Source of the DNA: Thermus caldilimi
GTDB lineage: Bacteria > Deinococcota > Deinococci > Deinococcales > Thermaceae
Direction of reading: 5' to 3'
Assembly: GCF_004684245.1 (NCBI RefSeq)
Contig: NZ_CP038452.1
Coordinates: 1,412,796 to 1,476,795, forward strand
Length of the DNA: 64,000 bases
Program-made: the position numbers and the translations under genes
Notes under the pieces: generated by a model
The model's input: only the letters and a program-made list of their open reading frames with translations
The model's database searches: none
Told to the model about the DNA's origin: nothing
Part shown: piece by piece, positions 1-64,000 of the stretch
How the letters are laid out: every line of letters starts with the position of its first letter
How positions within the stretch are numbered: the first letter of the stretch is position 1

Positions 1-551
1 GGTACTTTCTCCTCATCGTCCCCATGCGTCAGGAAACGGAAAGCGTGCGCCAGGAGATAGGCGCCCTTATCCCCGAGCGGGATAAAGGAAGGCAAGCCCA
101 GCGCGCCCTTCCAGAACTCCGGGCCACCATCGCTGAGCTGCAAGCCGAGCGCCAAGCCTTTCTGAGGGCGCTTCCCAAGGAGGAACGGCTTTCCCAGGTT
201 CTGAACGAGATCCTGACCGAAGCCCTAAGGAGCGGGGTCACGGTGCGCTCCTTCACCCGCTCCCCCACCTCGGCTCCGGTACCGGAGGTACGAGCGGTGA
301 ACCTGGCCCTTTCCCTCGAGGCGCCCTTCCCCGAAACCTATGCCTACCTGAAGCGCCTGGAAGGACTTTCCCGTTTCAGCTCCCTTTCCGGGCTCAACCT
401 CAGCGTCCAGGGCCAGGACTTGAATCCCCTTCTTTCCACCAGCTTGACCCTTACCCTCTACATGCTGGCCAAGGACCTCGGCCAACCCCAGGAAAACCCC
501 CAGGCACAGGGGGCTCCATCCCCGCAAACCGGTCAAGGAGGTGGTCGGTGA
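1..551 (+). CDS. pilO: Type IV pilus assembly protein PilO (5' end outside window)
   Basis: Inner-membrane component of the type IV pilus / DNA-uptake machine; PilO pairs with PilN in the alignment subcomplex. The reading frame is already open at the left edge (Tyr-Phe-Leu-Leu-Ile-Val-Pro before the first Met at 24), which is the end of an N-terminal membrane helix, so the true start lies upstream. The visible part has a charged coiled-coil stretch (about the first 60 residues), then a compact alpha/beta domain ending in a Pro/Gln-rich tail. The stop overlaps the GTG of the next gene by 4 bases (GTGA), indicating translational coupling. The assignment rests on this architecture and on the pilW and pilQ neighbours, which match the known Thermus pilMNOWQ order. 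Confidence 0.85.
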   Translation, partial: YFLLIVPMRQETESVRQEIGALIPERDKGRQAQRALPELRATIAELQAERQAFLRALPKEERLSQVLNEILTEALRSGVTVRSFTRSPTSAPVPEVRAVNLALSLEAPFPETYAYLKRLEGLSRFSSLSGLNLSVQGQDLNPLLSTSLTLTLYMLAKDLGQPQENPQAQGAPSPQTGQGGGR

Positions 552-1516
552 AAGGTCTTCTAGCGCGCCTGGCCACGGCTTGGCGCAACCTACCCCAGTC
601 CACCAAGCTCCTCCTGGCGGGCCTTCTCCTGGTGAGCGCCGTGGCGATTTGGTATGTGGGTTTCTACCTCCCGGCCCAGGTGCCCATGGAGGTGCAACCC
701 ACCCCCGGCCAACCTCAGGTGCCCAGCCAGGGAGCGGAAGCCCCCAAGGCCATAGAAGCTCCACCCATCCCACCCCTCGCCGAAACCCCTCCACCGGGTC
801 AAATGGCGAAGCTTAGCCCCGAGGCTTCTCCTTCCCAGGCCGCCCCTAAGGCAGGCGAGCCCATCTTGACCCCAGCCTTGCCCATCCCCAAAACCCAACA
901 AGAGGCCCCCCTTCCAAACCCCTTTGTGCCCCTGGTGGTGGAAGCCCCACCTTCTCCCCCCGTGCCCTCCCCTGCCCCGGCACCTAGGCCCACTCCCGTA
1001 CCCCCAGGGGCCCCAGTCCGGGTAACCCAGGGAACACCCCTGCCCACCCCCAGCGTTCAAGCTCCACCCCGGCCTCTCCCGGGAAGCCAGGGAGCCCTGC
1101 CCGCTCCCAAGGTGCTTACCCCCGCTTTCCAGGTGGAAACCCCCAAAGCCCAGGTGGAAACCCCACCTCTCCTCACCCCACCCGCTGGCCTCGTGGAGGC
1201 TCCTTTACCCAGGGCACCCCAAACCCCAGAGGGGGGAAAGACCGAGCCTGCGCCTTCCCCCACCGCTTCCCCCAAAACCCCCTTGCAAGCCCTGGTGGAG
1301 GAGAAAGGCATCAAGCTGGCGGGTACGCTTTTGGGCCCGGTGAGCGTGGCTATCTTGGAAACCAAGGAAGGGTACCTGGTACTGCCCGTGGGCAGCCTTC
1401 TTCCAGGTAGCGAAGCAGTCCTCCGCCGCATAGAAAGCGACCGGGTGGTGCTGGCCTTGAAGGATGAAAGCTTGGAGATTGCTTTAGAAAAGATGCAAGC
1501 AGGAGGTGGTCAGTGA
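548..1516 (+). CDS. pilW: Type IV pilus biogenesis protein PilW (PilP-like)
   Basis: 322 residues. One membrane helix near residues 20-40 is followed by a very Pro-rich linker (about residues 45-235) and a small C-terminal domain (about 245-315) resembling the homology region of PilP, the periplasmic protein that connects PilNO to the secretin. PilW is the name used in Thermus for this gene between pilO and pilQ; it is needed for pilus assembly, transformation and stable PilQ. It starts at GTG overlapping pilO by 4 bases, and its stop overlaps the pilQ GTG by 4 bases, so the three genes form one translationally coupled operon. The Pro-rich middle gives a periplasm-spanning arm. The identity comes mostly from position and architecture. 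Confidence 0.8.
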   Translation: MKGLLARLATAWRNLPQSTKLLLAGLLLVSAVAIWYVGFYLPAQVPMEVQPTPGQPQVPSQGAEAPKAIEAPPIPPLAETPPPGQMAKLSPEASPSQAAPKAGEPILTPALPIPKTQQEAPLPNPFVPLVVEAPPSPPVPSPAPAPRPTPVPPGAPVRVTQGTPLPTPSVQAPPRPLPGSQGALPAPKVLTPAFQVETPKAQVETPPLLTPPAGLVEAPLPRAPQTPEGGKTEPAPSPTASPKTPLQALVEEKGIKLAGTLLGPVSVAILETKEGYLVLPVGSLLPGSEAVLRRIESDRVVLALKDESLEIALEKMQAGGGQ

Positions 1517-3798
1517 GAAAGGCACTTATGAAACTTATGATCCCCGGCCTTTTGATCCTGGGCATGGGGGCTCTGGCGGGAAGCCTTCCCCAGGAACCCC
1601 GCTTTGACGCCAAGGTGGACCTGAAGGTATCCGAAAGCCAGGTGCGGGCCGGGTTTACCCTGCCCCTGGACGTGGTCCTGGAAGCCCTGGCCCGGAGCGT
1701 GGGCCTTCAGCCCCTTATCTACCGGGCCTACGATGCCTCCGGCGACCCAGCCAAGGCCCAGCCCCCTTTACCCAACATCAAGCTGGACTTCCAGGGCAAA
1801 CCCTTCCGGGAGGTCTGGGACCTCCTCTTCGCCACTTACGGCACCCAGTTCAACCTGGACTACCTCCTCCTGCCTCCCGACGTGGTGGTGGTGGCCCCCA
1901 CCCAGGTGATCACCGCCTTGGTAGACGCTCCAAGCCGCACCGGGGCCATGGAGCGGAAGCCCTACCTGGTGGCCATCCCCGAGATCGCCTACCGGCGCAC
2001 GGAAACCGACGCCCAGGGCCAAGCCCGCACCGTGGTGAACATAGACGGGGCCAAGGGCTGGGTGCAAAACGATCTCCTGCCCTTCCTTTCCCGGGAAGCC
2101 AGCGGGCTTAGCGTGAACTGGATTGTCGTAGAGGAAGGGGGCAAACTCAGGGCCCTACTCTCTGTCCTGGCCACCCCAGAACAGCACGTTCGCTTCTCGG
2201 ACATCCTTCAGCGGGCTGGGATTGACTTCCGCCCCCTACCCGCCCTCACCTTACCCAAACCAAAGGTGGAGCGGAGCTATATCCTCACCCACACCACCTT
2301 CCCCGAGGTGCTTTCCTTTCTGCAAACCCAGGTTCCGAACGCCCAGGTGGCCGTGGTTCCCACCGACCCCAAACGGGCCCTCATCACCGCCACCGAGGAG
2401 GACCACGCCCGCATCGCCGAACTCCTAAAGGTGGCCGATGTGCCCAAGCCCACCCCCGTGGTGCGCCGGGTCTACACCTTGCAAAACCTCACCTTCCAGG
2501 AAGCCCAGGAAAGGCTTAAACCCGTCCTGGAAAGGGAGTTGAAAGGGGCCCGCCTGGAAGGTGTCCCGGGTAACCCCAAAGCCCTTCTTCTGGAGGCTAC
2601 CGAAGCCGACCAGGCCTTCTTCGCCGAGGTCCTCAAGGCTGCCGATGTGCCTCCCCAGGTGGCCCCGCCCACCCAGGAGGCCATGGTGCGCAGGCTCTAC
2701 CCCTTGCGCTTCGCCGATGCTGAAAAGGTAGCTCCCTTCCTGGCCCGGGAGGTGCCGGGAATTGTGGTGCAGACGGTGCCCGGGCAACCCGTCCTCTCCG
2801 TGCGGGGAACGGAGAAACAGCTTTCGGAAGTAGAGAACCTCCTGGCCCAGATCGACCGGGCTCCCGAGCAGGGGCCACCTGTCTTCCAGCGCTCCTACCA
2901 GCTCTCCAACGCCAAAGCCGCCGACCTGGCCAAGGTGCTCCAGGAGGCCTTGCAAGCCCGGCAGGCCCAGGCTCCCCAGGGCCAGGTCCAGCCCCAAGCC
3001 CCCGTCCGCCAGGCCACGGTGGTGGCGGACGAGCGCACCAACACCCTGATCGTCACCGGTACCCAGGAGGACTTGAGCCTGGTGGAGGGCCTCATCCCCA
3101 GGCTGGACCAGGCGGTGCCCCAGGTGAACCTGAGGGTGCGGATCCAGGAGGTGCAGTCCAACTTCACCCGCAACCTGGGCCTCAAGTGGAACACCATCGC
3201 CGGGGGGAACGTGGCGGCCAGCGTCCTGGATTCGGGGCTTTCCCTCATCTTCGACAGCACCCGTAGCCTTGCCGCCCTGAACATCCTGGCCACCCTCGAG
3301 GCCCTCCAGCGCCAGGGCCTTTCCCGAGCCCTTAGGGATGTGAACCAAACCGTGCTCAACAACCAGACTGCCCGCCTCCAGTCCGGGGAAACCTTCCTCA
3401 TCCGGCGCATCAACCCCTCCACCGGGGCGGTGGAGCGGGTGCCCTTCGACATCGGCCTCATCGTGGAGGTGACCCCCCAGATCACCGCCGACGGGCAGAT
3501 CCTCCTCAACATCAAGGCGGAGGTTTCCGGCAACGTCCAGCGCAACCCCGTGGACGGGGACGTGGACCGCTTCACCAAGCAGGTGGTGACCACCACCCTG
3601 AGGGTGCGGGACGGCCAGACCGTGGTCCTGGGGGGCCTCACCTCCCAGGAAAACAACCAGGTGCAACAGGGAGTCCCCCTCCTCATGGACATCCCCTTGA
3701 TCGGGGAACTCTTCAAACAACGCACCCAGGAAACTACCGACCGGGAGCTTCTGGTGGTCATCACCGCCGACATCTTGAAGGAAACCGCAAGCCGCTAA
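1513..3798 (+). CDS. pilQ: Type IV pilus secretin PilQ
   Basis: Outer-membrane secretin, the channel through which the pilus emerges and DNA enters in Thermus. 761 residues: a signal peptide (Met-Arg-Lys then a hydrophobic core, cleaved around residue 23), a long periplasmic region with several repeated beta-alpha-beta N domains (about 30-510, each with the 'YxLxxxxxxxVxxFL' type of start), and the C-terminal secretin domain (about 540-755). The secretin domain carries the hallmark PLLMDIPLIGELF and the Val-Thr-Pro-Gln-Ile segment. It starts at GTG coupled to pilW. It is the last gene of the pil operon; a large inverted repeat follows. The many N domains fit the unusually long periplasmic stack described for Thermus PilQ. 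Confidence 0.93.
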   Translation: MRKALMKLMIPGLLILGMGALAGSLPQEPRFDAKVDLKVSESQVRAGFTLPLDVVLEALARSVGLQPLIYRAYDASGDPAKAQPPLPNIKLDFQGKPFREVWDLLFATYGTQFNLDYLLLPPDVVVVAPTQVITALVDAPSRTGAMERKPYLVAIPEIAYRRTETDAQGQARTVVNIDGAKGWVQNDLLPFLSREASGLSVNWIVVEEGGKLRALLSVLATPEQHVRFSDILQRAGIDFRPLPALTLPKPKVERSYILTHTTFPEVLSFLQTQVPNAQVAVVPTDPKRALITATEEDHARIAELLKVADVPKPTPVVRRVYTLQNLTFQEAQERLKPVLERELKGARLEGVPGNPKALLLEATEADQAFFAEVLKAADVPPQVAPPTQEAMVRRLYPLRFADAEKVAPFLAREVPGIVVQTVPGQPVLSVRGTEKQLSEVENLLAQIDRAPEQGPPVFQRSYQLSNAKAADLAKVLQEALQARQAQAPQGQVQPQAPVRQATVVADERTNTLIVTGTQEDLSLVEGLIPRLDQAVPQVNLRVRIQEVQSNFTRNLGLKWNTIAGGNVAASVLDSGLSLIFDSTRSLAALNILATLEALQRQGLSRALRDVNQTVLNNQTARLQSGETFLIRRINPSTGAVERVPFDIGLIVEVTPQITADGQILLNIKAEVSGNVQRNPVDGDVDRFTKQVVTTTLRVRDGQTVVLGGLTSQENNQVQQGVPLLMDIPLIGELFKQRTQETTDRELLVVITADILKETASR

Positions 3799-3815
3799 GC
3801 TCCTTTGCCCCTTCC

Positions 3816-3863
3816 AGCCAGGGGAGGCAAGCCTGCAAGCTGGGCTTTGCTGATCCCCTGGCT
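3816..3863 (+). terminator. Inverted repeat after pilQ, possible terminator
   Basis: AGCCAGGGGA (3816-3825) pairs perfectly with TCCCCTGGCT (3854-3863). The loop itself holds a second possible stem. It lies between the pilQ stop and the aroC promoter, where an operon end is expected. There is no clear T-run, so factor-independent termination is uncertain. Confidence 0.45.
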
Positions 3864-3888
3864 TGGGTCTATCCCAGGCCCCTTGCCC

Positions 3889-3894
3889 TACAAT
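3889..3894 (+). promoter_or_regulatory. -10 element for leaderless aroC mRNA
   Basis: TACAAT ends 6 bases before the aroC ATG at 3901. At this spacing transcription would begin at or next to the start codon, a common arrangement in Thermus. No Shine-Dalgarno sequence is present and no convincing -35 box was seen. Confidence 0.55.
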
Positions 3895-3900
3895 AGGCCC

Positions 3901-5052
3901 ATGAGGTTCCTGACCGCAGGCGAGTCCCATGGCCCCGAGCTTCTCGCCATCATTGAGGGCCTGCCCGCCGGTATCCCCCTCACCGAAGAGGACATCAACC
4001 CCTGGCTGGAACGGCGTCAGAAGGGCTATGGCCGGGGAAGGCGCATGGTCATCGAGACCGACCGGGTGGAGTTCCGCGCTGGCGTCAGAGCGGGGCGTAC
4101 CACGGGAGCCCCGGTGGCCCTGGCCATCCGGAACGCCGACCACCGGAACTGGGTGGAGATCATGGACCCTGCCCCGGGGAACGAACCCCGTAAGAAGGCC
4201 CTCACCGCCGCCCGCCCCGGCCACGCCGACCTTTCGGGGGGCATCAAGTACGGCCACAAGGACCTAAGGGACGTGCTGGAACGGGCCAGCGCCCGGGAGA
4301 CCGCCATGCGGGTGGCGGTGGGAGCGGTGGCCTTGAAGTTCTTGAGCCTTCTTGGAGTTGAGGGAACAGGGTACGTGCCGGGTATGGCGGGGGTGTGGGC
4401 CCAGGTTCCCTTCTCCTGGGACCTGGTACCCCGCATAGAGGAAAGCCCCTTGCGCATGACCGATCCTGAGGCCGAGGCCGAGGTTATCCGCCGCATAGAC
4501 CGGTCCAAGGCGGAAGGGGACACCCTAGGCGGGGTGATCGAGGCCCGCTTCCGCGGCCTGGTGCCGGGCCTGGGAAGCCACGTGCACTGGGACCGCAAGC
4601 TGGATGGCCGTCTGGCCCAGATGGCCCTTTCCATTCCCGCGGTGAAGGGGATGGAAATCGGCCCCGCCTTTGAAAACGCCATGAAGCGGGGCTCGGAGGT
4701 TCACGACCCCATCTACTGGGGCCCGGAGAAGGGGTTCTACCGCACCACCAACCGGGCGGGAGGCCTCGAGGGGGGCATGACCACCGGGGAGGAACTCATC
4801 CTCCGGGCTGCCTTGAAGCCCATCGCCACCCTGATGAAACCCCTCCCCACCGTGGACGTGGTCACCCACGAGCCCAAAGATGCCGCCAGGGAGCGCTCCG
4901 ACGTCACCGCTGTGCCCGCCGCCAGCGTGATCCTCTGCGCCCTTTCCGCCATCGTCCTGGCCCAGGCCTACCTGGAGAAGTTCGGGGGGGACACCCTCGA
5001 GGAGCTCCAGGAGCGGGTGGAGCGCTACCGGGCCCGGGTCCAAAGCTATTAG
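3901..5052 (+). CDS. aroC: Chorismate synthase
   Basis: Last step of the shikimate pathway: converts 5-enolpyruvylshikimate-3-phosphate to chorismate using reduced FMN. 383 residues. It has the family signatures GESHGP (residues 7-12), the RRQKGYGRGxR segment near residue 40, the GRASARET-like block (here ERASARETAMR, ~125-135) and the C-terminal RSDVTAVPAA region. The reading frame is open 32 codons further upstream, but the ATG at 3901 starts the conserved MRFLTAGESHG and sits 6 bases after a TACAAT box, so it is chosen as the start. aroK and aroB follow on the same strand. Confidence 0.96.
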   Translation: MRFLTAGESHGPELLAIIEGLPAGIPLTEEDINPWLERRQKGYGRGRRMVIETDRVEFRAGVRAGRTTGAPVALAIRNADHRNWVEIMDPAPGNEPRKKALTAARPGHADLSGGIKYGHKDLRDVLERASARETAMRVAVGAVALKFLSLLGVEGTGYVPGMAGVWAQVPFSWDLVPRIEESPLRMTDPEAEAEVIRRIDRSKAEGDTLGGVIEARFRGLVPGLGSHVHWDRKLDGRLAQMALSIPAVKGMEIGPAFENAMKRGSEVHDPIYWGPEKGFYRTTNRAGGLEGGMTTGEELILRAALKPIATLMKPLPTVDVVTHEPKDAARERSDVTAVPAASVILCALSAIVLAQAYLEKFGGDTLEELQERVERYRARVQSY

Positions 5053-5067
5053 GCGTAGGATGGCTCC

Positions 5068-5622
5068 ATGACCCGCTTGGAGATTCCCCGCCCCGCCACC
5101 TTCATCAGCCTCACCGGCTTCATGGGGGTGGGGAAAAGCCGCATCGGTCGGGAGCTGGCCCGCGCTCTTATGCTCCACTTCATCGACCTAGACCGCTATA
5201 TAGAAAGGCGCACAGGGTTATCCATCCCCGATATCTTCCGCCACCTGGGGGAAGAAGCCTTCCGGCAGATGGAGCGGGAGGCGGTGCAGGAGCTTCTCGG
5301 CAAGGAGTACCTGGTTCTATCCTTGGGCGGGGGCACCTTCATGGACCCGGAAAACCGCAAGAAGCTTCTGGCCAGGGGCCCGGTGGTGGCCCTCTGGGCC
5401 AGCCCGGAAACCATCCTGGAACGAGCCATCCGCAAGCCCGGGGAAAGGCCCCTTTTGCAGGTGGAAAATCCCCTGGAGAGGATAAGGACCCTTCTCGAGG
5501 CCCGCACCCCCATCTACCGGGAGGCCCACGTGCACGTTTCCACCGACAACCGGAAGGTGGAGGAGGTGGTGGAGGAGATCGTGGAGAAGCTTTGGAGCTA
5601 TGCGAAGGCTAACCGTCCGTAA
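5068..5622 (+). CDS. aroK: Shikimate kinase
   Basis: Phosphorylates shikimate with ATP, fifth step to chorismate. 184 residues. It shows the Walker A motif GFMGVGKS (around residue 17), the DLD(R) shikimate-binding pair shortly after, the GGGTFMD segment (about residue 88) and the lid Arg region. It lies 15 bases after aroC and has its own TAGGAT box (5056-5061) 6 bases before the ATG, so it may also be transcribed as a leaderless message. Its 3' end overlaps aroB by 23 bases in another frame, suggesting coupled translation of aroK and aroB. Confidence 0.94.
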   Translation: MTRLEIPRPATFISLTGFMGVGKSRIGRELARALMLHFIDLDRYIERRTGLSIPDIFRHLGEEAFRQMEREAVQELLGKEYLVLSLGGGTFMDPENRKKLLARGPVVALWASPETILERAIRKPGERPLLQVENPLERIRTLLEARTPIYREAHVHVSTDNRKVEEVVEEIVEKLWSYAKANRP

Positions 5623-6649
5623 TCCTGTTTCCTACCCCATATTGATCGGAGAAGGCGTGCTCGAGGAGGTCCGAACCCCCGAAGGTCCTTCGGCCCTTCT
5701 TTACGACCAGCGGGTGGAAGGTTTCGCCCTGAAGCTGGCAGAGCACCTTGGGGTTCAACACCAGCTGGGTCTGCAAGGGGGCGAGGGAGCCAAGACCCTG
5801 GCCGCTTACGGCCGGGTCCTCTCCTTCCTGGCGGAGAAGGGCCTACCCCGGAACACCACCTTGCTGGTGATGGGGGGAGGGACCCTCACCGACCTGGGGG
5901 GGTTTGTGGCCGCCACCTACCTCCGGGGAATCCCCTACCTCTCCTTCCCCACCACCACCTTAAGCGTGGTGGACGCCAGCGTGGGGGGCAAGACCGGCAT
6001 CAACCTCCCGGAGGGGAAAAACCTGGTGGGAGCCTTCCACTTTCCCCAAGGGGTGTACGCGGAGCTAAAGGCCCTCAGAACCCTCCCTCCCTTCACCTTC
6101 AAAGAGGGCCTGGTGGAAGCCTTCAAGCACGGGATCATCTCCGGGGAGGAGGGGCTTTTAGAGGTGGAGGGCCTCACGCCGGAAAGCCCCCGCCTCGAGG
6201 CCTATCTGACCCAGGCGGTGGCGGTGAAGGTGAGGATCACCGAGCAGGATCCTACGGAAAAGGGGGAAAGGAGGCTATTAAACCTGGGCCACACCCTGGG
6301 GCACGCCCTGGAGGCCTACACCCACCACGCCCTGCCCCACGGGGCAGCGGTGGCCTACGGTCTCCTCTACGCCACCCTCCTGGGCAAACTCTTGAGGGGG
6401 GAGGACCTCACCCCCCTGATCCTCCGCCTCCTAAAGTGGCTTTCTCCCCCTTCCCTCCCCCGGGTTTCCTGGGAGGACCTCCTCCCCTACCTCCTCCGGG
6501 ACAAAAAGAAAGTTTCCGAAAGCCTCCACTGGGTGGTGCCCCTGGGCCTGGGGATCCTCACGGTAAAGCCCCTTCCGGAAGCAACCCTAAGGGAGGCCTT
6601 CGGCCGTTGGCGGGAGGTCCTCGAGGGGCTTGCCCTTTTTAAAGGTTGA
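5600..6649 (+). CDS. aroB: 3-dehydroquinate synthase
   Basis: Second step of the shikimate pathway: cyclises DAHP to 3-dehydroquinate using NAD+ and a divalent metal. 349 residues. The NAD-binding stretch GGGTLTDLGGF (about 92-102) is followed by FPTTTLSVVDASVGGKTGIN, and the metal ligands appear in the GLVEAFKHG helix and in the GHTLGHALE and HH-x-LPHG regions. The start overlaps aroK by 23 bases. With aroC and aroK it forms a three-gene aromatic pathway cluster; aroE, aroA, aroD and the DAHP synthase gene are not in this window. Confidence 0.95.
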   Translation: MRRLTVRNPVSYPILIGEGVLEEVRTPEGPSALLYDQRVEGFALKLAEHLGVQHQLGLQGGEGAKTLAAYGRVLSFLAEKGLPRNTTLLVMGGGTLTDLGGFVAATYLRGIPYLSFPTTTLSVVDASVGGKTGINLPEGKNLVGAFHFPQGVYAELKALRTLPPFTFKEGLVEAFKHGIISGEEGLLEVEGLTPESPRLEAYLTQAVAVKVRITEQDPTEKGERRLLNLGHTLGHALEAYTHHALPHGAAVAYGLLYATLLGKLLRGEDLTPLILRLLKWLSPPSLPRVSWEDLLPYLLRDKKKVSESLHWVVPLGLGILTVKPLPEATLREAFGRWREVLEGLALFKG

Positions 6650-6695
6650 GGCTCCTTACCGGACATCCATACTGGGCGCTTCCACCCCATAAGGC

Positions 6696-8065
<1,370 letters not shown>

Positions 8066-8113
8066 CTAACACGAAAAAACCTCTAGCTCAAGAAGGCGGG
8101 CTAAAATGGCCCT

Positions 8114-8239
8114 ATGGATCCTGCGGCGGAAAAGCTTACCCCCAGGGCTTACCTGGCCCTCAAGGGGAAGAAGCGCCTGGGATACCGGGAAGGACCGCTC
8201 CCGGCCATGGCGGGGAAAAGCCCAGAACCTCACCCATGA
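8114..8239 (+). CDS. Small leaderless ORF upstream of acpS
   Basis: 41 codons starting MDPAAEKLTP and ending in PEPHP; basic in the middle (KGKKRLGYR). I do not recognise a family. Reasons to think it is translated: a TAAAAT -10 box (8102-8107) ends 6 bases before its ATG, and its stop overlaps the acpS ATG as ATGA, the same coupling used by neighbouring operons. It could be a genuine small protein or a leader ORF whose translation sets acpS expression. Length and codon choice alone cannot settle this. Confidence 0.4.
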   Translation: MDPAAEKLTPRAYLALKGKKRLGYREGPLPAMAGKSPEPHP

Positions 8240-8613
8240 TTCAAGCCATCGGTACCGACTTGGTAGACATCCGCCGGGTGCGAAGGCTCCTCCAAAAGCA
8301 CGGGGAAAAGGCCCTCAAAAGGCTTTTCACCGAGGAGGAGTTAACCTACGCCCTCCGCCACCAGGACCCTGCCCCAAGCCTCGCCGCCCGGATCGCCGCC
8401 AAGGAAGCCTTCCAGAAATGCTGGCCCGAAAACCTTTCCTGGAAGGAAGTCTGGGTGGGGATGGAGGGGAGGAAGCCGGTCTTGCGCTTTGCCCCAAAGG
8501 TAAGGGCCCGCCTCGAGGCGGAAAACCTTTTCGCCCACCTCTCCCTAAGTCACGAGAAAAACCACGCCCTGGCGGTGGTGATCCTGGAAGCTAGGGAACC
8601 AGGCGCAGGATAA
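8236..8613 (+). CDS. acpS: Holo-[acyl-carrier-protein] synthase
   Basis: Transfers the 4'-phosphopantetheine arm of CoA to a Ser of acyl carrier protein, activating fatty acid synthesis. 125 residues, typical of the small trimeric AcpS type. The N-terminal GTDLVDIRRVRR carries the Mg-binding Asp, the middle has RIAAKEAFQK (conserved Glu/Lys) and the C-terminal part has the LSLSHEKNHALAVVI strand pair. The ATG overlaps a small upstream ORF (ATGA). Its 3' end overlaps the convergent DUF4870 gene by 23 bases. Confidence 0.93.
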   Translation: MIQAIGTDLVDIRRVRRLLQKHGEKALKRLFTEEELTYALRHQDPAPSLAARIAAKEAFQKCWPENLSWKEVWVGMEGRKPVLRFAPKVRARLEAENLFAHLSLSHEKNHALAVVILEAREPGAG

Positions 8614-8956
8614 GGACATAGGCATAGGTCCCTCCCCTGCCGGCTGCCAGGGCTCCCTGGATCATGTTCCAAAGGACCAGGACCACCAAGGCAAACGCCA
8701 GGGGAACCGCCACCACCAACCCCACCACGGTCATCGCCAGAAGAAGGAGGGCCAAGCCGTAGAGGGTATAGCTGATCTGGCCGTTTAAGGACTCCTTGGC
8801 GTGGACCTGGACGAAAGCGCTTTTCGGACCCCAAAGCAGGATGACCACGGGCAGAAGGATCTGACCTATAAGGATGAAGTACCCCACTAGGGGAGCCAGG
8901 TGGGCCACCGCCGCCCAGGTCCGGTCCGCATCCGTCAAAGGGGTGGGTTGTTCCAT
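8591..8956 (-). CDS. DUF4870 family small membrane protein
   Basis: 121 residues with about three to four hydrophobic helices. The N-terminal motif (DADRTWAAVAHLAPLVGYF) followed by VQVHAKESLNGQISYTLYG is the DUF4870/Tic20-like pattern of small integral membrane proteins of unknown function. The ATG at 8956 is 6 bases after a TAAACT box on the minus strand, consistent with a leaderless message. It is convergent with and overlaps the end of acpS by 23 bases. No partner gene suggests a function. Confidence 0.75.
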   Translation of the reverse strand: MEQPTPLTDADRTWAAVAHLAPLVGYFILIGQILLPVVILLWGPKSAFVQVHAKESLNGQISYTLYGLALLLLAMTVVGLVVAVPLAFALVVLVLWNMIQGALAAGRGGTYAYVLILRLVP

Positions 8957-8999
8957 AAAGCAAGTTTATCAAGAAGATAGGCCAGGGGCTGGCTTCTGC

Positions 9000-9563
9000 C
9001 TAGGCCACCTCCTCGCGGATGCGGATGGGACCTTGCCTCTCGGGCCTCAGACCCACCTTATCCTGGTAAAAGGCCCGGATGACCTCAAAATCCTGCTTGA
9101 TGTTTCCGGTAGGCCAGAGGTAACCCCCGATCCCCACCTCCTTTTTGCGGAAGTCCACGTAGCCGAGGGCAATGGGCACCCGAGCCTTCAGGGCCATGTA
9201 GTAAAAGCCGCTCCGCCAGTACGGTGCCTTCCCCCGAGTACCCTCCGGGGTGATGAGGATGGCCATCTCCTCCTCCCGCTGGAAAACCTCCGCCACGCTG
9301 TCCACCAGGTTGTTCCGGCGGGAGCGATCCACAGGGATACCCCCAAGCAATTTTAAGAGCCAGCCCAAGGGGGGCCGGAAAAGCTCTTTTTTCCCCAACC
9401 ACCGCGCCCGAATGCCCAAGGCCCAAAGGGCCAGAATACCCACAAAAAAGTCCCAGTTTGTGGTGTGAGGAGCTCCGATGAGCACGTACTTCTTACTGGG
9501 GGAAGGGGGCATGTGGTACCGCCAGCCCAGCCCCCGAAGCACCAGGCCCGCGAACGTGCGCAT
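9000..9563 (-). CDS. 1-acyl-glycerol-3-phosphate acyltransferase family protein
   Basis: 187 residues from the chosen ATG at 9563 (MRTFAGLVL). Acyltransferase (PlsC-like) motifs: motif I appears as the variant PHTTNWD (usual NHxxxxD, with His and Asp kept) near residue 37, then WLGKKELFRPPLG, the GGIPVDRS motif III and the ITPEGTRGKAPYWRSGFYYMA motif containing the EGTR signature. It probably acylates a lysophospholipid at the inner membrane; the exact substrate is unknown. A longer frame opens 20 codons upstream, but the ATG at 9563 lies just after a TATAGT box (9573-9578 on the minus strand). It is divergent from der. Confidence 0.8.
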   Translation of the reverse strand: MRTFAGLVLRGLGWRYHMPPSPSKKYVLIGAPHTTNWDFFVGILALWALGIRARWLGKKELFRPPLGWLLKLLGGIPVDRSRRNNLVDSVAEVFQREEEMAILITPEGTRGKAPYWRSGFYYMALKARVPIALGYVDFRKKEVGIGGYLWPTGNIKQDFEVIRAFYQDKVGLRPERQGPIRIREEVA

Positions 9564-9572
9564 AACCCCATC

Positions 9573-9594
9573 ACTATACCCCCTGTGGTACACT
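9573..9594. promoter_or_regulatory. Back-to-back -10 elements between the acyltransferase gene and der
   Basis: Minus strand TATAGT (9578-9573) faces the acyltransferase gene. Plus strand TACACT (9589-9594), preceded by TGG as in an extended -10, faces der. The two boxes are only 10 bases apart, so the divergent promoters must compete for polymerase. Confidence 0.5.
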
Positions 9595-9603
9595 AAAGGG
9601 AAG

Positions 9604-9628
9604 GCGGGGTGGGGCAAGCCCACCCCGC
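9604..9628 (+). promoter_or_regulatory. GC-rich hairpin in the der leader
   Basis: GCGGGGTGGG (9604-9613) pairs perfectly with CCCACCCCGC (9619-9628) over a 5-base loop and is followed by TTT. It lies between the der -10 box and the der ATG, so it would form in the 5' untranslated region. It could be an attenuator or a structure affecting translation or stability. Confidence 0.5.
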
Positions 9629-9643
9629 TTTGCTGGGGTGAAG

Positions 9644-10942
9644 ATGCACAAGGTCGTGATCGTGGGCAGGCCCAACGTGGGCAAATCCAGCCTCTTCAAC
9701 CGCCTCCTGGGGAAAAGGAGCGCGGTGGTGGCCGACGTGCCCGGGGTCACCCGCGACCTCAAGGAGGGCGTGGTGGAAACGGACCGGGGGCGCTTCCTCC
9801 TGGTGGACACCGGAGGGCTCTGGTCCGGAGATAGGTGGGAGCGGAAGATCCAGGAGAAGGTGGACCGGGCCTTGGAGGACGCCGAGGTGGTCCTCTTCGC
9901 CGTGGACGGCCGCTCGGAGCTCACCCAGGCGGACCATGAGGTGGCGGAGTACCTGCGGAAGAAGGGAAAGCCCGTGATCCTGGTGGCCACCAAGGTGGAC
10001 GATCCCAAGCACGAGCACTACCTAGGCCCCCTCTACGCCCTGGGTTTCGGCGATCCCATCCCCACCTCCAGTGAGCATGCAAGAGGCCTCGAGGACCTCC
10101 TGGAGGCCATCTGGAAGAAGCTCCCCGTACGCCACATTGAGTCCGAGCCCGAGGTGGTGGCCATCAAGCTGGCTCTCGTGGGGCGGCCCAACGCCGGGAA
10201 GAGCAGCCTCCTGAACGCCATCCTGGGGGAGGAACGGGTCATCGTGTCGGAGGAGCCCGGCACCACCCGGGATGCCATCGACGTGCACTTCACCTTCCGC
10301 GGCCAACCCTTCGTCCTGGTGGACACCGCCGGCATCCGCAAGCGCCCGGAAACCCTGGTGGAGGAGCTGGCCATCAGGCGGAGCCTTAAAGCGATAGAGG
10401 AAGCCGACGTGGCTCTTCTGGTCGTAGACCCGTTCCAGGTGGGGGACCGGGAGCTCAAGCTGGCCAACCACGCCCTGGAAGCGGGCAAGCCCGTGCTCCT
10501 CGTGGTCACCAAATGGGACCTGGTGGGGAAGGAGGAAGCCCCCAAGGTGCGGCGGGCGCTTAAGGAAAAGCTCGCCCACCTGGAGCATCTTCCCCGGGTG
10601 CACACCTCGGCCTTCACCCGGCAGAACCTGGATAAGATCCTCAGCGAGGCGGTGCGCCTATTCGAGCTCAACCACACCCGCATCCCCACCGCCGAACTCA
10701 ACCGCTGGCTTTCCGTGTGGACGGCGAAGGTGCAGCTTCCCAACTTCAAGGGCAAACCCTTGAAGATCTTCTACGCCACCCAGCCCGAAGTGGCCCCACC
10801 CACCTTCATCTTCTTCGTAAACCATCCGGAGTTCGTAACCCGGGCCTTTGAGAACTACCTGAAAAACCGCATCGGCGAGGACCTGAGCCTTAAGGAAGTG
10901 CCCTTCCGCCTGGTCTTCCGCGGGCGCAGGGAGGAGGGCTAA
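9644..10942 (+). CDS. der: Ribosome-associated GTPase Der (EngA)
   Basis: Essential GTPase with two tandem G domains, acting in 50S subunit assembly. 432 residues from the ATG at 9644 (MHKVVIVGRPNVGKSS); a GTG two codons upstream is also in frame. G domain 1 (~1-160) has GRPNVGKS, DTGG and TKVD. G domain 2 (~170-340) has GRPNAGKS, DTAG and TKWD. The KH-like domain follows (~345-432). All nucleotide-binding motifs are intact. The gene ends 4 bases into the convergent gene on the other strand. Confidence 0.96.
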   Translation: MHKVVIVGRPNVGKSSLFNRLLGKRSAVVADVPGVTRDLKEGVVETDRGRFLLVDTGGLWSGDRWERKIQEKVDRALEDAEVVLFAVDGRSELTQADHEVAEYLRKKGKPVILVATKVDDPKHEHYLGPLYALGFGDPIPTSSEHARGLEDLLEAIWKKLPVRHIESEPEVVAIKLALVGRPNAGKSSLLNAILGEERVIVSEEPGTTRDAIDVHFTFRGQPFVLVDTAGIRKRPETLVEELAIRRSLKAIEEADVALLVVDPFQVGDRELKLANHALEAGKPVLLVVTKWDLVGKEEAPKVRRALKEKLAHLEHLPRVHTSAFTRQNLDKILSEAVRLFELNHTRIPTAELNRWLSVWTAKVQLPNFKGKPLKIFYATQPEVAPPTFIFFVNHPEFVTRAFENYLKNRIGEDLSLKEVPFRLVFRGRREEG

Positions 10943-11484
10943 GGGCGGCCCCTGGGGCGCACCCCCAAACCAAGCCCGGCGTCCTCCAGAAACTCCTGGA
11001 CGACACCCAAAAACCGCCTCCCGTCCAGAAGGAGCATGAGGAGAGCCCAGGCCACAGCTTCCCGAAAGGCCTCTGGAGCTAGCTTCTGGGCGTAGTAGAA
11101 AGGGGCGAAGGTAGCCGGTACTTGCAGGAGCATGGAAAGGCTTTTCTTGGGATAGCGAAGGAGGAGGACCAGACTTCCCACCGCCCAACTCCAGGCGAAA
11201 CCTTCCGGCACCAGCCCCGCCCCGACCAGATAGGCCAAGCCTGCCCAGGCAAGCCCGGCGTCCAAGGGATAATCCCAGGCCGCCAGGAGCGAAGGCCGCC
11301 TCGAGGCGCGGGCCAGCCAGCCGTCCAGCACATCCAGGGTCCAGCCCAGAAGCAAAAGGCGCACCACCCCCGCCAAGGTCTCGGGTCCTTCCCCCACCCG
11401 GAGGAGAACCAGGGCCACCACTCCCCCCCGGGCCAGGGTGGCCAGATCAGCCAGAAGCCGAAGGATGCGTTCCGCTCTCCCCAT
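10939..11484 (-). CDS. CDP-alcohol phosphatidyltransferase-like membrane protein
   Basis: 181 residues, mostly hydrophobic helices. Residues DVLDGWLARAS then DYPLD resemble the CDP-alcohol phosphotransferase signature D-x2-DG-x2-AR...D-x3-D, with all four Asp present. The Gly before the third Asp is not conserved, however, and the spacing is one residue short, so activity is uncertain. The family makes phospholipids such as phosphatidylglycerophosphate. I chose the ATG at 11484 (MGRAERILRLL); the longer frame from 11574 reads through the sirtuin gene. The start overlaps the 3' end of the sirtuin gene by 38 bases, so the two are probably co-transcribed. Confidence 0.65.
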   Translation of the reverse strand: MGRAERILRLLADLATLARGGVVALVLLRVGEGPETLAGVVRLLLLGWTLDVLDGWLARASRRPSLLAAWDYPLDAGLAWAGLAYLVGAGLVPEGFAWSWAVGSLVLLLRYPKKSLSMLLQVPATFAPFYYAQKLAPEAFREAVAWALLMLLLDGRRFLGVVQEFLEDAGLGLGVRPRGRP

Positions 11485-12208
11485 ATCCCAGCGCCTGCAA
11501 GCCCTCCACCGCCCCCATCCGCAAGGAGAGGTGGGCCAAGGGGGTAAGGGAGGTGGGTTCGGGATTGACCTCAATCAGGTAAGCCCCGCCTGTGAAGGCA
11601 ATGCGCCCCAGGGAGGCCGCGGGTTCCACCTCAGCGCTGGTGCCCACCACCAGGGCCACATCCGCCTCGGCAAAGGCCTTTTCCGCCTTCTCCCAGGCTC
11701 CCTCAGGTAAGAATTCCCCAAACCAGACCACGTCAGGCCGGGCCCTATGCCCACAAAGGGGACAGAAGGGCGGAGGGGTGAAAGGGTCGGGGAGCAAGAA
11801 GCGATGCCTGCACGCCTCACAGCGGGCCCGCAGGATGTTTCCGTGGAGCTCCACCAGGTTCCGGCTTCCCGCCAGGGCGTGGAGGCCGTCCACGTTCTGG
11901 GTGACCAGGAGGAAGGCCCCTCCCCTGGCCAAGACCTCCTGCTCCAAGCGCGCCAGGGCCCGGTGGGCCGGGTTGGGCCGGGCCTCCCGCACCTTGGCGA
12001 TGCGCCAGGCGTACCACCCCCAAACCCTTTGCGGGTTTCTGGCATAGGCCTCCGGGGTGGCGTAGTCCAGGGGGTTAAACTCCTTCCAAAGCCCCTCGGC
12101 ATCGCGGAAGGTGGGAATCCCCGAGGGCTTGGAAATGCCCGCCCCCGTCAGGACCGCTACCCTCTGGGCGGCCCTTAGCCTTTCCCTCGCCTCCTCTAGG
12201 CGCTCCAT
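11447..12208 (-). CDS. cobB: NAD-dependent protein deacylase (sirtuin)
   Basis: Removes acyl groups from protein lysines using NAD+. 253 residues. The NAD site GAGISKPSGIPTFRD (~22-36), the TQNVDGLH motif with Gln/Asn/Asp, the catalytic His in VELHGN, a Zn site of two Cys pairs (CEAC and CPLC, about 20 residues apart) and the VVGTSAEVEPAA block are all intact. The ATG at 12208 is preceded by TACCAT 6 bases upstream, so the message is probably leaderless; in-frame Met codons further upstream are less likely. It is divergent from nnrD, whose ATG is only 34 bases away. Confidence 0.93.
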   Translation of the reverse strand: MERLEEARERLRAAQRVAVLTGAGISKPSGIPTFRDAEGLWKEFNPLDYATPEAYARNPQRVWGWYAWRIAKVREARPNPAHRALARLEQEVLARGGAFLLVTQNVDGLHALAGSRNLVELHGNILRARCEACRHRFLLPDPFTPPPFCPLCGHRARPDVVWFGEFLPEGAWEKAEKAFAEADVALVVGTSAEVEPAASLGRIAFTGGAYLIEVNPEPTSLTPLAHLSLRMGAVEGLQALGYGESGTHPSASG

Positions 12209-12242
12209 ACCGCCATGGTAACCCCGGGGTATCCTGGAAGCC

Positions 12243-13685
12243 ATGAGGCTCTTCACCCCCGAGGCCATGCGGGAAGCCGATCAGAAGGCGGTGGAGATGG
12301 GCTACCCCAGCCTCCTCCTCATGGAGTGGGCGGGGATGAAGGCGGCCCGGGTCTACCAGGAGCTTTTCGGTCACCGCCCCGCCGTGGTCCTGGCGGGCAA
12401 AGGGAATAACGGCGGGGACGGGCTGGTCCTGGCCCGGCACCTCCACCTGGCCGGGGTGCCGGTGCGGGTCTTTGCCGCCGAAGGGCAGGGTGGGGATGCC
12501 CTTTTTGCCCGAAGGGCCCTCGAGGCCCACGGCCTGGAGATCCGCCCCCTCGAGGAGGCCATCTGGAACCGGGAGGAAGTGCTGGTGGATGCCCTCTTCG
12601 GTACCGGGTTGAAAGGCCCCTTAGAGGGTTTCCATGCGGGTTTGGTGGATCGGATGAACACTTCCGGGCTTCCCACTTTGGCCCTGGACCTGCCCTCCGG
12701 GCTTCCCTTTACCCCCCATGTGCGGGCTTCTGCCACCATGGCCTTCGCCGCCTTCAAAACACCCCATCTCCTCCACCGGGAAGCCTGCGGGCGACTCTTC
12801 CTGGCGGACATCGGCCTGCCCAAAGTCCTCTTGGAACGGGAGGATCTTCCCGAGATCGCCACGCCGGAAGGGCTTCTCCCCCTCTTGCCCAAGCGGCCCC
12901 TCACCGCCCACAAGGGAAGCGTGGGCCGGGTGGGGGTTTTGGGAGGGTTTAGGGGGGAGGGCCTCCGCTACGCCGGGGCCCCGGTCTTGGCCGCCCTGGG
13001 GGCCTACCGCATGGGGGCGGGGTTGGTGCACCTGGTGGCTCCCGAAGGCACTCCCTTAGAGCCCCTCGAGGCGGTCTTCCACCCCGTCCAGGCTCCTGCC
13101 TTGCCGTCCATGCGGGTGGAGGCCCTGGCGGTGGGGATGGGCGGAGGGCCTTGGGGCCGGGAGTGGGCCCTGAAGGCCCTGGAAGCCCGGCTCCCCACGG
13201 TGCTGGACGCGGACGCCCTGCACCCCGAGGTCCTCGAGGCCTACCGCAAGGCGGGTGTACCCACCGTCCTCACCCCCCATTTGGGAGAAGCGGGAAGGCT
13301 TTTGGGGATGCCCCCGGAAGAGGTGGCCAGGGATCCCCTGCAGGCCGCCCGGGCCCTGGCGGAACGCACGGGGCTCACCGTTGTCCTCAAAGGGAACCCC
13401 ACCGTGGTGGCCCAGGGAAGCCGCCTTTCCGTGAACCCCACCGGCAACCCCGCCCTGGCCACCGGGGGAACGGGGGATGTGCTCGCAGGAGCCATCGCTG
13501 CCCTTTTGGCGGCGGGCCTTTCCCCCTTTGACGCCGCCCGGCTTGGGGTCTACCTCCACGGCCTGGCGGGGGATCTCCTGGCGGAGGAAAAGGGGATTGG
13601 CCTCCTCGCCCGCGAGGTGGCCGAGGCCCTGCCCCGGGCACGCAAGGCCCTGGCCTCAGGCGAAGGCGCCCCGCCCCTCATCTAG
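12243..13685 (+). CDS. nnrD: Bifunctional NAD(P)H-hydrate epimerase / dehydratase
   Basis: Metabolite repair enzyme that restores NADH and NADPH from their heat-damaged hydrates, which matters in a thermophile. 480 residues: the N-terminal YjeF_N epimerase domain (about 1-200) with GKGNNGGDGLVLARHL, and the C-terminal ATP/ADP-dependent dehydratase domain (about 210-480) with the YRMGAGL segment, the VLKGNPTVV strand and the ribokinase-like TGGTGDVLAG motif holding the catalytic Asp. The ATG follows TATCCT by 7 bases, suggesting a leaderless message. The neighbouring divergent sirtuin also depends on NAD+, but a functional link is only inferred. Confidence 0.94.
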   Translation: MRLFTPEAMREADQKAVEMGYPSLLLMEWAGMKAARVYQELFGHRPAVVLAGKGNNGGDGLVLARHLHLAGVPVRVFAAEGQGGDALFARRALEAHGLEIRPLEEAIWNREEVLVDALFGTGLKGPLEGFHAGLVDRMNTSGLPTLALDLPSGLPFTPHVRASATMAFAAFKTPHLLHREACGRLFLADIGLPKVLLEREDLPEIATPEGLLPLLPKRPLTAHKGSVGRVGVLGGFRGEGLRYAGAPVLAALGAYRMGAGLVHLVAPEGTPLEPLEAVFHPVQAPALPSMRVEALAVGMGGGPWGREWALKALEARLPTVLDADALHPEVLEAYRKAGVPTVLTPHLGEAGRLLGMPPEEVARDPLQAARALAERTGLTVVLKGNPTVVAQGSRLSVNPTGNPALATGGTGDVLAGAIAALLAAGLSPFDAARLGVYLHGLAGDLLAEEKGIGLLAREVAEALPRARKALASGEGAPPLI

Positions 13686-13763
13686 GGGACTAGAAATAGG
13701 CCGCCATCATGGCCCCAAGGTAGCCCAGAAAGCTCTTGGTATTCTGGGGGCGGTGTAGAACTT

Positions 13764-14642
13764 ATGGATCATCCAACCCGCCTCTACGTCCCCGCTACCC
13801 TGGCCAACCTGGGCTCGGGGTTTGACGCTTTGGGGGTGACCTTGGACCTCTACCTGGAGGTGGAGGCCGAGCCCGCAGGGGAGGACGCCTTCCACTACGA
13901 GGGGGAAGGCCGGGTGGAGGGCAAGGACAACCTGATCCACCAGGGTTACCGGGCAGGGATGAGGGCTTTAGGCCTGCATCCTGAACCCCTCCTCATCCGG
14001 GCCTTCAACCCCATCCCCCTGGCCAGGGGGATGGGAAGCTCCTCCGCCGCACTGGTAGCCGGGGTAGCTTTGGCGGACCAGCACTCCGGGGGAAGGCTGG
14101 GGCGGGAAGGGGTTTTCCAGGTGGCAGCCAGCTTGGAAGGCCACCCCGACAATGTGGCTCCGGCAGTTTACGGGGGGTTCGTGGCCGCCCTGGCCGATCC
14201 CCCCCTGGCCATCCCCCTTCCCAGGCCCCAAGGGGTCTACTTTGTCCTGGCCATACCCCCCTATGAAGTGCCCACTCCCCTGGCCCGGGCAGCCTTGCCC
14301 GAGAAGGTTCCCTTAAAGGATGCGGTGTTCAATTTGGCCCGTAGTGCCCTTTGGCCTGCTGCCCTCTACTCAGGAAAGCTCGAGGCCCTACGGGAAGCCT
14401 GCCGGGATCGCCTCCACCAGCCCCACCGCGCCCACTTGATGCCGGGGATGCCGGAGGCCATAGAAGCTGCCCTAGAAGCTGGGGCCCTGGCAGCCTTTGT
14501 GGGGGGAGCGGGTCCCACCGTGGCCGCCTTGTCCCGGGAGGATGAGCTGGAGGAGGTAGCGAAGGCCCTGGGGGGCTACCGGGGCGAGGGGCGTACCCTA
14601 ATCTTGGGCATAGGGGAGGGATATTTCTGGAAGGAAACCTGA
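13764..14642 (+). CDS. thrB: Homoserine kinase
   Basis: GHMP kinase that phosphorylates L-homoserine on the way to threonine. 292 residues. The N-terminal YVPATLANLGSGFDALG is the substrate and fold signature. PLARGMGSSSAALVAG (near residue 90) is the GHMP ATP-binding loop, and the C-terminal GAGPTVAAL is motif 3. thrC and hom are not adjacent here. The end of the gene may overlap the start of the DUF4388 gene that follows. Confidence 0.94.
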   Translation: MDHPTRLYVPATLANLGSGFDALGVTLDLYLEVEAEPAGEDAFHYEGEGRVEGKDNLIHQGYRAGMRALGLHPEPLLIRAFNPIPLARGMGSSSAALVAGVALADQHSGGRLGREGVFQVAASLEGHPDNVAPAVYGGFVAALADPPLAIPLPRPQGVYFVLAIPPYEVPTPLARAALPEKVPLKDAVFNLARSALWPAALYSGKLEALREACRDRLHQPHRAHLMPGMPEAIEAALEAGALAAFVGGAGPTVAALSREDELEEVAKALGGYRGEGRTLILGIGEGYFWKET

Positions 14643-15367
14643 ACGCCATCCCTCTTGTGGAGCTTTTAGAGCTGATCCACGGCCACCGGCGCTCTGGAGT
14701 CCTGGAGCTCTCCGTGGGCTCCCTGCCCCTTTCCCTGCGCTTCGCCGGGGGAGAGGTGGTGGGGGCGGCCATTCTGGACTGGGAAGGCCTCGAGGCCCTC
14801 TTCAGTTTCCCCCTGCATCCCCAGGAGGGGGTTTTCCGCTTCGGGGTAACCCCGCCCGCCGCGGACAAACCCCTCATGCCCTTCTCCACCCTCCTGGGAG
14901 AGTGGGCCCGGGTCAACGACGAGTGGGACCGGTTCCGCACCCTGGTGGACTCGCCCAGCCGGGTCCTCGAGGCCATCCGGCCCAAGCCTCCCTACGAGGT
15001 CTTCCAGGGGGGGAAAAGCGTGCGGGCGGCCGCCAAGACCTGGCAGGTTCCCCTCCTCATCGCCATGGAAAGGGCCTACATGGGGGTCAGAGAAGGGGAC
15101 CTTTACCCCCTTCGCCGCTATGCCTGGTTCGCCCTAAGGATCAAGTACCAGGGAAGGAAGGGTAAGACCCTGGAGGAGTTCGGCCAGCTTCAGGCCCTCC
15201 TGGACGGCACCCGCAACCTGGGAGAGGTGATCGCCTCGGGAGTGCCCATCGGCCTGGTGCGCCGGTACCTGGTGCAGGCCCTGGCCTCAGGGGAACTCGC
15301 CCCCCTGGGCCGGGGATGGCTCCTGAGGGACCTCACCTGGGAGATGGGAAAAGAAGAGGGCAGCTAG
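14627..15367 (+). CDS. DUF4388 (PATAN-type) domain protein
   Basis: About 246 residues. DUF4388/PATAN domains occur in bacterial signalling and gliding proteins; this gene's role is unknown. A GTG at 14657 gives a shorter product. However, the in-frame sequence before it (LEGNLNAIPLVELLELIHGHR) matches the usual N-terminal start of DUF4388, and GGGGAGGG lies 6 bases before a CTG at 14627. I therefore take CTG 14627 as the likely start, overlapping thrB by 16 bases. The first ~100 residues form the conserved domain; the rest is mixed alpha-helical with a Lys/Arg-rich middle (KYQGRKGK). Confidence 0.6.
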   Translation: MEGNLNAIPLVELLELIHGHRRSGVLELSVGSLPLSLRFAGGEVVGAAILDWEGLEALFSFPLHPQEGVFRFGVTPPAADKPLMPFSTLLGEWARVNDEWDRFRTLVDSPSRVLEAIRPKPPYEVFQGGKSVRAAAKTWQVPLLIAMERAYMGVREGDLYPLRRYAWFALRIKYQGRKGKTLEEFGQLQALLDGTRNLGEVIASGVPIGLVRRYLVQALASGELAPLGRGWLLRDLTWEMGKEEGS

Positions 15368-15432
15368 CGGAAACCCCCTAGGCCCTCGGCCTCCAAGGAT
15401 CCTGCCCCCTGGCTTCGCCTAAGGAGGGGGTC

Positions 15433-15516
15433 CTACTTCTTCTTGCGCGGACGGTACTTGCCGTAGGTGCCCCGCCAGATCTTGCCCCTACGGGTGCGAC
15501 GGTCGCCCTTACCCAT
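15433..15516 (-). CDS. thx: 30S ribosomal protein Thx (bTHX)
   Basis: Only 27 residues, highly basic: begins [20 protein letters not shown] and ends in PRKKK. This is the small Thermus-specific 30S protein Thx, which sits in a cavity at the top of the 30S head and helps stabilise the subunit. It has an AGGAGGG ribosome site just upstream on the minus strand. It follows rpsT by 10 bases, so both 30S proteins are made from one message. Too short for routine ORF calling. Confidence 0.95.
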
Positions 15517-15526
15517 GCCCTCCCTC

Positions 15527-15820
15527 CTAGGCGCTCACCGCAGAGAGGTGCTTCTGCACCTTGCGCATAAGGCGCGACTTCCTCCGAGAAGCGGCGTTCT
15601 TGTGCAGGGTGGACCCCTTGGCCGCCTTATCGATGAGGCTCTGCGCCATGCGCATGATCTTCAAGGCTTCCTCGGCCTTGCCCTCTTGGGCCAGAAGCAC
15701 GGCCTTCTTGCTCAAGGTCTTGATAGCCGACTTCTTGGCCTTGTTGCGAAGCCTGCGCTTCAAAGACTGCCGGTGCCGCTTCAGAGCGGAAAGGTTCCTC
15801 TTGGGCTTCTTCTGCGCCAT
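15527..15820 (-). CDS. rpsT: 30S ribosomal protein S20
   Basis: Primary 16S rRNA-binding protein of the 30S subunit. 97 residues, nearly all helical and very basic: [19 protein letters not shown] at the start, the [17 protein letters not shown] region near the C terminus. As I remember it, the T. thermophilus protein is about 106 residues with a different tail after RKV; this one stops at HLSAVSA. Since the core is intact, I treat this as natural variation at the C terminus. It is co-transcribed with thx just downstream. Confidence 0.95.
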
Positions 15821-15877
15821 CGTTCTCCCCTCGTGCCCCTTAGGGGCAGACCAGGCCTAAGTGTAGCATACCCCGCC

Positions 15878-18129
<2,252 letters not shown>

Positions 18130-18133
<4 letters not shown>

Positions 18134-19110
18134 AGGCCAGATAGGTAGTCCAGAAGGGCCTTCAGCTCCCCCTCGCTTAAGGGCACCGCCGGCATCTGGC
18201 CCCGGCCCTTGAGCACGATCTCCCTCACCGCCTCCGGGGCTTTCAGGATGGGGTTTCCCTTAAGCCTGGGCCCCACTCCCCCCTGGGCCTCGGTTCCGTG
18301 GCAGGCGGCGCAACGGGCCTGGTAGACCGTTTTCCCATCCGTTCCCCCCTGGGCCTGGGCGCGGGCCATGGCGATGAGGCCCTCCACCCTTTCCCTGGCC
18401 TCCCCGCCCACCTCCAGATACTTTTCCCAGGCGGCGATGGCCTCCTTCGCCTGGCCCTTCTGGAAGTAAATGTTCCCGAGGAAAAGCCAGCCCTCCGCGG
18501 CCTTGGGGTCAGCGTGCTGGGCGATTTCCAAGAACATCTGGGCCTCCTCCAGCCGCCCCCCCATGAAGAGGAGGATCCCCACCCGCCGCACGGCCTCAAT
18601 GTTGGTGGGATCCTTCTTAAGCACCGCCAGGTAGGCCTCCGCCGCCTGGTCAAAGGCCTTGAGCTCATAGGCCCGCCTTCCCCAGGCCAGGAGGTCCGCC
18701 ACCTCCCCGGTGCGCCTGGCCTTGTCCTGAAGCGCCTTAAGTTCCCGGGCTTCGGCCCGGGCGGTCACCGTGGTCTCCCCGGGAAGCCTGGGCAAGGTGA
18801 AGCGCCAAAGCCCCACTCCCAGCAGGACCACCACCCCCAAGGCCAGGGCCACGGGCCAGGGATTGAAGGGACGAGGCTCGGGGGGGCGCCAACCGTCCAA
18901 GGCCCGTTCCAGCTCCACCAACCGGGCCATGGCCAGCTTCTTCTCCTCCCCTTCCAGGCTCTTCACCTCCTCCTTCAGGACCTCGAGCTCCCTAAGAAGC
19001 TCCTCCCGCCGGGGAGGCTCGGGGAAGGGTTCCTGGGGCCCCCGAAGAGGCCTTAAAGCCAAGTAGAGACCAAGAAAAAACAGAACCAGAAAGATAAGGG
19101 TGGCCATCAT
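18130..19110 (-). CDS. ccmI: CcmI-like TPR protein fused to a cytochrome c domain
   Basis: 326 residues. Residues 1-20 and about 83-103 are membrane helices flanking a charged coiled coil, the usual N-terminal half of CcmI/CycH. Residues ~125-250 hold TPR-like repeats (e.g. AFDQAAEAYLAVLKKDPTN, AAEGWLFLGNIYFQKGQAKEAI), which in CcmI bind apocytochrome c. Residues ~255-326 form a small mono-heme domain with CAACH and a distal Met in GRGQMPAVPLS. CcmI normally has no heme, so the fusion is unusual. It overlaps ccmH and the Rieske gene by 4 bases on each side. Confidence 0.8.
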
Positions 19111-19538
19111 GCGGGAGGCTCCTTAAGCCGGCGCTCCGCCTCCTCCAGGAGCTCAGGGGGCAGGGGTTTCTTGGGCCGAAAGTAGGCGAAAAGCCCCAAG
19201 CCCAAAAGGACCAGCCCCAAAACCGGCAACACCCAGACCCAAAGGGTCACTCCCCGCCTGGGAGGCTCGTAGAGGATCCACTCCCCGTACCGGTCCACGA
19301 AGAAGGCCTTGATCTCCTCCTCCGTCTTCCCTTCTTGGAGCATCTCGGCGATAATCCGCCGCATCTCCACCGCCACCCCGGAGTTGCTCTCCGCCGCCGA
19401 CTCCCCCTGGCACACGGGGCAACGAAGCTCCCGGGCGATGGCGAAGACCTCGGGGGAGAGATCGGGGGGTGGGGAAGCTGGGTTTTCCTGGGCCCAAGCC
19501 CCTAGGGCCAGAAAGAACAAAAGCGCCCAAACCCTCAT
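19107..19538 (-). CDS. ccmH: Cytochrome c maturation protein CcmH
   Basis: Thiol oxidoreductase of System I cytochrome c maturation; it reduces the CXXCH cysteines of apocytochromes before heme attachment. 143 residues: signal peptide (MRVWALLFFLALGAWA), periplasmic three-helix domain with the redox motif LRCPVCQG (near residue 40), and one C-terminal membrane helix (~100-118) followed by a Pro/Lys-rich tail. It overlaps ccmG and the ccmI fusion by 4 bases on each side. Confidence 0.92.
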   Translation of the reverse strand: MRVWALLFFLALGAWAQENPASPPPDLSPEVFAIARELRCPVCQGESAAESNSGVAVEMRRIIAEMLQEGKTEEEIKAFFVDRYGEWILYEPPRRGVTLWVWVLPVLGLVLLGLGLFAYFRPKKPLPPELLEEAERRLKEPPA

Positions 19539-20095
19539 GGCAACACCTCCTTCAGGTATTGCTCCAAGGTGGCCTGGTCGATGGACCCGGCGTGGCGGAC
19601 CACCACCCGGCCCTCCCGGTCGATAACGAAGGTCTCCGGAACCCCGTACATCCCGTAGTCCACCCCCACCCGGCCCCTGGGGTCAAAGACCTGGGGAAAG
19701 GTGAGGCCAAACTGCTCTATGAAGCGCAACGCATCCCCCTCCTTGTCCTGGGTGTTGATGCCCACAAAAAGTGCCCGGTCCCTATAGCGGCGCCAGGTGG
19801 CCTCGAGGACCGGAGCCTCCTCGTAGCAAGCAGGGTAGCACCAGCTGGCCCAAAAGTTGAGCACGATAGGCTTCCCACCGAGATGGTCGGAAAGCTTGAA
19901 GGTTTCCCCCCATTCCTTTTGGTAAGGGGGAAGCACCGGCAGGGTGAAGTCCGGGGCAGGACGGCGCTCCTGGGCCAGCACCGAGGGAAGCTCCTTGGGA
20001 TTTCGTTGCATGCCCCAGTAGAAAAGGCCCCCCAGGGCCAAGACCAGGAGGAGCCATAGCCAGCTCCTCAAGCTGTTCCCTGCGGGAAACCTCAC
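19535..20095 (-). CDS. ccmG: Thiol:disulfide interchange protein CcmG/DsbE
   Basis: Membrane-anchored periplasmic thioredoxin that passes electrons from CcdA to CcmH and apocytochrome c. 186 residues: N-terminal anchor (LRSWLWLLLVLALGGLFYW), thioredoxin fold with GKPIVLNFWASW then the active site, and the cis-Pro region VPETFVIDREG. Odd point: the active site reads WCYPAC, Cys-x3-Cys rather than the usual Cys-x2-Cys. The bases (TGG TGC TAC CCT GCT TGC) are unambiguous here. It is coupled to ccmF and ccmH by 4-base overlaps. Confidence 0.9.
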   Translation of the reverse strand: MRFPAGNSLRSWLWLLLVLALGGLFYWGMQRNPKELPSVLAQERRPAPDFTLPVLPPYQKEWGETFKLSDHLGGKPIVLNFWASWCYPACYEEAPVLEATWRRYRDRALFVGINTQDKEGDALRFIEQFGLTFPQVFDPRGRVGVDYGMYGVPETFVIDREGRVVVRHAGSIDQATLEQYLKEVLP

Positions 20096-22023
20096 GCTGG
20101 GCTCACCCCCCTAACCTCCTCTTGTTTGGCCGCTGGCCAAAGGATGTACAGGGTTCCCAGGGCCAGAAGCCCCCCCGCTACCCACATCCAGAAGACCAGG
20201 GGGGTAACGATAAGGCGGATGGAAGCCCACTCCCCCTTCTCCCGGTCAAAGTCCATGAGGAGGAAATAGTAGTCGTTGCCTGGGGTGTAGATCACCTTAG
20301 GAGCCGGTAAGGGGGAGTTCATCTGCGGGTAGAAGTGAAGCCTGGGCCGCACCTCCCCGAAGCGGTCCGTGCGCAAGGAAGCCTCCACGGCAAACCGCCT
20401 TCCCTCGTCCAAGGCCCGCACCCCCAGGAACTCCATGCGCACTCCGCCCACCTCCCAGGCCTGCCCGCGGTAAAGGGTTTTTTCACTCTCCAGGCGGTAG
20501 GTCTGGCTGAAGGCGATGCCAAGAGCCAGGAGGGCCACGGCGAAGTGGACCAACAGGCTTCCCACCCGCCTGCGGTTTTCCAAAAACCCCCAGGGGGAAA
20601 GTCCCACCCTAAGGCGGGCCAGCACCCCCTCCCGCACCAGGAGAAGGATGGCGGCGGTGTTGTAGAGGAAAAGCCCCACCGCCAAGGAAGCCCCGAAGGT
20701 GTAACCCCGAAGAAGGCCAAGCAGGGTACCCAAGAGAAGGACAGCGAGGAGCACGTAGAGGTTTCGGAAAACCTCCGCTCTAAGCCTCCGCCAGGGCAAA
20801 ATGGGCCCTATCCCCATGAGGAGGAGGATACCCGCCCCCAGGGGAGCGGAAACCTGGTTGAAGAAAGGGGCCCCCACGCTCACCTTAGCCCCGGTGAAGG
20901 CCTCCACCACAAGGGGGTAAAAGGTGCCGAGCACCACCACCAAGGCCCATCCGGCAAAGAAAAAGGCCCCGAGGAGAAGAGCCCCTTCCCGGGAAAGGAG
21001 TCGGAAAACCGCGGTGTCCCGTACCTCCCGGCTGACCCGGGAAAGAAGACCGAGCCCCAAGCCAGTCACCAGGAGGAAGAAGCCCAAAAAAGCAGGCCCC
21101 ACCGGCCCCTCGGCAAAGGCATGGACCGACTGGATCACCCCGCTCCGGGTGAGGAAGGTGCCGAGCACCGTGGCGGCGAAGGCCAGGGTGACGAAGGCGA
21201 AGTTCCAGGCTTTAAAGGCCCCCCGGGTCTCCTGGACGATGGCGGTGTGCAAAAAGGCGGTGGACAACAGCCAGGGGATGAAGCTGGCGTTTTCCACCGG
21301 GTCCCAGGCCCAGTACCCACCCCAGCCCAGGACCTCGTAGCTCCACCACATCCCCGCCACCTTCCCGGCGGTGAGGAAACCCCAGGCGATCAGGGTCCAC
21401 CACCGGGTCTCCCCCACCCAGGTCTGGTAACGGCGCACCACCATGGCCGCCACCGCATAGGCGAAGGGCACACTCAAGCCCACAAAGCCCAAGTACATGA
21501 GGACCGGGTGGACGGCCATCATCCAATGGTTCTGCAAGAGGGGATTAGGCCCATTGCCATCCGCTGGCGGGTTGGGCAGGGTTTGGAAGGGGCTGGCGAT
21601 GGTGGCCATCACCCCGAAGAAGAAGACCTGGACGCCGAAAAGCACCGCCAACACTAAGGAGGCCCGCCAGGAATCCAGGGGTTTGCGGCTGGCCAAAAGG
21701 GTGTAGAGGGTTTGCAGCAGGCCCCAAAGGAGGATGCTCCCCTCGAGGGCCGCCCAGGGGGTCACCAGGGTAACCCAGAGGGGATCCTGGGTGGAGTGGT
21801 TGCGGGCCACATAGGCCAGGCTGAAGTCGTGGGTGAGAAGGGCCCATTCCAGGGCGAAAAAGGCCGTCAAGGCCGCCAGGAAGGTGGGAAGGACCAAAGC
21901 CCTAGCCCCCTTTAGGAAGCGCCCATCCCCCTGCTGGTAGGCGAGAAGGGAAAGGGCCAAGCCCAAAAGGCTAAAGGCTAAGGCCAGGCTGACGCCCAGG
22001 TTGCCCAGCAGAGCAGGGGTCAT
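20092..22023 (-). CDS. ccmF: Cytochrome c heme lyase subunit CcmF
   Basis: Large polytopic membrane protein that, with CcmH/CcmI, attaches heme to apocytochrome c. 643 residues, about 15 hydrophobic helices. It has the tryptophan-rich heme-handling motif WGGYWAWDPVENASF (near residue 235), the conserved VAGMWWSYEVLGWGG just before it, and a large periplasmic loop near the C terminus preceding a last helix. The length and motif order are normal for CcmF. The start overlaps the end of ccmE by 4 bases. Confidence 0.96.
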   Translation of the reverse strand: MTPALLGNLGVSLALAFSLLGLALSLLAYQQGDGRFLKGARALVLPTFLAALTAFFALEWALLTHDFSLAYVARNHSTQDPLWVTLVTPWAALEGSILLWGLLQTLYTLLASRKPLDSWRASLVLAVLFGVQVFFFGVMATIASPFQTLPNPPADGNGPNPLLQNHWMMAVHPVLMYLGFVGLSVPFAYAVAAMVVRRYQTWVGETRWWTLIAWGFLTAGKVAGMWWSYEVLGWGGYWAWDPVENASFIPWLLSTAFLHTAIVQETRGAFKAWNFAFVTLAFAATVLGTFLTRSGVIQSVHAFAEGPVGPAFLGFFLLVTGLGLGLLSRVSREVRDTAVFRLLSREGALLLGAFFFAGWALVVVLGTFYPLVVEAFTGAKVSVGAPFFNQVSAPLGAGILLLMGIGPILPWRRLRAEVFRNLYVLLAVLLLGTLLGLLRGYTFGASLAVGLFLYNTAAILLLVREGVLARLRVGLSPWGFLENRRRVGSLLVHFAVALLALGIAFSQTYRLESEKTLYRGQAWEVGGVRMEFLGVRALDEGRRFAVEASLRTDRFGEVRPRLHFYPQMNSPLPAPKVIYTPGNDYYFLLMDFDREKGEWASIRLIVTPLVFWMWVAGGLLALGTLYILWPAAKQEEVRGVSPA

Positions 22024-22448
22024 TTGGCCTCCTCAATGAGCTTGCGCACTTCCTCTGGGGTCCAGCCCGCCTTGGGCGCCTGGTAGGTCTCGGAGTGCTT
22101 CACCAGGAGGTTGGTGCCCTGGAAGACCCCGTCCCGGAAGCGGCCCTCCACCACCACCCCCTGTCCCTCTTTGAACATGCCCGGGGGTGTGCCCTTGTGC
22201 ACCACGGGCACCTCCGCCACCCCATCGGTGAGGACGAAGCGAAGCTCCAGCTGATCCTTGTCGTAGTGCACGGTGCCCTGCTTGACCAAGCCCCCCAGGC
22301 GCACGGGACGGTTCTGGTAGCGCCCCTGGTCCTGCAGGTACTCGGAGGGGGTAAGGAAGTAGACCAGGTTCTGCCCCAGACCGCCGAAGATGAGGTAGGC
22401 CAAAGCCCCCAGGATGACCCCAAGCCCGATCAGGTACTTGGCCCTCAT
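22020..22448 (-). CDS. ccmE: Cytochrome c maturation heme chaperone CcmE
   Basis: Periplasmic membrane-anchored chaperone that carries heme covalently on a His from CcmABCD to CcmF. 142 residues: single N-terminal helix (YLIGLGVILGALAYLIFGG), beta-barrel core with GTPPGMFKEGQGVVVEGRF, and the heme-binding His/Tyr motif LLVKHSETY (near residue 122). ATG overlaps the ccmD stop (ATGA). Confidence 0.93.
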   Translation of the reverse strand: MRAKYLIGLGVILGALAYLIFGGLGQNLVYFLTPSEYLQDQGRYQNRPVRLGGLVKQGTVHYDKDQLELRFVLTDGVAEVPVVHKGTPPGMFKEGQGVVVEGRFRDGVFQGTNLLVKHSETYQAPKAGWTPEEVRKLIEEAK

Positions 22449-22543
22449 TTCGCCCTCCGGTAGCGCCAGAAGAGGTAGGCCAGGTAGCCAAAGACCGTGA
22501 GGTAGGTGAGGGCATAGACCCAGGTAACGAAGACCTCGCTCAC
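22445..22543 (-). CDS. ccmD: Heme exporter protein CcmD (32 residues)
   Basis: Small gene between ccmC and ccmE. GTG start at 22543 overlapping the ccmC stop as GTGA; the stop overlaps the ccmE ATG. 32 residues: one membrane helix (VYALTYLTVFGYLAYLFWRY) followed by a basic tail RRAK, the standard CcmD build. CcmD helps release holo-CcmE from the CcmABC complex. Too small for routine ORF calling, but position, overlaps and topology agree. Confidence 0.88.
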   Translation of the reverse strand: MSEVFVTWVYALTYLTVFGYLAYLFWRYRRAK

Positions 22544-23226
22544 GCCTCCTCCTTCCTGGCCTCCAAAGCGGCCAGCAGGGAGCGAAAGCGCACGAAGCCC
22601 AGGTAAAGGAGGGTAAAGACGAAGAGGTTAAAAAGGAGGGCCTGGAGCATGGCGGGGTCCATGTGGATCTTCCCCGTGGTGAGGTCGATGGACTGGGTTT
22701 GGTGCAGGCTCCGCCACCACTTCACCGACATATAGCTGATGGGCACGTTGATGAAGCCCAGGATGCCCACCGCCGCCGCCGCCTTCTGCCTGAGCTCGGG
22801 GTCCTCTATGGCCCCTCTAAGGAGGAAATACCCCACGTAAACGGCGAAGAGGATGGCGGTGGTGGTGAGCCTGGGCTCCCAGGTCCAGTAGACCCCCCAG
22901 GTGGGCCGGGCCCACAGCATCCCCGTCACCAGGGCCAGCCCCATGAAGACCAGACCGATCTCCGCGCTGGCGCTGGCCACCCGGTCGTACCGGGGATCCT
23001 GGCGAAAGAGGTAAAGGAGGGAGTAGAGGAAGGTGACGAAGAAAGCCAGATAGCCAAGCCAGGCCCCCGGCACATGCAGGTACATGATGCGGGCCAGATA
23101 CCCCTGGTTCACGTCGGGGGGAGCGGAAAGGGCCAGGTAGAGCCCCACGGGGAGGAGCAGAAGCCCCAGCCCCAAGAAAACCCAGGTGAGGGCGTCCGGG
23201 CGGTCGGGTTGCGCAACCTTCAGCAT
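22540..23226 (-). CDS. ccmC: Heme exporter / heme-handling protein CcmC
   Basis: Polytopic membrane protein that loads heme onto CcmE. 228 residues, six helices. It has the WWD-type motif WGVYWTWEPRLT (near residue 120) and conserved His residues (YLHVPGAWLGY and VKWWRSLHQTQS). I start it at the ATG 23226 (MLKVAQPDRP), which has GGAGGT at good spacing; the frame is open further upstream but that part lacks a ribosome site. It begins 71 bases after ccmB. Confidence 0.94.
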   Translation of the reverse strand: MLKVAQPDRPDALTWVFLGLGLLLLPVGLYLALSAPPDVNQGYLARIMYLHVPGAWLGYLAFFVTFLYSLLYLFRQDPRYDRVASASAEIGLVFMGLALVTGMLWARPTWGVYWTWEPRLTTTAILFAVYVGYFLLRGAIEDPELRQKAAAAVGILGFINVPISYMSVKWWRSLHQTQSIDLTTGKIHMDPAMLQALLFNLFVFTLLYLGFVRFRSLLAALEARKEEA

Positions 23227-23297
23227 GCTTGTACCTCCACGACCCCTAGCATAGCCAAGGAAAGGGTTAAAAATCTGTGGCCTCCATACCGCCAAAC

Positions 23298-24020
23298 CTA
23301 ACCTTCCATCACCACCGGGAAAAGGAGAGCGCTGGCGGAGAGGTAGACCACATCAAAGACCAAAAGAAGCTGCCACCAATCGGAGATCTCCGCCAGGGGA
23401 AGGCCCTCCGCCAGGCCCGTGGTGGCCCGTACCGAGGCCAGGACCACGGGGACCACCAAGGAGAAAAGGAGGAGGGGCAAAAGCGCCTCTCGTCCCCGAA
23501 GTCGGGCCAGGAGGCCGGCGTAAAAGGTGGCGACGCTGGCGTAGCCCAAAACCCCTAGGACCAGGGTCAGGAAGAGAGGGAAAAGGCGCTCCAAGGGCAG
23601 GTAGAAGAGGCCCGCCGCCATCAAAAGGGCAAGGGCGGCCAGGGGCAGGAGAAGGAGCATCTGGAAAAGAAGCTTGCCGAAGTAGATCCACTCCTTGCCC
23701 CCGGGAGCCAGAAGGAGGTCGTCCAAGGTGCCCTCTTCCACCTCGAGGGCAAAGGCCCGGGTGGAAAGGAGAGTGCTCCCGAAGGCCAAGGCCACCCAGA
23801 GCACCCCGGGGGCAGCCCGGCGCAAGGGCTCCTCCTCTGGCCCCAAGGCCAAGGCCATGATGAAGAGCATCACCGCAAAAAAAGCCAGGATGGAAAGAAG
23901 CCCCGCGCGGTCACGCACCTCGAGGCGAAGATCCCTTAGAGCCAACAACACCACCCGGCGCACCATCCCTACCCTACCTTGGCCGGCAGCCTCGGGCCAC
24001 CCTTCCACGGGAAGCTTCAT
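23298..24020 (-). CDS. ccmB: Heme exporter ABC permease CcmB
   Basis: Membrane subunit of the CcmAB ABC complex, whose ATP hydrolysis releases heme-loaded CcmE. 240 residues with six hydrophobic helices. The conserved FALEVEEGTLDDLLLAP cytoplasmic loop (near residue 90) is typical of CcmB. The ATG at 24020 overlaps the ccmA stop (ATGA). The first 18 residues are unusual for the family, and a second start at 23966 (MVRRVVLLALRDL) would give the usual N terminus. Confidence 0.92.
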   Translation of the reverse strand: MKLPVEGWPEAAGQGRVGMVRRVVLLALRDLRLEVRDRAGLLSILAFFAVMLFIMALALGPEEEPLRRAAPGVLWVALAFGSTLLSTRAFALEVEEGTLDDLLLAPGGKEWIYFGKLLFQMLLLLPLAALALLMAAGLFYLPLERLFPLFLTLVLGVLGYASVATFYAGLLARLRGREALLPLLLFSLVVPVVLASVRATTGLAEGLPLAEISDWWQLLLVFDVVYLSASALLFPVVMEG

Positions 24021-24586
24021 GCCACCCCCAGCTCCAGGGTGCGGTCCGCCACCCGCTCGGCCAAGGTGCGGTCATGGGTGGCCATCACCACCCCCGCCTT
24101 CTTCCGGGCCTCGGCCAAGGTAGCAAGAAGAAGCTCCCTCCCCCCTTTGTCCAAGGCGGTCTCGGGCTCGTCCAATAGCCAGATGTCAGGGAAGAGAAGG
24201 GTAAGCCGGGCCAAGGCAAGCCTCTTCTTCATGCCGCTGGAGAAGGCGTAAAGGGGAAGGTCCCCGGGCAGCCCAAAGCGATCCAAGGCTTCCTCAGGTT
24301 CCTTGCCCTGGTGGTGGAAGGCCAGGTCGTAAAGGAGGTGCTCCCGGGCGGTAAGGTGGCGGTGGAAGGCTGGGGGGTTGGGCAGGAAAAGAGCCTTGCC
24401 CATCCGTTCCACCTGCCCTCGGGTGGGCTTGAGAAGCCCGGCCATGAGGCGCAAGAGGGTGGTCTTCCCCGAGCCGTTGGGCCCCAAGAGGGCCACCACT
24501 TCCCCCCGCTCCAGGGTAAAGGAAAGGTCCCGGACCACCCAGTCCCGGCCGAAGCGCTTGGAGATCCCCTGCAAGCGAAGCAACAT
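24017..24586 (-). CDS. ccmA: Heme exporter ABC ATPase CcmA
   Basis: ATP-binding subunit of CcmAB. 189 residues, compact for an ABC ATPase, as is normal for CcmA. Walker A GPNGSGKTT (near residue 36), signature FSSGMKKRLALARL, Walker B IWLLDEPE, and the switch His in ATHD. First of the tightly overlapped ccm genes; 77 bases separate it from ccdA, with TAAACT 9 bases before the ATG as a possible internal promoter. Confidence 0.94.
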   Translation of the reverse strand: MLLRLQGISKRFGRDWVVRDLSFTLERGEVVALLGPNGSGKTTLLRLMAGLLKPTRGQVERMGKALFLPNPPAFHRHLTAREHLLYDLAFHHQGKEPEEALDRFGLPGDLPLYAFSSGMKKRLALARLTLLFPDIWLLDEPETALDKGGRELLLATLAEARKKAGVVMATHDRTLAERVADRTLELGVA

Positions 24587-24663
24587 GCCTATACCAGTTT
24601 AGGGGTATCCTCGAGGGCCATTCGTCCCTCTTAGAGGAAAAGACCCCTGAGGTTCCCTCACCC

Positions 24664-25332
24664 CTACAGGTTCTTCTGCAGCCACTCCGGCGTAATCCGG
24701 AGGAAAAAGGAGTTCAGGGCGGTGTAGGTCCCTGTGACCAGCAAAACCCCCACCACAAGGAGCACCACCCCCGCCAGCAACTCCACGTAGTGGGAAAGCC
24801 GCCCGGCTCGCCTCAGCCACCCCTTAAGCCGGTCGGCGAAAAGGGCCACCAACAAAAAGGGCACCGCCAGGCCCAGGATATAGGCCACAAGAAGCCCCAC
24901 CCCACCCCCCACCGCTGTCAGGGTGAGGATGGCTCCCAGGATGGGCCCGATGCAAGGGGTCCAGCCCAAGCCCAGGCTGGCTCCCAGGAGCAGGGCCCCC
25001 AAGGGGCGCCCCGTCTCCCCCTCGTAACGGAGGTTTACCCCCCACCTAGGCCTCAGGCCTAGCATGTAGAGGCCGAAGAGGATCAGGATAACCCCCCCTA
25101 CCCGGGCCAGGGTCTGGCGGTGCTCAAACAGGAGCCCGCCCACCAGGGTAAAAGGCAAACCCAGGAGGAAAAAGACCACCCCAAAGCCCAGCACGAAGAA
25201 AAGGGCGTTGAAAAGGGGGCGCCCCCGCTCTCCCCCCAGGTAGAAGAGGTAGGTGGGCACCAGGGGAAGGACGCAAGGGGAGAGAAAGGAAAGCACCCCC
25301 GCTAAAAAAGCTGCCGTCAAGGAAACGCTCAT
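24664..25332 (-). CDS. ccdA: Cytochrome c biogenesis protein CcdA
   Basis: Six-helix membrane protein that carries reducing equivalents from cytoplasmic thioredoxin to periplasmic thiol proteins such as CcmG (and possibly SoxW). 222 residues. The two redox-active Cys are visible: FLSPCVLPLVPTY in helix 1 and GWTPCIGPILG in helix 4. It is located 9 bases after soxD and 77 bases before ccmA, so it links the soxCD genes with the ccm operon on one strand. Confidence 0.93.
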   Translation of the reverse strand: MSVSLTAAFLAGVLSFLSPCVLPLVPTYLFYLGGERGRPLFNALFFVLGFGVVFFLLGLPFTLVGGLLFEHRQTLARVGGVILILFGLYMLGLRPRWGVNLRYEGETGRPLGALLLGASLGLGWTPCIGPILGAILTLTAVGGGVGLLVAYILGLAVPFLLVALFADRLKGWLRRAGRLSHYVELLAGVVLLVVGVLLVTGTYTALNSFFLRITPEWLQKNL

Positions 25333-25341
25333 GCCTTCATC

Positions 25342-25890
25342 CTAGGGCAAGGTGAGCCAAGGGAAGCGGCGCTTGGTCTCAGGGTCCAACTGCAAAAGCT
25401 CCCGTGCGGGCATCTTCACCTGGGGCAGGGTCTTCTGGTTGATGGGCTCGTGGGCATCGATGATGCCGTTCATGTAGAGGAGAAAGGCCACCAGGTGGTA
25501 AACCTCCTCATTGGTGAGGGTGCCTTCAGCCCCAAAGGGCATGGCCCGGCGGATGTAGTCGTAAAGGGTGGTGGCGTACTGCCAGTAGTTGCCGATGGCG
25601 AACTCCGCAGGCTCCGTATCCGGGGTAATGGGGAAGGGCTCGGCCACCAGCCGGTTGAAGGGGTACCCCTCCCCCCGGGTCCCGTGGCAGGAAGCGCACT
25701 TCTCCGCGTAGATCCGCTCCCCCTCCTCCACCCTCCCCTCTCCCGGGGGAAGCCCCCGGCCGTCCGGGAGGACCACCGGCCTTAGGTCGTACTGGGCCGC
25801 CAGCTCCTCGGAGATAGGGGTGCCCAGGTTGTACCGGGCTCCCACCGCCAGGCCTAAAAGGGCCAAAAGAACCAGGATGCGCTTAACCAT
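25342..25890 (-). CDS. soxD: Sulfite/sulfur dehydrogenase cytochrome c subunit SoxD
   Basis: 182 residues from the ATG at 25890 (MVKRILVLLALLG, signal peptide). One heme site CASCH near residue 67 and a candidate distal Met in RRAMPFGAEG. SoxD is the cytochrome partner of the molybdenum protein SoxC; together they oxidise the SoxY-bound sulfane sulfur and give six extra electrons per thiosulfate. The gene overlaps soxC by 8 bases (ATGGTTAA). This is a short mono-heme version compared with the di-heme Paracoccus protein. The assignment rests mainly on its coupling to soxC. Confidence 0.82.
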   Translation of the reverse strand: MVKRILVLLALLGLAVGARYNLGTPISEELAAQYDLRPVVLPDGRGLPPGEGRVEEGERIYAEKCASCHGTRGEGYPFNRLVAEPFPITPDTEPAEFAIGNYWQYATTLYDYIRRAMPFGAEGTLTNEEVYHLVAFLLYMNGIIDAHEPINQKTLPQVKMPARELLQLDPETKRRFPWLTLP

Positions 25891-27166
25891 CGAACACCTC
25901 CCCGTCGCAACCCCCCACGGGTCCAAACGCCTGCTGGCCCAAGGGCCTATCCCCGTTCACCACCCGTCCGTCGGGCAGGATGCGCCAGGCCTGGATGGCG
26001 TTGTAGTGGTAGCGGTTGTTCCTGCCCCATTTCTTGAAGAACTCCTCCCGGGTGGGCTGGGTGTTCCCCTTCTCGTCCCAGGCCCGGCTCCAGAGGACCA
26101 CCTCCTTCCCGTCCCAGTACCAGGGCATCTTGAAGCGCACGAAGGCGTAGCGCTCCACCGGGGGTTCCAAGGTGGCCTGGCGCCAGGTCTTGCCCTCATC
26201 GAAGGAGATCTCCACCTTGGTGATCCGCCCGTACCCGCTCCAGGCCAGGCCGCGGATCTCGTGGAAGCCGGGCTGGATCTGCTGGAGCCCGGAGGGGTAG
26301 GTGATGATGGACTCGGGGTCCATGACCCAGGTGAAGGCCCATACCTTGCCATCGGCCATCACGTCGGTGTACTCGCTGGTCTCGTCCTTGGCCATGGCGG
26401 GGAGGTCCGTGACCAGGATGCGCCTTAGCCACTTCACCTGGATAGAGCCCTCCCACCCCGGCACCACCAGCCGCACCGGGTAGCCCTGCTCGGGGCGCAG
26501 GGCCTCCCCGTTTTGGGCATAGGCCACCAGCACGTCCTCCATGGCCTTCTTCAGGGGCAGGGAGCGGGTGTAGGCGGCGGCATCCATGCCCTCAGGGATG
26601 AGCCACTTGGCCCCGGGCTTCACCCCCGCCTCCTTGAGGAGCAAGGCCAAAGGAACCCCTGTCCAGCTGGCGTTGGAGGCCAGGCCCCGGCTCCGGGTGG
26701 CGGTGAGGTTGGGGTCCGGGGGGTTGCGGTAACCGTTTTGCCCGTTTCCGGCACATTCGATGAAGTAGGTGCGGGTCACGGAGGGGAAACGTTTCAGGTC
26801 CTCCAAGGTAAAGACCAGAGGCCTTTCCACCATCCCGTGGATGACCAGGCGGTACTTGGCCGGATCCACCTGGGGCACCCCTCCGTGATGCCGCTCAAAG
26901 TGGAGGCCGTTGGGGGTGATGACCCCCTCCAGTTTCTCCAAAGGGGCAAAGTCCGCCCCCGAGTGGCGGGTGCGCAGGTTGGGGGAAATGTAGCGTACCA
27001 CCCCTTCCTCAAAGGGGCTCCTCTGGCCGTACTCGGAAAGGGGGGCCCCCAGGGTCTTCATGGGGGCAAAGGTTTCCTCATCCCAGGGAGTCGTCTGAGC
27101 CTTGGCCTTAAGAAGGCCCAGCACGCCTCCTGCACCCAAAAGCCGGAAGAACCTCCTTCGGTCCAT
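25883..27166 (-). CDS. soxC: Sulfane dehydrogenase molybdopterin subunit SoxC
   Basis: Periplasmic molybdenum enzyme of the sulfite oxidase family; with SoxD it oxidises the outer sulfur on the SoxY carrier. 427 residues: Tat signal (MDRRRFFRLLGAGGVLG), molybdopterin domain with the Mo-ligand Cys in YFIECAGNG, RLVVPGWEGSIQVKWLRR in the central part, and a C-terminal Mo-co dimerisation domain (about 300-420) with ISFDEGKTW. It begins just after the terminator that follows fccB. AGGAGGG precedes the ATG and TACCAT (27175-27180) may be its -10 box, so soxC probably starts a separate transcript. Confidence 0.94.
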   Translation of the reverse strand: MDRRRFFRLLGAGGVLGLLKAKAQTTPWDEETFAPMKTLGAPLSEYGQRSPFEEGVVRYISPNLRTRHSGADFAPLEKLEGVITPNGLHFERHHGGVPQVDPAKYRLVIHGMVERPLVFTLEDLKRFPSVTRTYFIECAGNGQNGYRNPPDPNLTATRSRGLASNASWTGVPLALLLKEAGVKPGAKWLIPEGMDAAAYTRSLPLKKAMEDVLVAYAQNGEALRPEQGYPVRLVVPGWEGSIQVKWLRRILVTDLPAMAKDETSEYTDVMADGKVWAFTWVMDPESIITYPSGLQQIQPGFHEIRGLAWSGYGRITKVEISFDEGKTWRQATLEPPVERYAFVRFKMPWYWDGKEVVLWSRAWDEKGNTQPTREEFFKKWGRNNRYHYNAIQAWRILPDGRVVNGDRPLGQQAFGPVGGCDGEVFDG

Positions 27167-27192
27167 ATACCCTCCTATGGTATTTCCAGGTT

Positions 27193-27224
27193 ACACAAAA
27201 CCCCGCCCCCAATGGGGGCGGGGG
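27193..27224 (-). terminator. Intrinsic terminator after soxF/fccB
   Basis: CCCCGCCCCC (27201-27210) pairs perfectly with GGGGGCGGGG (27214-27223) over a 3-base loop. Read on the minus strand it is followed by TTTTGTGT. It lies 8 bases after the fccB stop and divides the sulfur cluster into a soxW-to-fccB part and a soxCD-ccm part. Confidence 0.85.
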
Positions 27225-27231
27225 AAAACCC

Positions 27232-28521
27232 TTAGGCCGGGCCGAACATGTCGTTCCAAATGCCCGTGGCCCAGCCGATGGCAGCGGTGCCGTTGGCCTG
27301 GGAGCGCTGGTTGTCCACGCTGCTTTGGGCCTTGATCTGTCGCTCCGCTGCATCCCAGGAGTAGTTGGCCGCCACCCAGATGGCCTCCTCCCTGTCCACG
27401 AAGGAATAGCAAATGTTGTTGGGCAACTCCGGGGGGATGTCCTGCAGGGGCTTGCCCCGCAACCGTTCCACAATCTGCCGGGCCACAATGGTGCCGGAAA
27501 CGTAGGCCACCATGCCGCTTTTGGGGTAAGGGGTGTTGCCGGTGATATCCCCTACCAGGTAGACGCGGTCGTCCTTCTCCGAGAGGAAGTAAGGAATGCG
27601 CACGTTGGCCCAGCGCTCCCCCAGGCCTGCGGTGCGCACCAGCTCCCCTGCCTTCATGGGGGGGATAAGGTCGGCCACGGTAAAAGGCACGTCCCCAAGC
27701 TCCGTCCTCACCACCTTCTTCCCGTAATCCAGACCGGTAATCCGGGTGTTGGGCACGTACTCCAGGTAGTCCTTGTAAAGGTCGTTATAGGCCGCTAGGA
27801 AACCTGGGGCCTTGGAGATGGGCTGGGGGTTGGCATCTAGAACGATGACCTTACCCTTAACTCCCTTCTCCTTAAGCCGCCAGGCCAGCATAGCCGCCCG
27901 CTCATAGGGCCCCGGGGGGCAGCGGTAGGGGGGGTTGGGGATGTACATGACCAGCTCCCCGCCCGTCTCGTCAAACTGGTCCAGCATCCGCCTTAAGGCG
28001 ATGTGTTCAAAGGGCTTGAAGCCCACGGGCATGAGGTGCTTCACCTCGGCGTAGCCCGGGATGGCCTCGTACATGTAGTCAATGCCCGGGGCCAGGACCA
28101 GGTAGTCGTAACCGATGTACCCACCAGCGGTTCGCACCAGGCGGCGGTCCCGGTTGATGTCCAAAACCCTCTCCTGGACAAAGATCACCCCGTCCTTGAC
28201 CACGTTGGTGTAGTCAAAGACCAGCCACTCCAGGGGCTTGACCCCGGCCAGGAAAAGGTTGGACATGGGGCAGGACATGAAGATGGGCTTCTGCTCGAGG
28301 AGCACCACCTCCACACCCACCCCGGACTGGACCAGCTTCCGGGCCACGGTGGTGCCACCCCAACCACCCCCGATCACCACCACGCGCGGCTTGCGGGTGC
28401 GAGGAAGCAGGGTGGCAGGGCGGCTATAAAACTCCTGGGCAAAAGCCGAGCTGGAAAGGGCCCCTGCCGCGGCCAAGGCGGCACCCGTCTTCAAAACCTG
28501 ACGCCGATTCACCTTGCCCAT
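27232..28521 (-). CDS. soxF: Sulfide dehydrogenase flavoprotein (SoxF / FccB)
   Basis: FAD protein of the flavocytochrome c sulfide dehydrogenase family. 429 residues: Tat signal (NRRQVLKTGAALAAAGA), FAD-binding VVVIGGGWGGTTVARKL near residue 48, the flavin-linking or redox Cys in FMSCPMSNLF, a second Cys in YRCPPGPYERA, and VYLVGDITGNTPYPKSG near the C terminus. The usual cytochrome subunit (FccA/SoxE) is not adjacent, so its electron acceptor is unclear. It ends the soxW-fccB unit before a strong terminator. Confidence 0.88.
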   Translation of the reverse strand: MGKVNRRQVLKTGAALAAAGALSSSAFAQEFYSRPATLLPRTRKPRVVVIGGGWGGTTVARKLVQSGVGVEVVLLEQKPIFMSCPMSNLFLAGVKPLEWLVFDYTNVVKDGVIFVQERVLDINRDRRLVRTAGGYIGYDYLVLAPGIDYMYEAIPGYAEVKHLMPVGFKPFEHIALRRMLDQFDETGGELVMYIPNPPYRCPPGPYERAAMLAWRLKEKGVKGKVIVLDANPQPISKAPGFLAAYNDLYKDYLEYVPNTRITGLDYGKKVVRTELGDVPFTVADLIPPMKAGELVRTAGLGERWANVRIPYFLSEKDDRVYLVGDITGNTPYPKSGMVAYVSGTIVARQIVERLRGKPLQDIPPELPNNICYSFVDREEAIWVAANYSWDAAERQIKAQSSVDNQRSQANGTAAIGWATGIWNDMFGPA

Positions 28522-28548
28522 ACTCCCTCCCTCTTCTTGACCAGGCTC

Positions 28549-29400
28549 TTATCGGCCAGGGCGGTAAGGAGTCCCGCCCGTGGCTTCCAGGATCTGGCTC
28601 ATGACCTGGCGGGCCTCCTGAAGCATGGACACCGCCGGCGTGCCCATCACCCCGGGCATGATGGTCATGAGCATGGGCTCGATGGCCCCCACCAGGACGT
28701 CGTTACCCATCTGCATGGCGAAGAAGCGGCAAGGAGCAGCGAAACCTCCCGCAGGCTGGGTGAGGAACATGACCCGGGCCCATTCGCTCTTGCAGGGCAT
28801 GATCACGGTGACCGGGCCCACCTTCACGTTGGGCAAAAGGTTGAGCCCGTTGGAGGTGAGCTCCGTTTCCACCATGAGCACCACATCCTCCACCTTGGCG
28901 GCGGGCACCCGGTACAAGAGGGCGGGCATCATGCCGCTAGAAGGATCGGGCATCATGGCGGGGGGCAGGCGCTTCACGATGCCAAGCCTTCCCAAAGCCG
29001 CCTCGAGGCGCCAGGTTAGCCGCTCCACCTCACCCCCGTACACCTGGAGCATGGAAAAGAGCAGGCGCCCATCAAAAGTGCCCACCGTGAAGCTGTTCCC
29101 CTGGCCGGTGATGAAGACCGTGGGCGGCAAGACGATGGCGGCCATGGGGTTCTTGGAAACCGCCTCGATGCTTCCCTTGTCCGGCTTCAGCACCACCAGA
29201 CGGTACTCGGGGAAACCCGGGCCCGTCACCTGACGCACCTGCTCTCCCAGGTTCAGCACCCGGTCCGCCTCGAGGCCCACGGACTGCAGGGCGGAAAGGG
29301 TCTTAGCCTCCACTTCTTCCAAGGAGCCCTTAACCTCCACCACCAAAGACTGCGCCAAACCCAACCCCAAAAGGGCCACCAAAGCCAAAACCTTCTTCAT
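28549..29400 (-). CDS. Periplasmic protein with two DUF302 domains
   Basis: 283 residues. Signal peptide (MKKVLALVALLGLGLAQS). Two related domains (about 20-140 and 150-270) of the DUF302 type, rich in Met, with a Cys in VIMPCKSEWARV and another in FAAPCRFFAMQMG. DUF302 proteins are often found in sox clusters, but their function is not established. The Met-rich stretches (MMPDPSSGMMP, EPMLMTIMPGVMG) are notable and could bind a metal or a heme. ATG overlaps the rhodanese stop by 4 bases. Confidence 0.75.
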   Translation of the reverse strand: MKKVLALVALLGLGLAQSLVVEVKGSLEEVEAKTLSALQSVGLEADRVLNLGEQVRQVTGPGFPEYRLVVLKPDKGSIEAVSKNPMAAIVLPPTVFITGQGNSFTVGTFDGRLLFSMLQVYGGEVERLTWRLEAALGRLGIVKRLPPAMMPDPSSGMMPALLYRVPAAKVEDVVLMVETELTSNGLNLLPNVKVGPVTVIMPCKSEWARVMFLTQPAGGFAAPCRFFAMQMGNDVLVGAIEPMLMTIMPGVMGTPAVSMLQEARQVMSQILEATGGTPYRPGR

Positions 29401-29840
29401 TGGGAACCTCCTTCCACTTCCAAGCCCGCGTCCAACCAGCCCTTAAAACCATGGGCGATGTTCTTGGCGTTCTTGTAGCCAAGCGCTTGCAAATATGCGG
29501 CCACCACCGCCGAGACGCTTCCCGAGTTGCAGTAGACCAGGATCAGGGCCTCCCTATCCTTGGGAAGCTCTGCCAGGCGGTCCGGCACCTGGCCGGCATA
29601 GATGTGCACCGAACCCGGGATATACCCCTTCTTCCGCTCCTCCTCCGTACGCACGTCCAGGATGAAGGGGTCAAAAAGCAGAAGGTCCTTGGCCTCGGTG
29701 GGATAAACCAGGTAGCTGGCGGGAGGCACCCGCTTGAGAAACTCCCCAAAGGCCTTGACCCAGTCCCCTGCCTCCCCTCCCCCCTGGGCCCGGGCCCAGG
29801 GGAGGAGGGGAAGCACGGCAAGGAGGTCGCGGCGGCGCAT
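29397..29840 (-). CDS. Periplasmic rhodanese-like sulfurtransferase
   Basis: 147 residues. Tat-like N terminus (MRRRDLLAVLPLLPWARAQ) and a single rhodanese domain with PFILDVRTEEERKKGYIPGSVHI, catalytic Cys in VYCNSGSVSA, and a final HGFKGWLDAG. Rhodaneses move sulfane sulfur between thiols; in this cluster it could handle SoxY-bound or free polysulfide sulfur. It is coupled to the DUF302 gene by a 4-base overlap and follows the second soxA by 2 bases. Confidence 0.85.
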   Translation of the reverse strand: MRRRDLLAVLPLLPWARAQGGGEAGDWVKAFGEFLKRVPPASYLVYPTEAKDLLLFDPFILDVRTEEERKKGYIPGSVHIYAGQVPDRLAELPKDREALILVYCNSGSVSAVVAAYLQALGYKNAKNIAHGFKGWLDAGLEVEGGSQ

Positions 29841-29842
29841 GG

Positions 29843-30646
29843 CTAGCGGGTAAAGAAGGGCAACTCCTCAAAGGAGTGCCCGGCCTTAGTGGCCTCGGCC
29901 AGCATGTACACCGTCAAGGCAATGTGGACATCCGAGTAGAACCCCGGCTTGGGGATCGCGATGGACTCGTAGCAGAAGTTGATGCGGTCCTCCATGGTGT
30001 AGAGCCGGTCCTCCTCAAAGCGGTAGGCGGGCCACTCGTTGCCCAGGCCCTGCTTGGGGCTCCTGACCGGGGAAAGCCGCACCCTTTGGCCCGCATACTG
30101 GTCGTGGCAGACGGCGCAGCTCATGTCCCTAGCCCCCGCACGGGTGTACCAAAGCTCCCGCCCCAGGTTGTACATGGCCAGCTCCGCCGGGTGCTTGGGC
30201 ACCACCTGGATCTTGGCCTTGGAGGAGAAGGAGGCGATGTAGGTGGTGATGGCCCTAACCTCGTCCCGCTTGATCTCCGCCGGCTTGTACCCCTGCACGG
30301 TCTGCATGCAGGTGTACACCCGGGTTTCCAAGTCTTCCACCCGTCTGCTATCGGGGAAATACTTGGGAAGGATGGCGTAGACCCCTTCCAAAACCCCCTT
30401 CCCCTTGCCGAAGTCGCACTCCTCGAGGGTCTTGCCGCTTGGCCCCTTGCGGAAGAAGAGCTCCTTCCCCTCCTCCACAAAAAGATCCCCTGGGAGCACG
30501 CCGAAGGTCTCCAGGTACATCTGCCGCTGGCGCATGGCCTCCTCGAAGGGATCCAGGGGCTTTTGCTGCTGGGTGTAGGCCCCCACACCCACCAGGGTCC
30601 CCAAGGCCAGCACGCCCAGGAAAACAAAGCGATTCCTTCTCTTCAC
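29843..30646 (-). CDS. soxA: Second SoxA-type cytochrome c
   Basis: 267 residues, paralogue of the soxA at 33.5-34.3 kb. Signal anchor (RFVFLGVLALGTLVGVGA). One classical heme site, CAVCH, near residue 174. The SoxA block EECDFGKGKGVLEG is kept with a Cys, as is the VYTCMQTVQGYKP segment and the C-terminal NFCYESI, whose Cys sits where SoxA has its catalytic heme-ligating Cys. Together with the soxX just upstream it would make a second SoxXA heterodimer. SoxXA couples thiosulfate to the SoxY Cys. Whether both pairs are active is unknown. Confidence 0.82.
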   Translation of the reverse strand: MKRRNRFVFLGVLALGTLVGVGAYTQQQKPLDPFEEAMRQRQMYLETFGVLPGDLFVEEGKELFFRKGPSGKTLEECDFGKGKGVLEGVYAILPKYFPDSRRVEDLETRVYTCMQTVQGYKPAEIKRDEVRAITTYIASFSSKAKIQVVPKHPAELAMYNLGRELWYTRAGARDMSCAVCHDQYAGQRVRLSPVRSPKQGLGNEWPAYRFEEDRLYTMEDRINFCYESIAIPKPGFYSDVHIALTVYMLAEATKAGHSFEELPFFTR

Positions 30647-30649
30647 GGC

Positions 30650-31213
30650 TCACCTCCGGTTGATGGGGGATTCGGGGTCCAGAAGGAAGGCCACCAGATC
30701 GGCGGTCTCCTCCGGGGTGAAGAGGCCGTGCACCCCGCCCCGGTACATGAGGGAGCAGGGTACGAAGGCCCATGCGTTGTAGATCTTCTCGTAGGTGTAC
30801 CGCACCACCGCCTCCGAGGTGCCCCGCTGCCCATAGTTGGTCAGGCTCGGCCCCATGGTGCCGTGGGCCACCTCGCTGGCCACCCCGGCGTGGCAGGCAT
30901 AGCAGTTGCCCCGCTTGGGGTCAGTGAAGACCTTCTCCCCGTTTCGCCAATCCCCCATGAGCTTTCCATTCGCTGGGTACTTGATGAGGGCCTTTTGCTC
31001 AGCTAGGAAAGAAGGTATTAGGTCTGGAGGCAGCTTGTCCCGATACTGGGAACAAAGCGCCTGCCCTTTGTCCTGGGAAAGCATTACCTGAGCGAACTCG
31101 TGGCCACCCGCATGCAAAGCTGCCTCGAGGCGGGCCCTAAAGGGGCTCATCTGGGTGAGGCCAAGCCCCAGGATGAGACCCGAAACCAACCAAACTGCCG
31201 CTTTTTTGGTCAT
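30650..31213 (-). CDS. soxX: Second SoxX-type cytochrome c
   Basis: 187 residues: signal anchor (VWLVSGLILGLGLTQ), single heme site CYACH near residue 104, candidate distal Met in CSLMYRGG, and the C-terminal FTPEETADLVAFLLDPESP helix. It shares with the first SoxX the long inserted region before the heme (ALCSQYRDKLPPDLIPSF and YPANGKLMGDWRNG). It starts ATG overlapping the soxB stop and is followed after 3 bases by the second soxA. The order X-A is reversed compared with the first pair (A-X). Confidence 0.82.
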   Translation of the reverse strand: MTKKAAVWLVSGLILGLGLTQMSPFRARLEAALHAGGHEFAQVMLSQDKGQALCSQYRDKLPPDLIPSFLAEQKALIKYPANGKLMGDWRNGEKVFTDPKRGNCYACHAGVASEVAHGTMGPSLTNYGQRGTSEAVVRYTYEKIYNAWAFVPCSLMYRGGVHGLFTPEETADLVAFLLDPESPINRR

Positions 31214-32931
31214 GAACTCACCTCCGGTACACGGTAGTTGCGTCCCAGCACCCGCACGTTGGGCTTAGGCAAAACCCTTACGCGCCCAGCGGCTTTGAGG
31301 TAGTCCTCGAGGACCTGGTCAATGGGCCTGGGCTCAAAGCCCGCCTTGGCCTCCCCCACCCGCTGGAGCCTCCCCCCATAGGAGGCCGCCAGGTAGCGGC
31401 GATTGGGATCCAGGGGCTTGCCCCCCACCTCCACCTCCCGGATGCGCTTGCCGACCGGGGCATCGGGGTCCAGCACATAGCGGAGGCCAAAGACCCGGCT
31501 CACGTCCCCGCCTTGCTGGTAGAAGGGATCGGGGGTAAAGACGTTGCTGGCGATGTCCTCCAGGGTGTTCCGAATCTGCTCCCCCCGTAGCCAGAAGAGG
31601 TAAAGGTCGGGGTAGGTAAAGCCCAGGTAGGCGTAGAGATGGTCCCGGGTGATGGCCTGGCCGGGAAGAATGGTGGTACCCCAGCGCACCGCCGGGCTGA
31701 AAACCAGGTCCACCTCGGGATAAAGGGCCTTCACCGCCTGTCCCACCAGCTCATCCCAGGTGGAGTAAAGGGTGTCCCGCTTGTACAGCAAGGACTCGGA
31801 AACCGCCAGGGGCTCGAAAAGGTGCTGGCGGTGAGGAGCCAGGGCCTTCTCCAGGAAGGTTTCCACATCGGGAGCCCCCGGCAGATGGCCGGCCAGAACC
31901 GGCAGGATCCTGAGCCGGAGGTTGGCGATGCCCCCCCGGAAAAGTTCGAGGTCCACCCGCATGAGGGCCTTGCCGGCCGCGCTTCCCGCCACGATCCAGG
32001 TCTTCCCCACCCGCCAAGGGGAGGGGGTGAGGTCGTGGGTGTGCCCAGAAAGGATGAGGTCAATGCCCTTCACCCGCTCCGCTAAGGCCGCGTCCAGCTG
32101 GAGGCCGTTATGGGAGAGAAGGACCACGGCATCCGCCCCCTCGGCCCGGGCTTGATCCACGGCCTCCTGCAAGCGGCGCACATCCAGGGCAAAGGAAAGG
32201 CCTTCGGTGAACTCCTCGGGGTGGGAAACCTTCACGTAGGGGTAGGTGGCCCCCACGACGGCCAGGGCATAGCGGCCCAGCTGGTGGATCCGGTAGGCGG
32301 GGTAGAGGGGGTCGCCGAAAAGTTCGTCCACCACGTTGTAGGAGAGGTGCTCCCCCTTAAACTTCTTGAAGAGGGCCTCCGCCCTCTCCCGCCCCAAGGT
32401 CCACTCCCAGTGGGAAACCATATGGTCTACCCCGACGAGGTTCTGCCAGTCCACCAGGGCCTCCCCCTGGGTGAGGAGGGAAAGCCCGGAGTTGGTCCAG
32501 GTATCCCCGCCGTCCAACACCAGGACCCTTCCCCCCTCGGCCTCCACCTGGGCCTTTTGCCCGCGGATAAGGGCGGTAAGGGCGCTCAGGCCCCCAATGG
32601 GACCGAAGGCCTTGGCCAGTTCCACGAAGTCCAGGTAGCTGAGCAGGTAGGCCAAGGGGGTCTTCCGCTCCACCCCGTAATAGCGCAGGATGGCCTCCCC
32701 CGTGAGGTAGCCGGGCCTCCCCATAAGGGGCTTAGGGGGGATGAGGTTGGGCGGCTCCATGAAGTAGTGGGGGAAGGCTTGGCCGTGGAGGTCGGAGAAG
32801 TAAAGAAGGGTGGCGTTACCGTAAGGGGGAAGGTCATAGAGGCGGGAAGGATTCTCCAGGACCTGGGCCAAAGCCTTGGGCCCGAGCCCCGCCAGGGCGG
32901 AAAACCAGAAAAGAAGTTCCCTTCGGTTCAT
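31210..32931 (-). CDS. soxB: Sulfur-oxidising protein SoxB (thiosulfohydrolase)
   Basis: Periplasmic di-manganese hydrolase that releases sulfate from the SoxY thioconjugate. 573 residues: Tat-type N terminus (MNRRELLFWFSALAGLG), metallophosphatase domain with LLYFSDLHGQAFPH, LVLDGGDTWTNSG, VVGATYPY and LILSGHTHDLT, then a 5'-nucleotidase C-terminal domain (about 370-560) with the RWGTTILPGQ and substrate-pocket residues. SoxB is the standard marker of thiosulfate oxidation. ATG overlaps the stop of the upstream soxX (ATGA). It sits between the two soxXA pairs. Confidence 0.95.
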   Translation of the reverse strand: MNRRELLFWFSALAGLGPKALAQVLENPSRLYDLPPYGNATLLYFSDLHGQAFPHYFMEPPNLIPPKPLMGRPGYLTGEAILRYYGVERKTPLAYLLSYLDFVELAKAFGPIGGLSALTALIRGQKAQVEAEGGRVLVLDGGDTWTNSGLSLLTQGEALVDWQNLVGVDHMVSHWEWTLGRERAEALFKKFKGEHLSYNVVDELFGDPLYPAYRIHQLGRYALAVVGATYPYVKVSHPEEFTEGLSFALDVRRLQEAVDQARAEGADAVVLLSHNGLQLDAALAERVKGIDLILSGHTHDLTPSPWRVGKTWIVAGSAAGKALMRVDLELFRGGIANLRLRILPVLAGHLPGAPDVETFLEKALAPHRQHLFEPLAVSESLLYKRDTLYSTWDELVGQAVKALYPEVDLVFSPAVRWGTTILPGQAITRDHLYAYLGFTYPDLYLFWLRGEQIRNTLEDIASNVFTPDPFYQQGGDVSRVFGLRYVLDPDAPVGKRIREVEVGGKPLDPNRRYLAASYGGRLQRVGEAKAGFEPRPIDQVLEDYLKAAGRVRVLPKPNVRVLGRNYRVPEVSS

Positions 32932-33506
32932 CTAGACCCCACCGCCGGCTTGGTGTTGAACTCGCTTTCCGGATCCAACAAGTAGGCCACCACGTCGGCG
33001 ATCTCCTCGGGGGTCAAAAGCCCTTGGGCGCCGAAGCGGTACATCACCGTGCAGGGGAAGTAAGCCCAGGAGTTGTAGATGACCTCGTAGGTGTAGCGCT
33101 GGATGGCTTCCGACTGCCCCCGCTTTAGGCCGTATTTCTCCAGGCTCGGCCCCACGTCCCCACCCAGGTGCACGGGGGAACCAAAGTGGCAAGAGAAGCA
33201 GTTGGCCTTCTGCAGGTCGTTGAAGATGGCCCCGCCCTTCTTCCAATCCCCCATGAGCTTGCCGCTCTGCGGGTACTTGATGAGGGAGCGTTGCTCCTCA
33301 AGAAACTTGGGCAGAAGATCGGCGGGCAGGCGGTTCCGGTGGATGGAGCAAAGGGCCTGGTCCGGCCGCTGGTTGAGGAAGACCTCAGCATAGGTCTTGC
33401 CACCCATCTTGATGGCCTCCAGCTCGGAAGGGCTGAAGTACGACTGGGCCAAGGCTACCACCAAGGGTGCGGCCAAAAGGATAGGGATAAGCTTCTTCGC
33501 CTTCAT
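32928..33506 (-). CDS. soxX: Sulfur-oxidising cytochrome c SoxX
   Basis: 192 residues from the ATG at 33506 (MKAKKLIPILLAAPLVVALA, signal peptide). One heme motif CFSCH near residue 111, a distal Met candidate in CTVMYRFG and the LLTPEEIADVVAYLLDPES end. Like the second SoxX it has a ~45-residue insertion before the heme with a conserved Cys (ALCSIHRNRL). Forms the SoxXA heterodimer with the SoxA encoded just upstream (10-base gap). The frame is open far upstream, but that region is soxA in another frame. Confidence 0.9.
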   Translation of the reverse strand: MKAKKLIPILLAAPLVVALAQSYFSPSELEAIKMGGKTYAEVFLNQRPDQALCSIHRNRLPADLLPKFLEEQRSLIKYPQSGKLMGDWKKGGAIFNDLQKANCFSCHFGSPVHLGGDVGPSLEKYGLKRGQSEAIQRYTYEVIYNSWAYFPCTVMYRFGAQGLLTPEEIADVVAYLLDPESEFNTKPAVGSR

Positions 33507-33516
33507 CACCGCCTCC

Positions 33517-34299
33517 TCACCGCACGAAAGCCGGCCACTCCTCCACCACAGCCCCGTTATTCTGGTAGGCCATGAAAAGCTCCAGGGCCAGGATGGGCAA
33601 GGAGTAAAGGGCAGGCTGGGGATGGCCAATGTTGCCGTAGCAAGCCCGGATGCGGTCTTGCATGGTCCAGATCTGGTCGTTGGAGTAACGGTAGGCGGGC
33701 CAGTGGGTCCAGGACTTATCCTTGCCCAAGACATCCGCGTAGGGGAGGACCCCGGCCCTGCGGCCCACATAGGTGATGTGGCAGGTAGCGCACCCCAGGT
33801 CCCGGGCCCCCGAACGGGCGTAGAAGAGCTTCTCCCCCAGGGCGTAAAGCGCCCGCTCCTCAGGGAAGAGGAGGCGCACCTGGATGGGCTTCCCCGTGGA
33901 GAAGCTGGCGATGTAGAAAGCGATGGCCACCACCTCCTGCCGCTTGACCTGGTCCGGCCGATAGCCCTGGACCCGGGTCATGCAGGTGAGGATGCGGCCA
34001 TCCAGGTCCTCCACTTTGCCCGTATCCAGGAAATAGCGAGGTAGCCTGGCCGCCGCCCCTTCCAGGACTCCCTTCCCCAGGCCAAAGTCGCACTCAGCCA
34101 TGGTCTTGCCGCTGGGCCCCTTGCGGTTAAAGAGCTCCTTGCCCTGCTCCACGATGAGCTCGGTGGGCAGGATCCCCGCGGTTTCCAAAAGGAGTTGCTT
34201 TTGCCGCTTGGCTTCTTCCCTGGGGTCCACCTCCCCCTGGGCCAAGGCCAAGCCAAGCAGGAAAAGCACGCCCACCATCCACCAGGACCGTAAGAGCAT
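33517..34299 (-). CDS. soxA: Sulfur-oxidising cytochrome c SoxA
   Basis: Catalytic subunit of SoxXA, which oxidatively couples thiosulfate to the SoxY Cys. 260 residues from the ATG at 34299, which has GGAGGT six bases upstream. Signal peptide (WWMVGVLFLLGLALA). One CXXCH heme site (CATCH). Further Cys in AECDFGLGKGVLEG and LTCMTRVQGY correspond to the disulfide of mono-heme SoxA, and the Cys in IRACYGNIG is at the position of the heme-ligating, persulfide-forming catalytic Cys. A GC hairpin separates it from soxZ. Confidence 0.9.
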   Translation of the reverse strand: MLLRSWWMVGVLFLLGLALAQGEVDPREEAKRQKQLLLETAGILPTELIVEQGKELFNRKGPSGKTMAECDFGLGKGVLEGAAARLPRYFLDTGKVEDLDGRILTCMTRVQGYRPDQVKRQEVVAIAFYIASFSTGKPIQVRLLFPEERALYALGEKLFYARSGARDLGCATCHITYVGRRAGVLPYADVLGKDKSWTHWPAYRYSNDQIWTMQDRIRACYGNIGHPQPALYSLPILALELFMAYQNNGAVVEEWPAFVR

Positions 34300-34322
34300 A
34301 CCTTTACCTCCGCGCCATGCCC

Positions 34323-34348
34323 GGCGCCCGGGGTTACCCCCGGGCGCC
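34323..34348 (-). promoter_or_regulatory. Strong hairpin between soxZ and soxA
   Basis: GGCGCCCGGGG (34323-34333) pairs perfectly with CCCCGGGCGCC (34338-34348) over a 4-base loop. No T-run follows on the minus strand and soxA follows closely with its own ribosome site, so it is more likely an mRNA-stabilising or partial read-through structure than a full stop. It would let soxYZ carriers be made in excess over soxAXB. Confidence 0.6.
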
Positions 34349-34352
34349 ACCT

Positions 34353-34679
34353 CTAGGCCAGCTCCAGCTTTACCGTGCCCTCGCCGGTATCTCCGTCGGT
34401 GTCCTTAAGCTTGACGGTAAAGGTCCCCGCCTTTTCCGCCTTGAACATGAAGCCGTAAAGGGGGTTGGCGCTGGTGGAGGGGCCGGGCTTGGCCTCGGCC
34501 ACCTTCTCCCCCTCAAAGTAGATCTCCACCTGGTTGATGTACTTGGCGGGGATGATCTTGCCCTCGGCATCCCGGCGGGTACCGGGCTCGTTGGGATGCT
34601 GGGCCACTACCTGGAGCTTGAAGTTCTCGCCCGCCTTGGGCTTGGCCGGCGTCAAACGAACAATGGTGCGAATGGGCAT
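34353..34679 (-). CDS. soxZ: Thiosulfate oxidation carrier subunit SoxZ
   Basis: 108 residues, no signal peptide: SoxZ is exported bound to SoxY. Immunoglobulin-like beta sandwich with the family start MPIRTIVRLTPAKPKAGENF, a conserved HPNEPGTRRD loop and KAEKAGTFTVKLKDTDG near the end. SoxYZ carries sulfur intermediates through the whole Sox cycle. It follows soxY by 11 bases. Confidence 0.94.
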   Translation of the reverse strand: MPIRTIVRLTPAKPKAGENFKLQVVAQHPNEPGTRRDAEGKIIPAKYINQVEIYFEGEKVAEAKPGPSTSANPLYGFMFKAEKAGTFTVKLKDTDGDTGEGTVKLELA

Positions 34680-34690
34680 CTTCTACCTCC

Positions 34691-35143
34691 TTAACCGCAA
34701 CCGCCCACGGTCACGCGGGTGCTGGCCGAAGCCAAAAGGAACTTGCCGTCCGCCGTTTCCACCACCGCCCGGATAGCGCTGGTCTCCGCCAGGCGCACCC
34801 GGGTGGCATAGTAGGGAAGCGCCTTCATGGGCATAATCACCACCAGGTGCGGGGTGGGGTTCTTGTCGGCGAAAAGGTGGATGGCCTTCACCTGGCTCGA
34901 GGGCAGGTCTACCTCCACCTCAGCGGGAACGTTGGCCCCGCTTTCCGCAATGGCCGGCATGGTGAGCTTGATGAGGTTGGAGGGGGTGAGGTCCTTAAAC
35001 CCCTTGCCCAAAGCTGCCTGCAAGGCCTTCTCCAGGTTGGCCAGATCCTCGCCCTCTAAACCCTGCGCCCTTACGGGAAGCCCCGCCAAGGCAACGGCCC
35101 CGAGGGCTACGCCAGTGGTCCTTAGAAACGCTCGCCTATTCAC
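34691..35143 (-). CDS. soxY: Thiosulfate oxidation carrier protein SoxY
   Basis: Carrier to whose C-terminal Cys the substrate is covalently bound. 150 residues from the GTG at 35143 (VNRRAFLRTTGVALGAVALAG, a Tat signal); a GTG two codons upstream is equally in frame, and AGGAGG lies just before both. The C terminus is the swinging arm TVGGCG with the reactive Cys next to last. It overlaps the end of the thioredoxin-like gene by 8 bases. Confidence 0.94.
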   Translation of the reverse strand: MNRRAFLRTTGVALGAVALAGLPVRAQGLEGEDLANLEKALQAALGKGFKDLTPSNLIKLTMPAIAESGANVPAEVEVDLPSSQVKAIHLFADKNPTPHLVVIMPMKALPYYATRVRLAETSAIRAVVETADGKFLLASASTRVTVGGCG

Positions 35144-35570
35144 ACGCACCTCCTTTGGCACAGATCTGGCGCAGCTCCGAAAGGAACTGCGCCCGGGGCC
35201 GGCTGCCAAAAAACCGGCCCACCTCTTCCCACGCCCCCTTGCGGAAGACGAGGAAGACAAACGTGGGGGTACCCGGCACCCGATACCGCCGGGAAAGTTC
35301 CTGACCCTCCGGGGTTTCGGTATCCACGGAGGCCACCACGAACCGGTCCTCCAGGAAGCGGCTTACCTGGGGATCGGAGAGGACGAAGGTGTTCATCTGG
35401 TCGCAATAGGGACAGTGAGGAGAGTGAAAGTACACCATCACCACCCGCCCGTGGCTCTGGGCCAGGTCCAGGGCCGTTACATAGGGATACCACCGGCCAA
35501 AATCCGGAGCCGCCCAGGCCGCGGCCAGGGCGAGTAGGACTAGGGACCAAAGTACCCGGTATGCGTACAT
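35136..35570 (-). CDS. soxW: SoxW-like periplasmic thioredoxin
   Basis: 144 residues from the ATG at 35570; a GTG at 35579 is also in frame. Signal peptide (VLWSLVLLALAAAWA) and thioredoxin-like domain with the active site SPHCPYCDQM (CPYC), the VASVDTETPEG strand and the cis-Pro loop RVPGTPTFVF. SoxW-type thioredoxins keep the SoxY Cys reduced; electrons could come from CcdA encoded 10 kb downstream on the same strand. First gene of the sox operon, just after its promoter. Confidence 0.82.
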   Translation of the reverse strand: MYAYRVLWSLVLLALAAAWAAPDFGRWYPYVTALDLAQSHGRVVMVYFHSPHCPYCDQMNTFVLSDPQVSRFLEDRFVVASVDTETPEGQELSRRYRVPGTPTFVFLVFRKGAWEEVGRFFGSRPRAQFLSELRQICAKGGACE

Positions 35571-35584
35571 CTTATACACCGCCT

Positions 35585-35610
35585 GGGTACACCCAAGGAC
35601 ATTTGTACCC
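35585..35610. promoter_or_regulatory. Candidate operator over the sox promoter
   Basis: Perfect inverted repeat GGGTACA (35585-35591) and TGTACCC (35604-35610) with a 12-base spacer. The right half covers the minus-strand -10 box (35607-35612) and the left half covers the expected transcription start, the classic position for a repressor. No ArsR/SoxR-type regulator gene is in the window. Confidence 0.55.
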
Positions 35611-35635
35611 TAGCACCCCCCCGGAACCATGTCAA
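35607..35635 (-). promoter_or_regulatory. sox operon promoter
   Basis: On the minus strand TTGACA (35635-35630), a 17-base spacer, then TAGGGT (35612-35607). This is a near-consensus housekeeping-type promoter facing the soxW-like gene 30-40 bases downstream. Confidence 0.75.
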
Positions 35636-35750
35636 GCCCCTTTGACACGGAACCCTCTTTTCATAAAAACACGCTTATGTAGCCTCCTCTCGTATACCCC
35701 CAGGGACTATAGCCTTAAGAACGGCTAAAGATTCGGCTTCGCCAAAGGCC

Positions 35751-35779
35751 TTGACAAGGAACCAGGGACAAAATACCCT
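35751..35779 (+). promoter_or_regulatory. cycA promoter
   Basis: TTGACA (35751-35756), 17-base spacer, TACCCT (35774-35779). It lies 20 bases upstream of the cycA ATG, with GGAGGG (35788-35793) as ribosome site. The 219-base region between the sox and cycA start codons holds both divergent promoters and a second TTGACA on the plus strand at 35642. Confidence 0.75.
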
Positions 35780-35798
35780 GATACCCCGGAGGGTAAAG

Positions 35799-36245
35799 AT
35801 GAAGCGGACCCTAACGGCTCTCCTCCTTATCGGCAGCCTGGCCTTCGCCCAGGCGGACGGCGCCAAGCTCTACGCCCAGTGCGCAGGATGCCACCAGGCC
35901 AACGGGCAGGGGCTCCCCGGGGCCTTCCCGCCCTTGGCCGGCCACGTTGCTGAGGTCCTGGCCAAACAGGGTGGGCGAGAGTACCTGATCAAGGTCCTCC
36001 TCTGGGGCCTCCAGGGCTCGATTGAGGTGAAGGGCATGAAGTACAACGGGGCCATGCCTGCCTTTGGCCAGCTCAAGGACGAGGAGATCGCCGCCCTTCT
36101 CAACCACATCGCCACCGCCTGGGGCGACGACAAGAAGGTCCAGGGTTTCAAGCCCTTCACCGCCGCCGAGGTCAAGGCTCTGCGGGACAAGAAGCTCACT
36201 CCCCAGCAGGTGCTGGCCGAGCGGCAGAAGCTGGGGCTGAAGTAA
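35799..36245 (+). CDS. cycA: Cytochrome c-552 precursor
   Basis: Small soluble periplasmic cytochrome, the Thermus electron donor to cytochrome ba3 oxidase. 148 residues: signal peptide [17 protein letters not shown], heme site [22 protein letters not shown], distal Met in [11 protein letters not shown], and the long C-terminal extension ([10 protein letters not shown]... [16 protein letters not shown]) that wraps around the protein in T. thermophilus c-552. The match to that protein is near-identical from memory. Next to sox and ccm genes it is the natural acceptor for Sox electrons and a client of the Ccm system. It is the only gene of its transcript, with a terminator directly after. Confidence 0.95.
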
Positions 36246-36260
36246 GGCGGGCCAGCAGGG

Positions 36261-36290
36261 AACCCGGGGTATACCCCGGGTTCCTTGTTT
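36261..36290 (+). terminator. Intrinsic terminator after cycA
   Basis: AACCCGGGG (36261-36269) pairs perfectly with CCCCGGGTT (36274-36282) over TATA, followed by CCTTGTTT. It lies 15 bases after the cycA stop. Confidence 0.8.
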
Positions 36291-36299
36291 AATGGAAGG

Positions 36300-37250
36300 G
36301 TGCTGGAGCTCGCCCTAGAAAAGCGCTTCCCCGGTTTCCAACTGGCCCTGGACCTCACCGTTCAGGAAGGTGAGGTCCTGGCCCTCCTGGGACCCTCGGG
36401 TAGCGGAAAGAGTACCCTGCTGAAGCTCATCGCTGGCCTCCTTTCCCCTGATCAGGGTTTCGTGCACTTCGGGGGACGCGACCTCACCCCCCTGCCCCCC
36501 GAAAGGCGGGGGATAGGGTTTCTTTTCCAGGACTATGCCCTCTTCCCTCACCTCACCGTGGCGGAAAACATCGCCTTTGGCCTGGTGGAGGCCCGCTGGC
36601 CCAGGAAGGAGCGAGAGGCAAGGATGTGGGAGCTCCTTGAACGCATGGAGCTCGCCCCCCATGCCCGAAAGCGCCCCCAGGAGCTCTCCGGGGGGGAACA
36701 GCAACGGGTAGCCCTGGCCCGAGCCCTGGCCCCAAGGCCAAGGCTTCTCCTCCTGGACGAGCCCCTGGGGGCTCTGGACCTCAGGCTACGGGAGGAGCTC
36801 CTCTTCTTCCTGCGCAGGACCCTTCGGGCGGAAGGGGTGACCACCCTGGTGGTCACCCACGACCAGGGGGAGGCCTTCCTCCTGGCCCACCGGGTAGCCC
36901 TCCTGCGTCAGGGAAGGCTCGTGCAGGTGGGGCTTCCGGAAGAGGTGTACGCAAGGCCCAAGGATCTCTGGACCGCCCGCTTTCTCGGGCACAAGAACCT
37001 CCTCTCCCCGGAGGAAAGCCAGGCTTTGGGCTTGCCTGCCAAGCCTCATCTACTTCTGCCCAAAGCCCTTCGCCTGGGAGGGGAGCACCCAGGGGTGGTG
37101 GAGGAACGGCTTTTCTTCGGAAACTGGGTGGGGCTTTGGGTGCGGCTTGGGAAGGTGCGGCTTTACCTCGAGGCCCTCGAGGGACCCCAAGAAGGAAGCC
37201 CCATTCATCTTCACCTGGACCTTTCCCAAGCGGTACCCTTGGAGGGATGA
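36300..37250 (+). CDS. ABC transporter ATP-binding protein (ThiQ-like by context)
   Basis: 316 residues from the GTG at 36300 (MLELALEKRF). Walker A GPSGSGKST (near 33), Q-loop LFQDYALFPHLT, signature LSGGEQQRVALARAL, Walker B RLLLLDEPLGALD, switch His in VTHDQGEA, and a C-terminal extension of about 100 residues like the TOBE part of the Fe3+/sulfate/thiamine importer ATPases. ATGA overlap with thiN suggests a thiamine (ThiQ) role. But the binding protein and permease expected upstream are absent: a cytochrome gene and its terminator sit there instead. TTTAAT lies 6 bases before the GTG, so the mRNA may be leaderless. Confidence 0.8.
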   Translation: MLELALEKRFPGFQLALDLTVQEGEVLALLGPSGSGKSTLLKLIAGLLSPDQGFVHFGGRDLTPLPPERRGIGFLFQDYALFPHLTVAENIAFGLVEARWPRKEREARMWELLERMELAPHARKRPQELSGGEQQRVALARALAPRPRLLLLDEPLGALDLRLREELLFFLRRTLRAEGVTTLVVTHDQGEAFLLAHRVALLRQGRLVQVGLPEEVYARPKDLWTARFLGHKNLLSPEESQALGLPAKPHLLLPKALRLGGEHPGVVEERLFFGNWVGLWVRLGKVRLYLEALEGPQEGSPIHLHLDLSQAVPLEG

Positions 37251-37858
37251 GGCGCTTCGCCCTTTTCCTAGGCGGTCCCCTCCTGGTAACGGAGGTTTTG
37301 CGGGAACGCCTAAGGGGCTTCCATCTCCTGGCGGCGGACTCCGGTGGACGGCACGCCTTGGCCCTGGGGCTACCCTTGGAGCTATGGCTTGGGGACTTCG
37401 ACTCAAGCCCCCTTTGGCTCCAGCAAATCCTTCCTGCCCCCAAGGAGGTGCTTCCCCGGGACAAGGACCTGACGGACGGCGAAGCCCTGGTGCGAAAAGC
37501 CCTGGAGCTGGGGGCTGAGGAAGTCCTCCTCCTAGGGGGCATTGGGGGCCGCCTGGACCACACCCTAGCTCACCTGGAGCTGGCCTTTCTGCTGGCGGAA
37601 AAGGGGGTGAGGGCTGAACTCACCGATGGGCTTACCCGGGCTTTCCCTCTCCTTGCTGGACTCCACACCTTTCCCTTGGAAAAGGGGAGTTCCTTCAGCC
37701 TCCTGCCCTTCCCCGAGGCCACCTTGGCCGTAGAAGGAGCCCGCTGGAACCTCCCCCCCACCTTCCTTAAGGCCACCACCCTCACCCTGGAGAACCAGGC
37801 CCTGGGGCCCATCCGGGTGCGGGTGGAAAGGGGACGGGCAGCGCTTTACCTGTTCTAG
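37247..37858 (+). CDS. thiN: Thiamine pyrophosphokinase
   Basis: Transfers pyrophosphate from ATP to thiamine, giving TPP directly from salvaged thiamine. 203 residues from the ATG at 37247, which overlaps the stop of the ABC ATPase (ATGA). Family features: ADSGGRHALALGLPLELWLGDFDS (substrate/Mg site), KDLTDGEALVRKALELGAEEVLLLGGIGGRLDHTL, and a C-terminal beta domain. A longer frame runs upstream in the ABC gene but is a shadow. Confidence 0.88.
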   Translation: MRRFALFLGGPLLVTEVLRERLRGFHLLAADSGGRHALALGLPLELWLGDFDSSPLWLQQILPAPKEVLPRDKDLTDGEALVRKALELGAEEVLLLGGIGGRLDHTLAHLELAFLLAEKGVRAELTDGLTRAFPLLAGLHTFPLEKGSSFSLLPFPEATLAVEGARWNLPPTFLKATTLTLENQALGPIRVRVERGRAALYLF

Positions 37859-37934
37859 CCGTCCGAACCTGGGCAAAAACATGTGAGACGCCAGGTTAAA
37901 AGAGGGGGACCGACCCTAGAGGGGAGGTTCCGCC

Positions 37935-37963
37935 TTGACAGAGCCTTGAGGGAAGGCTACACT
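37935..37963 (+). promoter_or_regulatory. Promoter of the tRNA-Lys gene
   Basis: TTGACA (37935-37940), 17-base spacer, TACACT (37958-37963). Transcription would start about 30 bases before the mature tRNA. The region 37859-37934 between thiN and this promoter shows nothing else recognisable. Confidence 0.8.
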
Positions 37964-37999
37964 GGCTTTTGGCGTCAAGGCCGACGCCGCGCGTATCTT

Positions 38000-38075
38000 G
38001 GGCCGCTAGCTCAACCGGTAGAGCAACCGACTCTTAATCGGTGGGTTACAGGTTCGAGTCCTGTGCGGCCCACCA
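38000..38075 (+). tRNA. tRNA-Lys (anticodon CTT)
   Basis: Complete 76-base cloverleaf: acceptor GGGCCGC with GCGGCCC, D stem GCTC/GAGC, anticodon stem ACCGA/TCGGT with loop CTCTTAA (anticodon CTT), T stem ACAGG/CCTGT with loop TTCGAGT, discriminator A and an encoded CCA end. Its own promoter lies upstream and a terminator follows. A long open frame passes through it but is not a gene. Confidence 0.97.
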
Positions 38076-38078
38076 CGG

Positions 38079-38109
38079 AACCCCGGGGTCTTCCCCGGAG
38101 GTTTTCCTT
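38079..38109 (+). terminator. Terminator of the tRNA-Lys gene
   Basis: AACCCCGGGG, a TCTT loop, then CCCCGGAGGTT forms a stem with one unpaired A, followed by TTCCTTT. It begins a few bases after the CCA end. Confidence 0.75.
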
Positions 38110-38122
38110 TACCATGGGGCCC

Positions 38123-39148
38123 ATGAAGATTCCCAAGACCCCTTTGGACCTCCTGGACCTGGACCTGCCCCGGGGCGAACCCTGGGGCTATGCCTTCGCC
38201 CAAAGTCTCCTCAAAGCCCCCTGGGCCTGGCGGGCTTTAAGGCCCACCCCAGGGCTTCTCCAGCTGATACGGCAGGACCTCGAGGCCCTCTCCCTGGAAC
38301 TGGAGGGAAGGCGGAAGGAGTACCCTTTGGCCGACCTGGGGGAACGCCCCCCCCACCCCGCTGAGGAAGGAGCCCTGGCCGCCCTCCTCGCCCGCGACCC
38401 CGAGGCCCTGGCCCGGGCGCTTCAAGCCCACGGGCCCTACCCCTTCGCCCTCTACCGGGCCTTCCGCTTCGCTGGCGAGGTGCGCCCCCTGGAAAGCTAC
38501 CGCCTGCCCCGGGAGGACGAACTTCTAGGCTATGAGGAGCAACTTAAGGCCCTCAGGGCCAATGCCCTCCGTTTCCTCTCAGGAAAACCCGCCCTCCACA
38601 CCCTCCTCTACGGGGCCCGGGGCACGGGCAAAAGCACCGCGGCCAAGAGCCTTTTGCACCTCAAAGAAGCCCGCATGGTGGAGGTGGAACCCAAGGCCCT
38701 GGCCCACCTGGAAAACCTGCTGGAAAGGCTGGCCCTCCTCCCCCATCGCTTCTTCCTCTTTCTGGACGACCTCTCCCTGGATCCTAAAGAGGAAGCCTTC
38801 CACCACCTGAAGGCTCTCCTGGAAGGAAGTCTGGCAGGCCCTCCGGAAAACGTTCTCTTGTTGGCCACCTCCAACCGCCGCCACCTGGTGCGCCAATCTG
38901 GGGAAAACCCCCTACCCGGGGCCGACCCCACTGCCTGGGACGAGCTTCAGGACACCCTGGCCCTCTCAGAGCGTTTCGGGCTGGTCCTCACCTTCCCGCC
39001 CTTTGACAAAACCCTTTACCTGAAGGCAGTAGCCCACCACCTGGGCCGCCCCTTGACCCCGGAAGAGGAAAGGGAAGCCCTGCGCTTTGCCCTGCAAAAG
39101 GGCTTCTCCGGGCGGGTGGCCCGGCAGTTTGCCGGAAGCCTGCTTTAA
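38123..39148 (+). CDS. DUF815-family AAA+ ATPase
   Basis: 341 residues from the ATG at 38123 (MKIPKTPLDLLDLDLP), 7 bases after a TACCAT box (38110-38115), so probably leaderless. The C-terminal ~170 residues are an AAA+ domain: LYGARGTGKSTAAKSLL (Walker A), FFLFLDDLSLD (Walker B), LLLATSNRRHLV (sensor 1). The N-terminal half is helical and family-specific. DUF815 ATPases are widespread but of unsettled function. It converges on pyrG with a 4-base overlap. Confidence 0.82.
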   Translation: MKIPKTPLDLLDLDLPRGEPWGYAFAQSLLKAPWAWRALRPTPGLLQLIRQDLEALSLELEGRRKEYPLADLGERPPHPAEEGALAALLARDPEALARALQAHGPYPFALYRAFRFAGEVRPLESYRLPREDELLGYEEQLKALRANALRFLSGKPALHTLLYGARGTGKSTAAKSLLHLKEARMVEVEPKALAHLENLLERLALLPHRFFLFLDDLSLDPKEEAFHHLKALLEGSLAGPPENVLLLATSNRRHLVRQSGENPLPGADPTAWDELQDTLALSERFGLVLTFPPFDKTLYLKAVAHHLGRPLTPEEEREALRFALQKGFSGRVARQFAGSLL

Positions 39149-40791
39149 AGGGCGTGCTTTAACGCCGCCTCCACGAAGCCGGCGAAGGGAGGCGAGGGGC
39201 GCATGGGGCGGCTCTTGAACTCGGGGTGGCTCTGGAGGCCCAGGAAGAAGGGATGGTCCGGGAGCTCGATGGCCTCCACCAGCCCCGCCCCCCGGCCCCG
39301 CATGCCCGGGGTGGTGGCGGAGATCACCAGCCCAGCCCGCTCCAGCTGGTCCACATAGAGGGGGTTTACCTCGTACCGGTGGCGGTGGCGCTCCAGCACC
39401 TCCTCCTTGCCGTAAAGGCGGTGGAGGAGGGTGCCCTCCCGGATGCGCATGGGCCAGTCCCCCAGGCGCATGGTGCCCCCCAGGCCCTCCACCTCCAGCT
39501 GTTCAGGCATAAGGTCAATGACCGGATGGGGGGTGTAGGGGTCAAACTCGGTGGAGTTGGCCCCCTTGAGCCCGGCCACATGCCGGGCAAACTCGATGAC
39601 CGCAATCTGCAACCCCAGGCAGATGCCCAGGTAGGGGATCTTCCGCTCCCGGGCGTACTGGGCCGCCCGCACCTTCCCCTCAATGCCCCTCACCCCAAAC
39701 CCCCCGGGGACCAGGATGCCGGAAACATCCCTAAAGGCCTCGTCCAAGTCGGCTCCCTCGAGGCTCTCCGCATCCACCCACTTCACCTCCACCCGGGCCC
39801 CGTGCCGGATCCCCGCATGCTTCAAGGCCTCCAGAAGGGACAGGTAAGCATCCGGCATCTTCACGTACTTGCCGGCGATGGCGATCCTCACGGTGCGCTC
39901 GGGGTGCTTCAGCACCCTCACCGCCTCCTGCCAGAAGGAGAGGTTGGGGAAGACGGCCTCGAGGCCCAAAGCCCTTTCCACCACCCGGCCCAAGCCCTGC
40001 TCCTCGAGGAGGAGGGGTATCTCGTAGATATGCTCCACATTGGGGCTGGAGAACACGTGCCCGGGGCGCACGTTGGTGAAGAGGGCCACCTTCTTGCGCA
40101 CCTCCTCCGGCACCGGTTTCACCGAGCGGAGGACGATGGCATCGGGCTGGATGCCCACGCTCCTCAGGGTGGCCACGGAGTGCTGGGTGGGCTTGGTCTT
40201 GAACTCTTCGCTGGTTTCCAGGTAGGGAACCAGGGTGAGGTGGATGTAGAAGGTGTTCCCCTCCCCCTCGTCAAAGCGGAACTGGCGGATGGCCTCCAGG
40301 AAGGGAAGGCTCTCGATATCCCCCACCGTGCCCCCCACCTCCACCACCACCACCTCGGCTCCCTGCTCCTCCGCCACCTTGCGGATGCGGTCCTTGATCT
40401 CGTCGGTGACGTGGGGGATCACCTGCACCGTCTGGGAGAGGTACTCCCCCCTCCGCTCCTTCTGAATCACGGAAAGGTACACCTGGCCCGTGGTGAGGTT
40501 GTTGCCCCGGGAGAGGTCCAGGTCCAAAAAGCGCTCGTAGTGGCCGATGTCCAGGTCAGTTTCCGCCCCGTCGGCGGTGACAAAGACCTCCCCATGCTCA
40601 TAGGGGCGCATGGTCCCCGCATCCACGTTCACATAGGGGTCGATCTTGATGGCGGTAACCCTATACCCCCGGGCCCGCAGGAGGGCCCCCAGGGAGGAGG
40701 TGAGGATGCCCTTGCCCAGGCTGGACACCACGCCCCCGGTGACAAACACGTACTTCCTCGGCCTTTGCGTGCTCTCGGAAACCCCGTTCAC
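39145..40791 (-). CDS. pyrG: CTP synthase
   Basis: Makes CTP from UTP, ATP and glutamine. 548 residues from the GTG at 40791 (MNGVSES). N-terminal synthase domain (1-~280) with [16 protein letters not shown] (P-loop), [13 protein letters not shown], and [11 protein letters not shown]-terminal glutaminase domain with the oxyanion loop [11 protein letters not shown], the nucleophile Cys in [11 protein letters not shown], and His/Glu in SHPEFKSRP. Length and order are as in the Thermus enzyme. It is divergent from rplM. Confidence 0.96.
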
Positions 40792-40833
40792 GGGACTTCA
40801 GCCTACCACATCTGGCAAAAGACCCCGGGGTTA

Positions 40834-40842
40834 TGGTACAGT
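40834..40842 (+). promoter_or_regulatory. Extended -10 promoter of rplM-rpsI
   Basis: TGG directly followed by TACAGT. A good -35 box is not seen, as expected for an extended -10 promoter. It starts a leader of about 80 bases before rplM. Confidence 0.5.
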
Positions 40843-40852
40843 TTTCTTTGGC

Positions 40853-40887
40853 GTTCTTGCGGGGTCCCCCGATCCCCCGGCAAGAAC
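40853..40887 (+). promoter_or_regulatory. Stem-loop in the rplM leader
   Basis: GTTCTTGC (40853-40860) pairs perfectly with GCAAGAAC (40880-40887), extended by GGGG with CCCC across one bulged base. It lies between the promoter and the L13 start codon, where L13-type autoregulatory leaders are found in other bacteria. I infer, but cannot show, that L13 or S9 binds it. Confidence 0.6.
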
Positions 40888-40927
40888 ATGGTGCCTGGCA
40901 CACAAAGGTGAAGGAGGGCCCAAACGC

Positions 40928-41359
40928 ATGCAGGCCAAGACGTACATACCCAAAGAGATCGAACCCCGGTGGGTTCTCATTGACGCCGAGGGCCAAACCT
41001 TAGGGCGGCTGGCCACGCAGATCGCCACCCTGCTACGCGGCAAGCACCGCCCGGACTGGACCCCCAACCTTCCCACGGGGGACTTCGTGGTGGTGGTGAA
41101 CGCCGACAAGATCCGCCTTACGGGCAAGAAGCTAAAGCAGAAGATCTACACCCGGTATAGCGGCTACCAGGGGGGCCTGAAAGAGATCCCCGCCGAGAAG
41201 ATGCTGGCCACCCATCCGGAAAGGGTGCTGGAGCATGCGGTAAAGGGCATGCTCCCCAAGGGGCCCCTGGGGCGGAGGCTCTTCAAGCGCCTCAAGGTCT
41301 ACGCCGGCCCCACCCATCCCCACCAGGCCCAGAAACCCGTTAAGCTGGAGGTCAAGTGA
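40928..41359 (+). CDS. rplM: 50S ribosomal protein L13
   Basis: 143 residues from the ATG at 40928 ([19 protein letters not shown]), with AGGAGGG upstream. The L13 hallmarks are present: [50 protein letters not shown] and [24 protein letters not shown]13 is an early-assembly 23S rRNA-binding protein. The frame continues upstream through the leader and pyrG promoter area but is not coding. Its stop overlaps the rpsI ATG by one base (TGATG). Confidence 0.96.
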
Positions 41360-41745
41360 TGGAGCAGTACTACGGCACCGGTAGGCGCAAGGAGGCGGTG
41401 GCCCGGGTCTTCTTGAGGCCCGGAAACGGCAAGGTCACCGTGAACGGCCAGGACTTCCAGGACTATTTCCAGGGTTTGGTAAGGGCGGTGGCGGCCCTGG
41501 AGCCCCTTAGGGCGGTGGACGCTCTGGGGCGCTTTGACGCCTACATCACCGTGCGGGGGGGCGGCAAGAGCGGCCAGGTGGACGCCATCCGGCTGGGGGT
41601 GGCCCGGGCCCTCCTCCGCTACAACCCCGACTACCGGGCCAAGCTCAAGCCCCTGGGCTTCCTCACCCGGGACGCGCGGGTGGTGGAGCGGAAGAAGTAC
41701 GGCAAGCACAAGGCCCGCCGGGCACCCCAGTACTCCAAGCGCTAA
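41359..41745 (+). CDS. rpsI: 30S ribosomal protein S9
   Basis: 128 residues from the ATG at 41359 ([19 protein letters not shown]). S9 sits on the 30S head, and its C-terminal tail (RRAPQYSKR) reaches the P-site tRNA. The internal [20 protein letters not shown] and [20 protein letters not shown] motifs are intact. Co-translated with rplM. Its stop overlaps the convergent addA stop by 3 bases. Confidence 0.96.
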
Positions 41746-44358
41746 AGAGGGTCTGGCTCAGGCCCCTGGGATCCTCTCCCAGGGGCCTTTTCCAACTCCC
41801 GAAGGACCTCCCGAAGCTCCTCTGGCGAGAAAACGTGAATCTTTTCGTGCCTTAAATAAACCAAACGGGCCTCGGCCTCCACCCCCCAGGCCCGTCGCAC
41901 CGCCTCCCAGTAAAGGGCTAGCTGCAGGCGGTAATGCTCCGGGGCCATCCTCTGGTCGGTCTTGTAGTCCTCCAGGTACCAGCGCCCCCCCACCCGGTAG
42001 AGGCGGTCCAACACCCCGTACCACGTGGTGCCGGCAAAGGGCAGGACCAAGGGGAGCTCGGCGTGGTCCTCCTCCCGGGCTTCCAGGGGGGGGAGGGCTT
42101 GGCCCAGCATGGCCCGGTGGTTGCGCAAAAGGGTCCGTACCTCTTCTAAAAGGCGCGCCCGCTCCTCCTCGGAAAAGGGGAAGGCCACCTCCTGCAGGAG
42201 GAGGGCCCCCATGGACGCCTCGTCCTCCGGGTCCAGGTTCCGGGCCAGGGCGTAGTGCACCAGGGTGCCCAGGGCCCGGGCAAACTCCGGAAGGGCCTCG
42301 GCCTCGAGGGCCTCGGAGAGGGCCAGGGGCTCCCCCTCCCCCTTGCGGTAGGCGCTGGGGGAGTAAACCGGGGGGAAGCGCCTGGGAAGGATGGGGTGCT
42401 CCGCGTAAGCGGCGGGGCGTGGGGGGTGGGGGGGACGGGGGTGAGGGCAAAGGGGGAAGGCCTTCCAGGGGGTGGTGGCGCACCAGGGGGTCTTTGTCTT
42501 CAGGCCCAAGGCCCAGGGCCCTAAAGGCCTCGGCCCAGGGCCCTGGGCGACTCGAGGCGCTGCCCGTGAGGATCAGGACGTCCCGGGCCCGGGAGAGGGC
42601 CACGTAGAGGAGGCGCAGGGACTCCTCCTCCTGGGCCCGGGAGAGGGCCCGCTTCAGGTCTTGGTAGGCGTCCGTACCCTCCAAGACCACCTCCCCGTCC
42701 AAGCCCACCAGGAGGGGCTCCGGCCTTCCCCCCTCCCCCCGGGCCAGGTCAAAGACCGCTACCACCGGCCACTCCAGGCCCTTGGCCGCGTGGACGGTGA
42801 GGAGGGCTACCCCTTCTCCCCCTTCGGGGAGCTCGGAGGTTTCCGGATCCTCGGCCCGCACCTTCAACCACTCCAGGAGGGCTTCGATGTCAGGGAAGCG
42901 CTGGGAGGCGGCCAGGAGGAGGAGGGTGTCCAGGTTGGCTCGGGCCCTCTGGGAAAGCCGCCTTAGGAAGGCCTCGTCCCGGGCCAGGGCCTTCAAGGCC
43001 TCCAAAGGAGGCAGGCCCCCAAGCGCCTTAAGCCCATCCAGCCGCGTCTGCACCTCTAAGGGAAGGAGGGGCACAGGGTCTTCCGCCTGCAGGGCCTCCT
43101 CCACCTGCCCCAGGTCCAGGCCCAGGAAAGGCCCCCGCAGGAAGGCCAGGAGGGAGAGGCGCTCCTCGGGGCTCGGGGGGCCTTCCAGGAGGGCCAGGCG
43201 GAGGGCGTGGTAGATGTCCCGCACCTCGGGGCGGCGGAAAAAGCTTTGCCCCCGCCTTAGGACGTAGGGCACCCCCAGGGCCCGGAAGGCCCTTTCCAGG
43301 AAGGGCAGGCTCCTGCGGCTCCGCACCAAGACCGCCATGTCGGAGAAGGCGTAGCCCTGGCCGGAAAGCGCCCGCAGGCGCTCCGCCAGGAGGGCCGCCT
43401 CCCCTTCCCGCTTCCGGTCCAAGGGCCCCTCCCCCACCACCCAGTGGACCTCCACCCAGCCCTCCTCCGCCCGCAAGGACTCCACCGACACCCGCTCGGC
43501 CTCGGGAAAGAAATGCCCCACGAAGCGGTTCAGGAACTGGGCCACCGCCTGGGCGTGGCGCCTAGTTTCCCCCAGGCGGCGGACCTCTTTCGCCTCCCCC
43601 AGGGCCTGGCGGAAAACCTCCACCCGGGCGTTGCGGAAGAGGTAGATGGACTGCTTGGGGTCCCCCACCGCCACCACCTGGGCGCCCGCGGCCTCCAGGG
43701 CCTGGAAGAAGCGGCCCTGCAGGGGGTTCACGTCCTGGAACTCGTCCACCAAGAGGTGGGGAAAGCGCTCCACCACCCGCTCCAGCGCCCGAGGGGCTTC
43801 CAGCAGGCGCAGGGCCAGGGCCTCGAGGTCGGAAGGCCCCAGGGCCTCCCGGGTGCGGCGGCGGTAGCCCTGAAGGGCCTCCTGGTAGAGGGCGAGGAGC
43901 CCTTCCGCCCCGGGCAGGGGCCGGTACGCCTCGGCCAGGGAACGTTTTTTGTAAAGGGTAAAGAGAAGCTTCTCCAGCGCCGGGTCCAGACCCCTAAGGT
44001 AAAGGAGGCTTCGCGCCTCCTCCAAGAAGAGGGCCTCGGCCAAAAACTCGTCCAAAAGGGCGAAGTCCGGGTCCAGGGAGAGAAGGGGGGCGGCGTGGCG
44101 GAGCGCCTCCGCCATGAAGCCGTGGATGGTGGTGAAGACCGCCCCGTACGCCTCCCGCCTGGCCTCCTCCGCCCAGGGGCTTGGGGGGAGGTTGGCCACC
44201 TCCTCCTGGATGCGCCGCCTAAGCTCCTCTGCCGCCTTGCGGGTGAAGGTGACCGCGGCCATGCGCCTTAGGGGCACCCCCTGGCGCAAGAGGGCCAGGA
44301 GTTCCTCCACCAGGGCGTGGGTTTTGCCCGTGCCCGCGGAAGCCACGTAGAGCCTCAT
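41742..44358 (-). pseudogene. addA: AddA-type helicase-nuclease, frameshifted
   Basis: DNA double-strand-break repair helicase-nuclease. From the ATG at 44358 the first part is a UvrD-like helicase: ASAGTGKTHALVEELL (Walker A), VDEFQDVNPLQ (motif II), VGDPKQSIYLFRNARVEVF, LTVHAAKGLEWPVVAVFD and LLYVALSRARDVLIL. Past RHHPLEGLPPLPSP the frame degenerates. The other frame then gives YSPSAYRKGEGE, ARALGTLVHYALARN and the RecB-type nuclease core VLDRLYRVGGRWYLEDYKTDQ, ending at 41742. Removing one base in the G6-T-G7-A-C-G5 tract (42421-42441) joins them into about 871 residues. ATG overlaps the addB stop (ATGA). Confidence 0.82.
41761..41792 (+). terminator. Terminator of rplM-rpsI, inside the end of addA
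   Basis: GGCCCCTGGG (41761-41770) pairs perfectly with CCCAGGGGCC (41778-41787), followed by TTTTCC. It lies within the last codons of the convergent addA gene, so the terminator sequence is constrained by both. Confidence 0.8.
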
Positions 44359-46565
44359 CCCTCCTCCTTGCGGCAAATGTCCGCCCAACCGCAGGCGTAG
44401 CAGTGGTAGCCGGGCCTCGGGGAAAACCCCCCGTTTCCCCAGCGTGGAAGCGCCTCCTTCACAAGCGCCCGCACCTCCTCCAGCTGGGGAGGCCTGTCCC
44501 CCTTGCGGTAGGGGTTCTTGCGGTAAGGACGGGGTTCCCCCAAAAAGGCCCAGGTCCAGAGGTGGACCTCCTCCACCTCCTTCCTCTGCAAAAAGGCCCC
44601 GAGGGCGTACCACTCCGTCCAGCGCCGCCGGGGGTTCAGATCGGGATCCCCCCCTGGGGGGAGGAGGCGGTAGAGGTGTACCACCCGCTCCCCGGCTTCC
44701 CGGCGCACCCCGTCTAGGCGCAGAGCGAAGCGCTCCCCCGGCCAGCGGGCCCAAAAGACCATGCCCTCTAGGTGCTCCTGGTGGAGGGCCAGCCAAGGAC
44801 CCACCTCCGGGTGTTGGGAAAGCTCGTCTACCCTCTTGGGGAAGAGGTGCCAGCCCAGGGCCCCATCCTCCGGGCGAAGGGGGAAGCGCTCCAGATAGGT
44901 CCGAAAGGGGCACTCCCCGTGGCGGCGGAGGACCTCCAGGTGGGCCGGGGGGGCGTGGGAGGTGGGGAGGGGCGGGACGAAGGGGTCCTCCGGCAGGGCC
45001 TCGAGGCGGCTTGCAGGGGGCAGGGGTGCGGGCCTCGTCCCCCGCTCCAGGGGCTCGTAGGCCCCCGAGGGCCCGGCCTCCGGGTAGAGCAAATACACCT
45101 CCTCCCCCCGCGTGGCAAGCTCCTCCAGGAAAAGGGGGTCCAGGCCCCGCAGGCGCCGGGGGAGCCCTTGGAGAAGCCCCCTCTCCCTGAGCTCCTCCAG
45201 GAGGAAGTAATCCTCCCCCTCCCCCAGGGTGTAGCGCCCCGCCACCCAGTCCAGCACATAGGCCCGCTCCGCCCGCACCCCCGTGGCCCGCAAAGGGGGA
45301 AGGAGGGCCACCCCTCGGAGGGGTTCTTTGGGCAGGGCCTCATCCAGAAGGAGGCTCCGCCACCAGGCCAAGGGGTTTCGCCCATCCGCCCGCAAAGCCA
45401 GGCGCAGCCGGGAGAGGAAGAGCTCCTTGGCCGCCACCCCGAGCCGCTCCAGGACCTCCTCCCCCCAGGCCAGGAGATCGGGCCCGGGGGTGCGCAGGGC
45501 CAAAAACGCCTGCCATTCCTGAAGCAAGCCCTCTCTTTCCGCCAAAAGCGCCAGGACCTCTTCCCCCGCAACCCCAAGCCGCAGGGCCCTCCGGCCCAGG
45601 GCGGAGAACCCCAGGGCCAGAAGGTCCCGCCCGGTGGGCACAGGGTTCAGGAGGGCCAAGACCCTCTCCCCCTCCTCCGTGTCCGCCAAGGCCCCCTCCC
45701 GCCCGTCGTAAAGGGGCAAGCCGTACTCGTCCTGGAAGAGGAGAAACCCAGGGATGCGGTCCTCCGGGGCCACCACCATCACCTCAAAGGGGTCCAACCC
45801 CTCGCCCCCCAGGTCCCTCGAGGCTAAAGCCCGCTTGAGGGCCCTCAGGAGGTGGCGGGTTTCCTCCACGGGGTTGGCCAGGGCCCAGACCTCCTTCTTC
45901 ACCGGCCTGGGTGAAAGGGTCTGCCAGGGGTCTAGCCCCTCCGGGAGAAGTTCCAGGGTGAGGAGGACCGGCACCTCCTGGGCCAGACGCTTGAGGAAGC
46001 GCAGGTCCAAAGGGCCCACTTCCCGGAATCCGTCCACCACCACCAGGTCCGGCCTGGGGAAAAGGCGAGGGGGCACGCGCCCTGCCCGGTGGCGGAAGTC
46101 ATCGTAGTCCAGGGCCTTTCCCTTCAGGCGCTCGTAGGCGAGGTAAACCCGTTTGAGCCTTCCCACCTCCCCCTCCTTGGGCAGGGCAAAGGGGGAGAGG
46201 CCAAAGCGCTTAAGCTCCGCGATAGCCCGGGCGAAAAGCCGGGCCTCCCCGGGGGCAATCCCTTCCCCGTAAAGGCTTCTAAGGGCCTCCCCCACCAGGG
46301 CCACCCTCCCCGCCCCGGGAAGCAAGGGCCCAAGCCGGCCCACCTCCGCCAGCACCCGGTAGTAAAGGGCTTGGAAGGACAGGAACTCCAGGCCTAGCAC
46401 CGCCCCTTCAACCCCGAAAAGGCGGTACACATAGGCCCTTTGGTGGGGCAGGCCTACCCAGTAAACCCTTCCTCGCCGCTTCAAGACCTCCAAAGCCCAT
46501 TCCCGGGCCAAGGTAGTCTTCCCCGATGCCGGGGGGCCCAGGAGGGGATAGAGGCCAGGCTTCAT
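44355..46565 (-). CDS. addB: AddB-type nuclease/helicase-like subunit
   Basis: 736 residues. N-terminal P-loop LLGPPASGKTTLARE and an inactive-helicase-like middle. The C-terminal part has Cys in HGECPFRTYLERFP and a final YHCYACGWADICRKEEG, which together give the four Cys of an AddB-type 4Fe-4S nuclease domain. It pairs with the helicase-nuclease encoded next, with a 4-base overlap, in an AddAB-like complex for recombination. It is shorter than AddB of Bacillus, as is common in Deinococcus-Thermus. TAAAAT lies 8 bases before the ATG, so the mRNA is probably leaderless. Confidence 0.8.
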   Translation of the reverse strand: MKPGLYPLLGPPASGKTTLAREWALEVLKRRGRVYWVGLPHQRAYVYRLFGVEGAVLGLEFLSFQALYYRVLAEVGRLGPLLPGAGRVALVGEALRSLYGEGIAPGEARLFARAIAELKRFGLSPFALPKEGEVGRLKRVYLAYERLKGKALDYDDFRHRAGRVPPRLFPRPDLVVVDGFREVGPLDLRFLKRLAQEVPVLLTLELLPEGLDPWQTLSPRPVKKEVWALANPVEETRHLLRALKRALASRDLGGEGLDPFEVMVVAPEDRIPGFLLFQDEYGLPLYDGREGALADTEEGERVLALLNPVPTGRDLLALGFSALGRRALRLGVAGEEVLALLAEREGLLQEWQAFLALRTPGPDLLAWGEEVLERLGVAAKELFLSRLRLALRADGRNPLAWWRSLLLDEALPKEPLRGVALLPPLRATGVRAERAYVLDWVAGRYTLGEGEDYFLLEELRERGLLQGLPRRLRGLDPLFLEELATRGEEVYLLYPEAGPSGAYEPLERGTRPAPLPPASRLEALPEDPFVPPLPTSHAPPAHLEVLRRHGECPFRTYLERFPLRPEDGALGWHLFPKRVDELSQHPEVGPWLALHQEHLEGMVFWARWPGERFALRLDGVRREAGERVVHLYRLLPPGGDPDLNPRRRWTEWYALGAFLQRKEVEEVHLWTWAFLGEPRPYRKNPYRKGDRPPQLEEVRALVKEALPRWGNGGFSPRPGYHCYACGWADICRKEEG

Positions 46566-46633
46566 ATAGGGGCATTTTAAAACTGCAGGGCCCGGGAACC
46601 CGTCCTACCGCTTCGTACCGAGCCCTACCCCTT

Positions 46634-46655
46634 ATATCCCCCCAAATATCCCCCA
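46634..46655 (+). repeat. Short tandem repeat upstream of addB
   Basis: ATATCCCCCCA and ATATCCCCCA in tandem (11 and 10 bases, separated by an A). It lies in the 156-base gap between addB and the next gene, upstream of the addB promoter. The rest of this gap shows only the addB -10 box. Confidence 0.4.
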
Positions 46656-46721
46656 AGAAAAAGGGGTGCGGAAGGAACATACCGGAGCCTCCAAACCGGT
46701 GAAAACCATAATGGAGCCATA

Positions 46722-47159
46722 TCAGGGAATGGCTTCCGGGGAAAGGGGCAAGGGAGTGAGATCCAAGCCCAGGCGCAACACTCCCACCATCCGCCCCCGG
46801 TGGAGGACGAAACAACGGTACCCCTCTGGCAGGACCAGCACCCGCCGGGCCAGGGAAAGCTCCCGCAGGAAGAAGAAGGGGCGCATCCGCATGGGCTTTC
46901 CGCGGATGGGACCCATGTAGGGCATGGGCCTGCCCCCCTCGAGGGCCAAGAGCAGCAGGGGCCTCTCCCCCACCGCTTGGCCCAGGACCAGGACCAGGGT
47001 ATCCCCTTCCCGGTAGAGGGCCTGGACCTCGAGGGTCCGCACCACCTTAAAGCACCGCGTCAGCACCTCTCCCTGCGAAGGGCCAAAGCCCTTGGGGCCC
47101 TCCTCCCCCAGGGCCCAGCCCCCGAGGGCCAGGAGGAGGAAGACCCCAAGCCACCGCAT
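46722..47159 (-). CDS. Hypothetical exported protein
   Basis: 145 residues from the ATG at 47159 (MRWLGVFLLLALGGWALG, signal peptide); an ATG at 47204 would add a basic N-terminal extension. The mature part is Leu/Arg/Gly-rich with alternating beta strands (TLVLVLGQAVGERPLLLLALEGG) and two Cys (TRCFKVV, YRCFVLHRG) that could form a disulfide. No family recognised. It lies between addB and another exported protein followed by a two-component system. Confidence 0.6.
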   Translation of the reverse strand: MRWLGVFLLLALGGWALGEEGPKGFGPSQGEVLTRCFKVVRTLEVQALYREGDTLVLVLGQAVGERPLLLLALEGGRPMPYMGPIRGKPMRMRPFFFLRELSLARRVLVLPEGYRCFVLHRGRMVGVLRLGLDLTPLPLSPEAIP

Positions 47160-47233
47160 ACTTCCCCGTTTGACAGATCTGGCCTTGACCCCCTTCTCGC
47201 CCATATCCGCCCCGGGATGGAGCTTACCCGGGT

Positions 47234-47260
47234 CCCCACCCTGGCTTGGCCAGGGTGGGG
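47234..47260 (-). terminator. Strong hairpin after the exported protein gene
   Basis: CCCCACCCTGGC (47234-47245) pairs perfectly with GCCAGGGTGGGG (47249-47260) over a 3-base loop, directly after the stop at 47261. No T-run follows. The stem closely resembles the one at 58818-58845. Confidence 0.7.
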
Positions 47261-47833
47261 TTAGAAGCCCCGCTCCGCCGAAATCAGGGCCAAGGCCGCC
47301 CGGGCCAACAGATAAGCCCGGCCAGGCTCCTTGGAAAGCCTATTCTTGGCCTCGGCCACCAGATCCTTCACCAGGCTGTCCTGGGCCCGGTAGTAGGCCA
47401 GCTCCTTCTCCGCCCGGTCCACCACTCTGGGGACCCGCTGGGTCAAGCGGGCATCCAGGCCCGGCCGCCCCTTACCCCACGGGGCAAAGGCATGGGCCCT
47501 GGGTCCAAAGGGATGGTGCATCCCCATACGGGGGGCTGGCCTCGGCCCCTGGGCCTGTACCTGGGGCTCCCCTGAGGCTGCCCGGAAAAGGAGAAGGGCG
47601 GCCTGGGCTTCCCGCGCCGCCTTGAAATACGCCTTGGCCTCGTAGCTCTTCTCCGCCTGAGCCTTCACCTCCTTGGCCCAGGCGAGAAGCCTTTCCTCGC
47701 CCGTGGCCCCCTGGGCCACCGCCTGGAGCCTGGCCAAGGCCGCCGAGGCTACCGCCGCCTGCTGGTAATCCGTGCCTTGGGCCAAGGAAAGGCCCGCCAT
47801 CAGGAGAACCAAACCCATGAGCACCTGTTTCAT
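47261..47833 (-). CDS. Hypothetical periplasmic helical protein
   Basis: 190 residues: signal peptide (MKQVLMGLVLLMAGLSLAQG), then two Ala/Lys/Glu-rich helical halves (about 25-85 and 130-185) joined by a His/Pro/Gly-rich linker (PRMGMHHPFGPRAHAFAPWG). No family recognised. It follows the histidine kinase gene by 24 bases on the same strand and may be regulated with the two-component system or act as its periplasmic partner. The His-rich linker could bind metal. Confidence 0.6.
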   Translation of the reverse strand: MKQVLMGLVLLMAGLSLAQGTDYQQAAVASAALARLQAVAQGATGEERLLAWAKEVKAQAEKSYEAKAYFKAAREAQAALLLFRAASGEPQVQAQGPRPAPRMGMHHPFGPRAHAFAPWGKGRPGLDARLTQRVPRVVDRAEKELAYYRAQDSLVKDLVAEAKNRLSKEPGRAYLLARAALALISAERGF

Positions 47834-47857
47834 TCCCTATCACCTCCGCACCGGAGG

Positions 47858-49162
47858 CTATTCCTTCTGGCTAAAGGGCGCATCGGGCGAAACCTTAAGG
47901 GAAGCCAAAGGCAGGTAGAGCCCCACCGCCGCCCCGTCTTGGTTCTCCACCCATGCTCTTCCCCCGTGGGCCCGGGCCACCGCCGCCACCAAGGCTAGGC
48001 CCAGGCCCGTGCCCTTTCCCCCATGGACGAAGGGCTCCAGGGCCCGGGGCAAGAGCTCCTTGGGGAAGCCGGGCCCGGAGTCCACAAGCCAAAGCCAAAC
48101 CCCCTCCTTTCCCGGCTGGATCCTGGCCTTAAGGGGAAGCTTCCCGTGGCGGCGAGCGTTGTCCAACACGTTTTCCACCGCCAGGGCCAGAAGCTCGGGG
48201 TCCGCCAAAACCTGGCCTTCCCCTTTCACCTCCAGGCCCCATCCCCCCAAGAAAGCCCGCAGGTCCAGGAGGATGAGCCTAGGGGAGGTGGCCTCGAGGC
48301 GAGATAACCTGAGGAGCCCGGAGAGCAAGGCCTCCATCCTCTCCGCCTCCCGCAAGGCCCCGGTGAGGGCCCTGGGTTCGGGCTTGCGCAGGAGCACCTC
48401 CAAGTACCCCTTCAAGGCAGCCAGGGGATTGCGAAGTTCGTGGGAGGCATGGCGGGCAAAACGGCGGGCCGCCTCCTCCTTCTCGGAAAGCTCCCTAAGA
48501 AGCCCCTCCACCTGGGCCAGGCGGCTGTTCAAGGCCTCCACCAAGGGCCGAAGCTCCGCCAAACCAGGGTCGGGAAGGGGGCTTAGGTCCTCGGGCCGCC
48601 GGGCCTGCAGGAGCTTCGCCAGCTCCCCCAGGGGGCGAAGAGCCCAAGCGAGCCCCAGGGCGGAGAGGAGAAAGATGACCCCAAGCACCCCTCCACCCCA
48701 GGTGGCGTAGAGGAGGAGAAGCCTCCGCCCCAGGCCGGCGACCCCTTCCAGGGGGACCGCCAGGCCGAACCCTCCCCCCTCCCGGGGCAGGGCCACGTAG
48801 AGCATCCCCCGCCACACTCCCTGGTAGGCTCGTCCCTGAGCAAGGGCCTCGAGGAGACCAGGGGGAAGGTCCGGGGAGGGCACCTCGGTAAAGGCCACCC
48901 CCTCTTTCCCTATCGCGAAGCCTGTGCCGCCCCCATAAACCTGGGCCAGGCGGAAAAGCTCAAGGAGGAGAGCTTCCTCCTCCCTGGGTCCCTCCTCCCC
49001 AAGGAGGTAAAGCCGGGTGTAAAGGGCCCGGCGCAGGTCCTCGCTGGCGGCCCTTTCCGCCTCCCTGGCGGAAAGAAAGGCCAGGGGCAGGGCCAGAAGC
49101 AAGAGGGCCAGGAAGAGAAGGGCAAAAACCCTCCCCCTAAGGGAGGAAAAGGCGGTAGCCAT
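47858..49162 (-). CDS. Sensor histidine kinase
   Basis: 434 residues. Two membrane helices (about 10-32 and 150-175) enclose a periplasmic sensor of ~115 residues. A HAMP-like linker follows, then the H-box RHASHELRNPLAALKGYLEVL (phosphorylated His near 248) and the ATPase core with VENVLDNARRHG (N box), VDSGPGFPKEL (G1) and GKGTGLGLALV (G2). Class I kinase partner of the response regulator just upstream; the genes overlap by 26 bases. The signal is unknown. Confidence 0.9.
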   Translation of the reverse strand: MATAFSSLRGRVFALLFLALLLLALPLAFLSAREAERAASEDLRRALYTRLYLLGEEGPREEEALLLELFRLAQVYGGGTGFAIGKEGVAFTEVPSPDLPPGLLEALAQGRAYQGVWRGMLYVALPREGGGFGLAVPLEGVAGLGRRLLLLYATWGGGVLGVIFLLSALGLAWALRPLGELAKLLQARRPEDLSPLPDPGLAELRPLVEALNSRLAQVEGLLRELSEKEEAARRFARHASHELRNPLAALKGYLEVLLRKPEPRALTGALREAERMEALLSGLLRLSRLEATSPRLILLDLRAFLGGWGLEVKGEGQVLADPELLALAVENVLDNARRHGKLPLKARIQPGKEGVWLWLVDSGPGFPKELLPRALEPFVHGGKGTGLGLALVAAVARAHGGRAWVENQDGAAVGLYLPLASLKVSPDAPFSQKE

Positions 49163-49790
49163 AGCCGCGCACCGTCTGGATGGGGTTGGGCTCCCCCAGG
49201 GCCTTCCTTAAGAGGGAGAGGTGCACCTCCAAGGTGGCGGGGTCCACCTCCTCCCCCCAGACCCGGAGCATCAAGGCTTCCTTGGAAACCACCTCCTCCG
49301 GGGACTCCAGAAAAGCCTTCAGGAGAAGGAACGCCTTGGGGGGAAGGGAAAGCCTCCTCTCTCCCCGGAAAGCCTCCATGCGCCTGGGATAAAGCCTCAG
49401 GTCCTTGTAGGCCAAAACCTCCGGGGCCTCCTTCCCCCTATGGGCGCGGCGCCAGAGGGCCTCGAGGCGGGCCAGGAGCTCGGAGAGGCTATAGGGCTTG
49501 ACCAGGTAGTCGTCCGCCCCCTCCTTGAGGCCCTTCACCCGCCACTCCACCGCATCCAAGGCGGTGAGCATCAGCACGGGCACCTCCGAGCGAGCCCGGA
49601 TATCCTTAAGCAGGGAAAAGCCATCCCTTTCGGGCAGAAGCACATCCAAAACCACCACCTCCGCCCAGGGAAGGAGGCTTAGGGCCTCTTTTGGGCTCTC
49701 CGTGGCCTTGACCTCGTGCCCCTCGAGGGAAAGCCCAAGCTCCAAGGCCTCCCGCACCCCTGGGTCGTCCTCCACCAGAAGCACCCTCAT
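49137..49790 (-). CDS. OmpR-family response regulator
   Basis: 217 residues from the ATG at 49790 (MRVLLVEDDPGVREALE). Receiver domain 1-~118 with the acidic pair EDD, phospho-acceptor Asp in VVVLDVLLPERDG, Thr in MLTALD and Lys in YLVKPYS. C-terminal winged-helix DNA-binding domain (~125-217) ending QTVRGYGYRLFLP. The ATG overlaps the stop of the Ser/Thr kinase gene (ATGA), so kinase, regulator and histidine kinase are translated from one message. Confidence 0.93.
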   Translation of the reverse strand: MRVLLVEDDPGVREALELGLSLEGHEVKATESPKEALSLLPWAEVVVLDVLLPERDGFSLLKDIRARSEVPVLMLTALDAVEWRVKGLKEGADDYLVKPYSLSELLARLEALWRRAHRGKEAPEVLAYKDLRLYPRRMEAFRGERRLSLPPKAFLLLKAFLESPEEVVSKEALMLRVWGEEVDPATLEVHLSLLRKALGEPNPIQTVRGYGYRLFLP

Positions 49791-51742
49791 GCCGGGTTCC
49801 GCCAAAGGGCAAGGGCCCGCACGGGAGCGTACACCTCCAAGGGCGGCAGGACCTCCCCGGTCTTCAGGTCTATGCGATGGATGCGGCTCGCCCCGCGCCT
49901 GGCCGCATAGAGGATGTCCCCAAAGGGCAGGAGCTCCACCAGGCTCATGCGGTCCTCCCCCTCCAACAGGGGCAGAGGGTAGGAGGCGAGAAGGGATCCC
50001 GCCAGATCCAGCACCCGCACCTTGGCCGCCTCCACATCGTAGAGGTAAAGCCTCTCCCCCTCCACCCCTACCCCACCGAGAAGCCTTAGCTCCTCGCTTT
50101 CCTTGGAGCGGCGGAAAGCGTAACGGGAAAGGTAACGCCCATCCAGGGCCAGGCGTTGCACCTGGCGGTTGCCGTAGTCCAGGACGAAAAGGAACTCCGG
50201 CGTGGCCGCCAGGGCCTTGGGATCCTGGAAGGTGCCCCGGCCTGGGCCTTGGCCCCCGAAGCGCTCCTGGTACTGCCCCTTCAAATCGAGCCGGCTCACC
50301 GTGGCGGTCTCCGAGTCCAAGACGAACAGGCTACCGTTGGCCACCGCCAAGGCCACGGGGAAGAGGAACTCCCCAGGCTTCATGCCGTAAGGCCCGGCGG
50401 AAAGGAGGAGCTCCCCTTCTGGGGAAAAGCGGTGAAGGAGCCTGGCCCCGTGCTCAAAAACCGAGATCCAGATGCCCCCTTCCCCATCAGCGGCCACGGA
50501 GAGGGGAGGAGCTGGGAAGTAACCCGGGCCGGAGCCAATGCCGGATAGAAGCCGGGCAGGGGTACCGGAAGGGTCCAGAAGCCGCACCGTGCCCTTCTTG
50601 GCCTCCACCCCCAAGAGCAGGTAGAAGGGGTGAGGCAGGCCCTGCTCCTCCTCCCACGAGCCAGAAAGGCCCTGGATCACCTCGTCCAAGGAGGGGCGCT
50701 TGGCCGGGTCCTTCTCCAGCATCTTCAAAACCAGGTCGGAAAGCACCTGGGGAATCTCGGGCCTAAGCTGCTTTGGCGGGGTGGGCACCTGAAAGATCTG
50801 CTGATGGATCACGGTCTCATACCCCCCGGTGAAGGGGGGCTGGCCGGTTAAGGCCTCGTAGAGAACGATGCCCAGGGAGTAGATGTCCGAGCGGTGGTCC
50901 AGCTTCTGGCCCTTGGCCTGCTCTGGGCTCATGTAGACCGGGGTGCCGATGCGGGCCCCGGTGATGGTGAGACGGGTGAGCACCTTGCCAGCGGCGATGC
51001 CAAAGTCCATGAGCCGCACCCCCCTGGGGTCCACGCCATCCTCCCTGAGGGCCCCCTTGAGCACCATGATGTTCCCCGGCTTGATGTCCCGGTGGACGAT
51101 GCCCTGGGCGTGGATGTGCTTAAGGGCATCGGCCACCCGGGCGAGGATGGCCGCCGCCTGCTTCAGGGAAAGGCGCCTTTCCTCGATGAGCTTGTCCAGA
51201 CCCTCCCCCTCCAGGTACTCCATGGCGATGAAGTGCACCCCATCCACCTGGCCATGGTCGTAGACCTTGACGATGTTGGGATGGTCCATCTTGGCCAGGA
51301 CCTCCGCTTCCCGGTGGAAGCGGCGCACGAAGCGGGGGTCGCCCACAAAGCGTTCCTGGGGAACCTTGAGGGCCACCAGGCGGCCGGTTTTCCTATCCTT
51401 GGCCTTGTACACGGTGGCCATGCCCCCCACGCCCACCTTTTCCAGGATCTCGTACTGCTTTTCCAGAGCCCGGGCCTCCTCCGTGGTCTTGGAACCGGAG
51501 GAGGCCCGTCCCTGGGTACGGGAACGCCTTTGGATCCTCCGCCGGGGACCCAGGTAGACCCGGGGTGAGGCCAGCAACCCCAGGCCCATAAGCAGCCAGG
51601 GGAAAACCACCTCCGCCCGGGCCCCCGTGGCCCAGGCAGCTCCCGAGAGGAGGAGCAGGAGGAACCATAGGGCCCAAGGGGTAAGGCGGGAGGCCAAGGC
51701 TGCGGTGAGGAGAATCAGGAGGAAGGCCAGAAGCCCCTGCAT
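49787..51742 (-). CDS. Membrane Ser/Thr protein kinase with C-terminal NHL-like propeller
   Basis: 651 residues from the ATG at 51742. N-terminal hydrophobic helices (about 2-20, 22-38, 45-62), a basic linker (RRRIQRRSRTQGR), and a Hanks-type kinase domain (~95-360) with VGVGGMATVYKAKD (glycine loop), VALKVP (Lys), HRDIKPGNIM (catalytic loop), LMDFGIA (DFG) and the SPEQAKG. The C-terminal ~270 residues hold repeated NHL/SMP-30-like blades (e.g. PLSVAADGEGGIWISVFEHG, FPVALAVANGSLFVLDSET). All catalytic residues are present. It overlaps the PP2C stop by 1 base and the response regulator start by 4, an uncommon coupling of Hanks and two-component signalling. Confidence 0.88.
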   Translation of the reverse strand: MQGLLAFLLILLTAALASRLTPWALWFLLLLLSGAAWATGARAEVVFPWLLMGLGLLASPRVYLGPRRRIQRRSRTQGRASSGSKTTEEARALEKQYEILEKVGVGGMATVYKAKDRKTGRLVALKVPQERFVGDPRFVRRFHREAEVLAKMDHPNIVKVYDHGQVDGVHFIAMEYLEGEGLDKLIEERRLSLKQAAAILARVADALKHIHAQGIVHRDIKPGNIMVLKGALREDGVDPRGVRLMDFGIAAGKVLTRLTITGARIGTPVYMSPEQAKGQKLDHRSDIYSLGIVLYEALTGQPPFTGGYETVIHQQIFQVPTPPKQLRPEIPQVLSDLVLKMLEKDPAKRPSLDEVIQGLSGSWEEEQGLPHPFYLLLGVEAKKGTVRLLDPSGTPARLLSGIGSGPGYFPAPPLSVAADGEGGIWISVFEHGARLLHRFSPEGELLLSAGPYGMKPGEFLFPVALAVANGSLFVLDSETATVSRLDLKGQYQERFGGQGPGRGTFQDPKALAATPEFLFVLDYGNRQVQRLALDGRYLSRYAFRRSKESEELRLLGGVGVEGERLYLYDVEAAKVRVLDLAGSLLASYPLPLLEGEDRMSLVELLPFGDILYAARRGASRIHRIDLKTGEVLPPLEVYAPVRALALWRNPA

Positions 51743-52497
51743 CACTCCACCCGTAAGGCCACGGCGGTGACGTTGTCGTCCCCACCCCGGCGCAAAGCCT
51801 CGGCCAGGAGGCCCTCGAGGCTCGCCTGCAGGTCCTTGCCCAAGATCCACTCCTCCTCGGGCACCAGGCCGTAAAGCCCATCCGTCACCAAAAGCACCCC
51901 TTCCCCCGGACCCAAGCGCACCTCCGTGAGGTCAAAGCGGGCCTCCGGCAGGCCTAGGGCCCGGGTGAGGACGTTGCGGTAGGGATGGCGCTCGGCCTCC
52001 GTGCGGGTCAGAACCCCTTCCCTCAAGCGCTCCGCCACCCAGGAGTGATCCTCGGTGAGCCGCTTAAGCCCCTTGGGGGTGAGGTGGTAGGCCCGGGAGT
52101 CCCCGATGTGCCCCACCACCCCCTCCTTGAGCCAGTCCGCATAGAGGAAGGCGGTGAGGGTGGTGCCCATACCCTTCTTCCCAAGCCTTTCTGCCTCCTT
52201 CTCCACCCACCTGGCCGCCAGGGTGAAGGCCTTCTCCATCACCTTAGAGAGGCCCACCGCTGGCCGGCCTCCCTTCAGGTGCTCCGCATAGGCCCGCACC
52301 GCCTCGGAAAGGGCCTCTATGGCCACCTTGCTGGCCCACTCCCCTGCCTCCATCCCTCCCATGCCGTCGGCCACCGCCAGGAGAAAGAGGTTGCCCTGGG
52401 GAACCTCGAGGCGCATCACCCGGTGGAAGTCCTCGTTGTTCTGGCGCCGGCCCACATGGGAGACCGCGGCCACGCTGTACCGGGGAGCAAGGCGCAT
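51742..52497 (-). CDS. PP2C-type Ser/Thr protein phosphatase
   Basis: 251 residues from the ATG at 52497 (MRLAPRYSVAAVSHVGRRQNNED), 7 bases after a perfect TATAAT box. Metal-binding Asp motifs are intact: RRQNNEDFHR, VADGMGGMEAGEWASK, GVVGHIGDSRAY and GGDDNVTAVALRV. It removes phosphates added by the adjacent Hanks kinase, the standard PrkC/PrpC-type pairing. It is divergent from a large uncharacterised gene whose promoter overlaps its own. Confidence 0.93.
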   Translation of the reverse strand: MRLAPRYSVAAVSHVGRRQNNEDFHRVMRLEVPQGNLFLLAVADGMGGMEAGEWASKVAIEALSEAVRAYAEHLKGGRPAVGLSKVMEKAFTLAARWVEKEAERLGKKGMGTTLTAFLYADWLKEGVVGHIGDSRAYHLTPKGLKRLTEDHSWVAERLREGVLTRTEAERHPYRNVLTRALGLPEARFDLTEVRLGPGEGVLLVTDGLYGLVPEEEWILGKDLQASLEGLLAEALRRGGDDNVTAVALRVE

Positions 52498-52504
52498 CGG
52501 ACCC

Positions 52505-52512
52505 ATTATAGG
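52505..52512. promoter_or_regulatory. Overlapping divergent -10 boxes (PP2C operon and 52.5 kb gene)
   Basis: ATTATAGG holds TATAAT on the minus strand (52510-52505) and TATAGG on the plus strand (52507-52512). Both lie 7-8 bases from their start codons (52497 and GTG 52521), giving two leaderless transcripts that exclude each other. Confidence 0.55.
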
Positions 52513-52520
52513 ATGAATGG

Positions 52521-54271
52521 GTGGAGCACCTGGCCGACCTGGTGGACCTCTACGAGTACCGGGTGGAGGACTTGGCCGCAGGCCGCACCCCCAAAGGGGG
52601 GAAAAGGGCTCTTTTGCAACTAAGGGCCTTCCTCATCCAAACCCGCCTGCCAGGGCCTTTGGCCAAACGCTTCCGCCAAGCCGATGCCCGCTTCCGGGCC
52701 CTACGGCAAAGCCTTACCCCTTCCCCGCCCCCGGAGCCCCCTTCCCTGGACCTCCCCACCCCGGCCCTGGAGAACCTGGAGGAACCCACTCCCACCCAAA
52801 AGCCTTCCCCCTTGCGGGCCATCGCCTTAAAGGTATGGCGCCTCCTGGCAGAGCGGGAGGCCAAGGCCCGGGCCAAGGACCTCCTGGTGGGGAGGCGGGA
52901 GGAACTCAGGCTCATCCACGCCTTCTTGCAGAACTACCTGGAGTACCGGGAAAAGGAAACCTTCAAGCGGGACTTCAACCTCTCCCGCTTCCACCCCACC
53001 CACTCCATCCCCTCTCTTTCCGATAGCCTCGTGGACCTCGAGGACCCCAAGGTGGCCGAGGCCCTGGTGATGGAGTTTCTGGAAACCGCCCTGCACCTTC
53101 CTCAGGACCTTCCCTTGCCCCCTGAGGAAACCCGCACCTACATTCGCCGCTTCCTGAACCGCATCCTGGAGTGGGACGAGGCCTACGGCCTCCCCCCCAA
53201 GCGGGACCTCATGCCCTTGAAAAAAGCCCTGGAGGAAGCCAAGCGCCTGGGGGCGAGCGCCCTGGAGATCGCCAGGCTGGAAGAACGCCTTAGGAAAGAG
53301 GCCCAGGAGGAAAGGCGGCGGGAGCTCCTCTTGGAAGAGGAACGGCACCGTTTCCGCGTGGCCCTGGAAAAGGTCATCGCCCTTCTGAACCTGCTTCCTG
53401 CCCCGCAAGGGGAAACCCCCTGGCCCCGGGTTCCCGAGCCCGGCCAGGGGGAGGAAAGCCTCCTTACCTTGCCCCTGAGGCCAGGCCGGATCCCCCTGGG
53501 ACCCCTCACCCTCACCCTAAGCCAGGTGGAAGGGACCTGGCACCTGGGTTTGGGCGGGGAGGATTATGTGCTGGAGGATACCCTGGTGATCCCCTGGGAG
53601 GACCTCGAGGTCCTGGCGGTGCGGGAAGGGGATCTCCTCCACCTGAGGCTCGAGGCGCGAAGCGGGCTCAGGCTCTACGAGCTCCTGGCCGAGGGGCGGA
53701 TCCTGGCCCTTCTCCTAAGCCCCAACCAGGATTACGTCTACCTGCGCCTCCTCAGGGCCTTTTCTGCCCGATTGAAGGGCGAGTTCCACCCCCAGGCCTT
53801 TGGCCCCGAGCTGGCGGAGAAGTACCGCCAGGCCCCCTGGGAAGCCCTGCAGGACTTCGCCCGCAAGGTTTTGGAGCTTGCCCTGAAACGCCTGGGTGGA
53901 GCAGACGCCACCCCCCTCCTCAAGGAGGTGGGCCAGGCCTTGGGGCAGGAGCGGGAAGCCCTGGTTTTGGCGGAGGCCTTAAGGGAGTACCTGGGCCGTC
54001 GCCCCCCCACCCGGGAAACCCTGGGGGGGAGGTGCACCTGCTTTCCATCGGGGCCGAACCCCTGGCCCTCAAGGTGGGGCAAAACGTCCTTTCCCTACGC
54101 CCCAGGAACGCCCCTTCCGGAGACCCCCAGGAGGACGTCCTTTACGTGGGCCAAGCAGGCGAGGTGCCCCAAAGGCTCAAGGACCTCCTGGTCTACCGCC
54201 TTTCCGAGGGAACCGTGGTCCTGGCCCGGGAAGGAAGGCGGCTGGCGTATCTGGTGGTGGGTAACCCCTGA
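52521..54271 (+). pseudogene. Uncharacterised signalling-linked protein, frameshifted
   Basis: GTG at 52521 opens a frame of about 500 residues: a helical start, a Pro-rich linker (~70-97), a helical domain (~100-240, with ETFKRDFNLSRFHPTHSIPSLSDS), a charged coiled coil (RLEERLRKEAQEERRRELLL), and a beta-rich domain (~315-430). After RETLGG the frame becomes nonsense, while the next frame continues EVHLLSIGAEPLALKVGQNVLSL to the stop at 54271. Adding one G in the G7 run (54023-54029) joins them into about 583 residues. I recognise no family. Divergent from and sharing a promoter with the PP2C-kinase operon, it may be a target or partner of that system. Confidence 0.7.
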
Positions 54272-54312
54272 CCCAAAGGAGTTCTTGGTATACTCCCCGA
54301 CAAGGGGGTTTT

Positions 54313-55518
54313 ATGAAAGCGTTACGGCACAAGGCCTTCGCCCGCTTGATCCTTTCCTACCTGGTTTCCCAGGTGGGAAGCAAGGTGCACCGGGTGGCCC
54401 TTTTGGTCCTGGTCTACCTGCTCACGGAAAAGGCCCTCTGGGTCTCCCTCACCCTCGGGGTCCAGCTTCTGGGCACCGTGGTCTTCTCCCCCCTCCTTTC
54501 CGCCTGGGCCGACACCCAGGACCGCAAGCGGCTTCTCGTGTGGTCCGACCTCCTTCGGGTTCCCCTGGTAGCCCTCATCCCCCTTCTGGGAGCCAAAAGC
54601 CTTCCCATCCTGCTTCTTTTGGTCTTCCTAATTGAACTCCTACGGGACCTGCACGACCCCATCCAAAACGCCGTGGTCCCTGACCTGGTGCCCAAGGAGG
54701 AGGTGGATGAGGCCAACAGCCTGATTCTCCTGGCCGACCGTCTCTCCGAGGTGCTCTTCGTAGGGGCAGCAGGGGTGCTGGTGGCTGCCGTAGGCCCAGC
54801 CTTCGCCTTCTATCTGGATGCCGCCACCTACCTGGCCTCAGGGCTCATCCTGTCGGGCCTCCCTTCCCTAAAGCCTCAGAGGCTTCCCAAGGCAGGCTTC
54901 TTCGCCCGGGTGAAGGAGGGGATCGGTCACCTGGTGGGCCATCCCGCCCTCCGCCGGGCGGTGGGCACCTTGTTTGCGGCCGCCGCCTTCGGCTCGGTGG
55001 AAACCGCTTTGGGGGTGGTGCTGGCCATTAAGTGGCTCAAGGTGGGCTCGGCAGGTTTTGGCTTCATGGAAGCGGCCATGGCCCTGGGGGCCATCCTGGG
55101 GGGCCTGGCCCTGCCCAAGCTCCTGGGGCGCGTCACCAGGGAACAGCTTTTCCTGTACAGCTTGCTCCTCTTTGGCTTCTTTGAAGCCTCGGTGGGGCTT
55201 TTCCCCGTTTTCGCCTGGGTACTGGTCGCTTTCTTCTTGGGGGGCTTCCTCAACATGGCCTTCATCGTGCCCGCCCGTTCCATCCTGCAGCTCAACACCC
55301 CCCAGGAGATGCGGGGACGGATTTTCGCCGCTTTCGGTGCGGTGATGAACGCCGCCGTCCTCCTGGGCACCATGTGGGGCGGAGCCTTGGAGGGATGGAT
55401 GGGAGCCCCCCGGGTCTTCCTGCTGGCAGGGGCCATGGTGAGCCTGGCGGCAGGCTACACCCTTCTCACCGGGGGCATTCCCGCACCCCGGGAGGCCCGC
55501 CAAACCCAAGAGGCCTGA
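54313..55518 (+). CDS. Major facilitator superfamily transporter
   Basis: 401 residues, about 12 hydrophobic helices. A loop 2-3 motif of the MFS type appears as SAWADTQDRKRLLVWSD, and the second half repeats weakly. It resembles the MFS_3/Enterobactin-exporter-like group (YPIVPARSILQL-like segment near helix 10). Substrate unknown; drug or metabolite efflux is likely. TATACT about 20 bases upstream and AGGGGG before the ATG provide a promoter and ribosome site. It converges on hemB with a 1-base gap. Confidence 0.82.
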   Translation: MKALRHKAFARLILSYLVSQVGSKVHRVALLVLVYLLTEKALWVSLTLGVQLLGTVVFSPLLSAWADTQDRKRLLVWSDLLRVPLVALIPLLGAKSLPILLLLVFLIELLRDLHDPIQNAVVPDLVPKEEVDEANSLILLADRLSEVLFVGAAGVLVAAVGPAFAFYLDAATYLASGLILSGLPSLKPQRLPKAGFFARVKEGIGHLVGHPALRRAVGTLFAAAAFGSVETALGVVLAIKWLKVGSAGFGFMEAAMALGAILGGLALPKLLGRVTREQLFLYSLLLFGFFEASVGLFPVFAWVLVAFFLGGFLNMAFIVPARSILQLNTPQEMRGRIFAAFGAVMNAAVLLGTMWGGALEGWMGAPRVFLLAGAMVSLAAGYTLLTGGIPAPREARQTQEA

Positions 55519-55519
55519 G

Positions 55520-56500
55520 CTAAGCCTCTTTCAGCCAGCGGGCCGCCTCTAGGGCATAGTAGGTGAGGATTCCCTGGGCTCCGGCCCGCCTTAAGGCATA
55601 GAGGCTTTCCAAAACCGCCCGCCGCTCGTCCAGCCACCCCTTAAGGCTTGCCGCCTTCAGCATGGCGTACTCTCCGGAAACCTGGTAGGCGAAAAGCGGC
55701 TTGGAAAACCGCCCCTTGAGGGCGAAGAGCACGTCCAGGTAAGGGAGGGCGGGCTTGACCATGAGCATGTCGGCCCCCTCGAGGTCATCCAAGTGCGCCT
55801 CCCTCAAAGCGTCCCAGAGGCCTGCCCTGGGGTCCATCTGGTAACCGGTGCGGTCCCCAAACTGGGGGGCGCTCCCTGCCGCCTCCCGGAAGGGGCCGTA
55901 AAAGGCGGAGGCGTACTTCACCGCATAGGAGAGGATGGGCACGTGGGCGAACCCCCCCTGGTCCAAGGCCTCCCGGATGGCCCTAACCTGTCCATCCATC
56001 ATGGCGCTGGGGGCCACCACATCCGCCCCCGCCTGGGCCTGGGAAAGGGCAGTTCTGGCCAAAAGCTCCAAGGTGGCATCGTTGTCCACGTAAAACCCCA
56101 AAGGACCTTCCCGCACCACCCCGCAGTGGCCGTGGTCCGTGTACTCGCAAAGGCAGGTGTCGGCCATGACCAAAAGCTCGGGAACCTCCCGTTTCAGAAG
56201 CCGAATGGCCCGCTGAACGATGCCCTCTTCCGCATAGGCCCCGCGCCCCAGGGAATCCTTTTCTTCCTCGGGCAAGACCCCGAAGAGGATCACCCCGCCC
56301 AGGCCCGCCTTAAGCACCTCCTCCCCCAGCCGGGGAAGATGGGCCAGGGGCTGGCGAAATACCCCGGGCATGGAGGCAACCTCCTCCGGCTCCCCTCCCT
56401 CCTTCACAAAGACCGGCAGGACCAGGTGCCTCGGACCAAGCTCCACCTCCGCCACCAAGGGCCTTAGAAGGGGAGAACGTAGCCTTCTTGGGCGCTCCAT
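55520..56500 (-). CDS. hemB: Delta-aminolevulinic acid dehydratase (porphobilinogen synthase)
   Basis: Condenses two 5-aminolevulinates to porphobilinogen in heme synthesis, which supplies the many cytochromes of this region. 326 residues from the ATG at 56500 ([13 protein letters not shown]). Catalytic Lys in [13 protein letters not shown] and [12 protein letters not shown] (both Schiff-base Lys). The Zn-type site with three Cys is present in [22 protein letters not shown] and QMDPRAGL segments are normal. TATAGT lies 7 bases before the ATG. Confidence 0.95.
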
Positions 56501-56507
56501 GCCTTCC

Positions 56508-56515
56508 ACTATACT
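56508..56515. promoter_or_regulatory. Overlapping divergent -10 boxes (hemB and ebfC)
   Basis: ACTATACT holds TATAGT on the minus strand (56513-56508, 7 bases before hemB) and TATACT on the plus strand (56510-56515, followed by AGGAGGGA and the ebfC ATG). Third instance of this design in the window. Confidence 0.55.
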
Positions 56516-56530
56516 CAGGGAGGAGGGAGC

Positions 56531-56848
56531 ATGAACCTGCAGAAGCTCTTGAAGGAAGCGCAGAAAGCCCAGAAGAAGGCCGCCGAGGTGCAGGAAAGGT
56601 TGGAAACCATGACCGTGGTGGGCACGGCCCAGGGCCTGGTGGAGGTGGAGGCCAACGGGCACGGCAAGATCCTGGCGGTCCGCTTAAAGCCCGAGGTGCT
56701 AACGAGCTTCCAGGAGGACCTCGAGGGCCTGGAGGACCTCCTCCTGGTGGCCATCCAGGACGCCCAGAGGAAGGCCCACGAGCTTTCGGAGAAGGAAATG
56801 GCCCGGGAGCTGGGCGGCGTGGGGCAGATGCTGGGCAAGCTCTTCTAG
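56531..56848 (+). CDS. ebfC: YbaB/EbfC nucleoid-associated protein
   Basis: 105 residues: [25 protein letters not shown] at the start, [19 protein letters not shown] in the central strand, and a helical end. It forms a homodimer that binds DNA. Typically encoded just before recR, as here (1-base gap), where it may aid recombination. It has a good ribosome site (AGGAGGGA). Confidence 0.92.
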
Positions 56849-56849
56849 G

Positions 56850-57434
56850 ATGAGGTATCCTGAAAGCCTTCTCAAGCTCACCCGCGCCCTCTCCCGCCTA
56901 CCCGGGATCGGCCCCAAAACCGCCCAGAAGCTCTCCCTTTACCTGGCCTTCCACCGGGAGGAGGCTGAGGAGCTGGAAAGGGCCTTGGCTGGCTTCGAGG
57001 CCTTGGGCGTCTGCCGGGTCTGCGGCAACCTGGCGGAGGGGGAGCTTTGCCCCATTTGCCAGGACGAAAGCCGGGACCGGTCGGTGATCGCCGTGGTGGA
57101 AACCGTCTCCGACCTCTTTGCCCTGGAACGGAGCGGGGAGTTCCACGGGCTTTACCACGTGCTGGGTGGGGCCTTGAACCCCTTGGAAGGGGTGGGTCCC
57201 AAGGAGCTCAACCTGGAAAGGCTCTGGGCTAGGCTTTCCGGGGTGGAGGAGGTGGTCTTGGCCACCTCCATGACCGTGGAGGGGGAGGCCACCGCCCTCT
57301 TCCTGGCGGAGGAGCTCAAACGCCGGGGGCTGAAGGCCACGCGCCTGGCCTACGGCCTCCCCGTGGGGGGGAGCCTAGAGTACGTGGACGAGGTAACCTT
57401 GGGCCGGGCCCTGGAGGGGAGGAAACCCCTTTAG
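56850..57434 (+). CDS. recR: Recombination protein RecR
   Basis: Clamp-like DNA-binding protein of the RecFOR pathway that loads RecA on gaps. 194 residues: helix-hairpin-helix LSRLPGIGPKTAQKLSLYL, zinc finger CRVCGNLAEGELCPICQD (four Cys), Toprim domain with VIAVVETVSDLFALE, and the C-terminal Walker B-like TRLAYGLPVGGSLEYVDEVTL. It lies one base after ebfC. AddAB-like genes lie 10 kb to the left. Confidence 0.96.
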   Translation: MRYPESLLKLTRALSRLPGIGPKTAQKLSLYLAFHREEAEELERALAGFEALGVCRVCGNLAEGELCPICQDESRDRSVIAVVETVSDLFALERSGEFHGLYHVLGGALNPLEGVGPKELNLERLWARLSGVEEVVLATSMTVEGEATALFLAEELKRRGLKATRLAYGLPVGGSLEYVDEVTLGRALEGRKPL

Positions 57435-57450
57435 GCCCTGGGGAAGGGGC

Positions 57451-57861
57451 ATGGAGGAGCTTTTGCAACACCTCCTGGACCAGGTGGAGGGAGCCTTTGC
57501 CGCCGCCATCGGCACCCTGGACGGGCTCCTGGTGGAAGGAGCCAGGCGCAGGCGGGTGGACCTCGAGGCGGCTGTCGCAGAACACGCCGCCCTTTTGCGC
57601 CAGGCCAAGGCCGCCTACGCCGGAAGCCTGGGCACCCCCCGGGTGCACGAGCTTTTGGTGGGGGGCCACCCCGTGGTAGGCTATGTCCACGTGGTGCGGA
57701 GGGCAGGCCCACAACCCCAGGGACCCGTGCCTCGAGGCAAGGGACACGAGGAACTTTTCCTCCTTCTCCTCATGGCACCGGAAGCCAACCTGGGCCAGGC
57801 ACGTTTGCAAACAGCCAAGGTGGGGGAAAAGCTGGCGGAGGTGGCGGGATGGCTTACCTAG
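57451..57861 (+). CDS. Roadblock/LC7-like protein 1
   Basis: 136 residues. The start (LLDQVEGAFAAAIGTLDGLLVEG), the middle RVHELLVGGHPVVGYVHVV and the end EANLGQARLQTAKVGEKLAEV follow the Roadblock/LC7 pattern of MglB-like proteins: helix, strands with DGLLVE, long helix, strands, helix. These proteins regulate small Ras-like GTPases such as MglA or act as dimeric scaffolds. It is first of three such genes in a row. It overlaps the next by 13 bases. There is a loop insertion (RAGPQPQGPVPRGKGHE). Confidence 0.75.
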   Translation: MEELLQHLLDQVEGAFAAAIGTLDGLLVEGARRRRVDLEAAVAEHAALLRQAKAAYAGSLGTPRVHELLVGGHPVVGYVHVVRRAGPQPQGPVPRGKGHEELFLLLLMAPEANLGQARLQTAKVGEKLAEVAGWLT

Positions 57862-58178
57862 AGAGCCTGGCCCCCTTTGGCGTCAAGAGGGCGGTACTCA
57901 CGGGCCTGGACGGCCTGGTCATCGAGGCCTTGGGCCGGGGCAACCCCCCGGCGGAGGTCCTGGCGGCGGAGCTGGCCTCCCTGGTGCGGCACATGACCCC
58001 CTTGGCGGAAGCCCTCTCCGGGGAGGTGCGCCGCTTCACCCTGGCCACGGAAAACCACGAGATCCTGGCCCTAAGGGTAGGGGAGTACGTTTTAGGGGCA
58101 GTCATCGAGCGGGGCATGGACCGCAAGGCCGTGGGCCAGGAGTTAACCCGCATCGCCTTTAAGGTGCAGAACCTCTAA
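57849..58178 (+). CDS. Roadblock/LC7-like protein 2
   Basis: 109 residues, full single Roadblock/LC7 domain: RAVLTGLDGLVIEALG, a long helix (AEVLAAELASLVRHMTPLAEAL), EVRRFTLATENHEILALRVGEYVLGAVIERG, and a C-terminal helix. It overlaps the first by 13 bases and ends 10 bases before the third, so the three are co-transcribed and co-translated. It likely dimerises with one of its neighbours. Confidence 0.82.
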   Translation: MAYLESLAPFGVKRAVLTGLDGLVIEALGRGNPPAEVLAAELASLVRHMTPLAEALSGEVRRFTLATENHEILALRVGEYVLGAVIERGMDRKAVGQELTRIAFKVQNL

Positions 58179-58188
58179 AGAAGGAGGC

Positions 58189-58539
58189 ATGGTGGAGCAA
58201 GCCCTACAGGAACTCAAGGCCACCAAGGGGGTACGGGTGGCCGCCCTCCTCAGCGAGGACGGGTTCGTGGTGGAAGAGGCCCGGGAAGCGGATGCCCCGG
58301 AGGCCAGCCTTCTTTCCGCCCGGGCTGCCACGGTCCTGGGCACCGCCAAAGCCCTGGCCCAGACCCTGGGCCAGGAAGGGGTGGAGGAGGTCATGGTAGA
58401 GTACCCCGAGGGGGCCTTGTTACTGATGCCCCTTCCTGGCTATCACCTGCTCCTTCTCCTGGACAGCGTGAGAAGCCTGGGGCGGGTACGCCTAGCCTTG
58501 AAAAGGGCTGTACCCAAGTTGGAGGAGGCGCTTAGATGA
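58189..58539 (+). CDS. Roadblock/LC7-like protein 3
   Basis: 116 residues, again a Roadblock/LC7 domain: GVRVAALLSEDGFVVEEAREAD, helix, VEEVMVEYPEGALLLMPLPGYHLLLLLDSVRSLGRVRLALKR. It is divergent from proteins 1 and 2 in sequence, so this is a heterologous trio rather than a recent tandem copy. AAAGAAGGAGG precedes its ATG. It overlaps the DUF3467 gene by 4 bases. Confidence 0.82.
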   Translation: MVEQALQELKATKGVRVAALLSEDGFVVEEAREADAPEASLLSARAATVLGTAKALAQTLGQEGVEEVMVEYPEGALLLMPLPGYHLLLLLDSVRSLGRVRLALKRAVPKLEEALR

Positions 58540-58802
58540 GCGAGCTAAAGCTGGACATCCAAATCGACAAGGACGTGGCCCTGGGCCGGTACACCAACCT
58601 GGCCCTCATCGCCCACACCAAGAACGAGTTCATCCTGGACTTCGCCTTGTTGCAACCCCAGGGCGGGGCCATGGTGGTCAGCCGGGTGATCACCAGCCCC
58701 CAACACGCCAAGGCCCTTCTCCGGAGCCTGGCGGAAAACGTGGCCCGGTACGAGGAAACCTTCGGCCCCATTCCCGAACCGGTGGCGGAAAGCCAGGCCT
58801 AA
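58536..58802 (+). CDS. DUF3467 family protein
   Basis: 88 residues: beta-rich small protein starting MSELKLDIQIDKDVALGRYTNLALI, with FILDFALLQP and the MVVSRVITSPQHAKALLRSL segment, the DUF3467 pattern. Function unknown. It overlaps the third Roadblock gene by 4 bases (ATGA) and ends the unit before a hairpin. It could be a binding partner of the Roadblock proteins. Confidence 0.85.
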   Translation: MSELKLDIQIDKDVALGRYTNLALIAHTKNEFILDFALLQPQGGAMVVSRVITSPQHAKALLRSLAENVARYEETFGPIPEPVAESQA

Positions 58803-58817
58803 AGGAATAGCAAGGGT

Positions 58818-58845
58818 CCCCGCCCTGGCTTTTGCCAGGGCGGGG
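58818..58845. terminator. Bidirectional hairpin between convergent genes
   Basis: CCCCGCCCTGGC (58818-58829), TTTT loop, GCCAGGGCGGGG (58834-58845): 12 perfect pairs. It lies between the DUF3467 stop and the S9 peptidase stop, so it could serve both strands. Confidence 0.75.
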
Positions 58846-58850
58846 TAGTA

Positions 58851-60659
58851 CTAGAGGTTTTCCCGCCACCAGTCCAAGTAGGCCTTGAGCCGGGCGATCC
58901 GGCGGTCTGGCCTGCCGGAGCGGGAAAGCTCGTGTCCCTCCTCGGGTACCCAGAAAAAGCGGGCCTTCACCCCCAGGTGGAGGAGGGCAGTGTACCAGGT
59001 TTCCCCCTGGTCTATGGGGCAGCGGTGGTCCTGCTCGGAATGGACCACCAGGGTGGGCGTCCGCACCTGGTGGACATGGCGCAAGGGGCTTTTCTCCCAA
59101 AGCACTTCCGGCCTCTCCCAGGGCCTAGCTATAAGCTCCATGAAGGTGAAGCGGGGACCGATGTCGCTGGCCCCGAAGAAGCTGAACCAGTTGGCGATGC
59201 TCCGGTCGGTGACCGCCGCCTTGAAGCGACCAGGGTGGCGGGCGGTGAGCCAGTTCACCATATAACCCCCGTAGCTTCCCCCTGCCACCCCCACGCGGCC
59301 AGGATCCAGGGGGAAGCGGGCCAGAACGTGGTCCAAAAAGCCCAGGAGGTCCCGCTCGTCCCGCTCCCCCCATTCCCCCTGGAGCAGGGCGAAGTCCTGG
59401 CCGTAGCCGGTGGACCCCCTTGGATTAGCGAAGACCACCGCATACCCCGCCTGGCGGAAGAGCTGGAGCTCCAGCATGGGTGCCCGCCCGAAGGCAGTGT
59501 GGGGTCCCCCGTGGATGTACAGGATGACCGGGTGGGGTCCTTGCCCTTCCGGAAGCAGGACCCACCCCGGCACCCGGTGCCCTTCCGGACTCGGCCACTC
59601 GGTGTAGATGGGCTCGGCCAGGGGTAGGGAAACCCCCTCGTTGGGGTCGTAGACCCCCAGGGGACCCCAAAGCCGGGCCGGATGGGTAAAGTCCTCGGTG
59701 AGGAGGAAGAGGCCACGCTCGGTAAGGGCAAAGGAGAGAACGCTCCCCTCTGCGGGCAAGGCCTCGGCCTTCCCCTCGAGGCCCACCCGGTAAAGCCTTC
59801 CCGTTCCCTCCTCTGTGCGCACGATATAGACCCCATTCCCGGCCCACCTGGGCCCTTGGGTATGGGCCCCATAGCGGAGATCGGAGTTGATGGAGTTCTG
59901 CAGGCTACCCTCAAAGAGAACCCGAACCTCCCCGCCATGCAGGTGGTAAAGCCGGGCCTCCGTGCCCCCTCCCCGTTCAAAGGCGTGGCCCAGGAAGAAA
60001 AGCCCTTCCGGGCTCCACTCCAGGGCAAAGATGGGGCCAAAGCCCCCGTAGACCTTTTGCAACCTGCCCTCCTTAAGCAGGAAGAGGGTATCCCGCCACT
60101 CCGCCTGCGCCCCCTTGTCCTCGGCCATCACCAGGTAGAGCCCTTCGGGGGAGGGTACCATCTCCCTGGGGGCGGGGTAGCGGTCCAGAAGAAGCCTCTT
60201 CTGCCCCCCCTCGAGGGCATAAAGGGCCACATTCCCCTCGGGGAGGAGGCCCCGGCCGTCAAACTTGAAGGGCCACCCCTCGTACAGGCGGGGGCTACCC
60301 GGCATGGGAGCTTCCTTCAGGGCCAGGAAAACCACCTCCCCTTCAGGGCCCAGGGCGTAGTCCAAGACCCCAGGGGTTTCCGTAAGCCTCTCCGCCTCCC
60401 CACCCCTTAGGTCCAGGCGGAAAAGCTCCTGGACCTCCCCCACCTTCCGCAGAAAGTAGATGTAAGGAGGGGCATAGCGGGGCTTTCTGGCTTCCTCCTG
60501 GGTGAGAAAGCGCAAGGTACCGTCAAAAAGGGCCAGCCTCGAGCGGTACCGGGGTGGATGCCCCTCCTGGATATCGGTCAGTAGGAAAAGGGGGAAGCCA
60601 TCGGGGCCAGGGGTGAGGTCCGACAGGAAGCGGAGCTTGAAAAGGATTTCCGGTTCCAT
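58851..60659 (-). CDS. S9-family peptidase (acylaminoacyl-peptidase-like)
   Basis: 602 residues from the ATG at 60659. N-terminal ~350 residues form a beta-propeller (repeated FxxxxLFRLDLRGGE-like blades). The C-terminal alpha/beta-hydrolase domain has the nucleophile in GVAGGSYGGYMVNW, the Asp in VHSEQDHRCP and the His in VPEEGHELSRSGRP, plus the oxyanion HGGPHTAFG. It releases acylated amino acids or short peptides in the cytoplasm. No signal peptide. TATTAT lies 6 bases before the ATG, and a perfect palindrome sits just upstream of that. Confidence 0.92.
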   Translation of the reverse strand: MEPEILFKLRFLSDLTPGPDGFPLFLLTDIQEGHPPRYRSRLALFDGTLRFLTQEEARKPRYAPPYIYFLRKVGEVQELFRLDLRGGEAERLTETPGVLDYALGPEGEVVFLALKEAPMPGSPRLYEGWPFKFDGRGLLPEGNVALYALEGGQKRLLLDRYPAPREMVPSPEGLYLVMAEDKGAQAEWRDTLFLLKEGRLQKVYGGFGPIFALEWSPEGLFFLGHAFERGGGTEARLYHLHGGEVRVLFEGSLQNSINSDLRYGAHTQGPRWAGNGVYIVRTEEGTGRLYRVGLEGKAEALPAEGSVLSFALTERGLFLLTEDFTHPARLWGPLGVYDPNEGVSLPLAEPIYTEWPSPEGHRVPGWVLLPEGQGPHPVILYIHGGPHTAFGRAPMLELQLFRQAGYAVVFANPRGSTGYGQDFALLQGEWGERDERDLLGFLDHVLARFPLDPGRVGVAGGSYGGYMVNWLTARHPGRFKAAVTDRSIANWFSFFGASDIGPRFTFMELIARPWERPEVLWEKSPLRHVHQVRTPTLVVHSEQDHRCPIDQGETWYTALLHLGVKARFFWVPEEGHELSRSGRPDRRIARLKAYLDWWRENL

Positions 60660-60672
60660 GCCTCCATAATAC

Positions 60673-60682
60673 TGACCGGTCA
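60673..60682. promoter_or_regulatory. Palindrome TGACCGGTCA, candidate operator
   Basis: Perfect 10-base palindrome, one base upstream of the minus-strand TATTAT box of the S9 peptidase gene, inside the spacer to the expected -35 position. It is about 42 bases before the start of the divergent nif3 gene. Such a place suits a dimeric repressor; identity unknown. Confidence 0.4.
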
Positions 60683-60724
60683 TTCGCCTGCCCCCAGGTC
60701 CCCTTTTCCGGTAAGCTGGGCGCC

Positions 60725-62049
<1,325 letters not shown>

Positions 62050-62056
62050 TGGCCCT

Positions 62057-62542
62057 ATGCGCTTTTTCCCTTCGGCTCAGCGGCTTGTCCTCAGGATGGC
62101 CCTAGGGCTTGCCCTGGGGCTTTGGGCCTTAGGCCAGGGCCTTTCCTTTCCCAAAAGCACCCTCTTCGTGGAGCAAGGAGGCAAGCGCCACTTCCTAAGG
62201 GTGGAGGTGGCGGACACCCCCGAGCGCCAGGCCCAAGGCCTTATGTTCCGCAAGGCCCTGGGGGAGGATGAGGGCATGGTCTTCCTCTTTCCCGCCCCCA
62301 CCGCCGGGGGCTTCTGGATGAAGAACACCCTCATCCCCCTTTCCATCGCCTTCTTTGACCGCCAGGGGCAGATCCTCCGCATTCTGGACATGGAGCCCTG
62401 CCACAAAGACCCCTGCCCCGTCTACTACCCTGGGGTGGTGTACCAAGGGGCCCTCGAGGTGAACCAAGGCTGGTTCCCCAAGCGGGGCCTCACCCCCGGG
62501 GCCAGGGTGGGAGGTGAGGCCCTGAAGCTCTGGCCTAAGTAA
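62057..62542 (+). CDS. DUF192 family exported protein
   Basis: 161 residues. N-terminal hydrophobic signal (MALGLALGLWALGQG), then a DUF192 domain with VEVADTPERQAQGLMFRKAL, MVFLFPAPTAGGFWMKNTLIPLSIAFFD and ILDMEPCHKDPCPVYYPG. The FWMKNT motif is intact. Function unknown; the domain is periplasmic. It is 7 bases after tmk and one base before a second DUF192 gene. Confidence 0.85.
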   Translation: MRFFPSAQRLVLRMALGLALGLWALGQGLSFPKSTLFVEQGGKRHFLRVEVADTPERQAQGLMFRKALGEDEGMVFLFPAPTAGGFWMKNTLIPLSIAFFDRQGQILRILDMEPCHKDPCPVYYPGVVYQGALEVNQGWFPKRGLTPGARVGGEALKLWPK

Positions 62543-62543
62543 G

Positions 62544-62993
62544 GTGGAACGGAACCCCTTCTTCCCCCTGGTGGCCTTTGCCCTGCTGATCGCCCTTTCC
62601 GTCTTCTCCTTCATGGGTTACCTGCTCGCCGCCAGGAGGCTGCAAACCCCCCCTCCACCCCAAAAGGTGGTGGTGGAAACAGCCCATGGCCAAAGGGTGC
62701 TCCAGGCCCGTTTAGCCCGCACCCCGGAGGCCTGGAGCCGGGGCCTTGGGGTGCGGAAGGAGGAGCTCGAGGCCCTCCTTTACCTATTCCCCGAGGCCAC
62801 CGACGCCCCCTTCAGCACCCAGGGCTACCGCTTCCCCGTGGTGCTGGCTTTTCTGGACGCCGAAGGCAGGGTGCTCAAGGTAACCGAGCTCCAACCCGGG
62901 GAAACCTACGCCCCTGGCCTCGCCTACCGGGGGGTGCTGGAGGTACGAAAGGGGCTTTTAAACCTCTCCCCGGGGGACCGGGCGCAGTACTAA
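62544..62993 (+). CDS. DUF192-like paralogue, degenerate
   Basis: 149 residues from a GTG. One N-terminal membrane helix (PLVAFALLIALSVFSFMGYLLA), then a domain aligned with DUF192: VQARLARTPEAWSRGLGVRK-like segment and VVLAFLDAEGRVLKVTELQPGETYAPGLAYRGVLEVRKG. It lacks the FWMKNT motif of its neighbour, so it has diverged and may have lost the ancestral site. The first 7 bases after the upstream stop make a tight pair with it. Confidence 0.7.
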   Translation: MERNPFFPLVAFALLIALSVFSFMGYLLAARRLQTPPPPQKVVVETAHGQRVLQARLARTPEAWSRGLGVRKEELEALLYLFPEATDAPFSTQGYRFPVVLAFLDAEGRVLKVTELQPGETYAPGLAYRGVLEVRKGLLNLSPGDRAQY

Positions 62994-63050
62994 TCCCCAA
63001 CGATCTGAAGCAAAAACCCCAGGCCAGGTCCGGGGTGGGACCTCAAGGCT

Positions 63051-63278
63051 TCACTCCTTGTCCCTGGACTCCCCACCTTCCGGCTTGGAGCCGGAGTCCT
63101 TCTTGGCGTAGTCCTTCGCATGCCAGCCCGAGCCCTTGAAGATGACGGCGGGAGGGGTGATGACCCGCTTCAAGGGCTCACCGGTTTCCGGGTGCGCCTT
63201 GAGAGGCTCGTCGTGGAAGCCCTGTTCAAACTCGTAGTAGTTGCCCGTCTCCAGACCCTTGTAGACGTAGACCGGCAT
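63051..63278 (-). CDS. FmdB-like small regulatory protein without the zinc cysteines
   Basis: 75 residues from the ATG at 63278 (MPVYVYKGLETGNYYEFEQGF), with GGAGGG upstream. The layout matches FmdB-family proteins (MPxYxYxC...CGxxFE, then a KRVITPPAVIFKGSGWHAKDYA end). All Cys of the usual zinc ribbon are replaced (KGLETGNY), so zinc is not expected. A longer frame starts at 63308 but lies over an inverted repeat. Divergent from the cyclo-ligase gene. Role unknown. Confidence 0.78.
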   Translation of the reverse strand: MPVYVYKGLETGNYYEFEQGFHDEPLKAHPETGEPLKRVITPPAVIFKGSGWHAKDYAKKDSGSKPEGGESRDKE

Positions 63279-63302
63279 ACCTACCCTCCTGTCCGGCCAT
63301 TC

Positions 63303-63327
63303 TGACACTCAGCTACCTTGAGTGTCA
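63303..63327. promoter_or_regulatory. Perfect inverted repeat in a divergent promoter region
   Basis: TGACACTCA (63303-63311) and TGAGTGTCA (63319-63327) with a 7-base spacer, centred in the 75-base gap between the FmdB-like start (63278) and the cyclo-ligase start. On the minus strand its edge supplies a TTGACA (63328-63323) as a possible -35 box, so a protein bound here would block it. Confidence 0.55.
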
Positions 63328-63353
63328 AGGGGGTGGAGTGGTACCCTCCCCCC

Positions 63354-63875
63354 GTGGATAAGCCCGCCTTGCGCCGGCACTGCCTTCGCCTCTGGCGAAC
63401 CCTGGACCGAAAGCGCCTTTCCGAGCAGGTGGTAGAAGTCCTGGTGTCCTGGCTTAAGGCCAGGGGTTTCCGGGCCCTCCTCCTTTACCATCCCCTGCCC
63501 CACGAGCTGGACCTCCTTTCCCTCTCCCGGCTTTACCCTGCCCGCTACTACCTGCCTAAGGTAGCGGACATGGAACTTACGGTTCACCCCTTAGGCCCCC
63601 TGGCCCCCGGACCCTTCGGCCTCCTGGAACCCACCACCCCGGCGGTGGACCCCCAGGCTCTGGATCTGGTGGTGGTCCCCGGGTTGGCCTTTGACCAGGA
63701 GGGCTACCGCCTGGGGCACGGCAAGGGGTATTATGACCGTTTCCTGGCCACGGTCCAGGCCGAGAAGCTTGGAGTCATCCCCAAGGCCCTTCTGTTTCCC
63801 CGGCTTCCCCGGGACCCCTGGGACGTGCCGGTAAGTTTCCTGGCCACCGAGGAAGGGGTGCATCCGGTCAAATGA
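63354..63875 (+). CDS. 5-formyltetrahydrofolate cyclo-ligase
   Basis: Converts 5-formyl-THF to 5,10-methenyl-THF with ATP. 173 residues from the GTG at 63354 (MDKPALRRHCLRLWRTLDRK); upstream GTG (63333) and TTG (63318) starts are in frame, but the TTG lies inside the inverted repeat. Family motifs: ALLLYHPLPHELDLL, DLVVVPGLAFDQEGYRLGHGKGYYDRFL (ATP/Mg binding), and LATEEGV near the end. Its stop lies in a second palindrome. Confidence 0.9.
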   Translation: MDKPALRRHCLRLWRTLDRKRLSEQVVEVLVSWLKARGFRALLLYHPLPHELDLLSLSRLYPARYYLPKVADMELTVHPLGPLAPGPFGLLEPTTPAVDPQALDLVVVPGLAFDQEGYRLGHGKGYYDRFLATVQAEKLGVIPKALLFPRLPRDPWDVPVSFLATEEGVHPVK

Positions 63876-63886
63876 CCCATGGGTCA
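63873..63886. promoter_or_regulatory. Palindrome TGACCCATGGGTCA, candidate operator
   Basis: Perfect 14-base palindrome that begins at the stop codon of the cyclo-ligase and covers the expected -35 position of the next promoter (TACACT, 63900-63905). A regulator bound here would control the HAD gene. Confidence 0.5.
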
Positions 63887-63912
63887 GGCCTGTGGATGCT
63901 ACACTTAGGCCC

Positions 63913-64000
63913 ATGCGGGGAGCCCTTTTGGACCGGGACGGGGTTCTGCTCTTCATGGACGAGGAAGCCCTTTACAAGAAGGCCCTGGAGCTTTCCATCC
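63913..64000 (+). CDS. HAD-superfamily hydrolase (5' part only)
   Basis: 29 codons before the window ends: MRGALLDRDGVLLFMDEEALYKKAL. LLDRDGV is the haloacid-dehalogenase motif I (DxDxV, catalytic Asp first). TACACT lies 7 bases before the ATG, so the message is probably leaderless. The rest of the gene, and thus the substrate class, lies outside. Confidence 0.75.
   Translation, partial: MRGALLDRDGVLLFMDEEALYKKALELSI

Follow-up and report, generated by a model that had tools for sequence, protein, structure and literature searches.

The two SoxXA pairs that flank soxB in Thermus caldilimi are, judged by phylogeny, ancient paralogues whose split is older than the diversification of Thermaceae, and the retention by this family of two diverged first-step enzymes for a one-carrier pathway is a puzzle. 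The reading that we prefer, at an even chance, is that both pairs are competent SoxXA (L-cysteine S-thiosulfotransferase) acting on one SoxYZ, pair 1 with thiosulfate and pair 2 with a shifted sulfur substrate or step. The soxA1-soxX1-soxB-soxX2-soxA2 layout has been described before, in T. brevis PS18 (PMC13019369) and in T. thermophilus HB8 (TTHA1419-1415, PMC10318464); added here are conservation of gene order across the Thermaceae loci read, one deletion lineage excepted, separate ancient clades, a pattern of loss and a Ser/Glu switch.

In PS18 (PMC13019369, 2026) the sox cluster is described as an identically ordered set of these 13 genes in which soxA and soxX are both present twice, the copies sharing about 50% identity; the main-text passages on these copies give no phylogeny of either set, do not compare active sites and propose neither a pattern of loss nor a division of function. 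The order is also the same in HB8 (TTHA1422-TTHA1410), where TTHA1419/1418 (L-cysteine S-thiosulfotransferase) and TTHA1416/1415 (SoxX, SoxA) flank soxB (TTHA1417); the passages of PMC10318464 on these genes do not discuss the duplication.

Layout of the sox locus

Genes were read by translating the open reading frames of the window (the whole stretch of DNA analysed, 64,000 nt), with NCBIfam equivalog cut-offs as the test for soxA1, soxX1, soxB, soxX2 and soxA2, all five of which scored above them. These genes form one minus-strand run in which neighbours overlap by 4 nt or lie no more than 10 nt apart, at the positions given by the preliminary description, which had soxA-soxX before soxB and a second pair after it in reversed gene order. 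The wider operon runs thioredoxin, soxY, soxZ, the five genes, rhodanese, DUF302-like, flavoprotein, soxC, soxD and ccdA, with the following features.

35585..35610, minus strand: palindrome GGGTACAAATGTCCTTGGGTGTACCC, candidate operator, read directly; it follows a promoter-like TTGACA-type sequence and precedes the first gene of the operon
35136..35579, minus strand: thioredoxin-like (soxW-type) gene, first of the operon (Pfam Thioredoxin_2; its homologue TTHA1422 is given as heading the HB8 sox operon, PMC10318464)
34691..35144, minus strand: soxY, carrier, C-terminus VGGCG (Pfam SoxY; NCBIfam TIGR04488 SoxY_true, 136.8 bits, cut-off 125)
34353..34679, minus strand: soxZ (TIGR04490, 96.4 bits, cut-off 76)
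34324..34347, minus strand: GC-rich perfect hairpin in the soxZ/soxA1 gap (fold about -35 kcal/mol)
33517..34299, minus strand: soxA1 (pair 1), monoheme SoxA, CATCH, catalytic motif DRIRACY, Ser206 at C-14 (TIGR04484, 222.9 bits, cut-off 110; 3OA8 chain A, E 1e-40)
32928..33506, minus strand: soxX1 (pair 1), CFSCH, extended SoxX (TIGR04485, 84.8 bits, cut-off 61)
31210..32931, minus strand: soxB, thiosulfohydrolase (TIGR04486, 691 bits, cut-off 550)
30650..31213, minus strand: soxX2 (pair 2), CYACH, extended SoxX (TIGR04485, 84.3 bits, cut-off 61; 3OA8 chain B, E 6.5e-29)
29843..30646, minus strand: soxA2 (pair 2), monoheme SoxA, CAVCH, catalytic motif DRINFCY, Glu211 at C-14 (TIGR04484, 224.6 bits, cut-off 110; 3OA8 chain A, E 2.1e-37)
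29397..29840, minus strand: rhodanese-like sulfurtransferase (Pfam Rhodanese, 1.5e-17)
28549..29400, minus strand: DUF302-like protein (Pfam DUF302, 21.6 bits, slightly under the cut-off of 23)
27232..28521, minus strand: SoxF/flavocytochrome c flavoprotein-like (under every named NCBIfam cut-off, the closest being sulfide:quinone reductase; HB8 homologue TTHA1412 annotated as sulfide dehydrogenase flavocytochrome c)
25883..27166, minus strand: soxC (TIGR04555, 585 bits, cut-off 420)
25342..25926, minus strand: soxD, c-type cytochrome (open reading frame span, likely start downstream near 25890; Pfam cytochrome c, position after soxC, homologue of TTHA1410)

The complete gene set of the Sox thiosulfate pathway (soxYZ, soxXA, soxB and soxCD) lies together here, soxD being assigned by position and cytochrome domain alone. 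A whole-genome search with the PF08770 profile gave one match, the sole SoxZ found; a second SoxYZ dedicated to pair 2 was rejected on this result. The soxZ-soxA1 hairpin was seen in the Thermus loci examined and in one neighbour genus, and is absent from Meiothermus.

SoxA1 and SoxA2 are 52% identical, and SoxX1 and SoxX2 51 to 52%. As first described, the translations have a single CxxCH and a catalytic Cys in each SoxA (RIRACY in SoxA1, RINFCY in SoxA2) and one CxxCH in each SoxX (CFSCH and CYACH), the latter with a distal Met in PC..MYR. The catalytic Cys, the Arg at C-4 and the equivalent of Arg232 are invariant in all SoxA1 (41) and SoxA2 (44) rows, and CxxCH was read in both window copies.

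The SoxX insertion with an extra Cys, originally called unusual, is not so: SoxX1 and SoxX2 have an N-terminal extension and two extra Cys, one of them near the Met ligand, and both extra Cys of SoxX2 are matched in its alignment to 3OA8 chain B, the SoxX of Starkeya novella (E 6.5e-29). Starkeya novella SoxAX (PDB 3OA8/3OCD) likewise combines a monoheme SoxA without N-terminal CxxCH and a SoxX with the extension and the same two Cys. It is a single pair, unlike the locus here, and only distantly similar (its SoxA is 36% identical to that of the sister family). Both window copies of SoxA lack the first haem site, as does Starkeya SoxA. In the usual scheme Starkeya novella SoxAX is 'type II'. 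The window pairs fit this type (one CxxCH in SoxA; SoxX like Starkeya 3OA8), and by their motifs both are of the ordinary form with extended SoxX and monoheme SoxA.

Conservation, loss and phylogeny of the pairs

SoxB was present in 43 of 50 Thermaceae genomes; it was not found outside this family among the 111 Deinococcota genomes searched, and a SoxB search of genome contigs gave matches in Thermaceae only. Every complete soxB-bearing Thermaceae locus read, from five genera, has the order W-Y-Z-A1-X1-B-X2-A2-Rhd-DUF302-F-C-D, with the exception of the T. brockianus lineage. There (YIM 77927, G032, and G033), an in-frame deletion has fused the beginning of soxA1 with the tail of soxX1, and the remainder, soxB included, is intact; the two genomes are 99.99% identical over 16 kb and were counted as one event. 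A second Thermus genome (G027, 99% complete) has Y-Z-X2-A2-Rhd-DUF302-F-C-D, with A1, X1 and SoxB all missing and a generic nucleotidase as the sole SoxB-family match in the genome. Because its SoxA2 nests beside that of G040 within Thermus (100/96) and the soxZ-A1 hairpin is retained, the absence of A1-X1-B is read as secondary loss; G027 as the ancestral state was excluded on the same two observations. One genome scored as lacking soxB (G047) has a contig break at precisely this point and was left out of the losses, and a fragmentary assembly with broken frames (G042) was excluded from the evidence.

Two sister-family genomes (G066 and G069; same order, 84% and 71% complete) have F-W-Y-Z-X-A-C-D with a single pair; no SoxB was found in either of these incomplete assemblies, where a soxB located elsewhere could be missed. 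Candidates for SoxB elsewhere in the SoxB-less genomes were just generic 5'-nucleotidases, far under the cut-off. None of the genomes examined had pair 1 without pair 2, and loss of X2A2 was not seen; A1X1 was lost in T. brockianus, and A1, X1 and B jointly in G027. On this comparison pair 2 behaves as the constant core of the operon and A1-X1-B as a losable block between soxZ and X2A2; the second pair, cast at the outset as the odd one out, is the one never lost.

In the SoxA tree, A1 (41 rows; 99/96) and A2 (44 rows; 100/97) form separate, strongly supported clades across five genera, and are thus not the near-identical recent copies that had been named as the refuting outcome; the sister-family SoxA groups with A2 (100/96). 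X1 forms one clade in the SoxX tree (100/100), where the position of X2 relative to the sister family is unresolved; SoxX alone is too short to place that family. The concatenated SoxA and SoxX tree puts it with pair 2 (95/87), although AU tests do not reject its placement outside both pairs (p 0.19) and weakly disfavour placement with pair 1 (p 0.07). At the 17 fixed A1/A2 differences considered below, the sister-family SoxA matches A2 at 10 and A1 at 4. The A1/A2 split is likely older than the divergence from the sister family. Phylum-level searches gave no outgroup near enough for firm rooting, the sampled outgroups being few and distant, and a search of viral contigs gave no lead.

The reversal had been taken to argue against a simple tandem duplication. 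A recent one is indeed ruled out by the SoxA, SoxX and concatenated trees, but the order calls for no inversion: every gene lies on the same strand, so reversed gene order does not amount to inversion, and a local inversion was ruled out. Since the lone X-A pair of the sister family directly follows soxYZ, an A-X-B block inserted, or kept, after soxZ and ahead of X-A would account for the order seen, and the 'mirror' fits a placement of A1-X1-B ahead of X2-A2.

That block might have been imported from another lineage, with two separately acquired SoxXA sets, one of which came with a sox operon. Its loss as one unit in G027 agrees with this, as do the pair-2-type genes without soxB in the sister family, by which A1-X1-B could be an insertion, and the horizontal transfer of Thermaceae sox genes that a passage of PMC13019369 infers from soxCD homologues. 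We nevertheless consider separate acquisition unlikely, since all trees unite the two Thermaceae sets to the exclusion of every outside sequence, and no outside SoxA nearer one set was found in about 1,140 genomes and 17 plasmid records, a sample in which other phyla are thinly represented.

Selection and active-site divergence

All four soxA and soxX genes are under purifying selection (dN/dS 0.04 to 0.15 for A1, X1, X2 and A2 against eight close relatives, near the value of soxB). Decay or loss of catalysis in one set could be suspected from the deletions in T. brockianus (A1X1) and G027 (A1-X1-B), yet it is highly improbable given the low dN/dS of all four genes, the invariant catalytic residues in 41 A1 and 44 A2 and the report of sox-cluster proteins among those highly expressed in thiosulfate-grown T. 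brevis PS18, where the cluster is treated as a whole and the pairs are not told apart (PMC13019369).

Among 103 columns at least 95% conserved in both SoxA sets, 17 differ between A1 and A2, and 15 of these lie within the catalytic domain (Fisher p 3.6e-4); a narrower stretch, 176-224, gives p 3e-5 and was picked after the data were seen. The residue at C-14 is Ser in 41/41 SoxA1 and Glu in 44/44 SoxA2. In TsdA, Arg109 binds thiosulfate, and its SoxA equivalent is given as 'lysine or serine' (PMC4423706). We equated C-14 with Arg109 by ungapped spacing to the catalytic Cys, which yields Lys in Rhodovulum and Ser, as in A1, in Starkeya. The Ser of SoxA1 fits and the Glu of SoxA2 departs from Lys/Ser, which is not a strict definition, as SoxB-bearing outgroups also have T, V and A. 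Allochromatium vinosum TsdA shares with both copies a SoxA-type catalytic domain, the Cys ligand and the C-4 Arg (Arg119), but makes tetrathionate, has Arg109 at C-14 and works without SoxYZ (PMC4423706). A TsdA-like gene is located elsewhere in the T. caldilimi genome (L003).

Glu at C-14 occurs in none of 17 soxB-bearing loci outside Thermaceae and in four of four soxB-less alphaproteobacterial loci (Roseomonas, Methylobacterium and two Neorhizobium; three genera), which may represent one evolutionary event. These clusters ('SoxY-related AACIE arm' carriers; Roseomonas, Methylobacterium, Neorhizobium plasmids) are not close kin: the SoxY tails of all four lack GGCGG, SoxX lacks the long extension and no soxCD was seen in the stretch. 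SoxB-less operation does not depend on Glu, since the SoxA of the sister family has Ser at C-14; this SoxA also has Thr at the position of Arg232, a residue called invariant in SoxA (PMC4423706). Taken together, the residue comparison suggests that the active site of the second copy has changed.

The pairs could instead be redundant or dosage paralogues carrying out the same thiosulfate-to-SoxYZ conjugation, with differences, if any, confined to affinity, stability, redox partner or expression. Both copies score above the equivalog cut-offs for SoxA and SoxX and retain Arg232 and the C-4 Arg along with the Cys ligand and haem motifs; passages of PMC10318464 have both pairs co-repressed in HB8; and multiple soxXA occur in other sulfur oxidisers, for example as four consecutive copies in some Thioalkalivibrio (PMC6382920). 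T. brockianus, with soxB and pair 2 only, is the reason that redundancy ranks as the main rival. Roughly 50% identity long maintained under strong purifying selection, fixed differences around the active site and the Ser/Glu switch exceed what redundancy predicts, and pair 2 remains where SoxB and pair 1 are gone; we regard it as a serious possibility, though improbable on balance.

Proposed roles and regulation

From the paralogy, conservation, loss pattern and residue switch read in the sequences, we infer activity of both pairs, a common carrier and a split of substrates; of these, catalytic competence of both pairs is likely, and a substrate division between them about evenly poised. With haem, Cys ligand and C-4 Arg retained, both pairs should make a Cys-sulfur adduct, which by homology (PMC4423706) would be passed to SoxY, and with one SoxZ in the genome the carrier is presumably common to both. 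Pair 1, with the canonical Ser pocket, would conjugate thiosulfate to the SoxY GGCG cysteine, after which SoxB would free sulfate and SoxCD oxidise the leftover sulfane. Pair 2, which keeps the haem, Cys ligand and two active-site Arg but has Glu in place of the canonical Lys/Ser, probably either loads a less anionic sulfur, for example sulfane sulfur that the flavoprotein and rhodanese supply, or primes SoxYZ with a sulfane.

A different substrate for the second pair had been proposed from its neighbours. The rhodanese, DUF302 and soxF genes do follow soxA2, although the DUF302 match falls below its cut-off, and the rhodanese neighbourhood proves a weak hint, as the one-pair relative (L073, L074) has soxXA beside soxYZ and soxCD without a rhodanese gene. 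The proposal itself gains indirect support from the fixed differences in the catalytic domain, Glu for Ser and pair-2-type SoxXA without SoxB. Against it, the soxB retained beside pair 2 alone in T. brockianus means that pair 2 may load thiosulfate, and the intact Arg232 and C-4 Arg of SoxA2 speak against a changed substrate.

A stronger form of the split is less likely than not. X2A2 would then be a distinct SoxB-independent SoxXA subfamily that loads non-thiosulfate sulfur (sulfane/persulfide) or primes SoxYZ to SoxY(S)Z, and A1-X1-SoxB a detachable thiosulfate module before an older SoxB-independent operon, surviving alone in the sister family and one Thermus. If pair 2 does take another sulfur donor, this would help to account for SoxB-less sox clusters and could bear on the SoxYZ activation step proposed in PMC5336275, where SoxAX was unexpectedly required for oxidising sulfane-loaded SoxYZ. 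In Thermus the question can be put to a direct test by way of the Ser/Glu switch and the natural deletions.

The exact HB8 TTHA1953 consensus operator was not found in the window with up to 3 mismatches allowed, and a looser half-site pattern had too many matches to be meaningful; that the palindrome GGGTACAAATGTCCTTGGGTGTACCC is a TTHA1953-type operator is our guess. In the HB8 TTHA1953 mutant, the reported fold rises were 24.7 for TTHA1419, 32.9 for TTHA1418, 8.2 for TTHA1417, 16.0 for TTHA1416 and 8.9 for TTHA1415 (PMC10318464, passages on these genes), a co-regulation of both pairs that gives no sign of their separate deployment.

Sequence divergence within the operon

Across most Thermus genomes, SoxB (encoded at window positions 31210-32931) shares only 63-64% identity with its counterparts in the relatives G035 and G049 (loci L023 and L024). 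The flanking SoxA1, SoxX1, SoxX2 and SoxA2 of these two genomes are 76-88% identical to the window copies. On these identities, soxB would be either fast evolving or replaced within an otherwise conserved operon. The divergent SoxB sits on a long stem in the SoxB tree, which did not place it outside Thermaceae.

SoxX2 of G027 (a Thermus genome lacking SoxA1, SoxX1 and SoxB; locus L080) and of G040 (a further relative; locus L020) carries two stretches nearer to SoxX1 than to other SoxX2 proteins, which suggests partial gene conversion between the soxX copies.

Noncoding and cytochrome features

Window 34324-34347: strong, GC-rich hairpin in the soxZ-soxA1 spacer
Window 35799-36245, plus strand: small c-type cytochrome gene, divergent, pointing away from the operon start
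Genome C1:462212 (locus L003), plus strand: candidate TsdA-like diheme thiosulfate dehydrogenase, outside the window sox operon

The hairpin is kept in Thermus and missing from Meiothermus; its role may be to hold, or to end, part of the soxYZ transcript. The cytochrome gene occupies the same place as TTHA1423 of T. thermophilus HB8, which PMC10318464 describes as co-regulated with sox. Given the TsdA-like candidate, T. caldilimi may have a second, tetrathionate-forming thiosulfate route.

Additional sox clusters among relatives

G001 contig C2, 1-5524 (locus L083): second sox segment, beginning at the contig edge

This segment comprises the soxA2 end, rhodanese, DUF302, flavoprotein, soxC, soxD and ccdA genes; since a complete sox cluster also lies near 270 kb on the same contig, the C2 replicon of G001 (a relative's genome) seems to hold two sox clusters. 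In another family of Deinococcota, the sox locus of two genomes (L073 and L074) reads soxFWYZXACD and lacks soxB, and in their SoxA proteins Thr replaces the supposedly invariant active-site Arg232.
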